From positions 62,001-126,000 of the forward strand of contig JAQWSK010000005.1 in NCBI GenBank assembly GCA_029243245.1: a stretch of DNA of 64,000 nucleotides, read 5' to 3'. Within the stretch, counting starts at the first letter, position 1. Each line of letters opens with the position of its first letter. The position numbers were made by a program, and so were the translations under genes. This document shows, piece by piece, positions 1-64,000 of this stretch. The DNA comes from Flavobacteriaceae bacterium (lineage in GTDB: Bacteria > Bacteroidota > Bacteroidia > Flavobacteriales > Flavobacteriaceae). The notes under the pieces were generated by a model. The model was not told the DNA's origin. It was given only the letters and a program-made list of their open reading frames with translations, and did not search any database.

Positions 1-623
1 GGGTTATTGTAGATACAGCAAAATTTCATTTTTTGGCTTGGAAAAAAATATCTCAAAAATATGGCTATGAATTAGATGAGACTCAAAATGAGAAGCTTAA
101 GGGTATTAGCAGATCAGATTCTTTAATTAATATTTTAAAATGGTCTAATAAACAAATCTCAAAAATAGAATTCACTAAAACTTTAGAAGAGAAAAATATC
201 ATTTATCTTAATCTGATTAAAAATTTAACTAAAGAAGATACACTTCCAGGTGTATTTAAAATTCTTAGTTTTTTAAAAAAAAAGGGAATAAAAATTGCTT
301 TGGGATCAGCAAGTAAAAACTCAATAATAGTTTTAAATAAACTTTCACTAACAAAATATTTTGATGTTATTATAGATGGCAATGACGTTGTTAATTCTAA
401 GCCAGATCCTGAAGTTTTTATTAAAGGAGCAAAAGAACTTGGCGTCTCTTGTGAAGAATGTATTGTTTTTGAAGATTCTGAAGCTGGGGTTAAAGCTGCT
501 AGATTTGCTAAAATGAATGTTGTTGGAATATGTAATTCAAAAAAAGAACTAAAAAACACTTTGTTTAATATAGAAGGATTTTTGTCAATTAAATCAAATA
601 AAATTTTAAAGCACTTCTTGTAA
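1..623 (+). CDS. pgmB: beta-phosphoglucomutase, 5' end cut by window
   Basis: HAD-superfamily mutase converting beta-glucose 1-phosphate to glucose 6-phosphate. The frame is open to the left edge (first full codon at base 3), so the first candidate start, a TTG at 33, is not the real one. The first visible residues, GVIVDTAKFHFLAWKK, directly follow the catalytic DxD of this family, which lies off the window. Further HAD motifs are LGSAS (motif II Ser), SKPDPEVF (motif III Lys) and FEDSEAGVKAA (acidic motif). It ends 2 bases before the GH65 phosphorylase, whose product is its substrate, so the two work as a pair in maltose or related disaccharide breakdown. Confidence 0.9.
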   Translation, partial: VIVDTAKFHFLAWKKISQKYGYELDETQNEKLKGISRSDSLINILKWSNKQISKIEFTKTLEEKNIIYLNLIKNLTKEDTLPGVFKILSFLKKKGIKIALGSASKNSIIVLNKLSLTKYFDVIIDGNDVVNSKPDPEVFIKGAKELGVSCEECIVFEDSEAGVKAARFAKMNVVGICNSKKELKNTLFNIEGFLSIKSNKILKHFL

Positions 624-625
624 AA

Positions 626-2893
626 ATGAAAAATAACCACCTACTTATCGATCCATGGAAAATTATTGAAAATACTTTTGATAAAAGTAAGGTAAAATCA
701 TCTGAAAGTTTATTTAGTATTGGTAATGGATATATGGGACAGAGAGCTAATTTTGAAGAAGATTATTCTGGAAACACATTTCAAGGAAGCTATATCGGTG
801 GAGTTTATTATCCAGATAAAACTAAAGTTGGCTGGTGGAAAAATGGATATCCAGAATCTTTTGCAAAAGTATTAAATGCACCAAATTGGATAGGTATAAG
901 CATAAAAGTTAATGGTGAATTATTAGACCTGAACAAGGGAATTGTCAAACATTTTCAAAGAGTGTTGGATATGCAAAAAGGAATTTATAAAAGAAAATTC
1001 CAAATAATACTTGTAAATGGAATAGAAATTTTGGTTGAAGTCACAAGGTTTATATCACTAAATGAAAATTCATTAGGTGGGATCGAATACAAACTATTAG
1101 CTGTAAACACGGATTGTCAAATATTAATAGAACCTTATATTGATGCAGGAATAGTCAATCAGGATTCCAACTGGGATGATTCATTTTGGAAAATCAAATC
1201 TTTAAAGAAAACTAAACTTTTTTCAGGTCTTATTTCAGAGACAAACAAAACTAAGTTCGAAGTATGTACCTACATGGCAAATAAATTATTTTATGAGAAA
1301 AAAGTAATAGATCCTTTGCCAATAAAAAGTAAATCTAAAAGTAAAATATCGCAATCATTTAAGATTGATATTCAAAAAGGAAAAACTCTTAAGTTTATTA
1401 AAATTGGTGGCTATGTAAAAACAAATGTAAATTTTCCTAAGAACCCTATTGAAGAAGCTAAAGAAATAGTGGAAAAACACATAGAGATTGATTTTGAAAA
1501 ATTATTAAAAACACAAATAGAAAGTTGGAAAAAAATTTGGGAAGTATCCGATATAAAAATTGAAGGTGATCCAAAATCTCAACAAGCAATTAGATATAAT
1601 ATTTTTCAGCTTAATCAGACATATTCTGGGAAAGATCCAAAATTAAATATTAGCCCAAAAGGATTTACTGGTGAAAAATATGGAGGTTCAACCTATTGGG
1701 ATACGGAAGCTTATTGCCTTCCTTTTTACATGTTAACTAAAGATCAATCCGTCTCCAAAAACCTACTTAAATACCGCTATTTTCAATTAGATAAAGCAAT
1801 TGAAAATGCAGAAAAACTAGGCTTTGATAAAGGTGCGGCATTATTTCCAATGGTTACCATGAATGGAGAAGAATGTCATAATGAATGGGAAATAACCTTT
1901 GAGGAAATTCATAGAAATGGAGCAATTGTATATGCTATGTACAATTATTTACGGTACACTAAGGATTTTGATTATATCAAAGAAATGGGAATAGAAGTTT
2001 TAATTGCAGTATCACGTTTTTGGGCTCAAAGGTTTTCATTTTCTAGAGATAAAAATAAATATGTAATATTAGGAGTTACAGGTCCAAATGAATATGAAAA
2101 TAATGTTAACAATAATTGGTACACTAATTATATAGCAAGATGGTGCTTAATCTTCACAAAGGAACAAATAAAAAAAATTCAAAAATTTCATTTTAAGGAC
2201 TTTTCAAGAATCATAAAAAAAACAAATTGGAATTCAAATGAATTTAACCTTTGGGATGAAATAATTAAAAACACCTATTTACCTTATGATAATGAAAAAA
2301 AAATTTTTCTTCAACAAGATGGGTTTTTAGATAAGGAATTGATTCAAGTGAGTCATTTAAAAAAATCAGAAAGACCGATAAATCAAAACTGGTCTTGGGA
2401 TAGAATCTTAAGATCTGTATACATTAAACAAGCAGATGTGCTTCAAGGATTTTATTTTTTTTCAGAGAACTTTTCTTTAGAGGAGTTAAAAAAACATTAT
2501 AAATTTTATGAGCCTTTCACTGTTCATGAGTCTTCTCTCTCCCCATCTATTCATGCAATTTTAGCTTCTCGTATTGGTATGATTGATGAAGCCTATAAAT
2601 TATATCTCCAAACATCAAGATTAGATTTAGATGATTATAATATAGAATCTGATGAAGGATTACACATAACTAGTATGGCAGGTAGTTGGTTGACTATTAT
2701 TGAAGGTTTTGGAGGTATGAAAATTACTGGTGATACATTATATTTTGAAAACAAGCTACCAAAAAAATGGAAATCGCTTTCATTTAAAATTAACATACAA
2801 GGTTCGTTACTTGAAATTAATTTGAGTAAAAACCATAATAATTTTATTTGGAAAGGTGATTCAAAAGTTAAAATTATAATTAATGGAAAATAA
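626..2893 (+). CDS. glycoside hydrolase family 65 (maltose phosphorylase-like)
   Basis: Cytoplasmic inverting phosphorylase that splits an alpha-glucosyl disaccharide with phosphate to give beta-glucose 1-phosphate and glucose. At 755 residues it has the usual family length. The block WEITFEEIHRNG (residues about 421-432) contains the family's general-acid Glu, and HESSLSPSIHA (about 633) is the conserved phosphate-binding segment. No signal peptide is visible. It is coupled to pgmB upstream and a GH13 lipoprotein downstream, which favours maltose as substrate, although trehalose or kojibiose cannot be excluded from sequence alone. Confidence 0.88.
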   Translation: MKNNHLLIDPWKIIENTFDKSKVKSSESLFSIGNGYMGQRANFEEDYSGNTFQGSYIGGVYYPDKTKVGWWKNGYPESFAKVLNAPNWIGISIKVNGELLDLNKGIVKHFQRVLDMQKGIYKRKFQIILVNGIEILVEVTRFISLNENSLGGIEYKLLAVNTDCQILIEPYIDAGIVNQDSNWDDSFWKIKSLKKTKLFSGLISETNKTKFEVCTYMANKLFYEKKVIDPLPIKSKSKSKISQSFKIDIQKGKTLKFIKIGGYVKTNVNFPKNPIEEAKEIVEKHIEIDFEKLLKTQIESWKKIWEVSDIKIEGDPKSQQAIRYNIFQLNQTYSGKDPKLNISPKGFTGEKYGGSTYWDTEAYCLPFYMLTKDQSVSKNLLKYRYFQLDKAIENAEKLGFDKGAALFPMVTMNGEECHNEWEITFEEIHRNGAIVYAMYNYLRYTKDFDYIKEMGIEVLIAVSRFWAQRFSFSRDKNKYVILGVTGPNEYENNVNNNWYTNYIARWCLIFTKEQIKKIQKFHFKDFSRIIKKTNWNSNEFNLWDEIIKNTYLPYDNEKKIFLQQDGFLDKELIQVSHLKKSERPINQNWSWDRILRSVYIKQADVLQGFYFFSENFSLEELKKHYKFYEPFTVHESSLSPSIHAILASRIGMIDEAYKLYLQTSRLDLDDYNIESDEGLHITSMAGSWLTIIEGFGGMKITGDTLYFENKLPKKWKSLSFKINIQGSLLEINLSKNHNNFIWKGDSKVKIIINGK

Positions 2894-2935
2894 CTAATTT
2901 GTCTTAACTCAAAAGAACCCAAAAAATCAAATCAA

Positions 2936-4315
2936 ATGAAGAAAACTATCTTGATTATTATTTCATTTATATTTATAAACTGTAAGCCTCCATTACCAGA
3001 GCCAAGAAATCCAATTATTTTTAATCCAATTTCTAATGAAAGTTTAGCTAAGGGCATTATCTATGAAGTTAATATTAGGCAATACTCTAATGAGGGAACT
3101 TTTAATGCTTTTTCTAAAGACCTTAGCAAAATCAAGGAATTAGGCGTGAATATTATTTGGCTTATGCCAACATATCCAATATCTAAGACTAAAAGTAAGG
3201 GGACTCTTGGAAGTTATTATGCTGTCTCGGATTATAAGGGAGTAAATCCTGAGTTTGGAACATTGGAGGATCTTAAAAGATTAGTTTATAAAGCTCATCA
3301 AATGGGAATATATGTTATTTTTGACTGGGTGCCTGGTCATACGGGATGGGATCATATTTGGATTAAAGAGCATCCTGAATTTTACTTAAAAAATGAAGCA
3401 GGAGAAATTATTGATCCAATTGATCCTAGAACAGGAGAGTCGTTTGGGTGGACAGATGTTGCTGATCTTAACTATGATAATTCTTCCATGCGTGAAGCGA
3501 TGAAAAAAGCTATGTTGTATTGGATTAAAGAAGTTGATATTGACGGATACCGTGTCGATCAAGCCTATGCTGTTCCTATGGATTTTTATGAAAATACTTT
3601 TGCTGCCATTAAAAAATTGAAACCGGTTTTTCTACTGGGTGAAACCGATGCAAATCATCCTGGAGGGATGGAGCATTTGAAGAATTTCAACGCATCCTAT
3701 GATTTTCCTGGCTATCATTTGACTAAAGATATTGTTCACGGGCATAAATCAGTAAATGATTATGCAAATCACCGTGAAAATTTTATTCTAAAACACGACC
3801 CAGCTCACTTATTATTAAATTTTGTTAGCTCACACGATGAAAATGCATGGGCAGGTTCGGTTGATGAGCTCTATGGAGAGGCTGCCCATGCCATGATGGC
3901 ACTTAATTATATGGCCCCAGGACTTCCGTTTTTATATAGTGGTGTAGAATATGATCTCAACAAACGGTTACTCTTTTTTGAAAAAGATAGTTTCCCACGG
4001 GTAGCAGGTGAGACTTATCAACTATTAAAACAATTGGGAGAACTTAAGACAACTCACCCAGCGTTACATGCAGGGAAAGAGGCGGGTAAATACAGTCCAA
4101 TAGAAACCTCATTAAGAGATAAAGTCCTTGCTTTTGAACGTTCTAAAGCAGGAGATACGATTGTCTATATAGCTAATATGTCTAAAGATCATATTGGATT
4201 TACCTCTCCATATAACGGAATGTTTAAGCGATACCAAGACAATAAACCCAAACGATTGTCGTATTCGTATGAATACCGAATGCGACCTTGGGAATTTTGG
4301 GTTTTGACCAAATAA
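2936..4315 (+). CDS. GH13 alpha-amylase family lipoprotein
   Basis: Surface or periplasmic alpha-glucan hydrolase. The N-terminus MKKTILIIISFIFINC is a lipoprotein signal with the lipidated Cys at residue 17. GH13 catalytic blocks are intact: DGYRVDQAY (nucleophile Asp about 207), LLGETDA (acid/base Glu about 235) and SSHDENAW (third acid about 300). Its 459 residues cover a catalytic barrel and a short C-terminal domain, with no obvious starch-binding module. Together with GH65 and pgmB it completes outer-glucan cutting and inner phosphorolysis. Its codons look visibly less AT-rich than those of the flanking genes. Confidence 0.88.
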   Translation: MKKTILIIISFIFINCKPPLPEPRNPIIFNPISNESLAKGIIYEVNIRQYSNEGTFNAFSKDLSKIKELGVNIIWLMPTYPISKTKSKGTLGSYYAVSDYKGVNPEFGTLEDLKRLVYKAHQMGIYVIFDWVPGHTGWDHIWIKEHPEFYLKNEAGEIIDPIDPRTGESFGWTDVADLNYDNSSMREAMKKAMLYWIKEVDIDGYRVDQAYAVPMDFYENTFAAIKKLKPVFLLGETDANHPGGMEHLKNFNASYDFPGYHLTKDIVHGHKSVNDYANHRENFILKHDPAHLLLNFVSSHDENAWAGSVDELYGEAAHAMMALNYMAPGLPFLYSGVEYDLNKRLLFFEKDSFPRVAGETYQLLKQLGELKTTHPALHAGKEAGKYSPIETSLRDKVLAFERSKAGDTIVYIANMSKDHIGFTSPYNGMFKRYQDNKPKRLSYSYEYRMRPWEFWVLTK

Positions 4316-4330
4316 AAAATATTTAAAATC

Positions 4331-5077
4331 ATGAAAAGAAAATCTATTAGTTTAATTTTATTAATTATGATTGTAGCTTGTGATAATAATCAAAAACCCC
4401 TTGTAATTGGTCATCGTGGAGCTAAAGGTCATGCTCCTGAAAACACAATTAAATCAATTCAAAAAGCTATTGACTTAGGTGTTGATGGAATTGAAATTGA
4501 TGTTTTTAGATGCGCTTCAGGCGAATTAGTCGTCTTTCATGATAAATCTGTTGAAAAACTTACTAATGGCATTGGCTTTATTGAACAAATGTCTTTAGAT
4601 AGCATAAAAGAATTAAATGTTTTAGGAACTGAAAAAATACCGACGCTTAAGGAAATCCTAGATTTAATTGATGGTAAAATAACACTAAATATTGAGCTTA
4701 AGGGGACTAATACATCATTTTTAATTCACCAACTATTAAACTCATATTTTAAATCGACTAACTGGACAAAAGATAGAATTTTTATATCAAGTTTTGACTG
4801 GAATGAACTTAAGGCTTTTCAACAATTAAATAAAGAAGTAAGAATAGCAGTTTTAACTGAAGATGATCCGGTTGATGCTATCCCAATTGCTAAAGAGTTA
4901 AATGCTTTTGCAATTAATCCTAATTATAATTCTTTAAATAAATTAAATGTAGCTAAAATAAAATCTGAAAATTTTTTGATTTATACTTGGACTGTAAATA
5001 ATATTAAAGACATAAATCAAATGAAAAAATTAGGTGTTGATGCTATAATAACAGATTATCCAGATAGAATTTATTAA
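4331..5077 (+). CDS. glycerophosphodiester phosphodiesterase family lipoprotein
   Basis: GDPD-family TIM-barrel enzyme that hydrolyses glycerophosphodiesters to glycerol 3-phosphate and an alcohol. The start MKRKSISLILLIMIVAC is a lipoprotein signal (Cys 17). Motifs of the family are all present: IGHRGAKGHAPENT near residue 27 (catalytic His and Glu), GIEIDV near 54 (metal ligands) and VVFHD near 70 (second catalytic His). Its 248 residues are a single domain. It follows the GH13 gene by 15 bases and could be co-transcribed, but phospholipid turnover is not obviously linked to glucan use. Confidence 0.85.
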   Translation: MKRKSISLILLIMIVACDNNQKPLVIGHRGAKGHAPENTIKSIQKAIDLGVDGIEIDVFRCASGELVVFHDKSVEKLTNGIGFIEQMSLDSIKELNVLGTEKIPTLKEILDLIDGKITLNIELKGTNTSFLIHQLLNSYFKSTNWTKDRIFISSFDWNELKAFQQLNKEVRIAVLTEDDPVDAIPIAKELNAFAINPNYNSLNKLNVAKIKSENFLIYTWTVNNIKDINQMKKLGVDAIITDYPDRIY

Positions 5078-5141
5078 AATTATTTAAATCTTTTAATCAG
5101 TCACTTTATTAAGATTTCAAAATGATATCTTTACAAATATT

Positions 5142-6212
5142 ATGACTAGAGAGGACTTTATTTTTAAAAGAGTCAAGCTTGTAAGTGGAGTTTCATCATG
5201 GGAATCGCCTAGTAATATTGCTTTAATTAAATATTGGGGCAAATACGATGAACAGCTCCCAAAAAATCCATCTATCAGTTTTACATTATCTCAATGTAAA
5301 ACAATTACAATAATTAAATACAGACCAAAAAAAGAAAATGAAAATCAAAATTTTTCTTTTTTATTTGATGGATTAACTATGCAGTCTTTTAATGATAAAA
5401 TTAATCTATTTATCAATAGGATATCACAATATATTCCAGCCGTTAAGAGTCATTTTTTTGATATAGAAAGTCATAACACTTTTCCACACAGTAGTGGAAT
5501 TGCTTCATCAGCATCAGCAATGTCTTCTTTAGCACTTTGCTTCATGGAGATTGAAAAACAAATTGATTCTAAAATTTCTGAAACATATTTTTTCAAAAAA
5601 GCTTCTTTTTTAGCTCGTTTAGGATCAGGAAGTGCTTCAAGAAGTATAGAGGGGCCTCTAGTTTATTGGGGAAAATCTAAAGCTTACAAGAATTCAAGCT
5701 TATTATATGGTACCGTCCTAAAAGATATATCACCTATTTTTAATAGTTATAGGGACACAATACTCATAATAGATGACAGCGAAAAGAAAGTTAGTAGCTC
5801 TTTGGGTCATGAGCTAATGAAATCAAATCCATATGCTGAAAATAGATTTATTCAAGCTGATAAAAATATGGATAGACTTAGAAATGTTTTAATAAAAGGA
5901 GATCTTAAAAGCTTTATTGAAATTGTTGAATTAGAAGCCTTATCTCTTCATGCAATGATGATGACATCCTCTCCATCATATATTCTTATGCATCCAAACA
6001 CTTTATTTGTAATAAATGAAGTTTATGAATTTCGAAAAGAAACTTCAATACCAATTTGTTATACCTTAGATGCTGGAGCAAATATTCATCTGTTATATCC
6101 CAATCAATATTTTAAAAAAGTTCAACTTTTTATTATCGAAAAACTCTTAAAATACTGTCATTCAAAACAATTTATTAATGACCGTGTAGGTCCAGGGTCT
6201 AAAAAAATATAA
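5142..6212 (+). CDS. mvaD: diphosphomevalonate decarboxylase
   Basis: Last step of the mevalonate pathway, forming isopentenyl diphosphate from diphosphomevalonate with ATP. The N-terminal SPSNIALIKYWGKYD and the GHMP phosphate loop PHSSGIASSASAMSSLAL (about residues 116-133) are diagnostic, followed by RLGSGSASRSIEGP and the catalytic-Asp block DAGANIHLLYP near 310. At 356 residues it is of normal length. A partial -7 box, TATCTTTA, lies at 5126-5133. Mevalonate kinase follows 9 bases later, giving an isoprenoid operon. Confidence 0.92.
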   Translation: MTREDFIFKRVKLVSGVSSWESPSNIALIKYWGKYDEQLPKNPSISFTLSQCKTITIIKYRPKKENENQNFSFLFDGLTMQSFNDKINLFINRISQYIPAVKSHFFDIESHNTFPHSSGIASSASAMSSLALCFMEIEKQIDSKISETYFFKKASFLARLGSGSASRSIEGPLVYWGKSKAYKNSSLLYGTVLKDISPIFNSYRDTILIIDDSEKKVSSSLGHELMKSNPYAENRFIQADKNMDRLRNVLIKGDLKSFIEIVELEALSLHAMMMTSSPSYILMHPNTLFVINEVYEFRKETSIPICYTLDAGANIHLLYPNQYFKKVQLFIIEKLLKYCHSKQFINDRVGPGSKKI

Positions 6213-6221
6213 CTTTAAAAC

Positions 6222-7154
6222 ATGAAAGGGCCTTTCTTTTGTGCTAAAATTTTGCTTTTTGGAGAATATGGAATTATTAAAAACTCCAAAGGTCTTTTAA
6301 TACCCTATAATTATTTTAAAGGGTCTTTGAAAATATCAAAAATAGAGTTGAATATTTTACAGATAAAATCTCATAAAAGAGTTAACGATTTTATAAGCTC
6401 TTTAAAATTAATTGATTCAAAAGTTGTCTGCTTTGATTGGGATAAAATCAGAAATGACATACAAAAAAAAATATATTTTGACAGTAATATACCACAAGGA
6501 TATGGGGTAGGTAGTAGTGGAGCTTTAGTTGCTGCAGTTTATGATCGATATGCAAAAAATAAAATAAGTGTTTTGGAAAACTTGAATAACCAAAGATTAC
6601 AAAAACTAAAATTGATTTTTTCTCAAATGGAATCATTTTTTCATGGAAAGTCATCAGGCTTTGATCCTTTAAATAGTTATTTAAGTCTTCCTATTCTTAT
6701 TAATTCAAGTGAAAATATAGAATCAACAGTTATTCCATCTCAAAACATGAATGGCAAACGAGCTGTTTTTTTATTGGATAGTGGATCGGAAGGAAAGACA
6801 GCTTCAATGGTAAAGTTATTTATGGAAAATATGAAAAGCGAATCTTTTAGTAAAATGATGAAGGATCAATTTATTTCAATTACTGATAAATGTGTTGAAG
6901 ATTTTTTAAAAAGTAATTACAAAAACTTATTCATGCATTTAAAAGAATTATCAAAACTAGTTTTTAAAAATTTTAACCCTATGATACCTGATGAATATAA
7001 AGATATATGGCTAAAAGGAATCAACAATAACTCCTATTATTTAAAACTTTGTGGATCGGGAGGAGGGGGTTACATTCTTGGTTTTACTCAAAACTGGTTA
7101 AAGGCCAAAGAGGAATTAGAAGTTTATAACTTACAGACTGTGTATCTTTTTTGA
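6222..7154 (+). CDS. mevalonate kinase (GHMP kinase)
   Basis: Phosphorylates mevalonate for isopentenyl diphosphate synthesis. Motifs visible: AKILLFGEYGIIK near the N-terminus, the ATP loop PQGYGVGSSGALVAAVYD near residue 90, SFFHGKSSGFDPLNSYLS near 143 (substrate-site Asp) and the C-terminal CGSGGGGYILGF. It is 310 residues, soluble, and placed directly after mvaD, which supports mevalonate rather than another GHMP substrate. The next gene in line is a prenyltransferase relic. Confidence 0.85.
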   Translation: MKGPFFCAKILLFGEYGIIKNSKGLLIPYNYFKGSLKISKIELNILQIKSHKRVNDFISSLKLIDSKVVCFDWDKIRNDIQKKIYFDSNIPQGYGVGSSGALVAAVYDRYAKNKISVLENLNNQRLQKLKLIFSQMESFFHGKSSGFDPLNSYLSLPILINSSENIESTVIPSQNMNGKRAVFLLDSGSEGKTASMVKLFMENMKSESFSKMMKDQFISITDKCVEDFLKSNYKNLFMHLKELSKLVFKNFNPMIPDEYKDIWLKGINNNSYYLKLCGSGGGGYILGFTQNWLKAKEELEVYNLQTVYLF

Positions 7155-7199
7155 TAATAGAATTATTAAAAGCATCTCTTCGAAACATGTTTTTTTTAA

Positions 7200-7328
7200 A
7201 GCATTTTTTATATCATTTTGTATATTTCTTTTATAGATGGCATCAAAACAAAAGGAGTATCTTTGGCTACACAATTTTTAAAATTACGGACATTAACAGG
7301 AATATTTAGTATTACTATTATCAATTAG
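7200..7328 (+). pseudogene. C-terminal relic of a UbiA-type prenyltransferase
   Basis: The gap after mevalonate kinase has no start codon and no full gene, but the frame beginning at 7200 reads as a membrane helix (SIFYIILYISFI) followed by DGIKTKGVSLATQFLKLRT and LTGIFSITIIN, then TAG at 7326. This pattern, a last helix, a basic loop and a hydrophobic C-terminus ending with stop just before the next gene, resembles the end of flavobacterial UbiA-family enzymes that I recall between mevalonate kinase and the RluB-type gene. Upstream the frame is closed by stops at 7197 and 7167. What you see is the stub; the UbiA identity is inference. Confidence 0.45.
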
Positions 7329-7336
7329 ATATAGAT

Positions 7337-8104
7337 ATGAAAAAAAATATCGATTCGGAACTTCGCTCAAAAGACTCTTCAAATTCTTTTAAGTATAAAC
7401 CTATTAGATTAAATAAATTTATTTCTAATGCAGGAGTTTGTTCAAGAAGAGAAGCAGATCAATTAATAAAATTAGGAATGGTCAATGTAAATGGAAAAAT
7501 AATAACCGAGATGGGTCATAAAATACTTCCCACAGATAAAGTTAAATATGACGGTCAAACTATTAAAGCTAAAAAACCATCATACATTTTATTAAATAAA
7601 CCTAAAGGTTTTTTAGGAATGTCATCGGGAAAAACAGCAAAAAAAACAGTACAGGATCTAGTTAATATTCCTGGATCGCAAAAACTTACTTCAATTGGAG
7701 ATATGGGAAGGACAGTAACAGGTTTATTAATTCTAACAGACGATCTTAGTTTAAGAAAAAAAATAATTCAATCTAAGAAAGGAGTTAGAATGATTTATAA
7801 AATAGTTCTTGATAACAATATAACTAAATCAGATATAGACATTGCAAAAAAACCACATAGAATTTTTGATAAAGAAATTCAACTTAAGGATGTCTCTCAT
7901 GTTGCTGAAGCCACAAAAAAAGATATAGGTGTAGAGTGTTTTAATATTCCTCCAAGCGTTATTATAAAGCTTTTTAAAAAAATAAACTATACGGTTGAAC
8001 AACTTGACAGAGTGGTTTATGGTTCTTTATCAAAAAAGGAACTACCCAGGGGGAAATGGAGAGAGCTTACTTCGAAAGAGTTGAATTTTTTGCAAATGCT
8101 TTAA
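7337..8104 (+). CDS. RluB/RsuA-type pseudouridine synthase homolog lacking the catalytic Asp
   Basis: Clear member of the RsuA/RluB family: an N-terminal S4 RNA-binding domain (RLNKFISNAGVCSRREADQL, about 24-43), YILLNKPKGF near 88, then the core and a C-terminal PRGKWRELT. The family motif GRLD or GRMD, whose Asp attacks uridine, reads GDMGR at residues 121-125, so the catalytic position is Gly 124. The usual Arg-rich GRNRxVRR segment is replaced by NIPPSVIIKLFKK near 203. The frame is intact over 255 residues. It may bind RNA without modifying it or be an early pseudogene. Its end overlaps the convergent next gene by 38 bases. Confidence 0.8.
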   Translation: MKKNIDSELRSKDSSNSFKYKPIRLNKFISNAGVCSRREADQLIKLGMVNVNGKIITEMGHKILPTDKVKYDGQTIKAKKPSYILLNKPKGFLGMSSGKTAKKTVQDLVNIPGSQKLTSIGDMGRTVTGLLILTDDLSLRKKIIQSKKGVRMIYKIVLDNNITKSDIDIAKKPHRIFDKEIQLKDVSHVAEATKKDIGVECFNIPPSVIIKLFKKINYTVEQLDRVVYGSLSKKELPRGKWRELTSKELNFLQML

Positions 8105-9425
8105 ACATTTTATTTTCACCTCCAAAGGTCTCAAAAATAATAACACTAAATACTATTAAATATTCCAAAATTAATATTAGTGGATACTCATTAACTTCAC
8201 TTGATGAATATGAAGCATATGATAAAAAAATAGTTGCACTCCATACTATCGGATAAAAGTAAGGAGTAAAAATGCATAAAGCTACTAATGAAACTATATA
8301 CCATGGGTGAACTGTAGTAGCAATAAAAAAATAGAAACTTAGAAGTAATAATTGATTTTTAAGTACTTGATTTAGACTATTATTTTTTTGTAAAAAAGTA
8401 AAAAACAATATACCTGACATCAATATAAACGGTGCTATTTTTCCAAATGTATTAATTATGTTATATCCTTTAAAATAAAAACCAATTTCTCGTATTATAT
8501 AATAAATACTGGCATTAAATTCAAAACGATTAAACCAGAGCTGTATAGTTTGAAGGTAATTCATATAAAAATTCTCATCCATATATGGTATCCACAATAA
8601 TGAAAAAAATGCAGTGATTAAGAAAAAGTAATATAGACTTTTTTTAAGTCCTAATTTTTTTAAAAATAATGGAATAAGTATTAAAGTAACAAGTTTTGAA
8701 CTTATTGAAAAAGCCATCATTATAGATGATTTTACAGTCCTATTTTGAAATAAAAATAAAACTCCTAAAAGAAAGAAAAATATCATAATTCCCTCACCAT
8801 GCAAATTTCCAGTTAATTCAATAATTACAAGCGGATTCAAAAAATACCAACCAATTCTATTTAAAGGCAATTTTAAAAAGTTTAATAATTTATAAAACAC
8901 ATAGAATGTGCCTAATTCAAAAAGAATTATAATTATTCTTAAAACAAGAACAGAATAATCCAAATTATTTTCACCAAAATATGATGCAATAATATAGCTC
9001 CATTGACTAATTGGAGGGTAATTTGAAAAATTACTATTTGATAGTTCTCCCATTCCGAAAAATAAATCATTGGCTAAGTAGAATAAATCATTCTTAATGA
9101 TTAAATCGTTAGGGGAGTATAAGTATGGATTTATGTTCATCAGTTGTAAGTTCCCATCCCAAAAAAATCTATAAAAATCTTGAGATAATTCAGGAAATGA
9201 TATAATTAAAACTAATCTGAAAATCACACCTAATGTCAAAATTATTAATGGTGTAATTCTTAGACACATTATTATTGTAAATAGTATAAAAAGAGAACCA
9301 TATGATATAAGTAAAGTATTTGTTTCTGTTCTTTCAACATAGTAACCAATAAACACATATAAAAGCAGAGATAAACCCGATGTAAGAACTAAAACCGCAT
9401 ATAAATATTTATTTTCTAACCTCAT
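8067..9425 (-). CDS. GT-C type polytopic glycosyltransferase (mannosyltransferase-like)
   Basis: A 452-residue integral membrane protein with about a dozen hydrophobic segments. The loop QDFYRFFWDGNLQLMNINPY (about residues 80-99) has the acidic, aromatic character of the first extracytoplasmic loop of GT-C enzymes that use polyprenyl-phosphate sugars, as in the MptA/MptB-like or GT87 groups. A second loop YPPISQW and a late HPWY fit too. Its ATG overlaps the end of the upstream GT2 by 4 bases, so the two are translationally coupled. The substrate cannot be read from sequence. Confidence 0.65.
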   Translation of the reverse strand: MRLENKYLYAVLVLTSGLSLLLYVFIGYYVERTETNTLLISYGSLFILFTIIMCLRITPLIILTLGVIFRLVLIISFPELSQDFYRFFWDGNLQLMNINPYLYSPNDLIIKNDLFYLANDLFFGMGELSNSNFSNYPPISQWSYIIASYFGENNLDYSVLVLRIIIILFELGTFYVFYKLLNFLKLPLNRIGWYFLNPLVIIELTGNLHGEGIMIFFFLLGVLFLFQNRTVKSSIMMAFSISSKLVTLILIPLFLKKLGLKKSLYYFFLITAFFSLLWIPYMDENFYMNYLQTIQLWFNRFEFNASIYYIIREIGFYFKGYNIINTFGKIAPFILMSGILFFTFLQKNNSLNQVLKNQLLLLSFYFFIATTVHPWYIVSLVALCIFTPYFYPIVWSATIFLSYASYSSSEVNEYPLILILEYLIVFSVIIFETFGGENKMFKAFAKNSTLSK

Positions 9426-10912
9426 TTAATTTTAATAAAAGATTTAATTGTCACAAAACCAAAACCTAAAAAAAGTAATAAGTGAAAAGGAAAAAAGCCA
9501 AAGTCTCCATTTTTACCGACATTAAATGCGCTATATAAACCAAATAAAAAATAAAGAGACATTAATGCCTCAATTAGAGTATAAAAACTTATCGACTTTT
9601 CAAGGTACCTATTTTTAATATGAGAATTTTTTTTATCACTCTCAATATTGAATTTTGGAGTTCTAATAAATGGACTTTTTATACCCAAATGGCCCTGTAT
9701 AACAGCAATAGAATTATGAGCCGAAAAAGCAATTGAAATAGAGTAAAAAGTAAGAAATCTTATAGTATAGTTAAAAATACTCAAAAGTCCAGATCCGTGC
9801 TTTTGCTTATGTAAAAACCAATAGAAAACGTAAAATATTAAAGTGCTTATTATAAAAAGAGAGCTCAAATTAAAGAACCAAGTAAGTTCAACCCATTTAT
9901 TTTTAATATAAAGCATAGGAACACTTAAAAATCCAACTAAAAAAATATTTAAAAACATAGTACTGTTTAATAGATGAAGTAAAGCGTGAACTTTAGTTTT
10001 AAGGTTGATTTTACTTGACTTTAAAACTTTATAAATATTTTTTTGAAAATTTTCAGCCCCACCCTTATTCCATCTAAACTGCTGAGAACGAATAGCACTT
10101 ATTACTATAGGTAATTCAGCTGGAGTAATAATTTTTTCTAAATAAATAAACTTCCAATCTTTAAGTTGAGCACGGTAGCTTATATCAAGATCTTCAGTTA
10201 TCGTGTCTCCTTCCCAATTTCCAGCATCAATTATTGTAGATTTTCTCCATACGCCTGCAGTGCCGTTAAAATTAATAAAATGATTTTTGGCATATCTTCC
10301 AACTTGTTCTAATGTGAAATGACCATCTAACCCAAAAGCTTGGACCTTTGTTAGAATTGAAAAATTTCGATTAATATATCCCCATCTAGTTTGAACCATT
10401 CCGACTTTTGTATTTTTAAAATAAGGAATAGTTTTAATTAAAAAATTTGGGTTAGGTACAAAATCAGAATCAAATATTGCAATAAATTCCCCTTTAGATT
10501 TTTTCAGTCCTTCTTTTAAAGCTCCAGCCTTAAAAGCTGTTCGTTTTTTTCTTTTTAAATGAACGATATTAATTCCATTTCTTTTAATTTTATCAATTAA
10601 CTTTTTAGTTAATTTGGATGAATCATCATCTGAATCATCAAGAACTTGAATCTCTAATTTCTTACAAGGATATTCAATTTTTTCTACTGTAAGTAATAGT
10701 CTTTCAATAACATATAATTCATTGTAAACTGGAAGTTGAATTGTTACAAAAGGAATTTCATCACTATTGTTAAAGTCCCATTTCATTAAATTTTTGGGTT
10801 TATTTTTTTCACCCAAATAATTAATTAACAAATTCAGTTGAGCCAAGGCATAAAAAAAAATAATAATTAAGCAACTTGAGTAGATAAAAATTAATCCAAG
10901 AATTAACAACAT
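9422..10912 (-). CDS. cellulose-synthase-like family 2 glycosyltransferase
   Basis: Membrane-bound GT2 enzyme, 496 residues. One N-terminal membrane helix is followed by a cytoplasmic GT-A domain with VTIQLPVYNE, VLDDSDDD, FDSDFVP, TEDLDISYRAQ and QQFRWNKGG, that is the D, D, D, QxxRW set of processive beta-glycosyltransferases. Several membrane helices then follow. It lacks a PilZ domain, so it resembles glucomannan/glycolipid synthases rather than bacterial BcsA. It sits between a small GT2 and a GT-C enzyme and probably builds a glycolipid or surface glycan with them. Confidence 0.8.
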   Translation of the reverse strand: MLLILGLIFIYSSCLIIIFFYALAQLNLLINYLGEKNKPKNLMKWDFNNSDEIPFVTIQLPVYNELYVIERLLLTVEKIEYPCKKLEIQVLDDSDDDSSKLTKKLIDKIKRNGINIVHLKRKKRTAFKAGALKEGLKKSKGEFIAIFDSDFVPNPNFLIKTIPYFKNTKVGMVQTRWGYINRNFSILTKVQAFGLDGHFTLEQVGRYAKNHFINFNGTAGVWRKSTIIDAGNWEGDTITEDLDISYRAQLKDWKFIYLEKIITPAELPIVISAIRSQQFRWNKGGAENFQKNIYKVLKSSKINLKTKVHALLHLLNSTMFLNIFLVGFLSVPMLYIKNKWVELTWFFNLSSLFIISTLIFYVFYWFLHKQKHGSGLLSIFNYTIRFLTFYSISIAFSAHNSIAVIQGHLGIKSPFIRTPKFNIESDKKNSHIKNRYLEKSISFYTLIEALMSLYFLFGLYSAFNVGKNGDFGFFPFHLLLFLGFGFVTIKSFIKIK

Positions 10913-10929
10913 TTGATTATAAAATTCAA

Positions 10930-11613
10930 TTAGTTTCTAAAATGATACATTAATATCCAACTTATTATTTTTATACTAGCTAAAACAGTTCCTTTTAAAG
11001 TTCCAGACACTTTTGAAAAGCCTATTCTTCTTCTATATTTTACAGGAACTTCGCAGTAAGATATCTTCCTCTTTAAAACCTTTAATTGCATCTCAACAGT
11101 CCATCCATATGTTTTATCTTTCATTTGTAAACTTTCCAATGTTTTCCATTTTATTGCTCTAAAAGGGCCTAAATCAGTGAAGTTACTTTTATATAAATGA
11201 CTCATTAAAAAGCAAGCTAGCTTATTTCCAAAAACCTGTTGGGGTGTCATAGAACCATATTTTCTTAGACTTTTAACCCTAGAACCAATTACAAAATCTA
11301 CTTTGTTTTGAAATATTGGCTCAATTATTTTAGTTATTTCTTCTGGATAATCCGAATAATCACCATCTATAAAAACAACTATATCTGGAGGGTTTTTTTT
11401 AAGAAAATCTATTCCTTTAAGACAAGCATATCCATACCCTTTTTTTTTTTCTATAATTACTGTAGCTCCATTCTTAAGAGCAATTTTTGAGGTTTCATCT
11501 GAAGATCCATTGTCAACGACTATTAAATCATGGTAAATTTTAGGTATAGATTTTATTACACTACCTATAGATTTTTCTTCATTTAAAGCAGGTATTATTA
11601 TAGACAATTTCAT
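10930..11613 (-). CDS. family 2 glycosyltransferase, polyprenyl-phosphate sugar synthase-like
   Basis: A soluble GT-A enzyme of 227 residues: LSIIIPALNEEKSIGSV at the N-terminus, VVDNGSSDETS, and VVFIDGDYSDYPEEI with a DxD-type metal site near 85. The segment GYGYACLKG and the overall size fit the dolichyl-phosphate mannose/glucose synthase group. Its product could be the lipid-linked donor for the GT-C enzyme two genes downstream (inference). Eleven consecutive Ts at 11440-11450 put an A11 run in its mRNA, a potential slippage site. Confidence 0.78.
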   Translation of the reverse strand: MKLSIIIPALNEEKSIGSVIKSIPKIYHDLIVVDNGSSDETSKIALKNGATVIIEKKKGYGYACLKGIDFLKKNPPDIVVFIDGDYSDYPEEITKIIEPIFQNKVDFVIGSRVKSLRKYGSMTPQQVFGNKLACFLMSHLYKSNFTDLGPFRAIKWKTLESLQMKDKTYGWTVEMQLKVLKRKISYCEVPVKYRRRIGFSKVSGTLKGTVLASIKIISWILMYHFRN

Positions 11614-11632
11614 AAGGCTTGTAAAAAACCAG

Positions 11633-12037
11633 TTACTTGATATTTAGCTCAATTTGTTGTTGTGGGACAATATATCTATCAAAATAAACACTTGAAAACT
11701 CATCTAATGTCAAAAACAGTGAAATAGAAATAATCAACACGATGACTCCAAATAAAACTTTATTGATTTTTTTTTGTTTTTCAGAATTCAAACTACAATC
11801 TTCTTTTTTATTATAACTTATTACTCCAATGATTACTATAAATAAGCCTAAAACTCTTAAAATAATTGCACCAATCCCTATTGACCCATCCTCAGCATAA
11901 AAAAAATCTGCAAATGAAATAGCATAAACACCACTCATTAGTCCAAATTGAAATAAAACTACAGGCCCTATACAACAAATTATTCCAGTTAAAGCGGCTG
12001 ATAAAGAAATTTTAATAAGGTGATAAGCTTTCCACAT
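11633..12037 (-). CDS. four-helix membrane protein with Cys-Cys pair, unknown
   Basis: I do not firmly recognise this 134-residue protein. It has about four hydrophobic segments. The first carries GIICCIGPVVL (about residues 18-28), a vicinal Cys pair followed by Pro, a feature also seen in the first helix of MerT-type metal transporters. A hydrophilic loop with KKEDCSLNSEKQKK holds another Cys. It lies between a DUF547 protein and a GT2 gene in the same orientation. A metal or thiol role is possible but unproven. Confidence 0.55.
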   Translation of the reverse strand: MWKAYHLIKISLSAALTGIICCIGPVVLFQFGLMSGVYAISFADFFYAEDGSIGIGAIILRVLGLFIVIIGVISYNKKEDCSLNSEKQKKINKVLFGVIVLIISISLFLTLDEFSSVYFDRYIVPQQQIELNIK

Positions 12038-12081
12038 TTCAATTAATTTTTGGATGTAAATAAATTAAATATAATATAATT

Positions 12082-12783
12082 CTATTGAATTATATTTAGA
12101 TTCCAATTGTATGGCAAATATTTAACTTTGCGATTATTAAATTTTATTGAAGAATGTTCTTCAATAAAATTTAATAAACTATTGGTATTACCAAAATCTT
12201 CTTTAAACCATAAAAATATTTTTGAAATCTCAATTTCATTTTCAATGATTTTATTTTTATTTGAATCCTTCAAAAAATGTTTAGTTGCATCTTCAAGTTG
12301 TTTCTCAAGTTTATTTGGCATGTAGGCTAAATTAGAAAGTTTTGGACAAGAAATAGAGGCACAGTTTATGGCAAAATGAATTCTTGGATCTTCCATTTTT
12401 CTTAAAATCTTGTGTTCTATTTCGTCTAATGAATAACTGCTTGAATCGTAATCTATTATTTTTTTACTCCATGGATCATTAATGTCCCTTATGCTACTTA
12501 AAGGAAAATTGTTTAAAATAAGTTTTATTGTCAATGCATTGTAAGCATTAATCCAATAAGTCATAATTTGGTTTTTGGTCCAGTGTTTTTTAGGATGATT
12601 TTTTTTAAGCACACTGATATATGCATTTAGTCCATTTGTGTTTTTACTCCAATTAATATAATCAACTTGGCCCTGATCATTCACATATTTATTTAGTTCA
12701 ATATTCCATCTTTCATGAATACTTCTTTGAGAGAAAAAGTTTAATGAAATAAAAATAAATAATATTATAAGTGGTGTTTTCAT
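12082..12783 (-). CDS. DUF547 domain protein, exported
   Basis: A 233-residue protein with a signal peptide (MKTPLIILFIFISLNFFSQ) and a DUF547 domain, recognisable by TYWINAYNALTIKLIL, SLDEIEHKILRK and the Cys-containing HFAINCASISCPKL. DUF547 is related in fold to transglutaminase-like proteins but its activity is not established. In other bacteria DUF547 genes often sit near TIGR04282-type transferases, as here (next gene upstream). The coding sequence contains a perfect long inverted repeat near its 3' end, described separately. Confidence 0.82.
   Translation of the reverse strand: MKTPLIILFIFISLNFFSQRSIHERWNIELNKYVNDQGQVDYINWSKNTNGLNAYISVLKKNHPKKHWTKNQIMTYWINAYNALTIKLILNNFPLSSIRDINDPWSKKIIDYDSSSYSLDEIEHKILRKMEDPRIHFAINCASISCPKLSNLAYMPNKLEKQLEDATKHFLKDSNKNKIIENEIEISKIFLWFKEDFGNTNSLLNFIEEHSSIKFNNRKVKYLPYNWNLNIIQ
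12134..12177. repeat. perfect 21-bp inverted repeat inside DUF547 gene
   Basis: Bases 12134-12154 are the exact reverse complement of 12157-12177, with only TG between them. The 44-bp element is fully inside the DUF547 coding region. Because of the symmetry both strands encode nearly the same peptide: LLNFIEEHSSIKFN in the gene and LLNFIEECSSIKFN on the opposite strand. The RNA would form a long AT-rich hairpin close to the stop codon. Confidence 0.95.
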
Positions 12784-12841
12784 ATTCTAATTTACGACTT
12801 AAATGTAAATTATTAAATTCATTATGTGAAGCTTGCTATTT

Positions 12842-13441
12842 TTAAATTAGAGCTTTCAAATCATTATGTTTATTTAAGTCTTCTTCAGTATCGATATCAT
12901 TCAATTCTTGAAGATAAAAAACAGTATTGTTATAATCAATCTCATTAACACTGTCTTCAAGTACTTTAGAAGTTCCCCATGAATTAATATTAAAAAGCGA
13001 ACTATTCATTTTTTTTAAACCTAATAAATAATAACCTCCATCTGAAGCTGGACCAAAAACAATATCATTATTTTTTAATGCATCAAATGTTTCTTGAAAA
13101 ATTTTTTTTTCTATACTCCAAAGGTCAGTTCCTACAATACAAATATTTTGATACCCCATTTCAAAACCCCATTTAAAAGCTTTATTCATTCGAGTGCCTA
13201 AATCTTTACCATTTTGAACTTTTTGCTGTTTGGCAAAGGACCAATTCTGATCGTGAGGAATAAAATCACTATAAAAAATAACAACATCAAACTCTACCTG
13301 TTTTAAAACTGAAATTGTTCTATCTACAAGAAGTTTATATATTCTTAGAGCTTTGAATTTTCCAATTGATTTTGCAAGTCTAGTTTTAACCTTTCCAATT
13401 AAAAAATTTTTACAAAAAACAATTATAAGAGCGTCGTTCAT
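12842..13441 (-). CDS. TIGR04282/DUF2064-type nucleotide-diphospho-sugar transferase-like
   Basis: A 199-residue single-domain protein with GT-A-like features: FCKNFLIGKVKTRLAKSIG at the N-terminus (a KTRLA substrate loop typical of this family), GTDLWSI near 107, and FGPASDGGYYLLGL near 132. The family is named for genes beside arsenosugar enzymes, but no ArsS or ArsM is in this window, so that role is not supported here. It lies 8 bases from the methyltransferase gene and 58 bases before DUF547. Confidence 0.75.
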   Translation of the reverse strand: MNDALIIVFCKNFLIGKVKTRLAKSIGKFKALRIYKLLVDRTISVLKQVEFDVVIFYSDFIPHDQNWSFAKQQKVQNGKDLGTRMNKAFKWGFEMGYQNICIVGTDLWSIEKKIFQETFDALKNNDIVFGPASDGGYYLLGLKKMNSSLFNINSWGTSKVLEDSVNEIDYNNTVFYLQELNDIDTEEDLNKHNDLKALI

Positions 13442-13449
13442 TTATAAAA

Positions 13450-14202
13450 TTATTTCCAGCATACAGGGATTAATTCTCCTTTAATTAAACCGTATTTTGA
13501 AATATCTTCATCAGATAGTTTTGATGTCAAATTAATTTTTTCACACTTGAAACCAACATTAGATAATCGATCAAAAAAGTCCATCCCATAAATTCGAACA
13601 TGATCATACTGTCCAAAATGTTTATTTCGATCTTTGGGATTAGTTATTGTATAATCTTCATAGCTTTTTTCTTTTCTTTTATCTAAAGGGACCTGAAGGA
13701 TAGCTCTACCGCCTGGTTTTAATACTCTATAAACTTCTTCCATAGCTTTTGTGTCGTCAATAATATGTTCGAGTACATGATTACATAAAATAAGGTCATA
13801 AGTATCATCCTCAAAAGGAAGATTGCAAAGATTTGCTTTGACATCTGCTAGCGGCGAATATAAGTCTGTTGTTGTATACGCCCATTTATTAAAATTTTTA
13901 AATTTTTTGAAAAAAACTTGCTCTGGTGCTACATGTAAGACCTTTAAAAACTGATTTTCTATATCTGAGTCGCCTTTAAGATATAACCATAATAATCTAT
14001 GTCTCTCTAAAGATAAAGTTCCAGGACAAAGAGCATTAGGCCTAATATTATTATATCCATAAGATAGAAATCGACTATACTGTTTCCCATTAATTGGATC
14101 TGTGAACTTTGAACCCTTAAAGACTAGTGAAAGAAGAGGCTGAATTAAGAGACTCAGTTTAATTAAAAAGGCTCTTGGAAAAATTTTAAGAATTACTTGC
14201 AT
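13450..14202 (-). CDS. class I SAM-dependent methyltransferase
   Basis: A 250-residue methyltransferase of the Methyltransf_11 type. The SAM-binding region is seen as VLHVAPEQVF, then NLPFEDDTYDLILCNHVLEH (motif II area) and EVYRVLKPGGRAILQVPL. The N-terminal 60 residues are basic and hydrophobic and may associate with membrane. The late segment HFGQYDHVRIYG recurs in flavobacterial homologs. The substrate is unknown. It is adjacent to map (2-base gap) and to a sugar transferase, so it could act on a glycolipid or small molecule. Confidence 0.75.
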   Translation of the reverse strand: MQVILKIFPRAFLIKLSLLIQPLLSLVFKGSKFTDPINGKQYSRFLSYGYNNIRPNALCPGTLSLERHRLLWLYLKGDSDIENQFLKVLHVAPEQVFFKKFKNFNKWAYTTTDLYSPLADVKANLCNLPFEDDTYDLILCNHVLEHIIDDTKAMEEVYRVLKPGGRAILQVPLDKRKEKSYEDYTITNPKDRNKHFGQYDHVRIYGMDFFDRLSNVGFKCEKINLTSKLSDEDISKYGLIKGELIPVCWK

Positions 14203-14204
14203 TA

Positions 14205-15026
14205 TTAAATAATTTCAGATCTGATAAAAGGTGTTTCTTGACTAGAATTGATTCCAAGAACTGAATCTATATACATAAAGGTAGAAAGCAAGTTGGGTTT
14301 TCCATCTATTAGTGCTATGTTGTGCTCAAAATGAGCACTTGGCAGGTTGTCTTTGGTTATAATGCTCCAACCATCCTTTAATTGTTTAATTTTGTGAGTC
14401 CCCATATTGATCATGGGCTCTATAGCTAGTACCATTCCATTTTCAAGTTTTTTTCCTTGTCCTCTTCTACCGTAGTTTGGAACCTCAGGAGGCTCATGCA
14501 TTGTTTTTCCTAGTCCGTGCCCTACAAGCTCTCTAACAACACCATATCCTTTTGATTCGCAATGATTTTGAATTGCATAGCCAATATCTCCAATTCTATT
14601 TCCCACTTTAAACTCAGCAATACCCTTATATAGAGATTCTTTTGTAGTATCTAATAGAATTTTGACTTTAGAATCTACTTCTCCAACGGGAAAAGTATAT
14701 GCATGGTCTCCATAGAAGCCATTTTTGATTGCCCCGCAATCAATAGAAACAATATCGCCTTCTATGAGTGGGTTGTCATTAGGGATTCCGTGAACAACTT
14801 GAGAGTTTGGTGATACACATAAAGTATTTGGAAAATCATAAAGACCCAAAAAACCAGGCTTTGCATCATTATCTCGTATGAAAGTTTCAGCTAATTTGTC
14901 TAGTTTAAGGGTTGTAACACCAGGTGTGATTTCTGAAGCAAGCATTCCCAAAGTTTTAGATACGATCGTAGCACTTTCTCTTATTAATTTAATTTCTTCT
15001 TTTGATTTTAAAACAGCTCTATTCAT
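14205..15026 (-). CDS. map: type I methionine aminopeptidase
   Basis: Removes N-terminal Met from new proteins. All five metal ligands can be placed: SIDCGAIKNGFYGDHAY (two Asp), GHGLGKTMHEPPEVPNYG (His), AIEPMIN (Glu) and HFEHNIAL (Glu), plus the substrate-site VVHGIPN. It is 273 residues, with a slightly longer C-terminal tail than the minimal enzyme. Its start overlaps the end of the upstream thioredoxin-like gene by 8 bases. Confidence 0.93.
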   Translation of the reverse strand: MNRAVLKSKEEIKLIRESATIVSKTLGMLASEITPGVTTLKLDKLAETFIRDNDAKPGFLGLYDFPNTLCVSPNSQVVHGIPNDNPLIEGDIVSIDCGAIKNGFYGDHAYTFPVGEVDSKVKILLDTTKESLYKGIAEFKVGNRIGDIGYAIQNHCESKGYGVVRELVGHGLGKTMHEPPEVPNYGRRGQGKKLENGMVLAIEPMINMGTHKIKQLKDGWSIITKDNLPSAHFEHNIALIDGKPNLLSTFMYIDSVLGINSSQETPFIRSEII

Positions 15027-15570
15027 TTATTTGAATTTCATGATAAGGATTTTTATATGACTCACCTTGAATGATAGTCTCCAAATCTTTTGCTAAAGAA
15101 AAATTAGGAAATTCTACAAATCGATTTATTTCTTTGCCGTTTTTATAAAAAATTAATGTAGGAACATTCGTTATATTCAATCCCTTTTCATAATTTTCGA
15201 GTGTATGTTTTTCTCCAGAAACAGCATACATTTCAATTTTAGAAAGATCAAAACCAGAAAACTCAATAAGTTTTAACATTCCAGGAACTTCTCTTTCAGA
15301 ATCCTCACACCATGTGCCCAAAAATAATTTAAGACTCATTTCATTTAAAGAGGCCTTATTTTTTTCAATCCAACCATTAGGAATTTTATATCTATTGTAT
15401 TCTTCATAAAACCACTTACTGTGTTCGTATGTTAGCAGATTCTGACGATTTATTTTTCCCATAATAAATGGCTCACCTTCCATTGTTTCTCCATGAACAA
15501 CTGGAAGAGGATGTAAGCTTGAATTACAACCAAGTAAAATAAATGTTATAAGTGGTATTATTTTTTTCAT
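15019..15570 (-). CDS. thioredoxin-like lipoprotein with single-Cys WCEDS site
   Basis: Signal MKKIIPLITFILLGC gives a lipoprotein anchored at Cys 15. A thioredoxin fold is indicated by LFLGTWCEDSEREVPGM near residue 85, followed by NVTNVPTLIFYKNGKEI-like sequence (cis-Pro). Only the first active-site Cys is present; the second is Ser. Such proteins cannot form the usual CxxC disulfide and may act as isomerases or have lost redox function. It is 183 residues and lies between gpmI and map. Confidence 0.78.
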   Translation of the reverse strand: MKKIIPLITFILLGCNSSLHPLPVVHGETMEGEPFIMGKINRQNLLTYEHSKWFYEEYNRYKIPNGWIEKNKASLNEMSLKLFLGTWCEDSEREVPGMLKLIEFSGFDLSKIEMYAVSGEKHTLENYEKGLNITNVPTLIFYKNGKEINRFVEFPNFSLAKDLETIIQGESYKNPYHEIQINE

Positions 15571-15578
15571 TTTAAAAA

Positions 15579-17090
15579 TTATAAAAGTGAATCCATTTTC
15601 ATGGTCTTAGGTTTTTGAATATCTAGAATATCTAAAATTGTTGGCGCAACATTTCCTAAAACACCTTTGTTTATTTTTCTTTTTTGATCATCCACTAAAA
15701 TAATTGGCACTGGGTTTGTAGTATGAGCCGTATTTGGTGTTCCATCTTTATTAATCATAGTTTCGCAATTTCCATGGTCTGCAATTATTAAACTAGTATA
15801 ACCATTTTCTATGGCAGTAGTTATTATTTCACTTGTACATAAATCAACTGTTTCACAGGCCTTGATTGCTGCATTAAGATTACCAGTATGACCAACCATA
15901 TCAGGATTAGCAAAATTTAAACAGATGAAATCAGGATGATCATCATTTATTTTATTTATGATTGAATTTTTTATTTCAAAAGCTGACATTTCAGGTTTTA
16001 AATCATAGGTCGCTACTTTTGGTGATGGGCACAAAATCCTGTCTTCATATTTGAATGCTTTTTCTCTACCTCCATTAAAGAAAAATGTAACGTGAGGGTA
16101 TTTTTCAGTTTCAGCAATTCGAACTTGAGTTTTTCCAGCTTTTGAAATAACTTCCCCTAAAGTGTCTTTTAAATTTTCTTTGTCAAAAATTACTTTTAAA
16201 TTTTTAAATGATGAATCATAATTTGTAAGTGTAACAAAATATAACTCAATTGGGTTTAGTTTGAATTTTGGAAAAGCAACTTGAGTTAATGATTGAGTTA
16301 GCTCTCTACCTCTGTCTGTTCTAAAGTTAAAGAAAATTACAACATCATCTTTTTCTATTTTTGTAATAGGCATATTGTCTTTCATATTTACTAATGGAGG
16401 AATAAACTCATCGGTAATCCCTTTAAGATAATTAGATTTTAATTCTTTAATTAAATCATTGGTTTCTTTTCCCTCATTTTTTAATAAGAGATTATGTGCT
16501 TTTTCAATCCTCTCCCATCTTTGATCTCTATCCATAGCATAATATCTTCCAATAAGTGTAGCTATTTTTGCCCCAGTTTTCTTTAGTATTGGTTTTATCT
16601 CTTTAATAAAACCTATTGCTGATTTTGGATCAACATCTCTACCATCTGTAAAAGCATGAATATAAAGTTTATTTAAAGCTTCATTTTTAGCTATGTTTAA
16701 TAATTCAATTAAGTGATTAATATGTGAATGAACACCCCCATTAGAAAAGAGACCTAAAAAATGAATTTTTTTATCATTTTTTTTAGCATAATTATAAGCG
16801 TCAATTAGTACTTTTTCTTTTTTTAATGTATTGTTATCTATTGAGTTATTAATTTTAGCTAAATCTTGATAAACAATTCTTCCAGCTCCTAAATTCATAT
16901 GCCCAACCTCACTATTTCCCATTTGGCCTTTTGGAAGCCCAACATATTCTCCGTGAGTAAGCAACTCTGAGTGTGAGTAATTTTTATACAAACTATCTAT
17001 AAAGGGAGTTTTAGCACTTGCAATAGCTGATATAGAAGGGTTTACTGTTTTGCCCCAGCCATCAAGAATCATTAATAGAACTTTCGACAT
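15579..17090 (-). CDS. gpmI: 2,3-bisphosphoglycerate-independent phosphoglycerate mutase
   Basis: Interconverts 3- and 2-phosphoglycerate in glycolysis, using Mn. Alkaline-phosphatase-fold motifs: MLMILDGWG-type N-terminus (LLMILDGWGK), QMGNSEVGHMNLGAG with the phosphoserine near residue 62, GRYYAMDRD, DADHGN-type IIADHGNCE and NTAHTTNPVP. At 503 residues it is full length. It heads the long minus-strand run and has a good -7 box upstream. Confidence 0.95.
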   Translation of the reverse strand: MSKVLLMILDGWGKTVNPSISAIASAKTPFIDSLYKNYSHSELLTHGEYVGLPKGQMGNSEVGHMNLGAGRIVYQDLAKINNSIDNNTLKKEKVLIDAYNYAKKNDKKIHFLGLFSNGGVHSHINHLIELLNIAKNEALNKLYIHAFTDGRDVDPKSAIGFIKEIKPILKKTGAKIATLIGRYYAMDRDQRWERIEKAHNLLLKNEGKETNDLIKELKSNYLKGITDEFIPPLVNMKDNMPITKIEKDDVVIFFNFRTDRGRELTQSLTQVAFPKFKLNPIELYFVTLTNYDSSFKNLKVIFDKENLKDTLGEVISKAGKTQVRIAETEKYPHVTFFFNGGREKAFKYEDRILCPSPKVATYDLKPEMSAFEIKNSIINKINDDHPDFICLNFANPDMVGHTGNLNAAIKACETVDLCTSEIITTAIENGYTSLIIADHGNCETMINKDGTPNTAHTTNPVPIILVDDQKRKINKGVLGNVAPTILDILDIQKPKTMKMDSLL

Positions 17091-17107
17091 TTTGTTTGTT
17101 TAATAAT

Positions 17108-17115
17108 CAAAGATA
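17108..17115 (-). promoter_or_regulatory. -7 box of gpmI promoter
   Basis: On the minus strand this reads TATCTTTG, a full match to the Bacteroidota TAnnTTTG box, 17 bases before the gpmI ATG at 17090. No clear -33 TTG element is seen at the usual spacing. On the plus strand a weaker TACTTTAA-like site precedes rsgA in the same 51-base gap. Confidence 0.55.
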
Positions 17116-17141
17116 ACAATTCAATAAGCTACTTTAAGACT

Positions 17142-18113
17142 ATGCGATCGAAAAAAAATATTGTTACTTTGTCAAAAAAAGTGATTTTAGGTACAGTATA
17201 TAGATCTACTGGAAGTTGGTACAAAGTTGTTGCTGGGGGCAAAATTATAAATTGTCGTATTCAAGGTAAATTACGTTTAGATAATATTAAATCTACTAAC
17301 CCTGTTGTTGTTGGAGACAAAGTGATTGTTAAAGAGGACGCTTCTACAGCAAAAAATGAAGGGTTAATTATTCAAATTAAACCACGAGAAAATTATATTG
17401 TTAGGAAGTCTGTAAACCTTTCTAAACAGACGCATATTATTGCTGCAAATATTGATCATGCTTTTTTATTAATTACATTCAATAATCCAACAACCTCATC
17501 CTTATTTATTGATAGATTTCTTGTTACAGCTGAGGCATATAAAATTAAATCTACTTTAGTGTTTAATAAAACTGACACTTTTGATTCTGAAATAAAATCA
17601 AAAATAAAAGAGATGTCAAAAATTTATGAAAATATTGGCTATAATTGTATTAAGATTTCAGCATTAAAACTTCAAAATATTAATAAATTAAATGAGCTGA
17701 TTAATAGTAAAGTTTGCATGTTTTCTGGGCATTCTGGTGTAGGAAAAACCACATTAATAAATGTTTTATCTCCAGGGCTTAAACTTCGTACATCTTCAAT
17801 TTCTGAACAACACCAGCAAGGACAGCACACGACAACATTTGCTGAAATGTTTGATTTAGGAAATGGAGCTAAGTTAATAGACACTCCAGGCATAAAAGGT
17901 TTTGGATTAGTAGATATGGAAAAGAATGAAATAAGTAAGTATTTTCCAGAATTTAACAAAGTTTCCGATAAATGTAAATTTAAGAATTGCCTCCATGTCA
18001 ATGAGCCAAGCTGTGGAGTTAAAAACGCAATTGATCTTAATGAGATTTCTTCTTCTCGTTATAATAGCTATATACAGCTTTTAGAAGATGATAAAATTTA
18101 CAGAAATTCATGA
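17142..18113 (+). CDS. rsgA: ribosome small-subunit-dependent GTPase A
   Basis: Circularly permuted GTPase that assists 30S maturation. N-terminal OB domain (GTVYRSTGSWYKV), then the permuted order G4 FNKTD, G1 SGHSGVGKTTLINVL near residue 196 and G3 DTPGIKGFG, and a C-terminal zinc site CKFKNCLHVNEPSC. It is 323 residues. The ATG at 17142 adds about 17 residues before the conserved start; a GTG at 17181 is an alternative. Its end overlaps dtd by 4 bases. Confidence 0.93.
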   Translation: MRSKKNIVTLSKKVILGTVYRSTGSWYKVVAGGKIINCRIQGKLRLDNIKSTNPVVVGDKVIVKEDASTAKNEGLIIQIKPRENYIVRKSVNLSKQTHIIAANIDHAFLLITFNNPTTSSLFIDRFLVTAEAYKIKSTLVFNKTDTFDSEIKSKIKEMSKIYENIGYNCIKISALKLQNINKLNELINSKVCMFSGHSGVGKTTLINVLSPGLKLRTSSISEQHQQGQHTTTFAEMFDLGNGAKLIDTPGIKGFGLVDMEKNEISKYFPEFNKVSDKCKFKNCLHVNEPSCGVKNAIDLNEISSSRYNSYIQLLEDDKIYRNS

Positions 18114-18562
18114 GATTATTAATTCAAAAAGTAATAGAGGCAAAAGTTTTAGTATCAGATGAAATAGTTGGTGAAATTGATAAAGGATTATTAATTTTTC
18201 AGGGTGTTGAAGATTTTGATGATGATGATGACATAAACTGGTTAGTAAATAAAGTTCTTAATTTGAGGGTGTTTAATGATTTAAATAATGTTATGAACTT
18301 ATCTGTTAAAGATGTGGACGGTAAAGTTTTAGTTGTAAGTCAATTTACTTTAATGGCATCAATAAAAAAAGGAAACAGACCATCATATATGAAGGCTTCT
18401 GGTCAAGAACATGCTAAATTAATGTATGAAAAATTTATTACAGAGCTAAACTTTTCATTAGGAAAACCAATTGAATCAGGTGTTTTTAGAGCAGAAATGA
18501 AAGTTAAATTAATTAATGATGGACCAATTACTATTTGGATGGACTCCAAGAACAAGCAATAA
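18110..18562 (+). CDS. dtd: D-aminoacyl-tRNA deacylase
   Basis: Hydrolyses D-amino acids from mischarged tRNA. The 150-residue length and the motifs MRLLIQKVIEAKV, VVSQFTLMA and the Gly-Pro containing NDGPITIW are diagnostic of DTD1. A run of Asp codons (DFDDDDD near residue 36) forms an acidic loop. It is translationally coupled to rsgA by an ATGA overlap, and its stop directly abuts the stop of convergent murB. Confidence 0.93.
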   Translation: MRLLIQKVIEAKVLVSDEIVGEIDKGLLIFQGVEDFDDDDDINWLVNKVLNLRVFNDLNNVMNLSVKDVDGKVLVVSQFTLMASIKKGNRPSYMKASGQEHAKLMYEKFITELNFSLGKPIESGVFRAEMKVKLINDGPITIWMDSKNKQ

Positions 18563-19567
18563 TTACCAAATATTAACTTCTGGAACTAAATTAATTCCAA
18601 AGACTTCATATACCTCTTTACTTATTTTATTTGACAATTTTAAAATTTCAGCCCCAGATGAATTACCATAATTAACAAGTATTAATGCTTGTTTTTCATG
18701 AACACCTGCATCTCCAACTCGATAACCTTTATAATTTAACTTTTCAATTAACCAAGCAGCTGGAATTTTATATCCATCTTTAGATGAATAATTAGGCATT
18801 TCAGTATATTTCTTTATTAAATTTTTAAATAAAACCTCATCAATAATTGGATTTTTGAAAAAGCTACCGCAGTTTCCAATTTGTTTTGGATCTGGTAATT
18901 TTGAGGTCCTGATATCTATTATAGCTTTTGCTATATTAGATGGAATAAGAGGTGCTTTTCCAACTAGTTTTTCAATATCTCCATATTTTGTAGCTAATTT
19001 ATAGTGTCCTTTTTTTGATAGTTGAACCTTAATTGAGGTAATTATATAATTGTTTTTTTCTTGATTTTTAAAAATGGAATCTCTGTAACCAAATTGACAC
19101 TCTTTAATTGAAAAAACTTTTGATTTTAAAGATCTAAGATCAATTGCTGAACACTCAAGAAATACTTCTTTTAGTTCAACCCCATATGCTCCAATATTTT
19201 GAATGGGTGCAGCACCCACGTTTCCAGGTATTAATGCCAAATTTTCAATTCCTCCATAACCATTTTCTATAGACCAAATTACAAATTCATGCCAGTTCTC
19301 ACCTGCCTGAATATTTACAATTATATATGAATCAGTTTCTTTTTCAATTGAAACACCTTTAGTGTTTATATGGATTGTTAAACCATCAAAATTTTTAGTC
19401 CATAAAATATTACTTCCACCGCCTAAAATTTTTATAGGCAGTGAATTTGATTTAAGAAGATTAAGCAGATCTGATGTTTCTTCTATTTTGCAGTATCGAT
19501 ATGTTATAGCCTTTACCCCAATAGTAGTAAGCTTTTCAATTGATTTGTTTTCTTCTAATTGAATCAT
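18563..19567 (-). CDS. murB: UDP-N-acetylenolpyruvoylglucosamine reductase
   Basis: FAD enzyme of peptidoglycan precursor synthesis. FAD-binding ILGGGSNILW near residue 47 and GNVGAAPIQNIGAYG near 115; catalytic Ser in CGSFFKNP near 229; catalytic Glu in the terminal VPEVNIW. At 334 residues and with a long middle insert (YRDSIFKNQ region) it is a type I, E. coli-like MurB. Monocistronic between dtd and valS. Confidence 0.93.
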   Translation of the reverse strand: MIQLEENKSIEKLTTIGVKAITYRYCKIEETSDLLNLLKSNSLPIKILGGGSNILWTKNFDGLTIHINTKGVSIEKETDSYIIVNIQAGENWHEFVIWSIENGYGGIENLALIPGNVGAAPIQNIGAYGVELKEVFLECSAIDLRSLKSKVFSIKECQFGYRDSIFKNQEKNNYIITSIKVQLSKKGHYKLATKYGDIEKLVGKAPLIPSNIAKAIIDIRTSKLPDPKQIGNCGSFFKNPIIDEVLFKNLIKKYTEMPNYSSKDGYKIPAAWLIEKLNYKGYRVGDAGVHEKQALILVNYGNSSGAEILKLSNKISKEVYEVFGINLVPEVNIW

Positions 19568-19703
19568 TTATCTAAGATAGAAAAGACTTATTAATCTTTA
19601 TAGGCTTTATTTTTTTTTTTAGATTTATTCATCTTTAATTAAGTTTTTTAAATACAAACAGCCTTGTTACTTTTGTAGTGCATAAAGTTAGATAAATAAA
19701 TAT
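19568..19703. promoter_or_regulatory. murB/valS divergent spacer with valS -7 box
   Basis: A 136-base spacer holding a T10 run at 19611-19620 and, at 19668-19675, TACTTTTG, a full match to the TAnnTTTG box 29 bases before the valS ATG. I see no T-box or other structured leader, and no strong murB promoter. Confidence 0.5.
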
Positions 19704-22334
19704 ATGTCAATTCCCACAAAATTTGTTCCAAAAGCAGTTGAAGATAAATGGTATAGGTATTGGTTAGAAAATGATTATTTTAAATCTACTCCTGACAAAC
19801 GTATGCCATATACAATTGTAATACCTCCTCCAAATGTGACAGGAGTTTTACATATGGGACATATGTTGAATAATTCATTACAAGACATTCTTATTCGTCG
19901 AGCAAGAATGCAAGGTTTTAACGCTTGTTGGGTTCCAGGAACTGATCACGCTTCAATAGCTACAGAGGCTAAAGTCGTTGAAAAACTTAAAACAGATGGA
20001 ATTTCAAAAAATGATTTAACACGTGAGGATTTTTTAAAGCATGCTTGGGAATGGACAAATGAATATGGTGGAGTTATACTCGAACAACTAAAGAAAATAG
20101 GATGTTCATGTGATTGGGACAGAACAAAATTCACTTTAGATTCTGAAATGTCAAAATCAGTAATCAATGTTTTTATTGATTTATATAATAGAGGATTAAT
20201 TTATAAAGGTTACAGAATGGTTAATTGGGACCCACAGGCTCAAACTACTTTGTCAGATGAGGAAGTTATATATCAAGAAAAATCAGGCAACTTATATTAT
20301 CTTTCATATAAGATTGAAGGTCATGATGAATCTCTTATAATTGCAACTACAAGACCTGAAACCATACTTGGAGATACTGCAATTTGTATTAATCCAAAAG
20401 ATGATCGATATAAACATTTACATGGAAAAAATGCCATAGTACCAATAGTTGAAAGATCTATACCAATAATCTTAGATGAGTATGTTGATATTGAATTTGG
20501 AACAGGTTGTTTAAAAGTTACTCCTGCACATGATCCCAATGACAAAAGTTTAGGAGAAAAACACAAATTGGATTTCATAGATGTTTTAAACCCAGATGGT
20601 ACTCTAAATTCATTTGGTTTACATTATGAAGGACAAGATAGATTTATTGTTAGAAAATCAATTGTTAAAGAAATGGAGAGTCTCGGATGTTTTGTAAAAA
20701 AAGAAAATCATTTAAGTAAAGTAGGTTTATCAGAAAGAACTAATGCTATAATAGAACCCAGAATTTCTGAACAATGGTTTTTAAAAATGAAAAGTATAGC
20801 CAAACCAGCTTTGGAAGCTGTCCTAGAAACTAATGAAATTCAATTAATTCCAAAAAAATTTAAAAAGACTTACCGTCATTGGATGGAAAATATTACAGAC
20901 TGGAATATATCCAGGCAGCTATGGTGGGGTCATAGAATTCCAGTGTATTATTATGGTAAAGACAATGATGATTTTGTGGTCGCTGAGTCAATAGAAAAAG
21001 CTTTAGAATTAGCAAGGGTTAAATCTAAAAATCTTAATATATCAATTTCTGATTTGAGACAAGATGATGATGTTTTAGACACATGGTTTTCTTCTTGGCT
21101 ATGGCCAATTTCAGTGTTTGATGGAATTAATAAGCCTAATAATGAAGAAATAAATTATTATTATCCAACACAAGATTTAGTCACAGGACCAGATATTTTG
21201 TTTTTTTGGGTGGCTAGAATGATAATGGCAGGTTATACATTTAGAGATAAACTTCCTTTTTCAAAAGTTTACTTAACAGGAATAGTTCGTGATCAAAAAG
21301 GACAGAAAATGTCCAAACAATTAGGTAATTCTCCTGACGCATTAGGTTTAATTGAAGAATACGGTGCCGATGCTGTAAGAGTAGGGCTTATGCTGAGTTC
21401 TGTAGCGGGAAATGATTTGTTATTTGATGAAAATCTATGTAAACAAGGTAAAAATTTTGCTAATAAAATTTGGAACGCATATCGTTTAATTGATGGCTGG
21501 AAGATTGATTCAAAGATTGATCAACCTATTGCTTCAAAAGACGCAATAATATGCTTTGATAATACTTTTAATAAAGCTTTAGAGACTATTAATGATTATT
21601 TTGAAAAGTATAAAATTTCAGATGCACTCATGACAATTTATAAGTTATTATGGGATGATTTTTGTTCATGGTTGTTAGAAGTGATGAAGCCAGATTATGG
21701 TTCTTCAATTGATAAAGTATCAATAGATCAAATAAAACATCAATTTCAAAAAATATTAAAATTACTTCATCCTTTTATGCCATTTATTTCAGAAGAAATA
21801 TGGCACATAATAAAACAAAGGAATATTTCCGATTCTTTAGTGATTAGCTCTTGGCCAGTTTTTGAAAAATATGATAAAATAGTTTTGAAAAATTATGAAA
21901 ATGTAAAATTAATTGTAGGAGCTGTAAGAAATTTTCGAAAAGAAAATAATTTAAGACAAAGAGAGTTATTAAGTCTTTTTTATTCTAATTCTAAAACTAT
22001 TGAGTTTTCAGAGATCATATCTAGACTGGCACAACTTGATAAAGTAGTATTTTCAGACGAAAATAACCAAGTAAAAGGAGGTGTGTTTAGAATCGGAACT
22101 AATGAATTTTTTATTCCACTAGATCGAAAGATAGATTCTAAAAATGAATTAAATAGAATAAATAATGAATTAAATCATTTAGAAGGGTTCCTTAACTCAA
22201 TATTGAATAAATTATCTAATTCTCAATTTGTTAAAAATGCTCCCAATGCAGTAATTAATCTAGAAAGAAAAAAAGCTTCTGACACAAAAGAAAAGATTAA
22301 AAATTTGAAAAGCAGATTAAAAAATATAAAGTAA
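19704..22334 (+). CDS. valS: valyl-tRNA synthetase
   Basis: Class I synthetase that charges tRNA-Val. The HIGH element appears in PPPNVTGVLHMGHMLNN near residue 45 and KMSKS as GQKMSKQLGNSPD near 534. The editing domain lies between (IATTRPETILGDTAIC). The C-terminal part has the anticodon domain and a coiled-coil tail rich in Lys and Asn. 876 residues is normal for Bacteroidota. Its 3' end meets the acyl-CoA-binding pseudogene on the other strand. Confidence 0.95.
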   Translation: MSIPTKFVPKAVEDKWYRYWLENDYFKSTPDKRMPYTIVIPPPNVTGVLHMGHMLNNSLQDILIRRARMQGFNACWVPGTDHASIATEAKVVEKLKTDGISKNDLTREDFLKHAWEWTNEYGGVILEQLKKIGCSCDWDRTKFTLDSEMSKSVINVFIDLYNRGLIYKGYRMVNWDPQAQTTLSDEEVIYQEKSGNLYYLSYKIEGHDESLIIATTRPETILGDTAICINPKDDRYKHLHGKNAIVPIVERSIPIILDEYVDIEFGTGCLKVTPAHDPNDKSLGEKHKLDFIDVLNPDGTLNSFGLHYEGQDRFIVRKSIVKEMESLGCFVKKENHLSKVGLSERTNAIIEPRISEQWFLKMKSIAKPALEAVLETNEIQLIPKKFKKTYRHWMENITDWNISRQLWWGHRIPVYYYGKDNDDFVVAESIEKALELARVKSKNLNISISDLRQDDDVLDTWFSSWLWPISVFDGINKPNNEEINYYYPTQDLVTGPDILFFWVARMIMAGYTFRDKLPFSKVYLTGIVRDQKGQKMSKQLGNSPDALGLIEEYGADAVRVGLMLSSVAGNDLLFDENLCKQGKNFANKIWNAYRLIDGWKIDSKIDQPIASKDAIICFDNTFNKALETINDYFEKYKISDALMTIYKLLWDDFCSWLLEVMKPDYGSSIDKVSIDQIKHQFQKILKLLHPFMPFISEEIWHIIKQRNISDSLVISSWPVFEKYDKIVLKNYENVKLIVGAVRNFRKENNLRQRELLSLFYSNSKTIEFSEIISRLAQLDKVVFSDENNQVKGGVFRIGTNEFFIPLDRKIDSKNELNRINNELNHLEGFLNSILNKLSNSQFVKNAPNAVINLERKKASDTKEKIKNLKSRLKNIK

Positions 22335-22579
22335 CGACGATTTTTTATTTCACTTATATAAAGTATCCTAGCTTCTTCTTGGGTCAAATGTTTTAACTGA
22401 ATAAGGGCATTCAATTTAAAGGTATTTATCAGATGCATTTTACTTACTGAATTCTTTGTTTCAGCATCTTTATATTAGGCAATAAGTATGTAACATTACC
22501 TTACCTTTGGCGCAATACCTTAGAGTAACCAAAACCTTTAAACCAGCAAACTTTCTTTGAACACTTCTTTTAAATTCAT
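22335..22579 (-). pseudogene. decayed acyl-CoA-binding protein gene
   Basis: Its ATG overlaps the psd stop (TAATG). The frame starts MNLKEVFKES but stops after 13 codons. Another frame then gives FAGLKVLVTLRY and VMLHTYCL; after one extra base at about 22475 the first frame resumes as YKDAETKNS and NTFKLNALIQLKHLTQEEA, then RILYISEIKN. Joined, this follows the acyl-CoA-binding protein pattern VMLxxYALYKQA, then KxNAWxxLKxLSxEEAxxxYI, at the right total length (about 80-85). The NAW Trp is Leu. Two frameshifts and several stops show it is dead. The original stop is lost and the frame runs into valS. Confidence 0.65.
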
Positions 22580-23229
22580 TAGGTTGAAGCTATTATAGTT
22601 TGAGCACCTTTAACAATCTCGTTAAGTTTAATATTTATAGGAGTGTTAAGAGGGAGAAACACATCTACTCTTGAACCGAACTTTATAAAGCCAGCATCAT
22701 CTCCTTGAATTACTTTATCTCCTTCATTTGCATAATTTACAATGCGTCTAGCTAAAGCACCTGCAATTTGTCTGTATAGAATTTCTCCATATTCAGGAGT
22801 ATCTATTACTATTGTAGTTCTTTCATTTTCTAGTGAAGATTTGGGATGCCAGGCTACCAAATATTTTCCTGGATGATATTTGCTATAAGTAATTCTACCA
22901 CTTGCAGGATATCGTGTTACATGAACATTTATTGGAGACATAAAAATTGATATCTGTATTCGATTAGCCTTGAAATATTCTTTTTCGTAAACAGACTCGA
23001 TAACAACTACTTTCCCATCCACTGGAGAAAGTATTTTTTTATCATTTGGAATAACCGTTCTTTTAGGATTTCTAAAAAACTGTAAAACTATTATTAATAA
23101 AAAAATAGAAAAAAACTGTAAAATATTATTTAACTGAGGAGATACAATAAAATATTCTGAAAAAACAAAAATAGCTACAGTTAAAATAAAGCTAATGATT
23201 ATAATAATAAAACCTTCTTTGTGAAACAT
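22579..23229 (-). CDS. psd: phosphatidylserine decarboxylase
   Basis: Makes phosphatidylethanolamine at the membrane. Two N-terminal membrane helices, then the short-type PSD core: LSPVDGKVV, SPINVHVTRYPASG, and the self-cleavage site FIKFGSRVDVFLP, where cleavage before Ser generates the pyruvoyl group. 216 residues matches the archaeal/Bacteroidota-type enzyme. It abuts cdsA, so CDP-diacylglycerol and phosphatidylethanolamine synthesis are co-transcribed. Confidence 0.9.
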   Translation of the reverse strand: MFHKEGFIIIIISFILTVAIFVFSEYFIVSPQLNNILQFFSIFLLIIVLQFFRNPKRTVIPNDKKILSPVDGKVVVIESVYEKEYFKANRIQISIFMSPINVHVTRYPASGRITYSKYHPGKYLVAWHPKSSLENERTTIVIDTPEYGEILYRQIAGALARRIVNYANEGDKVIQGDDAGFIKFGSRVDVFLPLNTPINIKLNEIVKGAQTIIAST

Positions 23230-24015
23230 TTAAAATTTATTTAAAATATAAAAAGCCCATGGCGCTATAAATATAATGCTATCCATCCTATCGTAAAACC
23301 CTCCGTGTCCTGGAAGTAAACTACCTGAATCTTTAACACCTGCATCACGTTTTATTTTAGATTGAATAAGATCGCCTAATGTGGCCAAAACAGGGATTAA
23401 TATGGAACAAATAATGATTTGAATAGGCTTGATGTCTATTTGAAGTTTGTAAAAAAAGAAAGCAGCGATAAAACTAAAAGCTAATCCACCCCAAAAGCCT
23501 TCCCAAGATTTATTAGGTGAGACTTTTGGAAGCAATTTGGTTTTCCCAAATATTTTTCCAAATAAGTATGCAAAAGAATTATTTACCCAGTTTAAAACAA
23601 AAACAAATAACATTAATTTAGGATTGTATTCACCAGATGAATATGGGATTACGATTATAAAAAAGCAACTAAAAACAATATATCCATATGTTAAAAATAA
23701 AACTATAAATCTTTTCGTAAATGATTTATGAAACAACCATTTTAACATCAATAAATGTGAGGCTAAAGTTATAAATAGTATAATTGAAATTGTTTGAGAT
23801 TGAATTTTTTGAAGTAAAAAATAAAAGCACATGATCCCAAGTAAAATATACGGGATTATGTTTTTTAGCTTTAACAACCTTTGAAATTCAAATATTGCTA
23901 GGCATGACAATAGAAATATAAGAAATGAAAATAATCTTGAATCATAAAATAGGGACGTCAATATTGTTGAAGCATACGCTAAACCTGTAAAAGAACGAAT
24001 AATTACGTTGTTCAT
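23230..24015 (-). CDS. cdsA: phosphatidate cytidylyltransferase
   Basis: Makes CDP-diacylglycerol from phosphatidate and CTP. Seven or eight membrane segments over 261 residues and the family signature in the C-terminal third: SPNKSWEGFWGG, then KRDAGVKDSG and LLPGHGGFYDRMDS. It is directly followed by psd and preceded by the LUD-domain gene at a 3-base gap. Confidence 0.92.
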   Translation of the reverse strand: MNNVIIRSFTGLAYASTILTSLFYDSRLFSFLIFLLSCLAIFEFQRLLKLKNIIPYILLGIMCFYFLLQKIQSQTISIILFITLASHLLMLKWLFHKSFTKRFIVLFLTYGYIVFSCFFIIVIPYSSGEYNPKLMLFVFVLNWVNNSFAYLFGKIFGKTKLLPKVSPNKSWEGFWGGLAFSFIAAFFFYKLQIDIKPIQIIICSILIPVLATLGDLIQSKIKRDAGVKDSGSLLPGHGGFYDRMDSIIFIAPWAFYILNKF

Positions 24016-24018
24016 TTT

Positions 24019-24612
24019 TTACTCTTGAAGTAATAAATAAATATTTTTTGCACTATTTCCATGAGATAAAAAATAAGATTCTTTTTCTGGATTTTTAGCA
24101 TTTAGTGTGGTAATATTTGTCGGCAAATTTTTTGAATAAAGGGCTTTTAACTTGCTCATGCCTTCACTTACATCTCTAGCAAATTGATTTGTATTTGCTT
24201 TGACTATAATATATTCTGGCAATTCAATTAAAGGAAGGTCTTTGATTTGATTACTCGAGATTAAAATTCCACCGGTATTAGCAATAAGAAATTCACACTT
24301 AATAAAAGCAACTTTTTTTCCTTTAGAAATTATTCCGTCTTCATTGACGTCAATATTAAAGTTTTTTACTATTTCTGAATCTAATGAAAAGATATCTGAT
24401 TTACTCCAATGATTTTCATTAAGGATGTTTTCAAAAAAGGATTTAAAATCAGATTCTGACTCTGCAAACAAAAAACGACCACCTTTTTCTTTAAAATTGT
24501 TAACAAAAGAAATTTCAATCGGGTCTTTCTTTTCTGACATGAAAGGACTCCGGGAATTTTCATTTTCTTTTTTATCTTTCTTCTTACCAAAAAGACTATT
24601 CCAAAAATTCAC
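24019..24612 (-). CDS. LUD domain protein (LutC/YkgG-like)
   Basis: A 197-residue soluble protein with a lysine-rich N-terminus (FGKKKDKKENEN). The C-terminal half matches LUD domains: FIKCEFLIANTGGILISS and LPEYIIVKANTNQF. In lutABC operons such proteins serve lactate oxidation, but in Flavobacteria this one travels with ftsH and cdsA, as here, and its role is unknown. Confidence 0.7.
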   Translation of the reverse strand: MNFWNSLFGKKKDKKENENSRSPFMSEKKDPIEISFVNNFKEKGGRFLFAESESDFKSFFENILNENHWSKSDIFSLDSEIVKNFNIDVNEDGIISKGKKVAFIKCEFLIANTGGILISSNQIKDLPLIELPEYIIVKANTNQFARDVSEGMSKLKALYSKNLPTNITTLNAKNPEKESYFLSHGNSAKNIYLLLQE

Positions 24613-24665
24613 AATTTAAAATTGTTTATTATTTATTTTAATTACCTGATTCAAACAAATTTTTG

Positions 24666-26585
24666 TTATAAGTCTTCATATGGCCTATTTCCTAAAATTT
24701 TCTGTAAATCATCTTTAAAGATAACTTCTTTTTCTAAAAGACGTTCAGCTAGTGCAATCAATTTTTCTTTATTTGAACTAAGTAACTCACATGCTCTTTG
24801 ATATTGTTTTTCTATAATTTTTGATATCTCACTATCTATTTTTTTAGCAGTATCTTCAGAGTAAGGTTTAGTAAAATTATAATCACCTTGCCCTGATGAA
24901 TCATAATAAGTAATATTTCCAATACTATCATTCAAACCATAAACAGAGACCATAGCTCTAGCCTGGCGAGTTACTTTTTCTAGGTCACTCAGAGCCCCAG
25001 TAGAAATTTTATCAAACATAACTTTTTCAGCAGCCCTTCCCCCAAGAGATGCACACATTTCATCAAGCATTTGTTCTGTTCTAACAATCATTCTTTCTTC
25101 TGGCAAATACCAGGCAGCTCCTAATGATTGCCCTCTAGGAACTATTGTTACTTTAACTAGAGGAGCAGCAAATTTAAGAAACCAACTTACTGCCGCATGA
25201 CCTGCTTCATGGTATGCTATAGTTTTTTTTTCGTCTTTGGTTATGATTTTGTTCTTCTTTTCAAGTCCACCAACAATTCTATCAACCGCGTCAAGAAAAT
25301 CTTGTTTTCCTACAGATTTTTTATTTTTTCTAGCAGCTATTAGTGCAGCTTCATTACAGACATTTGCAATGTCGGCTCCAGAAAACCCCGGAGTTTGTTT
25401 AGCTAAAAATTCATAATCTAAGGATTTAATTGTTTTTAAAGGTTTTAAATGAACCTTAAAAATTTCTCTTCTCTCGTTTAGATCTGGAAGATCTACATAA
25501 ATTTGTCTATCAAACCTACCAGCCCTCATTAAAGCCTTATCTAGAACATCTGCCCTGTTAGTAGCAGCTAAAACAATTACATTTGAATTAGTGTCAAACC
25601 CATCCATTTCTGTTAATAATTGATTTAGAGTATTTTCTCTTTCATCATTTGAACCAGTGAAATTATTTTTTCCTCTTGCTCTTCCAATAGCATCTATTTC
25701 ATCAATAAAAATTATTGCAGGAGATTTATTTTTAGCTTGTTTAAATAAATCCCTTACTCTTGAGGCCCCAACTCCAACAAACATTTCAACAAAATCTGAT
25801 CCAGAAAGCGAAAAAAATGGAACTTTTGCTTCTCCAGCAACGGCCTTTGCTAGAAGAGTTTTTCCAGTTCCAGGCATTCCAACTAACAACGCTCCCTTAG
25901 GAATTTTACCTCCTAAAGCAGTATATTTAGTTGGATTTTTTAAAAAATCTACAATTTCTTGAACTTCTTCTTTTGCTCCTTCCAAGCCAGCAACATCTTT
26001 AAAAGTTGTTTTTACATCTGTATTTTGATCAAAAAGTTTAGCTTTGGATTTTCCAATATTAAAAATTTGACTTCCAGCTCCACCAGCCCCGCCTCCTGAC
26101 ATTCTTCTCATTAGAAAAATCCAAACACCTATTATTATTATAATTGGAAGAAAACCTATAATTACATCTAACCATCGATTTTCAATAGTATTAAACTCAT
26201 ATTTGAAATCAATACCTTTTTCTTCAGCCTTTTCAAGTTTGCGTTGAAAAAGTTCTAAATTTCCAACTTCAAATTGATAATGAGGACCTTTTAAATTTTC
26301 TTGACCTAGAAAGTTTGTAGACTTAACTCTTTGATGCTCAGCTTTTGATAAAACATCTTCTTTTAATGAAATTTGAGCTAAATTTTTATTAATAACAATT
26401 ATTTCTTTTACATCACCTGCATTTAAGTATCTTTCAAATTCAGTAATGTTTGTCTTACCAATATTTTTAAAATTTGAATCACCACCAAAAAAGCTCATTC
26501 CTAATAAGATTGTAATCACAACTCCATAAACCCAGTAAATATTAACCTTAGGCTTTTGAGACTTTTTATTTTTATTATTTTCCAT
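24666..26585 (-). CDS. ftsH: ATP-dependent zinc metalloprotease FtsH
   Basis: Membrane AAA+ protease for quality control. Two N-terminal helices flank a periplasmic region; a Gly-rich linker (GGGAGGAG) follows the second. The AAA domain has Walker [11 protein letters not shown] near residue 233, Walker [12 protein letters not shown] and the SRH with RAGRFDRQ. The protease domain has HEAGHA near 461. 639 residues, complete. Operon with rsfS upstream. Confidence 0.96.
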
Positions 26586-26590
26586 ATTTA

Positions 26591-26962
26591 TTAATAGTTT
26601 GAAGCGATTTGTATATTCTGGGCATCACCCCAAAGACTTTCTAAATTATAACGATCACGAATCTGTTTCTGAAAAACATGTACAACGACATCAATATAAT
26701 CAATTAACACCCATTCTCCATTTTCTGCACCTTCTGTATGATATGGTTTTTCTTTAAGATTTTTGCTAACAGTTTTATGTACAGAGTTAACTATTGCATT
26801 TACATGAATGCTTGATGTTCCAGTACAAATAATAAAATAACTACAGACAGTATTTTGAATTGGACGTAGATCTATTAGATTAACCTCAACACCTTTTACT
26901 TTTTCAATACCTCCAATAATTTTTGATATTAGAGTTTCTGTATTTGGGATGTCTTTTACCAT
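26591..26962 (-). CDS. rsfS: ribosome silencing factor
   Basis: Binds L14 and blocks subunit joining in starvation. 123 residues with the Oligomerisation domain pattern: KGVEVNLIDLRPI, FIICTGTSSIHVNAI, GEWVLIDYIDVVVHVF and RDRYNLESLWGDA at the end. First gene of the rsfS-ftsH-LUD-cdsA-psd run. Confidence 0.93.
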   Translation of the reverse strand: MVKDIPNTETLISKIIGGIEKVKGVEVNLIDLRPIQNTVCSYFIICTGTSSIHVNAIVNSVHKTVSKNLKEKPYHTEGAENGEWVLIDYIDVVVHVFQKQIRDRYNLESLWGDAQNIQIASNY

Positions 26963-26981
26963 TAAAATATTTAATATTGTA

Positions 26982-26989
26982 CAAATTTA
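26982..26989 (-). promoter_or_regulatory. -7 box of rsfS-ftsH operon
   Basis: Minus-strand TAAATTTG, a full match to TAnnTTTG, 19 bases before the rsfS ATG. The 45-base gap is shared with divergent birA. No clear -33 element is seen. Confidence 0.5.
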
Positions 26990-27007
26990 TTATTTTTTAT
27001 TTCCTTA

Positions 27008-27754
27008 ATGCTACATTTTATGCTTCTTTTAAACTTACGCAAACTTAGTGCCAGCTCATCCACAAATAAAGAATTAAAAAAATTGCTTAAGTTTAATAAT
27101 ATAAAGTCAGGTGATGGAGTTTGGACGTTAAATCAAACAGATGGAGTTGGTCAATATGGATCTGTTTGGCAAGGAGAAACTAATAGCCATCTAGCTTTTA
27201 GTGTATACAAATGCTTTGAAAATTTAAATTCTAAATGGATTTATTCTATTAATAGTGCTTCTGCATTAGCTGTGATCAAAACACTTGATTATTTTAATGT
27301 TCCAGATTTATCTATAAAATGGCCCAACGACATTTTGTCAGGAAATAAAAAAATTTGTGGAATATTGGCAGAAAATCAAATAAAAGGACCTCAAATTAAA
27401 TCAATAATTGGTATTGGAATTAATTTATATGAAAAATCTTTTAATAAATTACCTAATGCTACTAGCGTTTTTATTGAAACACAAAAAAAGCCACCTATAA
27501 CTGATTTTATTCAGAATTTATCTCAAAATTTAATGTTTTATATGAGCTTTTGTGTTAATTTATCTATAGAGGAGTTAAGTAAAATGTTTCATAATAAATT
27601 ATTTTTTTGGAAAAAAAAAATTGAATTTGAAATAGACGGAAGTTTAGTTGAAGCTTTAATATGTAGAGTACATTTAAATGGGTTAATAGAATTAGAATTT
27701 AATAATGGAAAAGTTAAAAATTTTCAATCGAAAGAAATTAAAATGATATATTAG
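27008..27754 (+). CDS. birA: biotin--[acetyl-CoA-carboxylase] ligase
   Basis: Attaches biotin to carboxylases. 248 residues, catalytic and C-terminal domains without an HTH regulator domain. LSASSSTNKEL matches the usual start motif (DSTN), and KWPNDILSGNKKICGIL near residue 103 holds the conserved Lys. The adenylate loop, normally GRGQ/RxG, reads GVGQYG near 45, so its first Arg is Val. A second ATG at 27020 better matches homologs. An A10 run occurs at 27611-27620. It converges on pyrE with a 5-base gap. Confidence 0.87.
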   Translation: MLHFMLLLNLRKLSASSSTNKELKKLLKFNNIKSGDGVWTLNQTDGVGQYGSVWQGETNSHLAFSVYKCFENLNSKWIYSINSASALAVIKTLDYFNVPDLSIKWPNDILSGNKKICGILAENQIKGPQIKSIIGIGINLYEKSFNKLPNATSVFIETQKKPPITDFIQNLSQNLMFYMSFCVNLSIEELSKMFHNKLFFWKKKIEFEIDGSLVEALICRVHLNGLIELEFNNGKVKNFQSKEIKMIY

Positions 27755-27759
27755 AAATT

Positions 27760-28395
27760 CTAATTATCTGGGGATTTTCTCCATGCTGTTAATTTGGATA
27801 ATGAATCAGAATCAATAATCTTTTGATTTAAAGCTTCATTTATCAATATATCATAATTGCTTAAAGTGTTTAAGTTTACTTTTGAGTTTTTAAAATTTTC
27901 ATCAGCTATTTTAAAATTATATGTAAAAATTCCCAACATACCTAAAACATCTGCACCTTCTCTTTTTAGAGCTTCAACAGCAATTAGGCTGCTTTTTCCT
28001 GTAGAAATTAAATCTTCTATTACAATTACTTTTGAATTACTAGGCATGTAGCCTTCTACTTGATTTTTTCTACCATGTTTTTTTGGTTCTGGCCGAACAT
28101 ATATAAAGGGTAAATTTAATTTTTGCGCTACTAACATACCTATCCCAATTGCACCAGTTGCAACACCAGCTATTATATATTTATCTTCTGGATAAATAGA
28201 TTTAGATTGAATAGCTAGTTGATCACACAAATAATTTCTAATTTTAGGATAGGATAGGACTATTCGATTGTCACAGTAGATAGGAGACTTCCATCCACTA
28301 GCCCATGAAAATGAATTTTCAGGGCTCAATTTAATTGCATTAATTTGTAATAGATAATTTGCAGTTTTTACTGCGGTTTGTTGATCAAAAATCAT
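27760..28395 (-). CDS. pyrE: orotate phosphoribosyltransferase
   Basis: Pyrimidine biosynthesis: orotate plus PRPP to orotidine 5'-phosphate. ENSFSWASGWKSPIYCDNR near residue 27, and the PRPP motif VIVIEDLISTGKSS near 118. About 211 residues. I start at the ATG at 28395 (MIFDQQTAVKTA), because the longer frame begins with TTG. The start lies only 6 bases from that of the divergent NUDIX gene. Confidence 0.93.
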   Translation of the reverse strand: MIFDQQTAVKTANYLLQINAIKLSPENSFSWASGWKSPIYCDNRIVLSYPKIRNYLCDQLAIQSKSIYPEDKYIIAGVATGAIGIGMLVAQKLNLPFIYVRPEPKKHGRKNQVEGYMPSNSKVIVIEDLISTGKSSLIAVEALKREGADVLGMLGIFTYNFKIADENFKNSKVNLNTLSNYDILINEALNQKIIDSDSLSKLTAWRKSPDN

Positions 28396-28398
28396 ATG

Positions 28399-28406
28399 CA
28401 AATGTA
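28399..28406 (-). promoter_or_regulatory. possible -7 box of pyrE over the NUDIX start codon
   Basis: Minus-strand TACATTTG fits TAnnTTTG and ends 3 bases before the pyrE ATG. It overlaps the NUDIX ATG (28402-28404), so the pyrE message would be nearly leaderless. No -33 TTG is obvious; chance match is possible. Confidence 0.35.
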
Positions 28407-29034
28407 TAAAGTTTTTTTAAATCAGAAGCCTCTAATTCTTACTACATCAATAGTTGAAAACACTGATACAGCTCCTTTAATTCATTCAAAATTTTCTAAT
28501 TCTGATATTATTATTAAAGCCTTAAAATCAAAAAAGACTAAATATGTTTATTACTATCATTCAGATTTAGAAAAACTAATGAAACATCTAGAAAAGCACT
28601 TTCCTATTATTGAAGCTGCAGGAGGTATGGTTTTTAACAAAGAGAAAGAGTTTTTGTTAATTTATAGAAATGGTAAATGGGATTTGCCAAAAGGACATCT
28701 TGGTAAAAAAGAAATGATTGTTGATGGTGCAATAAGAGAAGTAATAGAAGAAACAGGAGTCTTAGATTTAATTTCAAAAGCTATTTTACCAACAACATTT
28801 CATATATATAAAAGGAATGGACAATATAAGTTAAAGAAAACATATTGGTTTTTAATGAGTACAGAATACAAGGGTAAATTGGAACCACAACTACAAGAAA
28901 ATATTGAAAAAGCAGTTTGGAAAAATCAATCTCAAATAAATAATTTAATGAACAACATGCATTCTAATATAAAAGTTCTTTTTAACTTTTATTTTGATGA
29001 AAAATCAACGGATTTCGGGACTAAAGCCTTATAA
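28402..29034 (+). CDS. NUDIX hydrolase
   Basis: Hydrolyses a nucleoside-diphosphate-linked compound; the substrate is not predictable. The NUDIX box GHLGKKEMIVDGAIREVIEE, followed by TGV, is complete (residues about 94-116). The N-terminal 70 residues are a separate small domain. The ATG at 28402 (MYKVFLNQKP) fits homologs better than upstream candidates. The 3' end overlaps convergent coaD by 46 bases. Confidence 0.85.
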   Translation: MYKVFLNQKPLILTTSIVENTDTAPLIHSKFSNSDIIIKALKSKKTKYVYYYHSDLEKLMKHLEKHFPIIEAAGGMVFNKEKEFLLIYRNGKWDLPKGHLGKKEMIVDGAIREVIEETGVLDLISKAILPTTFHIYKRNGQYKLKKTYWFLMSTEYKGKLEPQLQENIEKAVWKNQSQINNLMNNMHSNIKVLFNFYFDEKSTDFGTKAL

Positions 29035-29456
29035 TCACCACTATGATTTATGATTTCTCTAACAATTCCACTGCTTATGAAAGAGGTTTTAGCTGAAGTT
29101 AATAAAAACACAGTTTCTATACCAGATAATTTTCTATTAGTATGAGCGATAGCTTTTTCGAACTCAAAATCAGCAGGATTTCTCAATCCTCTTAGAATAA
29201 ATTTTACATCAACAGATTTACAGTATTTTATAGTTAAACCTTCATAAGATTGAACTTTTATTTTTTTGTATTTATCAAAAACACTTTTAACAAATGCTAA
29301 TCGTTTTTCAATTGAAAACATATATTTTTTTTCACTATTAATACCTACGCCAATTATAATTTCATCAAAAAGAGGAAGGGCGCGAAGAATTACATCTTCA
29401 TGCCCATTAGTTATTGGGTCAAAGGATCCAGGGAAAAGAGCACGTTTCATTTTCAT
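28989..29456 (-). CDS. coaD: phosphopantetheine adenylyltransferase
   Basis: Penultimate step of coenzyme A synthesis. ALFPGSFDPITNGHEDVI at the N-terminus carries the nucleotidyltransferase (T/H)xGH motif; FILRGLRNPADFEFE near 88 and the C-terminal ISSGIVREI are conserved. 155 residues, normal. The ATG two codons in (29450) is the better start. Lies 14 bases after ddl in the same direction. Confidence 0.94.
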   Translation of the reverse strand: MKMKRALFPGSFDPITNGHEDVILRALPLFDEIIIGVGINSEKKYMFSIEKRLAFVKSVFDKYKKIKVQSYEGLTIKYCKSVDVKFILRGLRNPADFEFEKAIAHTNRKLSGIETVFLLTSAKTSFISSGIVREIINHSGDYKALVPKSVDFSSK

Positions 29457-29470
29457 AAATTTTATTAAAA

Positions 29471-30466
29471 TTAGGAATTTTTAATCATTGCTTGAATTAA
29501 TAGGTCTTCAAATAACTCATGAAGTTCAATTCCAGAGGCTTTACATTGTTTTGGAATAATACTTTCCTTGGTTAATCCAGGAACAGTATTTATTTCTAGT
29601 AGATAAGGAGTGTTGTTTACAAAAATAAACTCACTTCGACAGATTCCTTTTAATTCTAATTTATCATATAGATATATGGCTATTTTGCTAACTTCTTTTT
29701 TCCACTCATCTGAAATTTTAGCAGGTGTAATCTCTTGAGCCTTTCCTAAATATTTTGCTTCATAATCAAAAAATTCATTTTCTGGAATAATTTCGGTTAT
29801 TGGGAGACAAATAATACCATTTTTATTTCTATAAACTCCCACCGAAACCTCTCGTCCTTTTAGCTCTGATTCAATTATAATTTGACTATCGTGATTGAAA
29901 GCATTTTTAATACCTGAATTAAGATCATTTTTATTAGTTATTCTATATACCCCAAAACTACTTCCACCTCTATTTGCTTTAACAAAACAAGGAAGACCTA
30001 GCTGATCAATGATTTCCTTTTCTTTAAATAACTCTCCTTTATTTAGATAAATCGATTTTGCAGTTGGAATATTATATTTTTCAACGACCGAGAGGCAATC
30101 TCTTTTATTATATGTTAAAGCTGCAGGATAAGAATCACAGCTAGTGTGAGGGACTTTTTTGAAGCTAAGTTTACTTGCTAATTGACCATCTTCTCCTGGA
30201 GATCCATGAAGTGCATTAAAAATAACGTCAAATTCGTATTTAACTCCTTTAAAATTAAAGTTAAAATTATTTTTTGAAAAAGCTATTTTTTCAGTTTCAG
30301 AGATTTTAATAAACCACTTTTCAATATTAATTACTAAAAGAAAAACATTCCAGCCTGATTTTTTTAAATTTTCTAATACTACAGATCCACTTTTCAATGA
30401 TATTTCTCTTTCCGAGCCATACCCTCCACAAGCAACCCCAATAACACTTTTATTTTTACTTAACAT
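29471..30466 (-). CDS. ddl: D-alanine--D-alanine ligase
   Basis: ATP-grasp ligase for the peptidoglycan D-Ala-D-Ala dipeptide. GCGGYGSEREISLKSG-like N-terminus (ACGGYGSEREISLKSG), HGSPGEDGQL near residue 90, FVKANRGGSSFGVYRI near 160, and the C-terminal LEINTVPGLT metal site. 331 residues. It heads ddl-coaD and has the best promoter in the window. Confidence 0.94.
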   Translation of the reverse strand: MLSKNKSVIGVACGGYGSEREISLKSGSVVLENLKKSGWNVFLLVINIEKWFIKISETEKIAFSKNNFNFNFKGVKYEFDVIFNALHGSPGEDGQLASKLSFKKVPHTSCDSYPAALTYNKRDCLSVVEKYNIPTAKSIYLNKGELFKEKEIIDQLGLPCFVKANRGGSSFGVYRITNKNDLNSGIKNAFNHDSQIIIESELKGREVSVGVYRNKNGIICLPITEIIPENEFFDYEAKYLGKAQEITPAKISDEWKKEVSKIAIYLYDKLELKGICRSEFIFVNNTPYLLEINTVPGLTKESIIPKQCKASGIELHELFEDLLIQAMIKNS

Positions 30467-30471
30467 TATTA

Positions 30472-30502
30472 CAAAGGTAGCAGATTTAATAGCATTGCAA
30501 AA
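30472..30502 (-). promoter_or_regulatory. ddl promoter with -33 and -7 boxes
   Basis: Minus strand: TTTTG (30498-30502), an 18-base spacer, then TACCTTTG (30472-30479). Both boxes and spacing match the Bacteroidota sigma consensus. The ATG follows the -7 box by only 5 bases, so the transcript should be leaderless or nearly so. Confidence 0.65.
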
Positions 30503-30506
30503 GTGT

Positions 30507-30514
30507 TATATTTG
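30507..30514 (+). promoter_or_regulatory. -7 box of PASTA-rluD operon
   Basis: TATATTTG, a full consensus match, 15-18 bases before the in-frame ATT codons at 30529 and 30532. It sits just outside the -33 box of ddl, so the two promoters diverge from one 60-base stretch. Confidence 0.5.
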
Positions 30515-30531
30515 ATTCAAATTAGTATATT

Positions 30532-31083
30532 ATTTTTTTTAAATTTTTATTTTCAGGTAGTTTTATAAAGCAAATAATTAAGGCAATTATTTTTTTTACT
30601 ATAATGATTATTCTAACTCTAAAAGGTTTAAATATAATTACTCATCATAATAATCATAAACTAGTTCCAGATATCACTGGAATAGTATTAAATGAGGCAA
30701 TTAAGATGCTTGATGAAAATCATTTACGGTATGAAGTAATTGATTCTGCTAAATTTAATCCAAAACTTCCTCCATTTGCTGTAATAGAATTATTTCCTGA
30801 GTCACAAAGTGAAGTTAAAAAAGATCGTAAAATTTATTTAACATTGAATCCTTCTGGATATAGAAAAATAAGTGTCCCAAACATTATTCAAATTACAAAA
30901 CGTAATGCAGAATCAATGTTAAAAGCTGTTGGGCTTGAAGTTGGTAAAATTACATATCGAGATAATATTGGAAAAGAAATGGTTTTAGAAATCAGATATC
31001 AAGGGAAAAAAATTGCACCAGGATCTGTTTTACCTAAAACAACAAAGATAGATTTAATTTTAGGTAACGGTAATCGCTTATGA
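30532..31083 (+). CDS. PASTA-domain membrane protein, apparent AUU start
   Basis: A membrane-anchored protein with two to three PASTA repeats (VPDITGIVLNEAIKMLDEN, then VPNIIQITKRNAESMLKAVG), usual in Flavobacteria between ddl and rluD. The first ATG, at 30604, cuts the membrane helix in half. The same frame is open back to 30526 and encodes FFKFLFSGSFIKQIIKAI before it, which matches the expected N-terminus and completes the helix. No ATG, GTG or TTG is in frame there, but ATT occurs at 30529 and 30532, so I place the start at 30532 (183 residues). Its role may be cell-wall related. The stop overlaps rluD by 4 bases. Confidence 0.72.
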   Translation: MFFKFLFSGSFIKQIIKAIIFFTIMIILTLKGLNIITHHNNHKLVPDITGIVLNEAIKMLDENHLRYEVIDSAKFNPKLPPFAVIELFPESQSEVKKDRKIYLTLNPSGYRKISVPNIIQITKRNAESMLKAVGLEVGKITYRDNIGKEMVLEIRYQGKKIAPGSVLPKTTKIDLILGNGNRL

Positions 31084-32108
31084 CAAATGAACAAATTTCA
31101 CATGATGAAAATTTACATGAGCATTATAATTTTAGAGCTGACAAAGGTCAAGACCCTTTACGAGTGGATAAATTCTTGATGAATAGAATAGAAAATTCAA
31201 CTAGGAATAAAATACAGCAGGCAGCTAGGTCTGGTAGTGTTTATGTCAATGGTTTTGTTGTAAAGTCAAATTATAAAGTAAAAGGGAATGATCAAGTTCA
31301 AGTTTTGTTTACATATCCTCAGTATGAAAATCTTCTAGTGCCTGAAAAAATACCAATTGAAGTTGTTTATCAGGACGAAAGTCTAATAATAGTTAATAAA
31401 CCTGCTGGAATGGTAGTTCATCCTGGTCATGGAAATTACTCAGGAACTTTGATAAATGGCCTTATATACATGTTTGATAAATTACCTGTTAATAATAATC
31501 ATCGACCTGGATTAGTTCACAGAATTGATAAAGACACCTCTGGTCTTTTAGTTGTAGCTAAATCAGAATCTTCGATGACATTTCTAGCTAAACAATTTTA
31601 TGATAAAACTACAACAAGGGAATATTTGGCTTTAGTTTGGGGTAATGTTGAAAATGAAACAGGTATGATAGAGGGGAATATAGGACGTAATCCAAAAAAC
31701 CGTTTACAAATGAAAGTTTTTCCAGAAAATGAGAATGGAAAACCTGCAATTACCCAATATAAAGTATTAAAACGATATGGGTATGTAACTCTTATTAGCT
31801 GTAAACTTGAAACTGGAAGAACACATCAAATTAGAGTTCATATGAAACACATTGGACATATAATTTTTAATGATGAAAGATATGGCGGAGATCAAATTTT
31901 AAAAGGAACTAACTTTACTAAGTATAAGCAATTTGTTGAAAATTGTTTTAAAATTATGCCTAGGCAAGCACTTCATGCCAAAACACTTGGCTTTGTTCAT
32001 CCTATAAGTAATGATTATATTTCATTTGATTCTGAATTGCCTGAAGATTTTAGTAGTGTTATTAGTAAATGGGATAAATATTCAAGAAATAGTCAAAATT
32101 ATTTTTGA
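31080..32108 (+). CDS. rluD: RluA-family 23S rRNA pseudouridine synthase
   Basis: Isomerises uridines in 23S rRNA. An S4 domain (LRVDKFLMNRIENSTRNKIQ) precedes the catalytic core with PGLVHRIDKDTSGLLVVAK near residue 141, where the essential Asp is present, and ETGRTHQIRVHMKHIGH. 342 residues, intact, in contrast with the RluB-like protein at 7337. Coupled to the PASTA gene. Confidence 0.92.
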   Translation: MTNEQISHDENLHEHYNFRADKGQDPLRVDKFLMNRIENSTRNKIQQAARSGSVYVNGFVVKSNYKVKGNDQVQVLFTYPQYENLLVPEKIPIEVVYQDESLIIVNKPAGMVVHPGHGNYSGTLINGLIYMFDKLPVNNNHRPGLVHRIDKDTSGLLVVAKSESSMTFLAKQFYDKTTTREYLALVWGNVENETGMIEGNIGRNPKNRLQMKVFPENENGKPAITQYKVLKRYGYVTLISCKLETGRTHQIRVHMKHIGHIIFNDERYGGDQILKGTNFTKYKQFVENCFKIMPRQALHAKTLGFVHPISNDYISFDSELPEDFSSVISKWDKYSRNSQNYF

Positions 32109-32172
32109 TATACTAAAGATAAAAATTCAACAGAAATCTATTAATTTAGTATAGACTTTAAAATACTTTCAA

Positions 32173-32934
32173 ATGAAGATTTTTATTTCGCCTGCAAAAT
32201 CAATGGATTTGACTTCTAAAACACCAGTCATAGAAGAAACCCAACCACATTTTATAAATGAATCAAATAAACTAAATAGTGTACTAAAGAAAAAATCAGT
32301 AAAGAGTTTAAGTGGTTTAATGCATTTATCAGAAAAATTAAGTCGACTAAATTGGGAGCGAAATCAAAATTTTAAAACCCCATTTACAACTGAGAATTCA
32401 CGTCCAGCTATTTTTACATTTAATGGAGATGTTTATTTTGGTCTAGACGCCTTTTCATTACCAAAAAAAAAGTTCACTTTATTACAAGATAACCTAAGGA
32501 TTATTTCAGGCTTATATGGAATATTACGCCCCTTTGATCTTATTCAGCCTTATAGATTAGAAATGGGGACACCATTAAAAGTAGGATCAAATAATAATCT
32601 TTATGAATATTGGACAAAAAAAATAACTGATCAGATTATAAATGAGGTATACCCAGGGGAAATTATAGTTGATTTAGCGAGTAAAGAATATTCTTCGGTT
32701 ATTAATTTTAAAAGTATTAAAAATAGAGTTATCTCTCCAGTTTTTAAGGATTTTAAAAATGGAAAATTTAAAATCATTTCTTTTTACGCTAAAAAAGCAC
32801 GAGGAGTTATGTCTAGATTTTTAATCGAAACAGCTGCAAAATCAATGGATGATATTTTAAAATTTAGCGAGAATGGATATTCTTTTAGTAACAAGGATTC
32901 AATAGAAGAAAATTTCCCGGTTTTTATTCGTTAA
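32173..32934 (+). CDS. yaaA: peroxide stress protein YaaA family
   Basis: DUF328 protein, linked in E. coli to limiting free iron under peroxide stress. Start MKIFISPAKSMDLTSKTP, FNGDVYFGLDAFS and ISGLYGILRPFDLIQPYRLE, and KKARGVMSRFLIE near the C-terminus are signature segments. 253 residues, complete. Follows rluD by 64 bases. Confidence 0.92.
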   Translation: MKIFISPAKSMDLTSKTPVIEETQPHFINESNKLNSVLKKKSVKSLSGLMHLSEKLSRLNWERNQNFKTPFTTENSRPAIFTFNGDVYFGLDAFSLPKKKFTLLQDNLRIISGLYGILRPFDLIQPYRLEMGTPLKVGSNNNLYEYWTKKITDQIINEVYPGEIIVDLASKEYSSVINFKSIKNRVISPVFKDFKNGKFKIISFYAKKARGVMSRFLIETAAKSMDDILKFSENGYSFSNKDSIEENFPVFIR

Positions 32935-32941
32935 AATCCTT

Positions 32942-33124
32942 TTATCTTATCAAACGGTCCATTATGTAAGCGTATCTATTTATTTCACTCAGAACAAATA
33001 GCATTGTTAAATAAACCTTCCCTTTTGTATCTCTAACTTTAAAGGCTCCAATGTAATACTCTTCCAATATTATGCTTAGGATCAGGTAGCACTTGGAATC
33101 ATTTACAAGTTTATCAAGTCTCAT
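32942..33124 (-). CDS. small hypothetical protein downstream of the M15 peptidase
   Basis: An open frame of about 60 residues starting MRLDKLVNDSKCYLIL, 2 bases after the peptidase stop, with the mixed hydrophobic and charged composition of a real protein (EEYYIGAFKVRDTKGKVYL). No family recognised, no signal peptide. Coupling to the upstream gene favours it being real, but there is no independent support. An upstream ATG at 33136 would overlap the peptidase. Confidence 0.4.
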   Translation of the reverse strand: MRLDKLVNDSKCYLILSIILEEYYIGAFKVRDTKGKVYLTMLFVLSEINRYAYIMDRLIR

Positions 33125-33126
33125 TA

Positions 33127-33846
33127 TTAATTCCATTCTTTCTTTAAATCTGGATTTATACCCAATAAAAAATTTTCTTTATATAAGTTAATGAAATCAT
33201 TAGTAAAGGATGAAGAGCCATTGATGTTATATTTAGAGAATACATGAATTAAGTCTAAGTCTAAAAAATCATTCATAATTGGAATAGATAAAGGCGCGTA
33301 ACTGTAATGCCATGGCTCATGTTTAAATCCTTTTCGCGCGTTATTATTTGTGTACACAAGATAAAACCCAAATTCTTCAGAATTATTGTCAAGCCATTTT
33401 TTAAGTCGTACATAAGGTCCGTTATCATAAAATTTTTCAGATAATAAAACATCGCCTTCAGGATTAATATTACCATCAATTATATCAATCTCAGTCCCCC
33501 AGTGATGCCTTGATGTTCCAGGAATAGTTGAATATTCAATTATTTTAAAAATATTTTCAATCTTTGATAATCCAAGTGAATTATTTTTTTCAAACTTACG
33601 ATTCCATATTTTTTTTTGTTGATCGAAACAACGAAAACTTGAAACAATTTTTATATTTACACTATCTTTTAATGCTGCTTTTTTCATTAATTCAAAAGAA
33701 TTTGCTGCTTGTGGAAGTAACTGAAATTCTTGATTTTTTATCATACTAATTTCTGACATTCCTATTAATTGTAATTCAGAAAATTTAATTTTTTGTTGTC
33801 CGTACGAAATTGAAAAGCAATAGAGCAATAAAAATATTTTTTTCAT
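33127..33846 (-). CDS. M15B (VanY-type) D-Ala-D-Ala carboxypeptidase, exported
   Basis: Periplasmic peptidase trimming peptidoglycan stems. Signal peptide MKKIFLLLYCFSISYG. Zinc-site segments are present: SSFRCFDQQKKIWNRKF, PGTSRHHWGTEIDI (His and Asp ligands) and FKHEPWHYSY (Glu and His). 239 residues. It has its own -7 box and is divergent to the tRNA. Confidence 0.85.
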   Translation of the reverse strand: MKKIFLLLYCFSISYGQQKIKFSELQLIGMSEISMIKNQEFQLLPQAANSFELMKKAALKDSVNIKIVSSFRCFDQQKKIWNRKFEKNNSLGLSKIENIFKIIEYSTIPGTSRHHWGTEIDIIDGNINPEGDVLLSEKFYDNGPYVRLKKWLDNNSEEFGFYLVYTNNNARKGFKHEPWHYSYAPLSIPIMNDFLDLDLIHVFSKYNINGSSSFTNDFINLYKENFLLGINPDLKKEWN

Positions 33847-33865
33847 AAATAAAAACTAGTTTATA

Positions 33866-33873
33866 CAAATATA
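33866..33873 (-). promoter_or_regulatory. -7 box of M15 peptidase
   Basis: Minus-strand TATATTTG, a full TAnnTTTG match, 19 bases before the ATG at 33846. Confidence 0.5.
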
Positions 33874-33929
33874 TGATGTTAAGCATGTTCATTGTCAAAT
33901 AATAAAGTCTTTAACTAAAACCAAATTTA

Positions 33930-33937
33930 TATATTTG
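33930..33937 (+). promoter_or_regulatory. -7 box of tRNA-Gly
   Basis: TATATTTG ends 7 bases before the first tRNA base, so transcription would begin close to the mature 5' end. No -33 TTG at normal spacing. Confidence 0.6.
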
Positions 33938-33944
33938 TTTTACT

Positions 33945-34017
33945 GCGGGAGTAGCTCAGTTGGTAGAGCGTCAGCCTTCCAAGCTGAATGTCGCCGGTTC
34001 GAACCCGGTCTCCCGCT
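33945..34017 (+). tRNA. tRNA-Gly (TCC)
   Basis: A 73-base cloverleaf. Acceptor GCGGGAG pairs with CTCCCGC (34010-34016), discriminator T. The anticodon stem TCAGC/GCTGA encloses the loop CTTCCAA, giving anticodon TCC at 33978-33980. T-arm GCCGGTTCGAACCCGGT-type stem loop is standard. CCA is not encoded. The next gene starts 30 bases downstream, so they may share a transcript. Confidence 0.97.
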
Positions 34018-34047
34018 CGAAGTAATCTGGTACTAATTAAATTTTTC

Positions 34048-34770
34048 ATGAGAAGTGTTTTATTATACTTATTTCTTTTATCAGTAATTTTTCTTTCTGC
34101 TCAGGAAAGAAATTTAATAAAAGGTAAACTTTTGTACAGAAATAATAATGTTATTGCTGCAAATGTTATAAATAACACATCTCAACACAATACCATTACT
34201 GATTCAGATGGAGAGTTTCAAATACCAGTTTTTAAAGGAGATGAAATTGTCTTTTCATCTGTTGAGTTTAAATTTAAAAGTATTGTTATAACTGATAAAA
34301 TTTTAGTTAATAACCGATTAGTTGTAAATATAACTGAAAGAGTAAATATTCTTGATGAAATTGTAATTAGCCCTGAAAATACTCAAAAATTTATTGATCT
34401 TAAAGAAGAGGAATTTAAAGGATTTGATTATGTTCAGGACAAATCCTCAAAACTTGATAATACTATTCTCAGACAAGGTCAGTTATATAATGGAATTGAT
34501 TTTATTAATGTTGCTAAACTGATTGCAAAACTAGTTTTAAATTCATCGGATGAAGAGAAAAAAAACTTAATCCCCAGTAAGGTTCTTCCATATGTTTTTG
34601 ATGATACTTTCTTTACAAAAGATTTGGGTATTGAACAGGATCAGATAGTTGGTTTTATGAATTATTTGGATGAGAAATTACCTTCAAAGGAATTGCTTTT
34701 AAAATCAAAACAATTTTTATTGATTGATTACCTATATAGTGTAGTTGAGGATTATAAAAAAAATCCTTAA
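34048..34770 (+). CDS. CarboxypepD_reg-like exported protein, copy 1
   Basis: A 240-residue exported protein. I use the ATG at 34048 because a longer frame starts inside the tRNA. Signal MRSVLLYLFLLSVIFLSAQ. A carboxypeptidase regulatory-like beta-sandwich follows (LIKGKLLYRNNNVIAANVIN, then TITDSDGEFQIPV and ILDEIVIS). The rest is an alpha-helical tail of unknown function. Its neighbour is a paralog, and both precede a DUF6702 protein and an M1 peptidase. Confidence 0.75.
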   Translation: MRSVLLYLFLLSVIFLSAQERNLIKGKLLYRNNNVIAANVINNTSQHNTITDSDGEFQIPVFKGDEIVFSSVEFKFKSIVITDKILVNNRLVVNITERVNILDEIVISPENTQKFIDLKEEEFKGFDYVQDKSSKLDNTILRQGQLYNGIDFINVAKLIAKLVLNSSDEEKKNLIPSKVLPYVFDDTFFTKDLGIEQDQIVGFMNYLDEKLPSKELLLKSKQFLLIDYLYSVVEDYKKNP

Positions 34771-35550
34771 ATGCATCGAGTTTTAGTTTTGCTTTTATTT
34801 ACTGGAATTACAAATCTAAATGCTCAGGTTAATAACTCATCTGTAATTAATGGAAGAGTTTCAACAAATGACTCATTATCTGTTTCATCGATTCATATTA
34901 TTAATAAAACAAGAGGCAGTGCAACTATTACAGATGATAAAGGGTATTTTGAGATTTTCAGTACGTTAAACGACACATTACTTATTTCAGCTGTTCAATT
35001 TAAAATTAAAATTATAGTGGTTAATAATAAAATTTTAGAAAGTAAAGAGATAATAATTCCAATTGAAACCTTTGTGAATAAATTATCTGAAGTAGTAGTA
35101 AAACCGCATGACTTATCTGGGGATTTATTTAAAGATTTTGAAAACTCTGGGGTTAAGCCTATAAATTTTTACAATCTTGGTATTCCAGGATTTAAAGGAA
35201 CAAGAAAAGAGAAAATAGTGTCTGGTAAAAGGTTAATAATAAACACGATTTTATTGCCTGTAGGAGGTGCTGTAGACATTGAAGCTGTATATAAGCATGT
35301 TTCGGGATACTATAAGCGTTTAAAAAAGAAACGTAAGCTTGATATTGAGTTCGATGTTGTTGCAAACCTGATTAAATTTTATGGTATTAACTTTTTCATG
35401 GAGACCTATCATATAACAGAAGACGAAGTCTATGAATTTGTTTCAGGAGCATATAATAACTTTCCCGTAAGAGAGAGTTTTAAAAGAAATGAACATAATA
35501 AAATAATGAATTTTTTTCAGAAAAATCAATCAAGAATTTCAAATAATTAG
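34771..35550 (+). CDS. CarboxypepD_reg-like exported protein, copy 2
   Basis: A 259-residue paralog of the previous protein, beginning right at its stop. Signal MHRVLVLLLFTGITNLNAQ, then the same beta-sandwich pattern (VINGRVSTNDSLSVSSIHII, TITDDKGYFEIF, LSEVVVKP). A basic segment YKRLKKKRKLDIEF follows. Probably periplasmic or at the outer membrane. The tandem suggests duplication with divergence. Confidence 0.75.
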   Translation: MHRVLVLLLFTGITNLNAQVNNSSVINGRVSTNDSLSVSSIHIINKTRGSATITDDKGYFEIFSTLNDTLLISAVQFKIKIIVVNNKILESKEIIIPIETFVNKLSEVVVKPHDLSGDLFKDFENSGVKPINFYNLGIPGFKGTRKEKIVSGKRLIINTILLPVGGAVDIEAVYKHVSGYYKRLKKKRKLDIEFDVVANLIKFYGINFFMETYHITEDEVYEFVSGAYNNFPVRESFKRNEHNKIMNFFQKNQSRISNN

Positions 35551-35558
35551 TAGTTATA

Positions 35559-36080
35559 ATGGTTATAATAACATTATTTAATAGATCAGTGATGTTTGTT
35601 TTTATAATTTTAATGCAGTCAGTAAATCTTCAGCATAAGTCACATGATTATTATGTTTCAACTACTGAGATTAATTACAATAGAGAGGATAACACATTAC
35701 AAATAACTATTAGAATGTTTGTCGATGATTTTGAAAAGATGATCAAAGAAAGAGACTTTAACTTAAAAGTTGATCCAGATTCAAATAATAAAAAAGTAAA
35801 TCAAATTTTAAACATTTATATTTTTAAAAATTTTAAGATAATGGTTAATAATAAATTGGTTGAGTTTTACTTTTTGGGAAAAGAATACAAAGAAGATTTA
35901 GCTCAAGTTTATTATGAAATAAATTTAAATGAGAATATTAATAGCATAACCTTTGAAAATAGTATTTTGTTTGATTTTTTTGAAAATCAACAAAACATCA
36001 TTCATTTTAAAGATGGCAAGCTTAGAAAAAGTTTTTTACTTAATACAAGTATCTTTAAATCAACACTCTTAGTTGAGTGA
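35559..36080 (+). CDS. DUF6702-like exported protein
   Basis: A 173-residue protein with a hydrophobic N-terminal segment (MFVFIILMQSVNL), followed by HKSHDYYVSTTEINYNRED and LQITIRMFVDDFEKMI, segments typical of DUF6702, a Bacteroidota family of unknown function found before M1 peptidases. Mostly beta-strand. Precise start uncertain: GTT-free ATG at 35559 or the later ATG at 35592. Confidence 0.65.
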   Translation: MVIITLFNRSVMFVFIILMQSVNLQHKSHDYYVSTTEINYNREDNTLQITIRMFVDDFEKMIKERDFNLKVDPDSNNKKVNQILNIYIFKNFKIMVNNKLVEFYFLGKEYKEDLAQVYYEINLNENINSITFENSILFDFFENQQNIIHFKDGKLRKSFLLNTSIFKSTLLVE

Positions 36081-36157
36081 ACAAGGACACTTTTTAAAAA
36101 TAAATTAGCATGTATTGTATTACCTTTTTATGTAATATATTAGCAAAAAATTGAATT

Positions 36158-38467
36158 ATGAAGAATATTTTATACGCATTAAGTTTTTTATTTATAGGAA
36201 GTTTTAATATTAGTGCCCAAGATGAACTAGCATCAAAGCCTCAAATAGGACATTTAAATAATAATAAATTTAAGCAGTTGTATGAGGAATTTGCTTCACC
36301 AAATAGATATCGAACTGCTGCTGGAGCTCCTGGTTCTGAATACTATCAACAACAAGTTAATTATGTTATGAACATAGATCTCGATGATAAAAACACTCGT
36401 CTATTAGGAGAAGAAACTATTACATATAAAAATAATTCACCAGACCATTTAGAGTACTTATGGGTTCAGTTAGATCAAAATATTCGCAAAAAAGATGCTC
36501 CCGCTTTGAAAAAAAATGGAGATGGAGTTGAACCTCTAATCCCAGTGGAAACATTTGTTTCTAGTTATTTTGAAGAACCTTTTGATGGTGGATTTAATAT
36601 TAATTGGGTCAAGACAACTTCAGGAACACCTCTTAGGTATATAATTAATAATACTATGATGCGTATAGACCTCCCTAAAAGTATTCAACCTGGGGAAGAA
36701 TACTCATTTAAAATTAAGTGGTGGTATAAAATTAACAATCATGTAAAAAACCGTGCTAGATCAGGTTATGAGTATTTTCCTAAAGATGGAAATAGAGCTT
36801 ATGTGATAGCTCAGTTTTTCCCTAGAATGGCTGTATATAATGATGTAGAAGGATGGCAGAATTATCAGTTCTGGGGAAATGGAGAATTCGCTCTTAATTT
36901 TGGAAATTATGAAGTTAATTTAACTGTTCCAGCAGATCATATAGTAGAAGCAACGGGAGATCTTAAAAACCCACGTGAAGTTCTTACAAACCTGGAATAT
37001 AAAAGATATAAACAAGCTCAAAACTCTTTTGATAAACCTGTAGTTATTGTAAATCAGGAAGAGGTAATAAAAAAAGAGTCAGAGTTTTCAGAAAAGAAAA
37101 AAACGTGGAAATATATAGCTAATAATGTTCGTGATTTTGCTTTTGCTAGTTCAAGAAAATTTATATGGGATATGATGGCAGTTAAAGTTGGTTCAAGAAA
37201 AGTTATGGCAGTTTCATTATATCCAAAAGAAGGAAATCCACTATGGGAAGAATATTCAACTGTTGCTGTAGCTCAAACATTAGACACTTATTCAAAGTAT
37301 ACGTTTAATTATCCATATCCAAAGGCAGTTTCGGTACATGCTAAAAATCAAGGAATGGAATATCCAATGATATGTTGGAATTATGGTCGTCCTGATGAAG
37401 ATGGTAAGTATTCAGATAGAGTAAAATACGGAATGATAAGTGTTATAATTCATGAAGTTGGTCACAATTACTTTCCTATGATTGTTAATTCAGATGAACG
37501 TCAATGGGGCTGGATGGATGAAGGATTAGATACTTTTATGCAGTATTTGACCGAACAAGAGTTTGGCGAGAATTTTAAAAATGCCATTAGCCCTCTTGAA
37601 AAATATCCTTCAAGAAGAGGAGACCCTTCAAAAATAGTTCCTTATATGTCAGGAAATCAAGAGAATATTTCTACAATAATGTCAAATCCTGAAAATGTAT
37701 TTCAATTGGGACCAAATGCATATGCAAAACCTGCAACGGCACTAAATATATTAAGAGAGACTGTTATGGGAAGAGAATTATTTGATCATGCTTTTAAAAC
37801 TTATTCTCAACGATGGATGTTTAAACACCCTACTCCTGAAGACTTTTTTAGAACTATGGAGGATGCTTCCGCTGTTGATTTAGATTGGTTTTGGAGAGGA
37901 TGGTTTTATTCAACTGATTATGTTGATATAGGAGTTAAAGATGTAAAAAAATATGTGGTTTCATCAAATCCTGGTCCTGAGGTTGATAAAATTCTATCAA
38001 ATTATGGACTCACAGTAGATGACCTACCCCCTTTATATGTTTTTATGGTTCCTGAAGAAGATGCTGAGTCAAATAATTCTGATGAGCAGAGCATTAGTAA
38101 AACAAATACCTCAAAACCCTTAAAAAAATATATAGATGAAAATTTTGACAGTGTTGAACAAGAAAAGATTAATACTCCTAAATATTTTTATGAAATAGAA
38201 TTTGAAAAACCAGGAGGTTTAGTCATGCCATTAATTGTTGAATATTCATACAAGGATGGAACAAAAGAGAGAGTTAAATACCCTGTACAAGTGTGGAGAA
38301 AAAATGATAGTTTAGTTCGAAAAGTATTGGCTACAAACAAAGAGTTGATTGGAGTAAAAGTTGACCCTGATAGGGAAACAGCTGATATTGATAATTCAAA
38401 TAATAGTTGGCCAAAAGAAAAATCCATTTCCGATTTTGATAAATTTAAATCTAAAATCAAAGGATAA
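36158..38467 (+). CDS. M1 family metallopeptidase, exported
   Basis: Zinc aminopeptidase-like enzyme of 769 residues. Signal MKNILYALSFLFIGSFNISAQ. The N-terminal beta domain is followed by the HExxH site IIHEVGHNYF near residue 430, with the third ligand Glu 18 residues later in WGWMDEGLDTF. The usual GAMEN exopeptidase motif appears as QGMEYP near 406. The C-terminal domain is charged. Likely degrades peptides in the periplasm or outside. Confidence 0.87.
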   Translation: MKNILYALSFLFIGSFNISAQDELASKPQIGHLNNNKFKQLYEEFASPNRYRTAAGAPGSEYYQQQVNYVMNIDLDDKNTRLLGEETITYKNNSPDHLEYLWVQLDQNIRKKDAPALKKNGDGVEPLIPVETFVSSYFEEPFDGGFNINWVKTTSGTPLRYIINNTMMRIDLPKSIQPGEEYSFKIKWWYKINNHVKNRARSGYEYFPKDGNRAYVIAQFFPRMAVYNDVEGWQNYQFWGNGEFALNFGNYEVNLTVPADHIVEATGDLKNPREVLTNLEYKRYKQAQNSFDKPVVIVNQEEVIKKESEFSEKKKTWKYIANNVRDFAFASSRKFIWDMMAVKVGSRKVMAVSLYPKEGNPLWEEYSTVAVAQTLDTYSKYTFNYPYPKAVSVHAKNQGMEYPMICWNYGRPDEDGKYSDRVKYGMISVIIHEVGHNYFPMIVNSDERQWGWMDEGLDTFMQYLTEQEFGENFKNAISPLEKYPSRRGDPSKIVPYMSGNQENISTIMSNPENVFQLGPNAYAKPATALNILRETVMGRELFDHAFKTYSQRWMFKHPTPEDFFRTMEDASAVDLDWFWRGWFYSTDYVDIGVKDVKKYVVSSNPGPEVDKILSNYGLTVDDLPPLYVFMVPEEDAESNNSDEQSISKTNTSKPLKKYIDENFDSVEQEKINTPKYFYEIEFEKPGGLVMPLIVEYSYKDGTKERVKYPVQVWRKNDSLVRKVLATNKELIGVKVDPDRETADIDNSNNSWPKEKSISDFDKFKSKIKG

Positions 38468-38526
38468 TTTATATGAATAATTAAAATCATTTGAGCTTTC
38501 TGATTAATAGTTTATGTCGGTTTTTT

Positions 38527-38534
38527 TATATTTG
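38527..38534 (+). promoter_or_regulatory. -7 box of tatA
   Basis: TATATTTG, full consensus, 15 bases before the ATG at 38550. Its position also argues against the earlier ATG at 38514 as the start. Confidence 0.5.
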
Positions 38535-38549
38535 ATAAAAATATCGAAA

Positions 38550-38822
38550 ATGCATCTATTTATAAGTGGATCTGAAATAGCATTAATTTTTTTTATTGTT
38601 CTATTGGTTTTTGGGTCAGATAAAATTCCATCTATTGCAAAAGGAATGGCTAAGGGGATTAATCAAATTCGACATGCAACTAATGAGATTAAATCTGAAA
38701 TTCAAAAATCATCTAATGTTGAGGACTCTTCTGCTTCTGTAGCTAAAAAATTAAATGATGAGATTAAAAGTGCAAAAAAAGATTTAGATGAATTAACAGA
38801 TTCGATTAAACGTAAGCTTTAA
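38550..38822 (+). CDS. tatA: twin-arginine translocase subunit TatA
   Basis: Pore subunit of Tat export. I start at MHLFISGSE (38550): one membrane helix (IALIFFIVLLVF), the hinge FGSDKIPSIAKGMAKG, an amphipathic helix and a charged tail with Lys and Asp repeats. 90 residues. The longer frame adds 12 residues upstream of the promoter box. tatC is not in the window. Overlaps the O-methyltransferase tail by 4 bases. Confidence 0.88.
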   Translation: MHLFISGSEIALIFFIVLLVFGSDKIPSIAKGMAKGINQIRHATNEIKSEIQKSSNVEDSSASVAKKLNDEIKSAKKDLDELTDSIKRKL

Positions 38823-39460
38823 ATTTTTCTACTTAAACTTAAACCATCTCTTATCGGTAATAAAATTGTTTCTAGTTGAGGGTGGTTTTTTAGAATCGTA
38901 TTAAATTTTTGAAGCACTTTAGTGTCTATGTCATTTTTTTCTGGCTTAGCAAGAACTTTTCCACTCCACAACACATTATCAGAAATAAGAATTCCATCTT
39001 TTTTTAGCTTTGGCACTATAAGTTTCAAGTAGTTAATATAATTGCTTTTATCTGCATCTAAAAAAACAATGTCAAATTGTTTTTTCATTTTTTTAATTAC
39101 CGTTAGTGCATCTCCAATATGTTGATGAATTTGATCTCTTTTATTGCTTTTGTTAAAAAACTGATTTTGAAAAGCAATTAACTCTTCATTAATTTCAATA
39201 GTATGGATTTTTCCAGTTTTACCAAGCCCTTCAGAAAGACAAAGAGATCCATAACCGGTATAAGTTCCAATTTCAAGAATAGTTTTTGGCTTAATTAATT
39301 TAGAAATAAAACTTAAAAATCTTCCCTGAATAGTGCTACTTAGCATTCTAGGATGAAGAATCTTTTGATGTGTTTCCTTTCTTAAATTTTTAAGTAAATC
39401 AGACTCTTCACTACTTTTTTTAATTGCATATTCCAGTAAAGCTTCATCAATAAATTCCAT
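38819..39460 (-). CDS. O-methyltransferase (caffeoyl-CoA-OMT family)
   Basis: SAM-dependent enzyme of 213 residues. SAM-site ILEIGTYTGYGSLCLSEGL near residue 60, IHTIEINEEL near 86, and FDIVFLDADKSNYINYL near 135 (metal and SAM site) are typical of family 3 O-methyltransferases. The substrate in Flavobacteria is unknown. Followed in the same direction (upstream) by two small exported proteins. Confidence 0.85.
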   Translation of the reverse strand: MEFIDEALLEYAIKKSSEESDLLKNLRKETHQKILHPRMLSSTIQGRFLSFISKLIKPKTILEIGTYTGYGSLCLSEGLGKTGKIHTIEINEELIAFQNQFFNKSNKRDQIHQHIGDALTVIKKMKKQFDIVFLDADKSNYINYLKLIVPKLKKDGILISDNVLWSGKVLAKPEKNDIDTKVLQKFNTILKNHPQLETILLPIRDGLSLSRKI

Positions 39461-39468
39461 AATATTAA

Positions 39469-39714
39469 TTAAATATTACAATATTCATCACCAACACTAA
39501 AGCTTTGGTATGTTTGATTATCTACTTCTCCTGATGAATATGGATCTGGAACATTAGTAGATTGCTGATTATTACTATTATTAAAATTTTCTGCTTCAAA
39601 TAAAAAATAATATTTATTATTTACACTTCTTTTTTCTAGTATAGTAATGCAGTCATTATTTTTCTGACAATTAAAAAATATTAAAATAAATAAACTTAAA
39701 CTTAAGGTTCGCAT
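39469..39714 (-). CDS. small hypothetical lipoprotein
   Basis: 81 residues with lipoprotein signal MRTLSLSLFILIFFNC (Cys 16). The mature part has three further Cys-poor segments, an Asn/Gln-rich linker (NFNNSNNQQSTNVPDPYSS) and a terminal GDEYCNI. No family recognised. Sits 8 bases before the O-methyltransferase gene and 12 bases after another exported gene. Confidence 0.6.
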   Translation of the reverse strand: MRTLSLSLFILIFFNCQKNNDCITILEKRSVNNKYYFLFEAENFNNSNNQQSTNVPDPYSSGEVDNQTYQSFSVGDEYCNI

Positions 39715-39726
39715 GTTTTAAATATA

Positions 39727-40020
39727 TTATAAATCTTTTCGAATAAAGTAATATCGAGTGATTGGTTTTTGTTTTTTCCCCTCTATAATAAAAGAAGAAT
39801 CTACGAATTTCAACTCGAAGTCCTCGCCCTGAAGTGTTTTTATAAGGTTGGCAAATGATGGATCTTCTAATTCAATAGTTTTAAGTGATTTTCCATCATC
39901 TATCACAACTTTCATTTTGCCATTTTTATATCTGTTTTCAGTATGCTGCTCAATTACAAGCCAATCTTGAGCAAATAAAGTAGTAGAAGAAAATAAGAGA
40001 AAGAGTATAATATTTTTCAT
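39727..40020 (-). CDS. small hypothetical exported protein
   Basis: 97 residues with signal MKNIILFLLFSSTTLFAQ. The mature part is beta-rich with MKVVIDDGKSLKTIELED and ends in ITRYYFIRKDL. No known domain recognised. First gene of the small run toward the O-methyltransferase. Confidence 0.6.
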   Translation of the reverse strand: MKNIILFLLFSSTTLFAQDWLVIEQHTENRYKNGKMKVVIDDGKSLKTIELEDPSFANLIKTLQGEDFELKFVDSSFIIEGKKQKPITRYYFIRKDL

Positions 40021-40113
40021 TTAATATAATATTCGCCTTCTAAATTAGTCAAAATATTAAGTCTATAAAAATTCTAATAAATCATACTATTTTACTAATT
40101 AAACTAAGAGTAT

Positions 40114-40323
40114 ATTTCTGAGGCAGTTATAATAGTAATATTTGTTACCGTCTTATTTGGTGGAGTTATAGCATATTCTTTCTTTAGTACTTCATTTGGA
40201 CATGAAGAGGATGAAAATAAAAACTATATTCCAGACCGCTTTGAAAAAACATTTAGAAAAGACCTCTTTAACAAATCTAAAGATGAGTCTGGAGAAAAAT
40301 ATAAAGAAGAATCTGAAAAATAA
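40114..40323 (+). CDS. small membrane protein with EF-hand-like loop, apparent AUU start
   Basis: A frame open from 40108 to TAA at 40321 encodes one membrane helix (AVIIVIFVTVLFGGVIAY), then SFGHEEDENKNYIPDRFEK, an acidic loop resembling the Dx(D/N)x(D/N)xxPD calcium loop, and a charged tail. It resembles a small flavobacterial membrane-protein group I recall (helix, DFG-like, D/N-rich loop, NFIPD). No ATG, GTG or TTG lies in frame; ATT at 40114 is in the natural place, giving 69 residues. Coding density and composition favour a real gene. Confidence 0.55.
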   Translation: MSEAVIIVIFVTVLFGGVIAYSFFSTSFGHEEDENKNYIPDRFEKTFRKDLFNKSKDESGEKYKEESEK

Positions 40324-40407
40324 ATTCTAAATAAATTTCCTAGTTAATTCTTAAATTATTTTAAAGCATAAATCTAATTATCTAAATTAGCTTTCATAAG
40401 TAAATTA

Positions 40408-41541
40408 ATGATAAGCTATTGGGAAAAAATTGCATTTACTAGTTATGACTTTATAGTTATAGGCGGAGGTATTTCAGGTCTTTTTAGTGCATTATCGTTT
40501 AATAAAAAACATCCTAAGGCGAGAATTGCAATTTTGGAACGTGATATTTTCCCAAATGGAGCAAGTACTAAAAATGCTGGTTTTGCTTGCTTCGGATCTA
40601 TTTCAGAATTAATTGAAGACAGTAAGAAAATGTCTGAAGATTCTTTAATTAATTTGGTAGAACAAAGAGTTAAAGGTCTGGAACTTCTTAAAAATACAAT
40701 TTCTTCAAAAAAACTTGATTTAAAAAATAATGGAGGCTATGAACTTTTTTTTGATGATAAGATAGACCTTGAAACCCCTATTGATAGATTTAACAGGTTA
40801 CTTCAGTCTATATTTAATAAAAAAACTTTTAGTTTAAGAAATGATAAAATTCAAAAGTTAGGCCTATCTAATAAGTTAGTTCAACAATTAATATTTAATC
40901 CTTTTGAATCACAGATAAATACAGGAACAGCTATTTATGAACTTCAAAAATTAGCTAGTCAAAAGGGGATTAAAATAATTTCAGGAGCAAATGTAGAAAG
41001 CTTTCATTTAAATTCCGGAAATCATGAGATTCATGTTTTAGGTCAGGATTTAAAGATCTCATTTAAATCCAAGTATTTAGCAATCTGTTCTAACGCTTTT
41101 ACAAAGAAATGGTTTCCAGATTATGATATTAATCCTGGAAGAGGAATGGTAATTATAACTAAACCAATTAAAAATTTAAAGCTAAAGGGATGTTTTCATT
41201 ATAATAAGGGTTATTATTATTTTAGAAACTTTCAAAACCGTGTAATATTCGGAGGAGGAAGACAGTTAGACATTAAAAATGAACAGACAATTCAATTTGG
41301 GATCAATCAAACAATTAAAAACTCTTTAATTAATGATTTAGATTCTATAATTCTTCCTAATACTAAATATGAGTTAGATATGGAGTGGTCAGGTATTATG
41401 GCCTTTGGCTCTACTAAGGAACCTATTATAAAAAAAATTTATGATAATACAGTTATGGGAGTTCGTTTAGGAGGAATGGGATTAGCATTAGGAAGTTTAG
41501 TTGGAAAAAAAGTGTCTGATCTGCTTTTAGAAAACGACTAG
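40408..41541 (+). CDS. FAD-dependent oxidoreductase (DAO family)
   Basis: 377-residue flavoprotein with the Rossmann dinucleotide motif FIVIGGGISGLFSALSF near residue 15, the DAO-type STKNAGFACFGS and a C-terminal VRLGGMGLALGS FAD segment. The family oxidises amino or imino acids, but the exact substrate is unknown. Its end overlaps the convergent murF by 15 bases. Confidence 0.82.
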   Translation: MISYWEKIAFTSYDFIVIGGGISGLFSALSFNKKHPKARIAILERDIFPNGASTKNAGFACFGSISELIEDSKKMSEDSLINLVEQRVKGLELLKNTISSKKLDLKNNGGYELFFDDKIDLETPIDRFNRLLQSIFNKKTFSLRNDKIQKLGLSNKLVQQLIFNPFESQINTGTAIYELQKLASQKGIKIISGANVESFHLNSGNHEIHVLGQDLKISFKSKYLAICSNAFTKKWFPDYDINPGRGMVIITKPIKNLKLKGCFHYNKGYYYFRNFQNRVIFGGGRQLDIKNEQTIQFGINQTIKNSLINDLDSIILPNTKYELDMEWSGIMAFGSTKEPIIKKIYDNTVMGVRLGGMGLALGSLVGKKVSDLLLEND

Positions 41542-42816
41542 TATTTTCTCTAAACCCAAAGATCTAGAGCCTTTAATTAAAATATTTTTTTCTTTAATTG
41601 GATTGCTTTTAAGATGTTTTATTAACTCATTAGTAGAACTGAACTTATCAAAATTAGACAAAGGCATTTCAACATTTTTAAAATTTTCACCAACTGAAAT
41701 TATTCTAGAAAAAGATAATGTTTTTGCTAAACTAATTATTTCATAATGAGCAGTCAAAGCGTAATCACCTAGCTCTAGCATATCACCAATAATTAATACG
41801 CTTTTTCTGGAATAACTTTCATGAAAACTTTTAATAGCTACTTCCATACTTGAAGGATTAGCATTATATGCATCTAAAATAATATTATAGTTTTTCAATT
41901 TTAAAAATTGAGATCGATTGTTATTAGATTTATATAATTCAATTGTTTTTTGAATTTTATTTATTGGAACTTTAAAATAATTTCCAATTACAATTGCAGC
42001 CGCTAAATTTTGAAGATTATAATTGCCATGAAGCTCACTAATAAAGTTAAAGCCTTTAAAAGTTAAATCTAATTTATTAGTAGTGTTTTTATTGTATGCT
42101 ATGGGATAGTTGGATTTTTTACTTTTCCCAAAAGAGATGAAAGGAATTTTATTTAATTTTTTTACTTGGTTTTGATTATCAATATTAACAAAAATAATTC
42201 CCCCCGAATTTGATAAATAATTATATAATTCTGATTTCCCTTCCATAATTCCAATCTCACTTCCAAAACCTTCAATATGAGCTTTTCCAAAATTTGTTAT
42301 ATATCCATGAGTTGGTTCAGCAATTTCACATAGTTTCTTTATTTCATTTAGGTGATTAGCACCCATTTCAATTATAGTAAATTCAGCCGATAAAGGGGTA
42401 TTTAATAAAGTTAAAGGAACACCTATATGATTATTTAAATTTCCAATGGTTGCATTGGTTTTGAACTTTTCTTGCATCACAGCTTTAACAAGTTCTTTTG
42501 TAGTTGTTTTGCCATTACTTCCTGTAATTGCAAATACTGGACATTTTAATTTTTTTCTATGATAATTAGCTAGATTTTTTAATGTAGAGTAAGTGTCTTC
42601 AACATAAATAAATCTTTCAGACTTTTCAGCTACATTAAAATCATCAACAATAGCTAAACAAGCTCCTTGTTTAATTGCTTTTGAACCAAAATTATTCCCG
42701 TTAAAGGAAGATCCTCTAAGAGCTATAAATATTCCGTTGATTAATGGTTTTCTTGTATCAGTATATACTCCTGATGATTTTATAAAAAGTTTATATATTT
42801 TATTTATTTCAATCAT
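41527..42816 (-). CDS. murF: UDP-N-acetylmuramoyl-tripeptide--D-alanyl-D-alanine ligase
   Basis: Adds D-Ala-D-Ala to the peptidoglycan precursor. Mur-ligase ATP loop ITGSNGKTTTKELV near residue 101, IEMGANHLNEI, and DAYNANPSSM near 310. The start is the ATG at 42816; the ATG four codons earlier lies inside the terminator hairpin of gldJ. 429 residues. Works with Ddl (29471) whose dipeptide it uses. Confidence 0.93.
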   Translation of the reverse strand: MIEINKIYKLFIKSSGVYTDTRKPLINGIFIALRGSSFNGNNFGSKAIKQGACLAIVDDFNVAEKSERFIYVEDTYSTLKNLANYHRKKLKCPVFAITGSNGKTTTKELVKAVMQEKFKTNATIGNLNNHIGVPLTLLNTPLSAEFTIIEMGANHLNEIKKLCEIAEPTHGYITNFGKAHIEGFGSEIGIMEGKSELYNYLSNSGGIIFVNIDNQNQVKKLNKIPFISFGKSKKSNYPIAYNKNTTNKLDLTFKGFNFISELHGNYNLQNLAAAIVIGNYFKVPINKIQKTIELYKSNNNRSQFLKLKNYNIILDAYNANPSSMEVAIKSFHESYSRKSVLIIGDMLELGDYALTAHYEIISLAKTLSFSRIISVGENFKNVEMPLSNFDKFSSTNELIKHLKSNPIKEKNILIKGSRSLGLEKILVVF

Positions 42817-42844
42817 AAAAAAAGGCATCCTGATGGATGCCTTT
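42817..42844 (-). terminator. intrinsic terminator of gldJ next to murF start
   Basis: Minus strand: a 10-bp perfect stem AAAGGCATCC with loop ATCA, then a run of Ts ending at 42817. It begins 7 bases after the gldJ stop. The last T is directly followed by the murF ATG. Confidence 0.8.
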
Positions 42845-42851
42845 AGAAGAT

Positions 42852-44549
42852 TTAGCGTCCACGTCTATGACGTGCTGATTTCTTCTTTTGACTTTTTGAT
42901 CCAACTCGAGACATAGCACATCTAAAACCAATATATTCTGTAGCAATATATTGAGGCAAATATCGTCTTTGTGCTGGGTCTAGCCAATAAGCTCTATCTT
43001 TCCAAGACCCACCTTTGTAAACCCGTACTTCATCAGTAATTAATGAAGTTCTTTTGGCAGATTTATCAATTTCTCTAATGATTTGTCCATTTTCATCAAC
43101 ACTTACTTTAGCGTAAGTTGGCGCATCATACATGCTTGTGGATTCAGGGCGAATACTAGTTTCTCCTTCTTCAGGTTGTTCACCAAATTTTCGGGATGAC
43201 TCTCTGTCTCCATCACGAAAGTTTCGATTATCGCTTTCGGAAAAGTTTTGCCTTAAGAAGGTCTCTTCTTCATCAATTTCTACTTGATCTAACTCACCCG
43301 GGATTTTTTTTAATATTACCCTACCATTGGGAAGTGTATCGTAAACTAATTCATCTGAAGGGATAACAGTAGCCTTACCATCTTCTCCAATTCTATTTTT
43401 ATAAAAAACATTTCCTCTGAAATAATTAAAGTCATTGTATTCATCATCAATAATAGGCCTGTAAACATCAGCTACCCACTCAGCTACATTACCAGCCATG
43501 TCATATATTCCAAAATCATTTGGAGGATACGATTTAACCTGAATTGTAATGTCAGCGCCATCATCTGACCATCCAGCTATTCCTCCATAATCACCTTTTC
43601 CAAATTTAAAGTTGGCTAATTGATCACCTTCCATTTTTCGGTCTTGAGACCTTGTATATTCTCCTTGCCAGGGGTATTTTTTCTTTCCTCTATAGTTGTT
43701 GTATTCTCTATCTCCTACAAGAGCTAAAGCAGCATACTCCCATTCTGTTTCTGTTGGAAGCCTATAAGAAGGCAAGAGTAGTCCTTTACCAACTCCAGCA
43801 TAAACATTAACAGTAGTAGTGTCTTTTTTGGTTGTACCTTTTTTACCAGAATTAATAAGCGGGTTTTCTCCACCATCTAGACTATCAATTTTAGAACCAT
43901 AGGCACTTTCTGGACGAGTTAGGTAAGCCTGAGTATTAAAAGTACTGTTTGGGCCTACACTTTCAAAACGAACGTCTTTTTTAACATATGATTCTCGTTC
44001 TAACAAGAATTCATTTACCCTATCTGTTCTCCACTCAGCATATTGGACCGCCTGAACCCAACTAACACCAACAACAGGATATTCTGCATAAGCTGGATGA
44101 CGAAGATAATTTGTAGTTAGTTCTTCAACATATCCAAGAGCATTTCTCCAGACTAAAGTGTCTGGAAGAGCCTGTTTGTATACCTGTCTATATCTTGGTT
44201 CGGTTTGAGGAAAAACAGCTTCTAGCCAATCTAAGTACTCCATATACATAATATTGGTAACTTCAGTTTCGTCAATGTAAAAAGACATTACATGTTGTTG
44301 AGAAGGACTATTATTCCAATCATGAATTACATCATCTTGAACTTGACCTTTTGTAAAGGTACCTCCTTCAATAAATACTAGTCCAGGACCAGTTTCTTGT
44401 TCTTCAAAGTCGGTATTATATTGAAAACCTTTATTTTTTGCGTTTATACCCCATCCAGTTCCTCTGGATGTATTATTTTTCCCACAACCACTAGCTACTA
44501 ATAGTAATAGAACCAAAAGAGGTAAACGATATGTATTGTTTATGCTCAT
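42852..44549 (-). CDS. gldJ: gliding motility / T9SS lipoprotein GldJ
   Basis: Outer-membrane lipoprotein needed for gliding and stability of the type IX secretion ring. Signal MSINNTYRLPLLVLLLLVASGC (Cys 22). An FGE-sulfatase-like domain covers most of the protein: VFIEGGTFTKGQ, FYIDETEVTN, YRLPTETEWEYAALAL, MAGNVAEWVADVYRP, and the end YKGGSWKDRAYWL, YIGFRCAMSRVG. The tail is basic (KKKSARHRRGR). 565 residues is normal. Confidence 0.93.
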   Translation of the reverse strand: MSINNTYRLPLLVLLLLVASGCGKNNTSRGTGWGINAKNKGFQYNTDFEEQETGPGLVFIEGGTFTKGQVQDDVIHDWNNSPSQQHVMSFYIDETEVTNIMYMEYLDWLEAVFPQTEPRYRQVYKQALPDTLVWRNALGYVEELTTNYLRHPAYAEYPVVGVSWVQAVQYAEWRTDRVNEFLLERESYVKKDVRFESVGPNSTFNTQAYLTRPESAYGSKIDSLDGGENPLINSGKKGTTKKDTTTVNVYAGVGKGLLLPSYRLPTETEWEYAALALVGDREYNNYRGKKKYPWQGEYTRSQDRKMEGDQLANFKFGKGDYGGIAGWSDDGADITIQVKSYPPNDFGIYDMAGNVAEWVADVYRPIIDDEYNDFNYFRGNVFYKNRIGEDGKATVIPSDELVYDTLPNGRVILKKIPGELDQVEIDEEETFLRQNFSESDNRNFRDGDRESSRKFGEQPEEGETSIRPESTSMYDAPTYAKVSVDENGQIIREIDKSAKRTSLITDEVRVYKGGSWKDRAYWLDPAQRRYLPQYIATEYIGFRCAMSRVGSKSQKKKSARHRRGR

Positions 44550-44754
44550 AGATGCTTTAGGTTTGTAAAAACTTACACAAATATAATAATTTTAACACGA
44601 TCAGATCATTTTAAATGATAGACTCGTTAAATTATACAACAGTTTAACGTTAGAAATAAATTTTTAGTATCCATTTTTTAAAATTTATTTTGAAGAAAAA
44701 GACATAAGGTTTAAAAATTAAAACTTTTAATACCAAAGATGAATTTTTATCGTT
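44550..44754. promoter_or_regulatory. gldJ/porV divergent spacer
   Basis: 205 bases. Minus-strand TATATTTG at 44578-44585 is a full -7 box 29 bases before the gldJ ATG. Small inverted repeats are present: ATCATTT/AAATGAT (44605-44611 with 44613-44619) and CGTTAAA/TTTAACG (44625-44631 with 44643-44649). No trace of porU coding sequence is seen, and no clear porV promoter. Confidence 0.5.
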
Positions 44755-45912
44755 ATGATTATGCAAATGAAAAGAAATATAAATTTATTTATAGTAGCTG
44801 GTTTATTATCTGTTTTTATTCTAGAGATAAATGCCCAAGACAGAGTTGTTACAACAGGTGTTCCTTTTTTATTGATAACTCCAGACGCTAGGGCTGCAGG
44901 GATGGGAGATATTGGGGTTGCCACGAGTTCAGATGCTTTTTCTCAACAATGGAATCCAGCCAAATATTCTTTTGTAAAAACATCGGGCGGATTTGGTATA
45001 AGCTATACTCCTTATTTGAGTAAACTTGTAAATGATATTTTTTTAGGAAATGTTACTTACTATAGAAAACTTAATGAAAGAAGTTCTTGGGCTACTAGTT
45101 TTAAATATTTTAGTCTTGGTGATGTTCAGTTTAACCAGGTTATTGCAGGTTCAATAGTCGATCAGGGAGTTGAGCGTCCAAACGAGTTGACTCTTGATTT
45201 ATCATATTCTTTAAAATTAAGTGAATTTTTTTCTATGGCTGTTGCGGTAAGATATATTAGATCTGACTTAAAGCTTTCTAGCGACTCAGATAATAATTCT
45301 GCCAATTCTTTAGGTGTTGATATTGCAGGCTTTTACCAAAGTAAATCATTTGAAATTAATGGGATGAATTCAATTATAAGATCTGGTTTTAACATATCTA
45401 ATATAGGGCCTAGATTAAAATATGATGTAGGAGGTAAACAAAATTTTATTCCAACAAATCTTAAGTTTGGAACCGGTTTTGAAGTTTATTTAGAAGATGA
45501 TAATGCTTTAAGTTTTAATTTTGAGTTAAATAAATTATTAGTTCCTACTCCGATAGCAACTTATGATGAATCGAACAATTTTTTAGGATACAAACAACCA
45601 GATATTGGATTTTTAAAAGGTATGATGCAATCTTTTAATGATGCTCCTGATGGATTTAAAGAAGAGCTTAAGGAGGTTACATGGGCATTAGGCTTTGAAT
45701 ATGTTTTTAAGGAAATATTTTCATTAAGGACAGGATATTTTAATGAAAGTAAAACAAAAGGAGCCAGGCGTTATTTAACATTTGGAACAGGGTTTTTAAT
45801 TAATCAAATGAATTTTAATGTTTCTTATTTATTCTCTACTTCAAATGTTCGCAGTCCTTTAGAAAACACGTTAAGATTTTCTTTGGCCTTTAATATTTTA
45901 GAAAGCATTTAA
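44755..45912 (+). CDS. porV: type IX secretion outer membrane protein PorV
   Basis: Beta-barrel shuttle that carries T9SS cargo. Signal around KRNINLFIVAGLLSVFILEI, then the hallmark TGVPFLLITPDARAAGMGDI and GVATSSDAFSQQWNPAKY. The rest is alternating amphipathic strands ending in an aromatic C-terminus (SLAFNILESI). 385 residues; the in-frame ATG at 44767 is an equally good start. PorU, its usual neighbour and partner, is missing here. Confidence 0.92.
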   Translation: MIMQMKRNINLFIVAGLLSVFILEINAQDRVVTTGVPFLLITPDARAAGMGDIGVATSSDAFSQQWNPAKYSFVKTSGGFGISYTPYLSKLVNDIFLGNVTYYRKLNERSSWATSFKYFSLGDVQFNQVIAGSIVDQGVERPNELTLDLSYSLKLSEFFSMAVAVRYIRSDLKLSSDSDNNSANSLGVDIAGFYQSKSFEINGMNSIIRSGFNISNIGPRLKYDVGGKQNFIPTNLKFGTGFEVYLEDDNALSFNFELNKLLVPTPIATYDESNNFLGYKQPDIGFLKGMMQSFNDAPDGFKEELKEVTWALGFEYVFKEIFSLRTGYFNESKTKGARRYLTFGTGFLINQMNFNVSYLFSTSNVRSPLENTLRFSLAFNILESI

Positions 45913-45930
45913 AAATTCACAAGAATTCAG

Positions 45931-45938
45931 TATTTTTG
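45931..45938 (+). promoter_or_regulatory. -7 box of pdhA
   Basis: TATTTTTG fits TAnnTTTG and lies 35 bases before the pdhA ATG, in the 61-base gap after porV. Confidence 0.45.
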
Positions 45939-45973
45939 TTTTCAATTAATTAAACATATATCATTAAGATTTT

Positions 45974-46975
45974 ATGAAAAAAATTACCAAAGACACATAT
46001 CTTAATTGGTATGAAAACATGTTTTTTTGGAGAAAGTTTGAAGACAAACTGGCATCAGTTTATATTCAGCAAAAGGTAAGAGGGTTTTTACACTTGTATA
46101 ATGGTCAGGAAGCTGTTTTAGCTGGAGCATTACACGTTATGGAGCTTGGCAAGGACAGAATGATAACCGCTTATAGAAACCACGTTCAACCTATTGGAAT
46201 GGGAGAAGATCCTAAAAAAGTTATGGCTGAATTATTTGGAAAATCTACTGGAACATCTAATGGTTTGGGTGGTTCAATGCATATTTTTTCGAAAAAATAT
46301 AAATTTCATGGTGGACATGGTATTGTTGGGGGGCAAATTCCTTTAGGGGCAGGAATGGCATTTGGTGATAAATATTTTAATAGAGATAATGTTACTTTGT
46401 GTTTTTTAGGAGATGGCGCGGTTAGGCAAGGGACCCTTCATGAAACATTAAATTTGTCTACTTTATGGAGCCTTCCAGTTGTTTTTATTGTTGAAAATAA
46501 TGGATACGCCATGGGTACTTCAGTTGCAAGAACGGCTAGTCATCAGAATATTTGGAAACTGGGACTTGGATATGATATGCCTTGTGAACCTGTTGATGGT
46601 ATGAATCCTGTTTTAGTTGCTAAATCATTAGATAAAGCAATTAAACATGCTAGATTGGGAAAAGGACCTTCTTTTATAGAAATGAAAACTTATAGATATC
46701 GTGGTCACTCTATGTCTGATGCTCAACATTACAGAACTAAGGAAGAAGTTGAAGAGTATCGTAAAATAGACCCAATTGTTCAGGTAAAAGATGTCATAAT
46801 CAAAAAGAAATATGCTACCCAAGATCAATTAAAGAAGATAGATAAGTCTGTTAAAGAACGAGTGCTTGAGTGTGAAAAGTTTGCTAATGAATCTCCCTAT
46901 CCTGAAAAGAATTTGATGTATGATGCTGTATATGAACAAGAAGATTATCCTTTTTTGAAACATAAATTAGATTAA
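45974..46975 (+). CDS. pdhA: pyruvate dehydrogenase E1 component, alpha subunit
   Basis: Thiamine-diphosphate enzyme subunit. FLHLYNGQEAV, GGSMHIF, GDGAVRQGTLHETLNLS with the GDG..N ThDP motif near residues 155-175, and the phospho-loop-like YRYRGHSMSD are typical. 333 residues. The E1 beta gene is not adjacent (not in window), as often in Flavobacteria. One base separates it from pdhC. Confidence 0.93.
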   Translation: MKKITKDTYLNWYENMFFWRKFEDKLASVYIQQKVRGFLHLYNGQEAVLAGALHVMELGKDRMITAYRNHVQPIGMGEDPKKVMAELFGKSTGTSNGLGGSMHIFSKKYKFHGGHGIVGGQIPLGAGMAFGDKYFNRDNVTLCFLGDGAVRQGTLHETLNLSTLWSLPVVFIVENNGYAMGTSVARTASHQNIWKLGLGYDMPCEPVDGMNPVLVAKSLDKAIKHARLGKGPSFIEMKTYRYRGHSMSDAQHYRTKEEVEEYRKIDPIVQVKDVIIKKKYATQDQLKKIDKSVKERVLECEKFANESPYPEKNLMYDAVYEQEDYPFLKHKLD

Positions 46976-46976
46976 T

Positions 46977-48578
46977 ATGCCAGAAATTATAAACATGCCT
47001 CGTTTGAGCGATACTATGGAAGAAGGCACTGTAGCAAAATGGTTCAAAAAAGTTGGTGATGTAATAAAAGAAGGAGATATTTTAGCTGAAATTGAAACAG
47101 ATAAAGCAACAATGGAGTTTGAGGCTTTTTATGAAGGTGAACTTCTACATATAGGGGTAAGTGAAGGTCAAACGGCTCCTGTTGATAGCTTACTTGCTAT
47201 TATTGGAAATAAAGAAGAAGATATAACAAGTTATATAGATGAATCAAATAAAAAATCAGAAGCTTCAGAAATTACTATTAACTCAGATAGTGAAAATGAC
47301 AATCATGAAAAATCTATATTATCAGAAGGTAAAGTAGAGGTTGTTAATATGCCTAGGTTGAGTGATACAATGGAAGAGGGTGTTGTTGCTTCTTGGAATA
47401 AAAAAGTTGGTGATGTCATAAAAGAAGGGGATATTTTAGCTGAAATTGAAACCGATAAGGCGACAATGGAGTTTGAGTCTTTTTATTCTGGCTACCTAAT
47501 ATATATAGGGGTTAAAGAAGGTGAATCTGCTTTGGTTGATAGTGTTTTAGCAATTATAGGGGATAAAGACACAGATGTAGATCAAGTGTTAGACTCATTA
47601 AATTCAAATAAAGATTCTAGCAATAAAATTGGATTAGATAAAATAGTTGAAAAGAAAGAACCTGTCAATGAAAAGTATAAGCCTAAAGAGGAACAAAAAG
47701 ATACTACTGTTACTGAATCTATAAAAAATGAAAGAGTAATTGCTTCGCCTTTAGCAAAAAAAATGGCTAGTGAAAAAGGAATAATAATATCACAAGTAAC
47801 CGGAAGTGGTGATAATGGTCGAATTATAAAAAGAGATATTGAAAACTTAAAATCTAGCAAGATTTTATTAAATCAAGATATAATTATTCAAGGCAAAGAG
47901 TCTTTAGTTGAATTTTCAAATAGTCAAATGCGAAAAACAATCGCTAAAAGACTTTCTAAATCAAAATTTACAGCACCTCATTATTATTTAGGAGTTGAAT
48001 TTGATATGGAGAATTTGATTTCATTTAGAACTCAGCACAACAATTTGTCAGAGTCAAAAATCTCTTTTAATGATTTAATTATAAAAGCAACAGCAAAAGC
48101 TTTAAAGCTTCACCCTGAAGTTAACTCAAGGTGGTCTGATGATAAAATAGTTCACTACAACCATATTCATATCGGAGTAGCTGTTGCAGTTGATGAGGGA
48201 CTTGTAGTTCCTGTTGTTAAATTTGCAGATGAAAAAAGTTTATTAAAAATTGGTGAATTAGTTAAGGACCTGGCAACTCGTGCAAGATCAAAAAAAATAA
48301 CTCCTGCAGAAATGGATGGAAGTACTTTTACAATATCAAATCTTGGAATGTTTGGGATTTCGGAATTTACATCTATTATAAATCAACCTAATTCAGCAAT
48401 TTTATCTGTTGGCGCAATAATTGAAAAGCCAATTGTTAAAGGAGGTAAGATTATTGTAGGCAATACTATGAAACTAACCTTGGCATGTGATCATAGGACT
48501 GTTGACGGTATAACAGGTTCAGCATTTTTAAAAACCTTAAGAAATTTTGTAGAAAACCCAATAGGAATTTTATTGTAA
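46977..48578 (+). CDS. pdhC: pyruvate dehydrogenase E2, two lipoyl domains
   Basis: Dihydrolipoyl acetyltransferase core of the complex. Two N-terminal lipoyl domains each with ETDKATMEFE (lipoyl Lys near residues 40 and 158), a flexible linker, a peripheral-subunit-binding domain (ASPLAKKMASEKGIIISQV) and the catalytic domain ending with ACDHRTVDGITGSAFL (His and Asp). 533 residues. Stop before the SDR gene by 31 bases. Confidence 0.94.
   Translation: MPEIINMPRLSDTMEEGTVAKWFKKVGDVIKEGDILAEIETDKATMEFEAFYEGELLHIGVSEGQTAPVDSLLAIIGNKEEDITSYIDESNKKSEASEITINSDSENDNHEKSILSEGKVEVVNMPRLSDTMEEGVVASWNKKVGDVIKEGDILAEIETDKATMEFESFYSGYLIYIGVKEGESALVDSVLAIIGDKDTDVDQVLDSLNSNKDSSNKIGLDKIVEKKEPVNEKYKPKEEQKDTTVTESIKNERVIASPLAKKMASEKGIIISQVTGSGDNGRIIKRDIENLKSSKILLNQDIIIQGKESLVEFSNSQMRKTIAKRLSKSKFTAPHYYLGVEFDMENLISFRTQHNNLSESKISFNDLIIKATAKALKLHPEVNSRWSDDKIVHYNHIHIGVAVAVDEGLVVPVVKFADEKSLLKIGELVKDLATRARSKKITPAEMDGSTFTISNLGMFGISEFTSIINQPNSAILSVGAIIEKPIVKGGKIIVGNTMKLTLACDHRTVDGITGSAFLKTLRNFVENPIGILL
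46995..47477 (+). repeat. duplicated lipoyl domain within pdhC
   Basis: 46995-47123 and 47349-47477 are direct repeats 354 bases apart, each 43 codons, starting MPRLSDTMEEG and ending ETDKATMEFE. The second half of each copy differs at few third positions, so the copies are nearly identical in DNA, unlike the linker between them. Confidence 0.85.
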
Positions 48579-48609
48579 TATAAATTCTAATTTACTATTA
48601 CTTCAATTC

Positions 48610-49293
48610 ATGAGAAATAAAAAAACTATTTTAATAACTGGCACGAGTAAGGGTATTGGATTTGAAATGGTTAAAATAGCTGCTTCTCAGGGTCATAAAG
48701 TAATAGCTATATCTCGGGATATAACTAGATTAAAATCTGTCATTGGTGTTGATTCGTATTCTGTAGACATAACAAATGATATTTTTATTGAATCGTTCAT
48801 TAAAAAATTATCCCAAAAACAAGTTAAACTAGATATATTAATAAATAATGCAGGATCCCTAGTAAATCAATCTTTTGAAGAGACTTCTAGTGAAACCTTT
48901 AAATATATTTACAGTGTTAATGTGTTTGGAGTTGCTTCTCTCATACGTTTGAGTTTACCAATTATAAACAAAAATGGACATGTTTTAAATATTAGTAGCA
49001 TGGGAGGTGTTCAAGGGAGTTCAAAATTTGCTGGACTTTCAGCATATTCAAGCAGTAAAGGAGCGCTAATAACATTGACCGAATTGCTTGCAGAAGAGTA
49101 TAATAAAACAGGTCCTTCATTTAATGTTTTAGCTCTTGGATCTGTTCAGACTGAAATGTTAGATAAGGCTTTTCCTGGATATAGAGCAAGTGTTTCAGCA
49201 AAAAAAATGGCTTCTTATATCTTAGAATTTTCAATTTCAGGTCATAAACTATATAACGGAAAGCTACTTCCTATTTCTTTATCAACTCCATAA
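48610..49293 (+). CDS. SDR family NAD(P)-dependent oxidoreductase
   Basis: Rossmann short-chain dehydrogenase: ILITGTSKGIGFEMVKIA near the N-terminus (TGxxxGIG), ILINNAGSLV near 77, ISSMGG with the catalytic Ser near 134 and YSSSKGA with Tyr and Lys near 147. 227 residues, slightly shorter than usual at the C-terminus. Substrate unknown. Stop overlaps the ATG of the next gene by one base. Confidence 0.85.
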   Translation: MRNKKTILITGTSKGIGFEMVKIAASQGHKVIAISRDITRLKSVIGVDSYSVDITNDIFIESFIKKLSQKQVKLDILINNAGSLVNQSFEETSSETFKYIYSVNVFGVASLIRLSLPIINKNGHVLNISSMGGVQGSSKFAGLSAYSSSKGALITLTELLAEEYNKTGPSFNVLALGSVQTEMLDKAFPGYRASVSAKKMASYILEFSISGHKLYNGKLLPISLSTP

Positions 49294-49895
49294 TGGGTAA
49301 TGATTTTAAAACAATATTTGATTATACACCTGTAAAGGCTCATGCTCTTTTAGCGAAATATGTTAAGGATAACCCTGTTATCTTTAGAATTACTAAACAA
49401 CGATATACTAAACATGGTGATTATAGGCAATATTTAAATGGAACTGAGCAAATTTCAATTAATTCTAATCTTGGTCCTTACAGGTTTTTAATAACCCTAA
49501 TTCACGAAATATCACATCTAGTCACATATAAATTATACGGAAAAAACATTAGACCTCATGGTAAAGAATGGAAAAAAACATATAAAAATCTAATGACACC
49601 ATTTTTAAATTCAAATATTTTTCCTGAAAATCTTTTAATAGTTCTAAAAAAACATTTTATAAACCCTAAAGCCTCTTCAGATTCTGATTTAGATCTAGTA
49701 ATGATTTTACAAACTTTTGAAAAAGAGGATAAGCTATATGTGTTTAAAATTCCTGAAGGAAATTATTTTAAAATTCATAATGGTCGAATTTTTAAAAAAG
49801 GATCAAAGCGAAGAAAGTGTTATGAATGTGAAGAGAAATCATCTGGAAGAAAGTATTTATTTAACCCATTAGCTGAAGTTACATTAGCAAGTTAA
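49293..49895 (+). CDS. SprT-like zinc protein
   Basis: 200 residues with the SprT HExxH motif in LITLIHEISHLVTYKLYGK near residue 72 and HGKEWKKTYKNLM. The C-terminus carries a two-Cys zinc-ribbon half (RRKCYECEEKSSGRKYLF). Related to SprT/Spartan proteases, but function in Flavobacteria is unknown. Coupled to the SDR gene. Confidence 0.8.
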   Translation: MGNDFKTIFDYTPVKAHALLAKYVKDNPVIFRITKQRYTKHGDYRQYLNGTEQISINSNLGPYRFLITLIHEISHLVTYKLYGKNIRPHGKEWKKTYKNLMTPFLNSNIFPENLLIVLKKHFINPKASSDSDLDLVMILQTFEKEDKLYVFKIPEGNYFKIHNGRIFKKGSKRRKCYECEEKSSGRKYLFNPLAEVTLAS

Positions 49896-49897
49896 AT

Positions 49898-50659
49898 CTA
49901 ACTTTCTTTTAGGGCTTTTCGAGCTTTTTTTAGTATTTCGGAGGAGTATACAAAATCAATAAATGGCTTATTATCAGTTTTGAAAATATCTTTATTAGAT
50001 CCTTCCCATTCTTTTTTTCCATTTTGAAGAAATATTATATTTTCTCCAATTTCCATAACAGAATTCATGTCATGTGTATTTACTACTGTTGTTATATTAT
50101 ATTCTTTTGTAATTTCTTGGATAAGGTTGTCAATTAGTATTGAAGTTTTTGGGTCTAATCCTGAATTGGGTTCATCACAAAATAAAAAATTAGGATTCAT
50201 AACTATGGCTCTAGCTATTGCCACCCTTTTTTGCATACCTCCTGATAATTCTGAAGGCATTTTACTATTTGAGTTAGTCAAATTAACTCTATCAATAACT
50301 TCATTAACTCGATCTAAAATTTCATCATCATTTTTAGTAGTAAACATTCTCATTGGAAACATTATGTTTTCTTCAACATTCATCGAGTCAAAAAGTGCAC
50401 TTCCCTGAAAAACGATACCCATTTTTTGTCGAAGCAGTCTTCTTTTTTTTTCATTCATATCAGTTAATGAATTATCGCCAAAAAATATTTTTCCTGCTTC
50501 AGGAGTGTGTAAACCAAGTAGACATTTTAATAAAACTGTCTTTCCGGATCCACTTTGTCCAATAATTAGATTTGTTTTGCCTTTTTCAAAAAACGCACTA
50601 ACTCCATTTAATACAGTTGTTTCATCAAATGATTTAGATATGTTTTTTACAACTATCAT
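49898..50659 (-). CDS. ABC transporter ATP-binding protein, MlaF-type
   Basis: ATPase for phospholipid (Mla/MCE) transport. Walker A IIGQSGSGKTVLLKCLL near residue 31, signature PSELSGGMQKRVAIARAI and Walker B NFLFCDEPNSGLDP near 160. The ATG overlaps the permease stop by one base. An MCE (MlaD) protein is not in the window. Confidence 0.9.
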   Translation of the reverse strand: MIVVKNISKSFDETTVLNGVSAFFEKGKTNLIIGQSGSGKTVLLKCLLGLHTPEAGKIFFGDNSLTDMNEKKRRLLRQKMGIVFQGSALFDSMNVEENIMFPMRMFTTKNDDEILDRVNEVIDRVNLTNSNSKMPSELSGGMQKRVAIARAIVMNPNFLFCDEPNSGLDPKTSILIDNLIQEITKEYNITTVVNTHDMNSVMEIGENIIFLQNGKKEWEGSNKDIFKTDNKPFIDFVYSSEILKKARKALKES

Positions 50660-51396
50660 TAGGCTAGTATTAATTGTGTTATTAAAAAGTTAACTAAAAT
50701 TATAACAACACTAGTCCAAACAAAAGAAGTAGTACTAGCCTTACCAACTTGAAGAGCTCCACCTTTGAGATAATATCCATGAAATGATGGTATAGTAGCT
50801 AAAAGAAATGAGAATAGAATTGTTTTAATAAACGCATATTGGACATGATATGGTATGAAATCTATTTGAAGACCTTCAATAAACACAGCACTAGAACAAA
50901 GACCCCCTAAAACGCTAGCTAGATAACCTCCAAAGATCCCTAAAAACATTGAAAATATAATAACAAATGGATAGAGTAATAAAGCAATTATTTTTGGAAA
51001 AATAAGATAGTTATAAGTATTAATTCCCATTACTTCTAAAGCATCAATTTGTTCTGTAACCCTCATGGTTCCTATACTCGAAGTTATGTAAGAACCTACT
51101 TTTCCAGCCATTATTATAGACATAAAAGTAGGAGCAAATTCTAAAATAATAGACTGTCTTGTGGCGTAACCTATTAAGTTTCTTGGTATAAGAGGATTAG
51201 TTAGATTAAGAGCTGTTTGGATAGCTACAACTCCTCCTACAAAAAAGGAAATAACACTAACAATTCCAATAGATCCAATAATTAGTACCTCGATATCTTT
51301 AAAAATTAAGGATTTCAGGACTGACCATTTTGTGAATTTTTCAAACACTTTTTGGAGCATTAAAAAATAACTACCGATATTTACTATAATTTTCAT
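50659..51396 (-). CDS. mlaE: MlaE family ABC permease
   Basis: Inner-membrane permease of the Mla lipid transporter, 245 residues, five or six helices. MlaE signature segments SFFVGGVVAIQTALNL, LAPTFMSIIMAGKVGSYIT-like FAPTFMSIIMAGKVGS, and EVMGINTYNYLIFPKIIA. Partners the ATPase directly downstream. Regulation not visible. Confidence 0.9.
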   Translation of the reverse strand: MKIIVNIGSYFLMLQKVFEKFTKWSVLKSLIFKDIEVLIIGSIGIVSVISFFVGGVVAIQTALNLTNPLIPRNLIGYATRQSIILEFAPTFMSIIMAGKVGSYITSSIGTMRVTEQIDALEVMGINTYNYLIFPKIIALLLYPFVIIFSMFLGIFGGYLASVLGGLCSSAVFIEGLQIDFIPYHVQYAFIKTILFSFLLATIPSFHGYYLKGGALQVGKASTTSFVWTSVVIILVNFLITQLILA

Positions 51397-51441
51397 GTCT
51401 TTTGTAAAATTACAAAAAGGAAAAACTATAAATGAAAAAAA

Positions 51442-52500
51442 TTAGTATTGATATGAAACAGCATTGATATTCATTCCTGATCCAACACTAGCAAAAAGAA
51501 TTATATCTCCTTTTTTTATTTCGTGACCATTGTAATTTTCCTTAATAACTAAATCAAGAAGTGTAGGAATTGTGGCCGTTGAGCTATTTCCAAACTCTTC
51601 AATATTCATTGGTAGAATATTCTCAGGCACCTTTGAATTGTATAGTTTATAAAAGCGTTTTATAATAGCTTCATCCATTTTTTGGTTGGCTTGATGAATA
51701 AATATCTTTTTCAAACTTTTTATATTATGACCACATTCATCAAAACATTTCTTCATTGCATCAGGAACTTTGTTTAATGCAAATTCGTATACTTTTCTAC
51801 CTTTCATTTTAATATACTTTGTATTATCAGATTTTAAATTATTTGATTTTCCGTAAAATATATAATTAGCTTCACCATTATCGGAGTAGGTAACAGTTTT
51901 GTGACTTAAAACTCCACTATTTCCTTCTGAAGAGTCAATGATTACAGCGCCAGCACCATCGGCAAAAATCATACCGTCTCTGTCATTAGGATCAATTACA
52001 CGAGATAAAGTTTCGGAACCTATAACCAGACATCTATTCGCCATTTTTGCTTTTATGAAGGCATGTGCCTGAATAACTCCCTCTAACCAACCTGGGCATC
52101 CAAATAAAATATCATAAGCAACACAATTAGGATTTTCTATTCCAAGTTTTGACTTTACTCTTGATGCTAATGAAGGCATTGCATCAACTTGATTCGATCC
52201 TTGAGCTACATCTCCAATATTATGAGCCAGAATAATGTAATCTATTGTTTCTGGATCTATATTCGATGTTTTAATAGCATTTTTTGATGCTTCAAAACCT
52301 ATATCAGAAGATGTCAAGGAGTCAGAAACATATTTTCTCTCTTTAATACCCGTAATTGATTCAAATTTATTAATGATTTCATCATTTTCTGATGGGATTG
52401 GATTTCCATCAACATCTAAAAATGAATGATTTAGAAAGGTATTATTATATTTAGTTTTTGGTGGAATATAACTTCCTGTACCAATTATTTTTGAATTCAT
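51442..52500 (-). CDS. 3-oxoacyl-ACP synthase III family (KASIII-like)
   Basis: Thiolase-fold condensing enzyme, 352 residues. Active-site Cys in DILFGCPGWLEG near residue 124, His in FIHQANQKMD near 268 and Asn in EFGNSSTATIPTL near 300. It is a FabH relative that in Flavobacteria exists besides true FabH; it may start a specialised acyl chain or act in ketone condensation. A 24-codon frame (52497-52571) ends at its ATG. Confidence 0.85.
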   Translation of the reverse strand: MNSKIIGTGSYIPPKTKYNNTFLNHSFLDVDGNPIPSENDEIINKFESITGIKERKYVSDSLTSSDIGFEASKNAIKTSNIDPETIDYIILAHNIGDVAQGSNQVDAMPSLASRVKSKLGIENPNCVAYDILFGCPGWLEGVIQAHAFIKAKMANRCLVIGSETLSRVIDPNDRDGMIFADGAGAVIIDSSEGNSGVLSHKTVTYSDNGEANYIFYGKSNNLKSDNTKYIKMKGRKVYEFALNKVPDAMKKCFDECGHNIKSLKKIFIHQANQKMDEAIIKRFYKLYNSKVPENILPMNIEEFGNSSTATIPTLLDLVIKENYNGHEIKKGDIILFASVGSGMNINAVSYQY

Positions 52501-52613
52501 AATATATAGACAATACTATTGATATTTGGACTCTCTTCACTAATAAAAACATAATTAAGTGTGATGTTCATATTTATAAATACTTATTAATTGCGATAAA
52601 ATTTATATATAAT

Positions 52614-55475
52614 TTACTGATTATCAATATTTTGATATCCATTTATTGGAATGCAGCTACAAACTAAATTACGATCCCCAAATGCTTCATCAACTCTTCT
52701 GACTCTCGGCCAAAATTTATTTTCTTTAACAAAATCTAAAGGAAAAGCCGCTTTCTTTCGACTATATTTATAAGGCCATAAATCATTTGTAATCATTTCT
52801 AAAGTATGAGGAGCATTTCTAAGCATCTCAAGATCCTCATGGTTTTCACTTTCAATTTCTAATTTTATTGAAATCATTGCTCTACAAAATCTATCGATTT
52901 CACTTAAAGTTTCACTTTCTGTTGGTTCAATCATCATAGTTCCGGATACAGGAAAAGAGACAGTTGGCGCATGAAACCCATAATCCATAAGTCTTTTAGC
53001 TATATCAACAACTTCAATGCCCTTTTTTCTAAAACTTCTACAGTCTATAATTAATTCGTGAGCGACTCTACCATTTTCTCCAGCATATAAAATATCATAT
53101 GCGCCTTCGAGGGATTTTTTAATATAATTAGCATTTAAAATGGCAACTTCAGTAGATTTTTTTAAACCACTTCCTCCTAACATTTTAATATATGCATAGG
53201 ATATAATACTAGCTAATGCAGACCCCCATGGAGCTCCGGAAATAGCACTTATTCCCTTTTCGCCTCCTGTTTTTATGATTGGGTTTGTTGGTAGAAATGG
53301 CGCTAAATGTTTTGCAACACATATTGGTCCAACTCCAGGCCCTCCACCTCCGTGAGGAATGGCAAAGGTTTTGTGTAAATTTAGATGACAAACATCAGCA
53401 CCAATAACTATAGGACTGGTTAGCCCCACCTGCGCATTCATATTAGCACCATCCATATATACTTGACCACCTGAATCATGAATAAGTTTTGTGATCTTTT
53501 GAATATGACTCTCGAAAACACCATGAGTAGATGGATAAGTAATCATTAATGCAGCTAAATTTTCTTTGTAAAACTCAGCCTTTTCTTTAATATCATTCCA
53601 ATCTATATTTCCTTTTTCATCTGTTTTAATTACAATAACTTTCATTCCTGCCATAACTGCTGACGCAGGATTAGTTCCATGTGCTGAAGCCGGAATTAAG
53701 CATATATTTCGATACTTATAACCTTTTGATAAATGATAAGCTCTAATTACCATTAAACCAGCATACTCTCCTTGAGCTCCAGAATTGGGTTGAATGGAAG
53801 TCGCGTGAAATCCAGTTATCTTATTTAATTGAGTAATTAATACTTTTAAGATTTTATGATACCCTTTAGCTTGATCAATAGGTGCAAAAGGATGAATATT
53901 ATTCCAATTTGGAGAACTTAAAGGCAGCATCTCTGATGCAGCATTAAGCTTCATTGTACATGATCCAAGTGAAATCATTGAATGATTCAAAGCTAAGTCT
54001 TTAAGTTCTAGGCTTTTGATGTATCTCATCATTGATGTCTCAGAATGATAGGAGTTGAAAACAGGGTGAGTCATAAATTTTTTAAACCTTTTCATCGACT
54101 CAGGAATCCTAACTAAAGAGACTTTACTTGAGTTTTGTTTATTAACATCTGAACTACCTGAATAGGTTTTAAAAATATTAAATAATTCATTCAAGCTATT
54201 TTGATTAGTTGTTTCATTAATTGAAATGGAAACAGTGTTTTTATCAATATAATTGAAATTAACTTCCGATTTTTCAGCTATTTTTTTAAGTTTAGTTGAA
54301 TCAATATTTATTTTAATAGTGTCAAAATAAAATTTATTCAATTGTTTTAGTCCAATACTTTTTAATTTTTTTTCTAATGATTTCGTGTTTTCATGAATTT
54401 TAGTCGAAATATATTTTAGCCCAGCAGGACCATGATAAACTGCGTACATTCCAGCCATCACTGCAAGAAGTACTTGAGCAGTGCATATATTTGAAGTAGC
54501 CCTATCTCTTTTTATATGTTGTTCTCTGGTTTGTAATGCCATTCTTAAGGCAGGATTGCCATCTGTATCTTTAGTTTGACCAATTATTCTTCCAGGTATA
54601 TTTCGCTTATAAATCTCCTTAGTTGCAAAAAAAGCTGCATGAGGTCCGCCATAACCAAGTGGAATTCCAAAACGTTGACTAGTTCCTACTACAACATCAA
54701 CATCATATTTTCCTGGACCTTCAAGTAAAACTAAGCTTTGAATATCAGCTGCAACTATACATTTAATGTCATTGTGTTTTAATTTTTTTGTTATTTTTGG
54801 AAGATTAACTATTTCACCATACCTCCCAGGACATTGAATTAAAGCACCATAAAATCTATCTGTAAATTCAAATTTTTCAGGATCTCCAATAACTAATTCT
54901 ATTCCTAGTGGAGTAGCTCTAGTTTTTAAAACAGATAATGTTTGAGGTAAAACTTGATCATGAACAAAAAATTTATTTGAACCGGTTTTTTTAATTCTTG
55001 AATTTAAAAAACTATACAACATTGTCATTCCTTCTGCTGCAGACGTGCTTTCATCTAATAAAGATGCATTAGCTAAATCCATACCTGTGAGGTCACAAAT
55101 TACAGTTTGAAAATTAAATAAAGCTTCTAATCTTCCTTGAGCAATTTCCGCTTGATATGGTGTATATGCGGTATACCAGCCTGGATTTTCTAGAATATTT
55201 CTTTGAATAACAGCTGGTGTGATAGTAGGATTATATCCAAGCCCAATATAAGTTTGAAAAATTTTATTTTTCTCACCAACTTCTTTGATATGATTTAAAA
55301 ATGAATTTTCACTTATCCCCTTAGGAAGATTCATTGGTTTTTCTAGTTGAATATTTTTAGGGATAGTTTCATTAATTAATTGACGTATTTTTTTTAGCCC
55401 AAGTAAATTTAACATTTCAGTTATTTCCTTTGGTCGGGGTCCAATATGTCTTGATTCAAACAGATCTGTATTCAT
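52614..55475 (-). CDS. gcvP: glycine dehydrogenase (decarboxylating), P protein
   Basis: PLP enzyme of the glycine cleavage system. The single-chain form, 953 residues from the ATG at 55475 (MNTDLFESRHIGP). PLP Lys in HLNLHKTFAIPHGGGGPGVG near residue 694, GQVYMDGANMNAQVG before it, and the N-terminal half PAVIQRNILENPGWYTAYTP. The longer frame uses a TTG inside the promoter box. gcvT and gcvH are not here. Confidence 0.95.
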   Translation of the reverse strand: MNTDLFESRHIGPRPKEITEMLNLLGLKKIRQLINETIPKNIQLEKPMNLPKGISENSFLNHIKEVGEKNKIFQTYIGLGYNPTITPAVIQRNILENPGWYTAYTPYQAEIAQGRLEALFNFQTVICDLTGMDLANASLLDESTSAAEGMTMLYSFLNSRIKKTGSNKFFVHDQVLPQTLSVLKTRATPLGIELVIGDPEKFEFTDRFYGALIQCPGRYGEIVNLPKITKKLKHNDIKCIVAADIQSLVLLEGPGKYDVDVVVGTSQRFGIPLGYGGPHAAFFATKEIYKRNIPGRIIGQTKDTDGNPALRMALQTREQHIKRDRATSNICTAQVLLAVMAGMYAVYHGPAGLKYISTKIHENTKSLEKKLKSIGLKQLNKFYFDTIKINIDSTKLKKIAEKSEVNFNYIDKNTVSISINETTNQNSLNELFNIFKTYSGSSDVNKQNSSKVSLVRIPESMKRFKKFMTHPVFNSYHSETSMMRYIKSLELKDLALNHSMISLGSCTMKLNAASEMLPLSSPNWNNIHPFAPIDQAKGYHKILKVLITQLNKITGFHATSIQPNSGAQGEYAGLMVIRAYHLSKGYKYRNICLIPASAHGTNPASAVMAGMKVIVIKTDEKGNIDWNDIKEKAEFYKENLAALMITYPSTHGVFESHIQKITKLIHDSGGQVYMDGANMNAQVGLTSPIVIGADVCHLNLHKTFAIPHGGGGPGVGPICVAKHLAPFLPTNPIIKTGGEKGISAISGAPWGSALASIISYAYIKMLGGSGLKKSTEVAILNANYIKKSLEGAYDILYAGENGRVAHELIIDCRSFRKKGIEVVDIAKRLMDYGFHAPTVSFPVSGTMMIEPTESETLSEIDRFCRAMISIKLEIESENHEDLEMLRNAPHTLEMITNDLWPYKYSRKKAAFPLDFVKENKFWPRVRRVDEAFGDRNLVCSCIPINGYQNIDNQ

Positions 55476-55487
55476 TACTTTTTTTTT

Positions 55488-55495
55488 CAAAAATA
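55488..55495 (-). promoter_or_regulatory. -7 box of gcvP
   Basis: Minus-strand TATTTTTG, consensus TAnnTTTG, ends 12 bases before the gcvP ATG, supporting 55475 over 55490 as start. No glycine riboswitch is recognisable upstream. Confidence 0.5.
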
Positions 55496-55568
55496 GTTCA
55501 AAATTTAATTATTTATTTTAGATATTAACATCTTTTTTTAACTAAAAATTTATAAAAAACACTTTGTT

Positions 55569-55576
55569 TAGTTTTG
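55569..55576 (+). promoter_or_regulatory. possible -7 box of UbiA-like gene
   Basis: TAGTTTTG fits TAnnTTTG and ends 4 bases before the ATG at 55581, predicting a leaderless message. No -33 element seen. Confidence 0.4.
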
Positions 55577-55580
55577 CTAT

Positions 55581-56396
55581 ATGAAAATAGTTAAATCACT
55601 TTTTGAGTTTTATTTACAAAGTAGTTTACATGTTTCTTTTGCAGTTTGGGCTTTATATAAAATCTCATTCATCTATATAGACTCATCTGATGTTCCTTAC
55701 TTAGATTGTCTTATAGTTACTTCTTCAATTGTTGGTTATAATAAAATAAAATATGGATCAATTTTTCTTAAAAACAGAAAGCTGATTTCTAATGAAATAA
55801 TATTGATTTCTTTTTTGGCATTTGTTGTAGGCTTTTGGTGTTTCATTCAAGTTGATTTGTTAATAAAAAGTATTTTTATAATATGTTTTGCCGTAGTTGT
55901 TTTATACGTAATTCCAAATCCATCATCAAACAAAAGCTTAAGAAACACTAATGGAATTAAGATATTTTTAGTTGCTTTTTCCTGGACTTTAGTTAGTTAT
56001 CTTTCTTTGATAAATGAGATGAATGCCCATAATTTTTTTCATTATTTAGTTATGGGTATTCAGCGTTTTATTTTTGTAGTTGTTGCAACTATTCCCTTTG
56101 AAATTCGTGATATTAATTTTGATAAAAGTGAACTAGGAACATTACCCCAGAAATTTGGAATTTTTAAAAGTAAATTATTTGGGTTTTTACTCTTAACATT
56201 AAATAGTTTTTTTCTTTATTTTATTGAGGATATTAATTTTTATTATAAAATAATTGAGTTTATCATCTATTTAATTTTAGCCTATACTTTATTTAAAACT
56301 ACAAAGAATAAATCACTGAACTATACAAGATTTTGGATTGAAGGAATACCAGTTTTTTGGCTTTTTAATTTGTTGTTATTAAGCCAGCTCTTTTAA
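55581..56396 (+). CDS. UbiA-like polytopic membrane protein
   Basis: 271 residues with seven to nine membrane segments. The segment IPFEIRDINFDKSELGTLPQ (about 172-191) resembles the second Asp-rich motif of UbiA prenyltransferases (DxRDxxxDxxxGxxTLP). The first motif, NDxxD, is not seen; the equivalent loop reads VGYNKIKYG. It may be a divergent or non-catalytic relative. Its 3' end overlaps the convergent M3 peptidase by 32 bases. Confidence 0.6.
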   Translation: MKIVKSLFEFYLQSSLHVSFAVWALYKISFIYIDSSDVPYLDCLIVTSSIVGYNKIKYGSIFLKNRKLISNEIILISFLAFVVGFWCFIQVDLLIKSIFIICFAVVVLYVIPNPSSNKSLRNTNGIKIFLVAFSWTLVSYLSLINEMNAHNFFHYLVMGIQRFIFVVVATIPFEIRDINFDKSELGTLPQKFGIFKSKLFGFLLLTLNSFFLYFIEDINFYYKIIEFIIYLILAYTLFKTTKNKSLNYTRFWIEGIPVFWLFNLLLLSQLF

Positions 56397-58392
56397 CTAA
56401 AGCCATAGGGTCAGGCTCTTTACCTCTAAACTTTTTATATAGTTTCATAGGGTGTTCGGTTCCACCCTTAGAAAGTATATATTTTTCAAATTTTGCCGCA
56501 ATTTTTTTGTTAAAAATACCATTCTCTAAAAATAATTCAAATGCATCAGCATCTAGTACTTCAGCCCATTTATAACTATAATATCCTGCTGAATATCCAC
56601 CTTGAAAAATATGAGAAAAAGAGGAGCTTAAACATTGATTTTTGTATGGTTTAATAAATTGAAATTTTTTTAAAATAAAATCTTCATGAGATTTTATATT
56701 TTTTATTTTTTTTATGTCTTTAGAGTGAAAACTTAAATCCAGAGAGGCTAAACCAAGCTGTCTTAGAGTTTGAATACCTTGTTGAAATTGACTTGAAGTT
56801 TTGATTTTCTTAATTAAAGATGTAGGTATTGACTTATTGGTTTTATAATGTCTTGCGAAAATTTCTAAAGCTTCTTCTTCATAACACCAATTTTCCATTA
56901 TTTGACTTGGTAATTCAACAAAATCCCATAAGACACTTGTACCGCTTAAACTTTCATAATTAGTATTAGCTAACATTCCATGAATGGCATGTCCAAATTC
57001 GTGAAATAGGGTTGTTACTTCCTGAAAACTGATTAGAGAAATATTTGATTTGTTTGGTGCAGGAAAATTACAAACCACCGAAACATGTGGCCTTTGATTT
57101 TTCTTTTGTCCCAAATAGCTGGTCATCCAAGCACCATCTCTTTTTCCCTTTCTTGGATATAAATCTATATAAAGTAATGACTTGAAATTTTCATCATCAT
57201 CATATACTTCATAAACTAAAACGGATTTAGCATATACGTCTATTTCATTATTTACTAAAAAAGATAAGCCATAAAGTCTTCCCAATATATTAAATAAGCC
57301 TAAAAGAACCTTATCTAAAGAAAAATACTTTTTTAATTCAAGTTCATCTATTTTCAAAAATGATTTCTTGAATTTTTCCGTTACAAATACAATATCCCAT
57401 TTTTCAAGTTTATTTATCCCCAAGTTTTCTTTAGAAAAAGAAGTTAGTTCATCCCATTCCATTTTGGCAAAAGGAAATGATTTTTCATATAAATCAGTTA
57501 TAAACTGTTTTGTATTTTTTTCAGATAAAGACATTCTTTCCTCTAAAACAAATTCAGCATGAGATTCAAATCCAAGAATTTTTGACCTCTTATTTCTAAG
57601 AAAAATCATTTCTTTAATTATCTCAGTAGTATTATTTTCGTTTTTATTAAAGCCTCTACTTCCATAGGCTTTAGAAATTTCTTTTCTTAAACTTCTGATT
57701 TCTGAATATTTTATAAAAGGAATATAACTTGGAGCATCTAGGGTAAATACCCATCCATTTAATTTTTTACTTGCAGCAATTTTTGCGGCTTGACTTAACG
57801 AAGAAGCCGGAAGGCCTTTTAATTTTTTTACATCTTGAATATGAAGATAATAACTGTTAGTATCTGATAGAATTTTCTCTCCAAAAGCAAGAGCTTTCAC
57901 TGCCAGAAGTTCATCTACTTCTCTTAGCTTTTGTTTTTCCTCATCAGACAATAAAGCCCCATTTCTAGTAAATGTTTTAAATTCTTTATCTAACAAGGTT
58001 AATTCCTCAGAAGAAAGTTTTAATCTATCAGTATTTAAAAAAACATATTTAACTCTTTCAAAGAGTTTTTCATTTAAAAGTATATCATTCTTATAATTAC
58101 TTAACTTGAGTGCAATTTTTTGAGCTATATTTTGTAATTCAGATGATGTTTCAGCACTATTTAAATTAAATAGTAAACTTGTATTTCTACCTAATAAAAC
58201 ACTTGAGTCTTGTAATTTAATGATTGTATTATTAAAAGTTGGACTTTCCTTTTGATTAGATATTGATGTAATTGACTTGAGAGAATCATTAATGTTTTTT
58301 GGAATCGCATCAATAAAATGTTTTGGAAGTATTTTTGAAAAAGGAGCTGATTTAAAAGGAGTCTTAAACTCAAGATATAGAGGATTTTGCAA
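56365..58392 (-). CDS. M3 family metallopeptidase (Dcp/oligopeptidase A-like)
   Basis: 675-residue zinc peptidase acting on short peptides. The zinc site FHEFGHAIHGML near residue 464 (HExxH) and the downstream Glu in FVELPSQIMENW match the family, as does the C-terminal GGYSAGYYSYKWAEVLDADAF. No signal peptide, so cytoplasmic. Last gene of a purK-purE-M3 run. Confidence 0.92.
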   Translation of the reverse strand: MQNPLYLEFKTPFKSAPFSKILPKHFIDAIPKNINDSLKSITSISNQKESPTFNNTIIKLQDSSVLLGRNTSLLFNLNSAETSSELQNIAQKIALKLSNYKNDILLNEKLFERVKYVFLNTDRLKLSSEELTLLDKEFKTFTRNGALLSDEEKQKLREVDELLAVKALAFGEKILSDTNSYYLHIQDVKKLKGLPASSLSQAAKIAASKKLNGWVFTLDAPSYIPFIKYSEIRSLRKEISKAYGSRGFNKNENNTTEIIKEMIFLRNKRSKILGFESHAEFVLEERMSLSEKNTKQFITDLYEKSFPFAKMEWDELTSFSKENLGINKLEKWDIVFVTEKFKKSFLKIDELELKKYFSLDKVLLGLFNILGRLYGLSFLVNNEIDVYAKSVLVYEVYDDDENFKSLLYIDLYPRKGKRDGAWMTSYLGQKKNQRPHVSVVCNFPAPNKSNISLISFQEVTTLFHEFGHAIHGMLANTNYESLSGTSVLWDFVELPSQIMENWCYEEEALEIFARHYKTNKSIPTSLIKKIKTSSQFQQGIQTLRQLGLASLDLSFHSKDIKKIKNIKSHEDFILKKFQFIKPYKNQCLSSSFSHIFQGGYSAGYYSYKWAEVLDADAFELFLENGIFNKKIAAKFEKYILSKGGTEHPMKLYKKFRGKEPDPMALVKRAGLITTN

Positions 58393-58398
58393 TTTTTA

Positions 58399-58881
58399 TT
58401 AATTTATATCTTTTGAACTGTCAATAACCTTTTGAGATAAGGCCTCTTTATAGTTAACTATTTTTTCTTGAACTTTAATTGAGTCAACACCGATAATTTG
58501 TGCAGCTAATATTCCAGCATTTTTAGCTCCATTAAGCGCAACAGTTGCAACTGGAACACCTCCAGGCATTTGAAGTATAGAAAGAACAGAATCCCATCCA
58601 TCTATTGAGTTGCTAGATTTTATTGGAACTCCAATAACAGGTAAAGGGCTTAAAGAAGCTATCATTCCTGGTAAGTGAGCAGCACCACCAGCTCCGGCAA
58701 TAATTACTTTTAAACCTCTTTTATGAGCATTTTTCCCATATTCCATCAATTTTGAAGGTGTTCGATGTGCTGAAACTATGTCTACCTCAGTATTAATATC
58801 AAACGTTTTTAAAATTTCTATCGCTTCTTTCATTACTGGTAGATCAGATTTACTACCCATTATAATTCCTACTTGTTTCAT
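58399..58881 (-). CDS. purE: 5-(carboxyamino)imidazole ribonucleotide mutase
   Basis: Purine synthesis: N5-CAIR to CAIR. Start IIMGSKSDLPVMKEA, SAHRTPSKLMEYGKNA with the catalytic His, and AGAGGAAHLPGMIAS are diagnostic. 160 residues. One base downstream of purK, so the two subsequent steps are co-expressed. Confidence 0.95.
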   Translation of the reverse strand: MKQVGIIMGSKSDLPVMKEAIEILKTFDINTEVDIVSAHRTPSKLMEYGKNAHKRGLKVIIAGAGGAAHLPGMIASLSPLPVIGVPIKSSNSIDGWDSVLSILQMPGGVPVATVALNGAKNAGILAAQIIGVDSIKVQEKIVNYKEALSQKVIDSSKDIN

Positions 58882-58882
58882 T

Positions 58883-60037
58883 TTATTTTGAGATTACTTC
58901 AATTATTGATTTTACTTCTGCTGCTATTTTTCTTGCTTTATTTAAAGTTTTATTTACTATTGTTACATGACCCATTTTTCTGAATGGACGAGTGTGTTTT
59001 TTACCGTAAATATGAGGAGTAACTCCATCTATTGCAAGAATTTGATCAATATTCTTATAAATAACAGGTCCTGAATAGTTTTCTTTTCCAACAAGGTTTA
59101 CCATTACCGCTGGAACTTTAGTATTAGTATCTCCAAGCGGAAGGTCTAATATTGCCCTTAAATGCTGTTCAAACTGATTTGTGCATGATGATTCAATTGT
59201 GATATGTCCCGAATTGTGAGGTCTTGGGGCAACTTCATTAACTAAGATCTCTCCTGTTTCAGTCAAAAATAGTTCGACAGCAAGCAATCCAACATGCTTA
59301 TAGTTTTTTGAGACTTCCAAAGCTATTTGTTTTGCTTTTATTTCTATATCATTTGGAATTCGAGCAGGACAAAGAACATGTTCAACTTGATTAGCAGTAG
59401 GATGAAACTCCATTTCAACTACAGGATATATTTGTATTTCTCCTTGCTCACGTCTCGCAACAATTACAGCAAGTTCAGATTTGAAGTGGATAAAATCCTC
59501 AGCAATACATTCACAATCCATAAGGTCTTCTAAATCTTTATTTTTCCTAATTATAGAAACCCCATATCCATCATAACCCATTTTGGAAGCTTTCCATACA
59601 AAAGGAAAGGAGATTTTTCCTTTTGCTACATCATTTTTTAAAGATTCTAAATCTGAGAAATTTTTGTAGTTAGAAGTGGGAATTTTATTTTTTTTATAAA
59701 ATTCCTTTTGTAAAAACTTATTTTGAATAATTTCAATTAGTTCAGGTTGAGGATAAACTTTTACACCTTCTTTCTTGAGTTGATACAGAGCGTCTACATT
59801 TACAAATTCAATTTCAATTGTTAATATATCAACTTTTTTTCCAAAATCTAATACGGTTTTATAATTCATTAGGTCGCCTTGAATAAAAGTGTCACAGCCT
59901 AATCTTGCAGGAGCATCCTTACTGGGATCCAAAACAAATGTTTTTATATCCCATTTTTGAGTGCTGTATAAAAGCATTTTCCCTAGTTGCCCACCCCCTA
60001 AAATTCCAAGTTTTTTACTTGTTGAAAAAAAATTCAT
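58883..60037 (-). CDS. purK: 5-(carboxyamino)imidazole ribonucleotide synthase
   Basis: ATP-grasp enzyme forming N5-CAIR from AIR, bicarbonate and ATP. KLGILGGGQLGKMLLYS at the N-terminus, FVWKASKMGYDGYGV near residue 148 and the ATP-grasp EVAPRPHNSGHITIESS near 265. 384 residues. It has its own -7 box and is divergent to adk. Confidence 0.95.
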   Translation of the reverse strand: MNFFSTSKKLGILGGGQLGKMLLYSTQKWDIKTFVLDPSKDAPARLGCDTFIQGDLMNYKTVLDFGKKVDILTIEIEFVNVDALYQLKKEGVKVYPQPELIEIIQNKFLQKEFYKKNKIPTSNYKNFSDLESLKNDVAKGKISFPFVWKASKMGYDGYGVSIIRKNKDLEDLMDCECIAEDFIHFKSELAVIVARREQGEIQIYPVVEMEFHPTANQVEHVLCPARIPNDIEIKAKQIALEVSKNYKHVGLLAVELFLTETGEILVNEVAPRPHNSGHITIESSCTNQFEQHLRAILDLPLGDTNTKVPAVMVNLVGKENYSGPVIYKNIDQILAIDGVTPHIYGKKHTRPFRKMGHVTIVNKTLNKARKIAAEVKSIIEVISK

Positions 60038-60051
60038 TTAATGCTTTTTGG

Positions 60052-60059
60052 CAAAAATA
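60052..60059 (-). promoter_or_regulatory. -7 box of purK-purE
   Basis: Minus-strand TATTTTTG, 14 bases before the purK ATG. I see no purine riboswitch in the 90-base divergent gap. Confidence 0.45.
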
Positions 60060-60101
60060 CGTATATCTTTTGGTGATTCGAAAAATGCTAAACAAATTGG
60101 G

Positions 60102-60109
60102 TATATTTG
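60102..60109 (+). promoter_or_regulatory. -7 box of adk-obgE
   Basis: TATATTTG, a full consensus match, 18 bases before the adk ATG. Confidence 0.5.
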
Positions 60110-60127
60110 AGCTTTTAATTTACTTTT

Positions 60128-60703
60128 ATGATCAATATTATATTATTTGGAAAACCTGGTGCAGGTAAAGGAACACAAGCAGAGTTCTTAAAAAACACAT
60201 ATAATTTAACTCATATATCTACTGGAGATTTATTTCGCAATAATATTAAAAATAAAAGTAAACTTGGCCTTTTAGCTAAATCATATATAGAAAAGGGAGA
60301 TTTAGTTCCAGATCAGATCACTATTGATATGCTTAAAAATGAGGTTAATAAGAATCATGAAATTAAGGGTTTTATTTTTGATGGCTTCCCTAGAACAATA
60401 TCTCAGGCTGAGACTTTTGATTCTTTTCTTGAATCTATTAATATGAGTATAACAGCTACAATTTTTTTGGATGCAAAAGATTCGGTTTTGGAAGATCGAT
60501 TAATCAAGCGAGGTCAGTTAAGTGGAAGAACAGACGATCAAGACATTGATAAGATTCGTAATCGATTTAAAGAATACAATATAAAAACTTTCCCTTTAAT
60601 AAAGTATTATAATTCTATTGGAAAATTACACAGTATTAATGGTATTGGAACAATTGATGAAATTAGAGTTCGATTAAGTAATTTGATGAATCAAATTCAA
60701 TGA
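60128..60703 (+). CDS. adk: adenylate kinase
   Basis: Balances ATP, ADP and AMP. P-loop [38 protein letters not shown] near 82 and [14 protein letters not shown] near 120. 191 residues: a short lid without zinc Cys. ATG at 60128. Two bases separate adk and obgE, a normal flavobacterial order (hpt, often before adk, is absent here). Confidence 0.96.
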
Positions 60704-60704
60704 G

Positions 60705-61709
60705 ATGACTGAAGGTAATTTTGTGGATTATGTAAAGTTACATGTTAATTCTGGTAATGGCGGTAAAGGGTCTACTCATCTTCATAGAGAAAAATATATA
60801 ACTAAAGGTGGGCCTGATGGTGGTGATGGTGGAAGAGGAGGACATGTAATAATCAGGGCTAATTCAAATTTATGGACGTTATATAATTTCAAATTCAAGC
60901 GGCATTTTTCAGCAGGTCACGGAGAGAATGGTAGTAAAAATAGAAGTTCTGGAGCTCAAGGAGAGGATATATACATAGATGTACCTGTTGGAACTGTTTT
61001 TAAAAACACAAATACTGGTAAAATACTTTTTGAAATTACAGTAAAACAACAAGAAGTTATTTTACTAGAGGGAGGTCTTGGAGGTTTAGGTAATTGGCAT
61101 TTTAAATCCTCTACTAGACAGACACCAAGATATGCTCAACCAGGACAGAAAGGAAAAGAACTAGATGTAATTCTTGAACTTAAAGTGTTAGCTGATGTTG
61201 GATTGGTTGGCTTCCCTAATGCTGGAAAGTCTACATTACTAGCTGCTGTAACTGGAGCAAAACCAAAAATTGCTGATTATGAATTTACGACTCTTAAGCC
61301 AAATTTAGGAATTGTTCCATATCGTGATTTTCTATCTTTCGTTATTGCTGATATTCCTGGAATAATTGAGGGAGCAGGAAAAGGAAAAGGACTGGGGCAT
61401 TATTTTTTACGTCATATTGAAAGAAATTCAATTTTATTATTTATGATTTCTTGTGATTCAAAAAATGTAAAGAAAGATTTTAAAATTCTTTTATCTGAGC
61501 TTAAAGAATATAATCCTGAATTATTGGATAAAAATTTTGCAATTGCTTTAACTAAATGTGACTTATTAGACGATGAACTTTTAGAAGAATATAAAATTGA
61601 AATGAAAAACCATTTTGATAAAACCCCTCATTTTTTGATATCATCTATTTCAAACAAAGGACTTAATGATCTTAAAGACGGGCTATGGGCTCTTTTAAAT
61701 GAAGTATAA
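60705..61709 (+). CDS. obgE: Obg family GTPase
   Basis: Ribosome assembly and stress GTPase. The Gly-rich Obg domain ([31 protein letters not shown]) is followed by a GTPase domain with [16 protein letters not shown] near residue 166, DIPGIIEGA and TKCD. 334 residues; no C-terminal OCT domain, usual for Bacteroidota. Coupled to adk. Confidence 0.95.
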
Positions 61710-61778
61710 TTAGCTATGAAGTAAATTTAGGAATGATAGTAAAATTCTTATTTTAGCTAAACATAAAAAATCACTTAA

Positions 61779-63083
61779 ATGCTTTTGGTTTATACTCCTA
61801 AAATAACTCCAAGGATTCGTTATATTTTTAAGCATATTTTTTTTAGAATGCTTGAAATAGACATAAGAGTTTCTAGCTCAATTGAAGATTTTGTCGTTCA
61901 TAACGGTCCAAAGCTAAGCTATTCAAATAAACCTTTAGGAAATGAATTGTTTTTTTGTTCATCGACACTTTTACTTGATCAGGGAATTCAAGATATTTCA
62001 ATTGATGTTTTATATATTAAAAATTATCCTATTTTTTTTAATGTTCTTGATAAATCAGCTATGCCATTTGATATTTTTGCGGCAAGTTTTTACTTGATAA
62101 GCCGTTATGAAGAATATTTACCACATTTAAAAGATTCAAAAGGGAGATTTCAATACAAAGAAAGTGTAGCTTATAAGAATAATTTTTTAGAAAAACCAAT
62201 TGTGGACATCTGGGTATATGAACTAAGACAAATTATAAATAATAAATTTGATAATACATTTAAAACTCCTATTTTAAATAAAAAAATACTTCCAATTCTT
62301 GAAGTTTCGAACCCATATATGTTTCGTCATAAATCTCTTATATTGTCATCTTTTCAAGCATTGAATTCTATTTGGAACTTAAATTTTACAAATTTTTTAA
62401 ATCAAATTTATGTTTTACTGCGAATTACAAAAGACCCTTATTTAGAGTATGATTTTCTAATTGATAAGTTTAAAAATATTAAATATGATCTTTTGAGTTT
62501 TTTCAGGTATACTCAAAATAGTTTTGATAGTGGTGCAATTTCAATTTTTAATTCATCATATAATCAATTAATTAAGAATGTTTCAGATAAAATCCCTCTC
62601 AGTTTACTGGTTTCTTTTTTTGCACAAAAAAATTCAAAAGCTTTAAAACAAGAAATGAGTAGCTTAACAAGTCTAATACACAGAAGTTCACATAAAGTTA
62701 GACTTAATTTTGGCATATTGTCATTGCCTGAAACCTATTCAATGTTAGTTCAAAATGAAGTTTTGGAGGATTACAGCATGGGCTATGTTAACTCTGTTGG
62801 ATATAGAGCAAGCACTTCAATTCCGTTTTATTATTATGATTTAATGAATGAGGTTCAAAGTCCTTTAAAAATATACCCTGTAGCTGTATCTGAGGTTGCA
62901 TTAAGAAAACTATCAAGTCAAAAAGCATTTAATCTTATTAGGAAATATTATTCAAAACTACCTCTTGAAAACTCTATTTTTGGTTTTGCTTTTACCCCTA
63001 AAATGTTATCAAAATCTAATGAAAATTTATCATGGCGGTCCTCTTTTTTAGAATATATTAGTGAACATGAAAAATCTAAATAA
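61779..63083 (+). CDS. polysaccharide deacetylase-like protein (DUF7033-type)
   Basis: 434 residues that resemble flavobacterial proteins annotated as polysaccharide deacetylase family: LLVYTPKITPRIRYIFKHIF at the start, FDIFAASFYLISRYEEYLPH, LPETYSMLV and DYSMGYVNSVGYRAST, then FYYYDL. The classical metal-binding Asp and HxxxH motifs of NodB enzymes are not visible, so activity is doubtful. No signal peptide. Its end overlaps the next gene. Confidence 0.6.
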   Translation: MLLVYTPKITPRIRYIFKHIFFRMLEIDIRVSSSIEDFVVHNGPKLSYSNKPLGNELFFCSSTLLLDQGIQDISIDVLYIKNYPIFFNVLDKSAMPFDIFAASFYLISRYEEYLPHLKDSKGRFQYKESVAYKNNFLEKPIVDIWVYELRQIINNKFDNTFKTPILNKKILPILEVSNPYMFRHKSLILSSFQALNSIWNLNFTNFLNQIYVLLRITKDPYLEYDFLIDKFKNIKYDLLSFFRYTQNSFDSGAISIFNSSYNQLIKNVSDKIPLSLLVSFFAQKNSKALKQEMSSLTSLIHRSSHKVRLNFGILSLPETYSMLVQNEVLEDYSMGYVNSVGYRASTSIPFYYYDLMNEVQSPLKIYPVAVSEVALRKLSSQKAFNLIRKYYSKLPLENSIFGFAFTPKMLSKSNENLSWRSSFLEYISEHEKSK

Positions 63084-63762
63084 AGTAAAGACAATATTTT
63101 TTGACTTAGATCATACTTTATGGGATTTTGATAGAAATTCCTCTTTAGCTTTTAAGCATATTTTTAATATCTATGATTTTCCGTTTTCTCATTCAGAATT
63201 TTTAAAATGGTATGTGCCAATTAATCATAAATACTGGAGAGATTATAGTGAAAATAAAATTAGTAAGGAAAAATTAAGAATTAGAAGCTTACAAAAAACT
63301 TTTAATTGTTTAAATTTTAACTATAAAGCCGAATATATAAATGAAATTTCTAATGAATACATAAAAACTTTACCAACAAAAACTTTTTTATTTGAAGGGG
63401 TCATTGATTTACTTGAAAAATTAAAACCAATATATGATTTACACATAATTTCAAATGGGTTTGAAGATGTTCAGTATAAAAAAATGAAACTTTCAGGATT
63501 ACTTCCTTTTTTTGACAAAATTATTACTTCAGAAAATGCAAATTCAAAAAAACCTGACAGTAAGATTTTTAATTATGCACTTCGTTTGACAAATGAAAAT
63601 CCACAAAATTGTTTAATGATAGGCGATAATTTAATTGCAGATATTTTGGGAGCAATTAACGTTGGCATGAATGCAATTCACTATAATTCAAACAATGAAT
63701 CGATTCATTATAAGTGCCCAATTGTAAGCTCTTACAAAGATTTAGATAAATTATTAATATAA
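63067..63762 (+). CDS. yjjG: YjjG-type HAD nucleotidase
   Basis: HAD phosphatase of 231 residues. Motif I IFFDLDHTLWDFD, motif II HIISNGFE with Ser, motif III Lys in SKKPDSKIF, and motif IV LMIGDNLIADILGA. The family hydrolyses noncanonical pyrimidine nucleotides. I use the ATG at 63067; a GTG at 63061 is also in frame. Overlaps the preceding gene by 17 bases. Confidence 0.87.
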   Translation: MKNLNKVKTIFFDLDHTLWDFDRNSSLAFKHIFNIYDFPFSHSEFLKWYVPINHKYWRDYSENKISKEKLRIRSLQKTFNCLNFNYKAEYINEISNEYIKTLPTKTFLFEGVIDLLEKLKPIYDLHIISNGFEDVQYKKMKLSGLLPFFDKIITSENANSKKPDSKIFNYALRLTNENPQNCLMIGDNLIADILGAINVGMNAIHYNSNNESIHYKCPIVSSYKDLDKLLI

Positions 63763-63772
63763 AATTATAAAT

Positions 63773-64000
63773 ATGGATATTAAAAATTCTCAAAAAATAG
63801 TCGATCAATGGATATCTGAGTATGGTGTAAGATATTTCAATGTTTTAACAAATATGGCTCAATTGACTGAGGAGGTAGGAGAAGTAGCTAGAATAATTGC
63901 AAGGAGATATGGTGAGCAAAGCGAAAAAGAAGAAGATAAAAATAAAGATCTAGGAGAAGAATTAGCTGACGTTATTTTTGTAGTAATCTGCTTAGCTAAC
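63773..64000 (+). CDS. MazG-like nucleotide pyrophosphohydrolase, 3' end cut
   Basis: The first 76 codons are visible: MDIKNSQKIVDQWISEYG, then AQLTEEVGEVARIIARRYG and LGEELADVIFVVICLAN. The ExxE and ExxD metal motifs of MazG/all-alpha NTP-pyrophosphatases are present. Follows yjjG by 10 bases; both are house-cleaning nucleotide enzymes. Confidence 0.85.
   Translation, partial: MDIKNSQKIVDQWISEYGVRYFNVLTNMAQLTEEVGEVARIIARRYGEQSEKEEDKNKDLGEELADVIFVVICLAN

Follow-up and report, generated by a model that had tools for sequence, protein, structure and literature searches.

The palindrome and its host gene

The 64,000-nt window (the whole stretch of DNA analysed) carries on its minus strand a gene for a protein of 233 amino acids (12082..12783). 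The gene was taken from the list of open reading frames and matched the Pfam profile PF04784 with an E-value of 6.4e-28. Its profile score of 97.7 bits, compared to a curated cut-off of 27, places it in the DUF547 family. The N-terminus of the protein resembles a signal sequence when judged by eye, and the signal sequence is regarded as putative. Profile matches identified the neighbouring genes, all encoded on the same strand, as a DUF2064/CofC-like nucleotidyltransferase (12842-13441) and two family-2 glycosyltransferases (10930-11613 and 9422-10912).

Close to the 3' end of the DUF547 gene, approximately 50 nt ahead of its stop codon, two exact inverted arms of 21 nt each were found at positions 12134-12177. 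The next gene begins approximately 45 nt past this stop codon. The 44 nt have the order TTATTAAATTTTATTGAAGAA-TG-TTCTTCAATAAAATTTAATAA. In the sense of the gene, the upstream arm (12157..12177, minus strand, TTATTAAATTTTATTGAAGAA) encodes LLNFIEE, and the downstream arm (12134..12154, minus strand, TTCTTCAATAAAATTTAATAA) encodes the end of a histidine codon followed by SSIKFNN. The two-base centre (12155..12156) reads TG on the plus strand and CA on the minus strand and comprises the sole non-complementary positions. A preliminary description of this DNA had reported the same coordinates, 21-nt arms, two-base spacer and location within the DUF547 gene, all of which are exact in the sequence. 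Its wording of a "perfect 44-bp palindrome" holds for the arms, which are 100% complementary, but not for the central TG, which does not self-complement. Strictly, the feature is a near-palindrome.

The palindrome lies in frame and wholly inside the open reading frame of the DUF547 gene (offset 606 in the coding sequence, phase 0). As described before, the peptides read from the two strands are nearly identical: the gene strand gives LLNFIEEHSSIKFNN, the opposite strand LLNFIEECSSIKFNK. This similarity arises because the palindrome starts at a codon boundary and is not a separate finding.

Comparison with related species

One orthologue of the DUF547 gene was found in each of the six other genomes of the genus, with identities of 57-74%. 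This comparison is one of living sequences with one genome per species, and the nearest relative shows 74% protein identity. In all six congeners the homologous 44 nt occupy the same codon positions without a gap. All 21 positions are paired in this genome, whereas the congeners form 10-12 of the 21 pairs (the closest orthologue 11) and remoter relatives 3-9, although choosing palindromes by their perfection in one genome guarantees that orthologues appear less paired. The values of the congeners are close to the background for such a base composition, and the predicted folds of the relatives' homologous segments contain no long stem. An inverted repeat that is perfect here and imperfect in all six congeners is the pattern of a corrected quasi-palindrome. 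The simplest reading of the alignment would be that the palindrome arose in the species' own lineage, after the split from the nearest compared relative and without a change in length. Judged by the alignment, it is neither an insertion nor a conserved RNA element, because the congeners are ungapped and show only 10-12 of 21 pairs. An apparent second copy of the closest orthologue (L039, from an uncultured Flavobacteriaceae bacterium) was identical to it at the C-terminus.

The differences from the relatives were counted separately for the two halves of the palindrome, each consisting of one arm and one centre base. Compared to the closest orthologue, the downstream half exhibited differences at 9 of 22 positions and the upstream half at 4 of 22. 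The gene-wide nucleotide divergence of 19.5% corresponds to 4.3 expected differences per 22 nt, and the value of the downstream half falls at the 98th-99.6th percentile among 22-nt windows along the gene. Every arm site that differs from the closest orthologue now pairs with the other arm. The contrast is weaker with two other congeners (L012 and L013), for which 6 downstream and 5 upstream and 8 downstream and 5 upstream differences per 22 nt were counted, respectively. The downstream values of 6 and 8 correspond to the 41st-86th percentile and are not clearly above the rest of the gene. The downstream versus upstream counts of 9 versus 4 against the closest orthologue, and of 6 versus 5 and 8 versus 5 against the others, come from relatives too divergent to single out one event. 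L012 also has the upstream peptide LLNFIE (LLNFIEK there), and the phenylalanine of the downstream KF is unique among the sequences of the genus. Since the downstream half is more diverged, LLNFIE recurs in L012 and this phenylalanine is unique, the upstream arm is favoured, with moderate confidence, as the probable donor and the downstream arm as the one that was probably rewritten.

These comparisons also bear on a selected hairpin in RNA or DNA, for example an mRNA stem near the 3' end of the gene that would set transcript stability, processing or translation between the DUF547 gene and the next gene. The predicted structure is a stem of 20 bp with a 4-nt loop (-19.8 kcal/mol, z -9.4), and its position shortly ahead of the stop codon and the following gene fits such a role. 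However, the stem is not conserved in any of the six congeners, and no compensatory changes were observed. The arms do not co-vary across the relatives, a check suggested by the preliminary description, because the hairpin is present in one species only. No terminator-like site, that is a G+C-rich stem followed by a T run, was found in 11500-13000, by which an intrinsic terminator is ruled out. No Rfam family was found at the palindrome; the single match of this search, at chance level, was to a nematode snoRNA and lay away from it. Moreover, the stem is dominated by A and T and lies in translated sequence, where ribosomes are expected to unfold it. The earlier suggestion of an mRNA hairpin or of ribosome slowing is favoured only by the predicted fold and not by conservation, and we regard a selected hairpin as very unlikely.

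Chance expectation and other inverted repeats of the genome

The background was estimated from a sample of 459 kb, consisting of the window and 20 separate stretches (approximately 395 kb) of the same genome. Within this sample the palindrome at 12134-12177 is the longest perfect inverted repeat in coding sequence; the repeats of equal or greater length (27 and 21 bp) lie wholly or mostly between genes. By extrapolation from a third-order Markov model, approximately 4e-5 inverted repeats with arms of at least 21 nt and a loop of at most 12 nt are expected in 459 kb. When the genes were shuffled by codons with proteins and codon usage kept, an arm of 20 was reached in none of 20 rounds. Both results agree with the earlier statement that the match is far beyond chance.

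Independent substitutions might nevertheless have built up the palindrome by chance in an AT-rich coding segment with amino acids prone to self-complementarity. Random codings of the present peptide at the AT-rich codon usage indeed gave a mean of approximately 16 of 21 pairs, and all 21 pairs in 0.2% of the codings. Since much of the pairing comes from the peptide itself, the improbable step is which residues are present and not the synonymous choice only. In addition, the finding was picked from a large scan. Against this stand the expectation in the 459-kb sample, the codon-shuffled gene sets, and the probability that independent substitutions starting from three congener sequences lead to 21 of 21 pairs. 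This probability was 7e-12 to 1.3e-10, or roughly 1e-10 to 1e-12, in an F81-like approximation which starts from living sequences and not from ancestors. A chance origin is accordingly considered very unlikely.

The same low probability is given to an artefact of the assembly or the library, for example a fold-back chimera. The source assembly is a draft of 16 contigs with 90% completeness, which speaks for such an error. However, no reverse-complement continuation was found past the arms, the reading frame returns to the conserved VKYLPYNW-LN end, and the gene keeps the exact length of its orthologues.

Rickettsia palindromic elements occur within genes, and the palindrome likewise sits inside an open frame, but insertion of a mobile palindromic element of this type is extremely improbable and was ruled out by the unchanged length in the gapless orthologue alignment and by the single copy in the genome. 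Neither a second copy of the palindrome nor any other match to an arm with at most 2 mismatches was found in the genome. The next-best genome matches to one arm have 3 mismatches and occur at a rate little above that of a backwards-sequence control. An exact search of viral contigs with the palindrome core gave no match.

Similar palindromes elsewhere in the genome, a further check proposed in the preliminary description, were found in excess. The genes examined, 388 kb in total, contain 9 inverted repeats whose arms measure at least 12 nt, compared to 2.25 expected (maximum of 5 in 20 codon shuffles), and none in the genes of the 459-kb sample is as long as the one described here. Mirror repeats, which served as a control for low complexity, numbered 0 in the same 388 kb compared to 2.85 expected. 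The modest excess of coding inverted repeats without an excess of mirror repeats points to a general mutational process. It hints that template switching measurably enriches the genes of a small marine genome in inverted repeats. Over-representation of inverted repeats has already been reported for many bacterial genomes (PMC4060949). Other coding inverted repeats that were checked (four repeats in three genes, one of them recN-like by eye) are mostly imperfect in the congeners, a comparison that is biased by the selection on perfection.

A coding inverted repeat with 16-bp arms and a 10-nt loop lies in a gene for a protein of 722 amino acids (L074:16567-16608, and L086). In the congener G005 it differs at only 2 of 42 positions and keeps 15 of 16 pairs, though the gene is 29% divergent; in the nearer congener G003 only 10 of 16 pairs are formed. 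The near-identity in G005 may stem from local recombination, from retention or from a parallel switch. Among the intergenic repeats, a perfect palindrome of 54 bp with 27-nt arms and no loop (L061:816-869, AATTTATAAATAAAAAAACCTTCCATATATGGAAGG...) resembles a bidirectional terminator. Two further perfect intergenic palindromes, with arms of 20 nt (L065:11779-11818) and 16 nt (L072:10830-10862), have no long T run.

Probable origin of the palindrome by template switching

The palindrome is likely to be the scar of a template-switch mutation, also called quasi-palindrome correction, in the lineage of this species. Such an origin had been proposed in the preliminary description. Three observations support it: pairing is low in the six ungapped congeners, the downstream arm shows excess divergence relative to the closest orthologue, and coding inverted repeats, unlike mirror repeats, are over-represented in the genome sample. 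From these sequences we infer that there was a single event, that it ran from the upstream to the downstream arm, and that the nascent strand folded back on itself instead of switching to the sister strand.

In the proposed mechanism the nascent strand, with the upstream arm already copied, would fold back where a short complementarity already existed, probably a core resembling GAAGAACATTC. The congeners L012 and L013 have ATTGAA...TTCAAT, which folds in prediction, 3 nt out of register with the palindrome. The upstream arm would then serve the polymerase as template for approximately 17-20 nt, after which synthesis would rejoin the normal template at AATAAT, which is common to both paths. 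In this way the downstream arm would be rewritten in register and without a change in length. The DUF547 C-terminus is variable in the segment where the few resulting amino acid changes lie, and these would have been tolerated. The four unpaired loop bases of the predicted fold would suit an intramolecular hairpin, and a sister-strand switch is equally compatible.

Most likely the palindrome is a tolerated mutation without a role. It would be a natural and unusually long example in which one step alters numerous adjacent bases and several amino acids, and substitution models can mistake such a clustered change for selection. It is unlikely that selection later retained the hairpin as a regulatory structure specific to this lineage within coding sequence, or that template switching is unusually frequent in this small-genomed marine Flavobacteriaceae lineage, with the palindrome as its most visible product. 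The class of mutation is already known; this case is long but otherwise ordinary, and it reveals no new mechanism.

Quasi-palindrome mutation by template switching, following the Ripley model, has been documented in E. coli with lacZ reporters and at thyA hotspots (PMC7202029). As in that system, an imperfect inverted repeat in a bacterial gene would have become perfect through clustered changes which all raise complementarity. In contrast to E. coli, the event is deduced here from a comparison of species and was not seen as a new mutation, and the arms are 21 nt long. In coding genes of Saccharomyces cerevisiae, template switches have caused multinucleotide changes with arms of mostly 7-11 bp and a maximum of 16 (PMC8604942). 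The in-frame homogenisation of the arms with adjacent amino acid replacements is common to both cases, whereas the yeast events were polarised on a dense phylogeny of strains and the present one, of 21 bp, is found in one species with sparse relatives. The mitochondria of Nematomorpha contain numerous coding palindromes of up to 284 bp, some of them at identical locations in all four species, and template switching has been suggested as one possible cause (PMC6649704). These are likewise perfect inverted repeats within genes with both arms coding, whereas the palindrome described here is single, short and species-specific.
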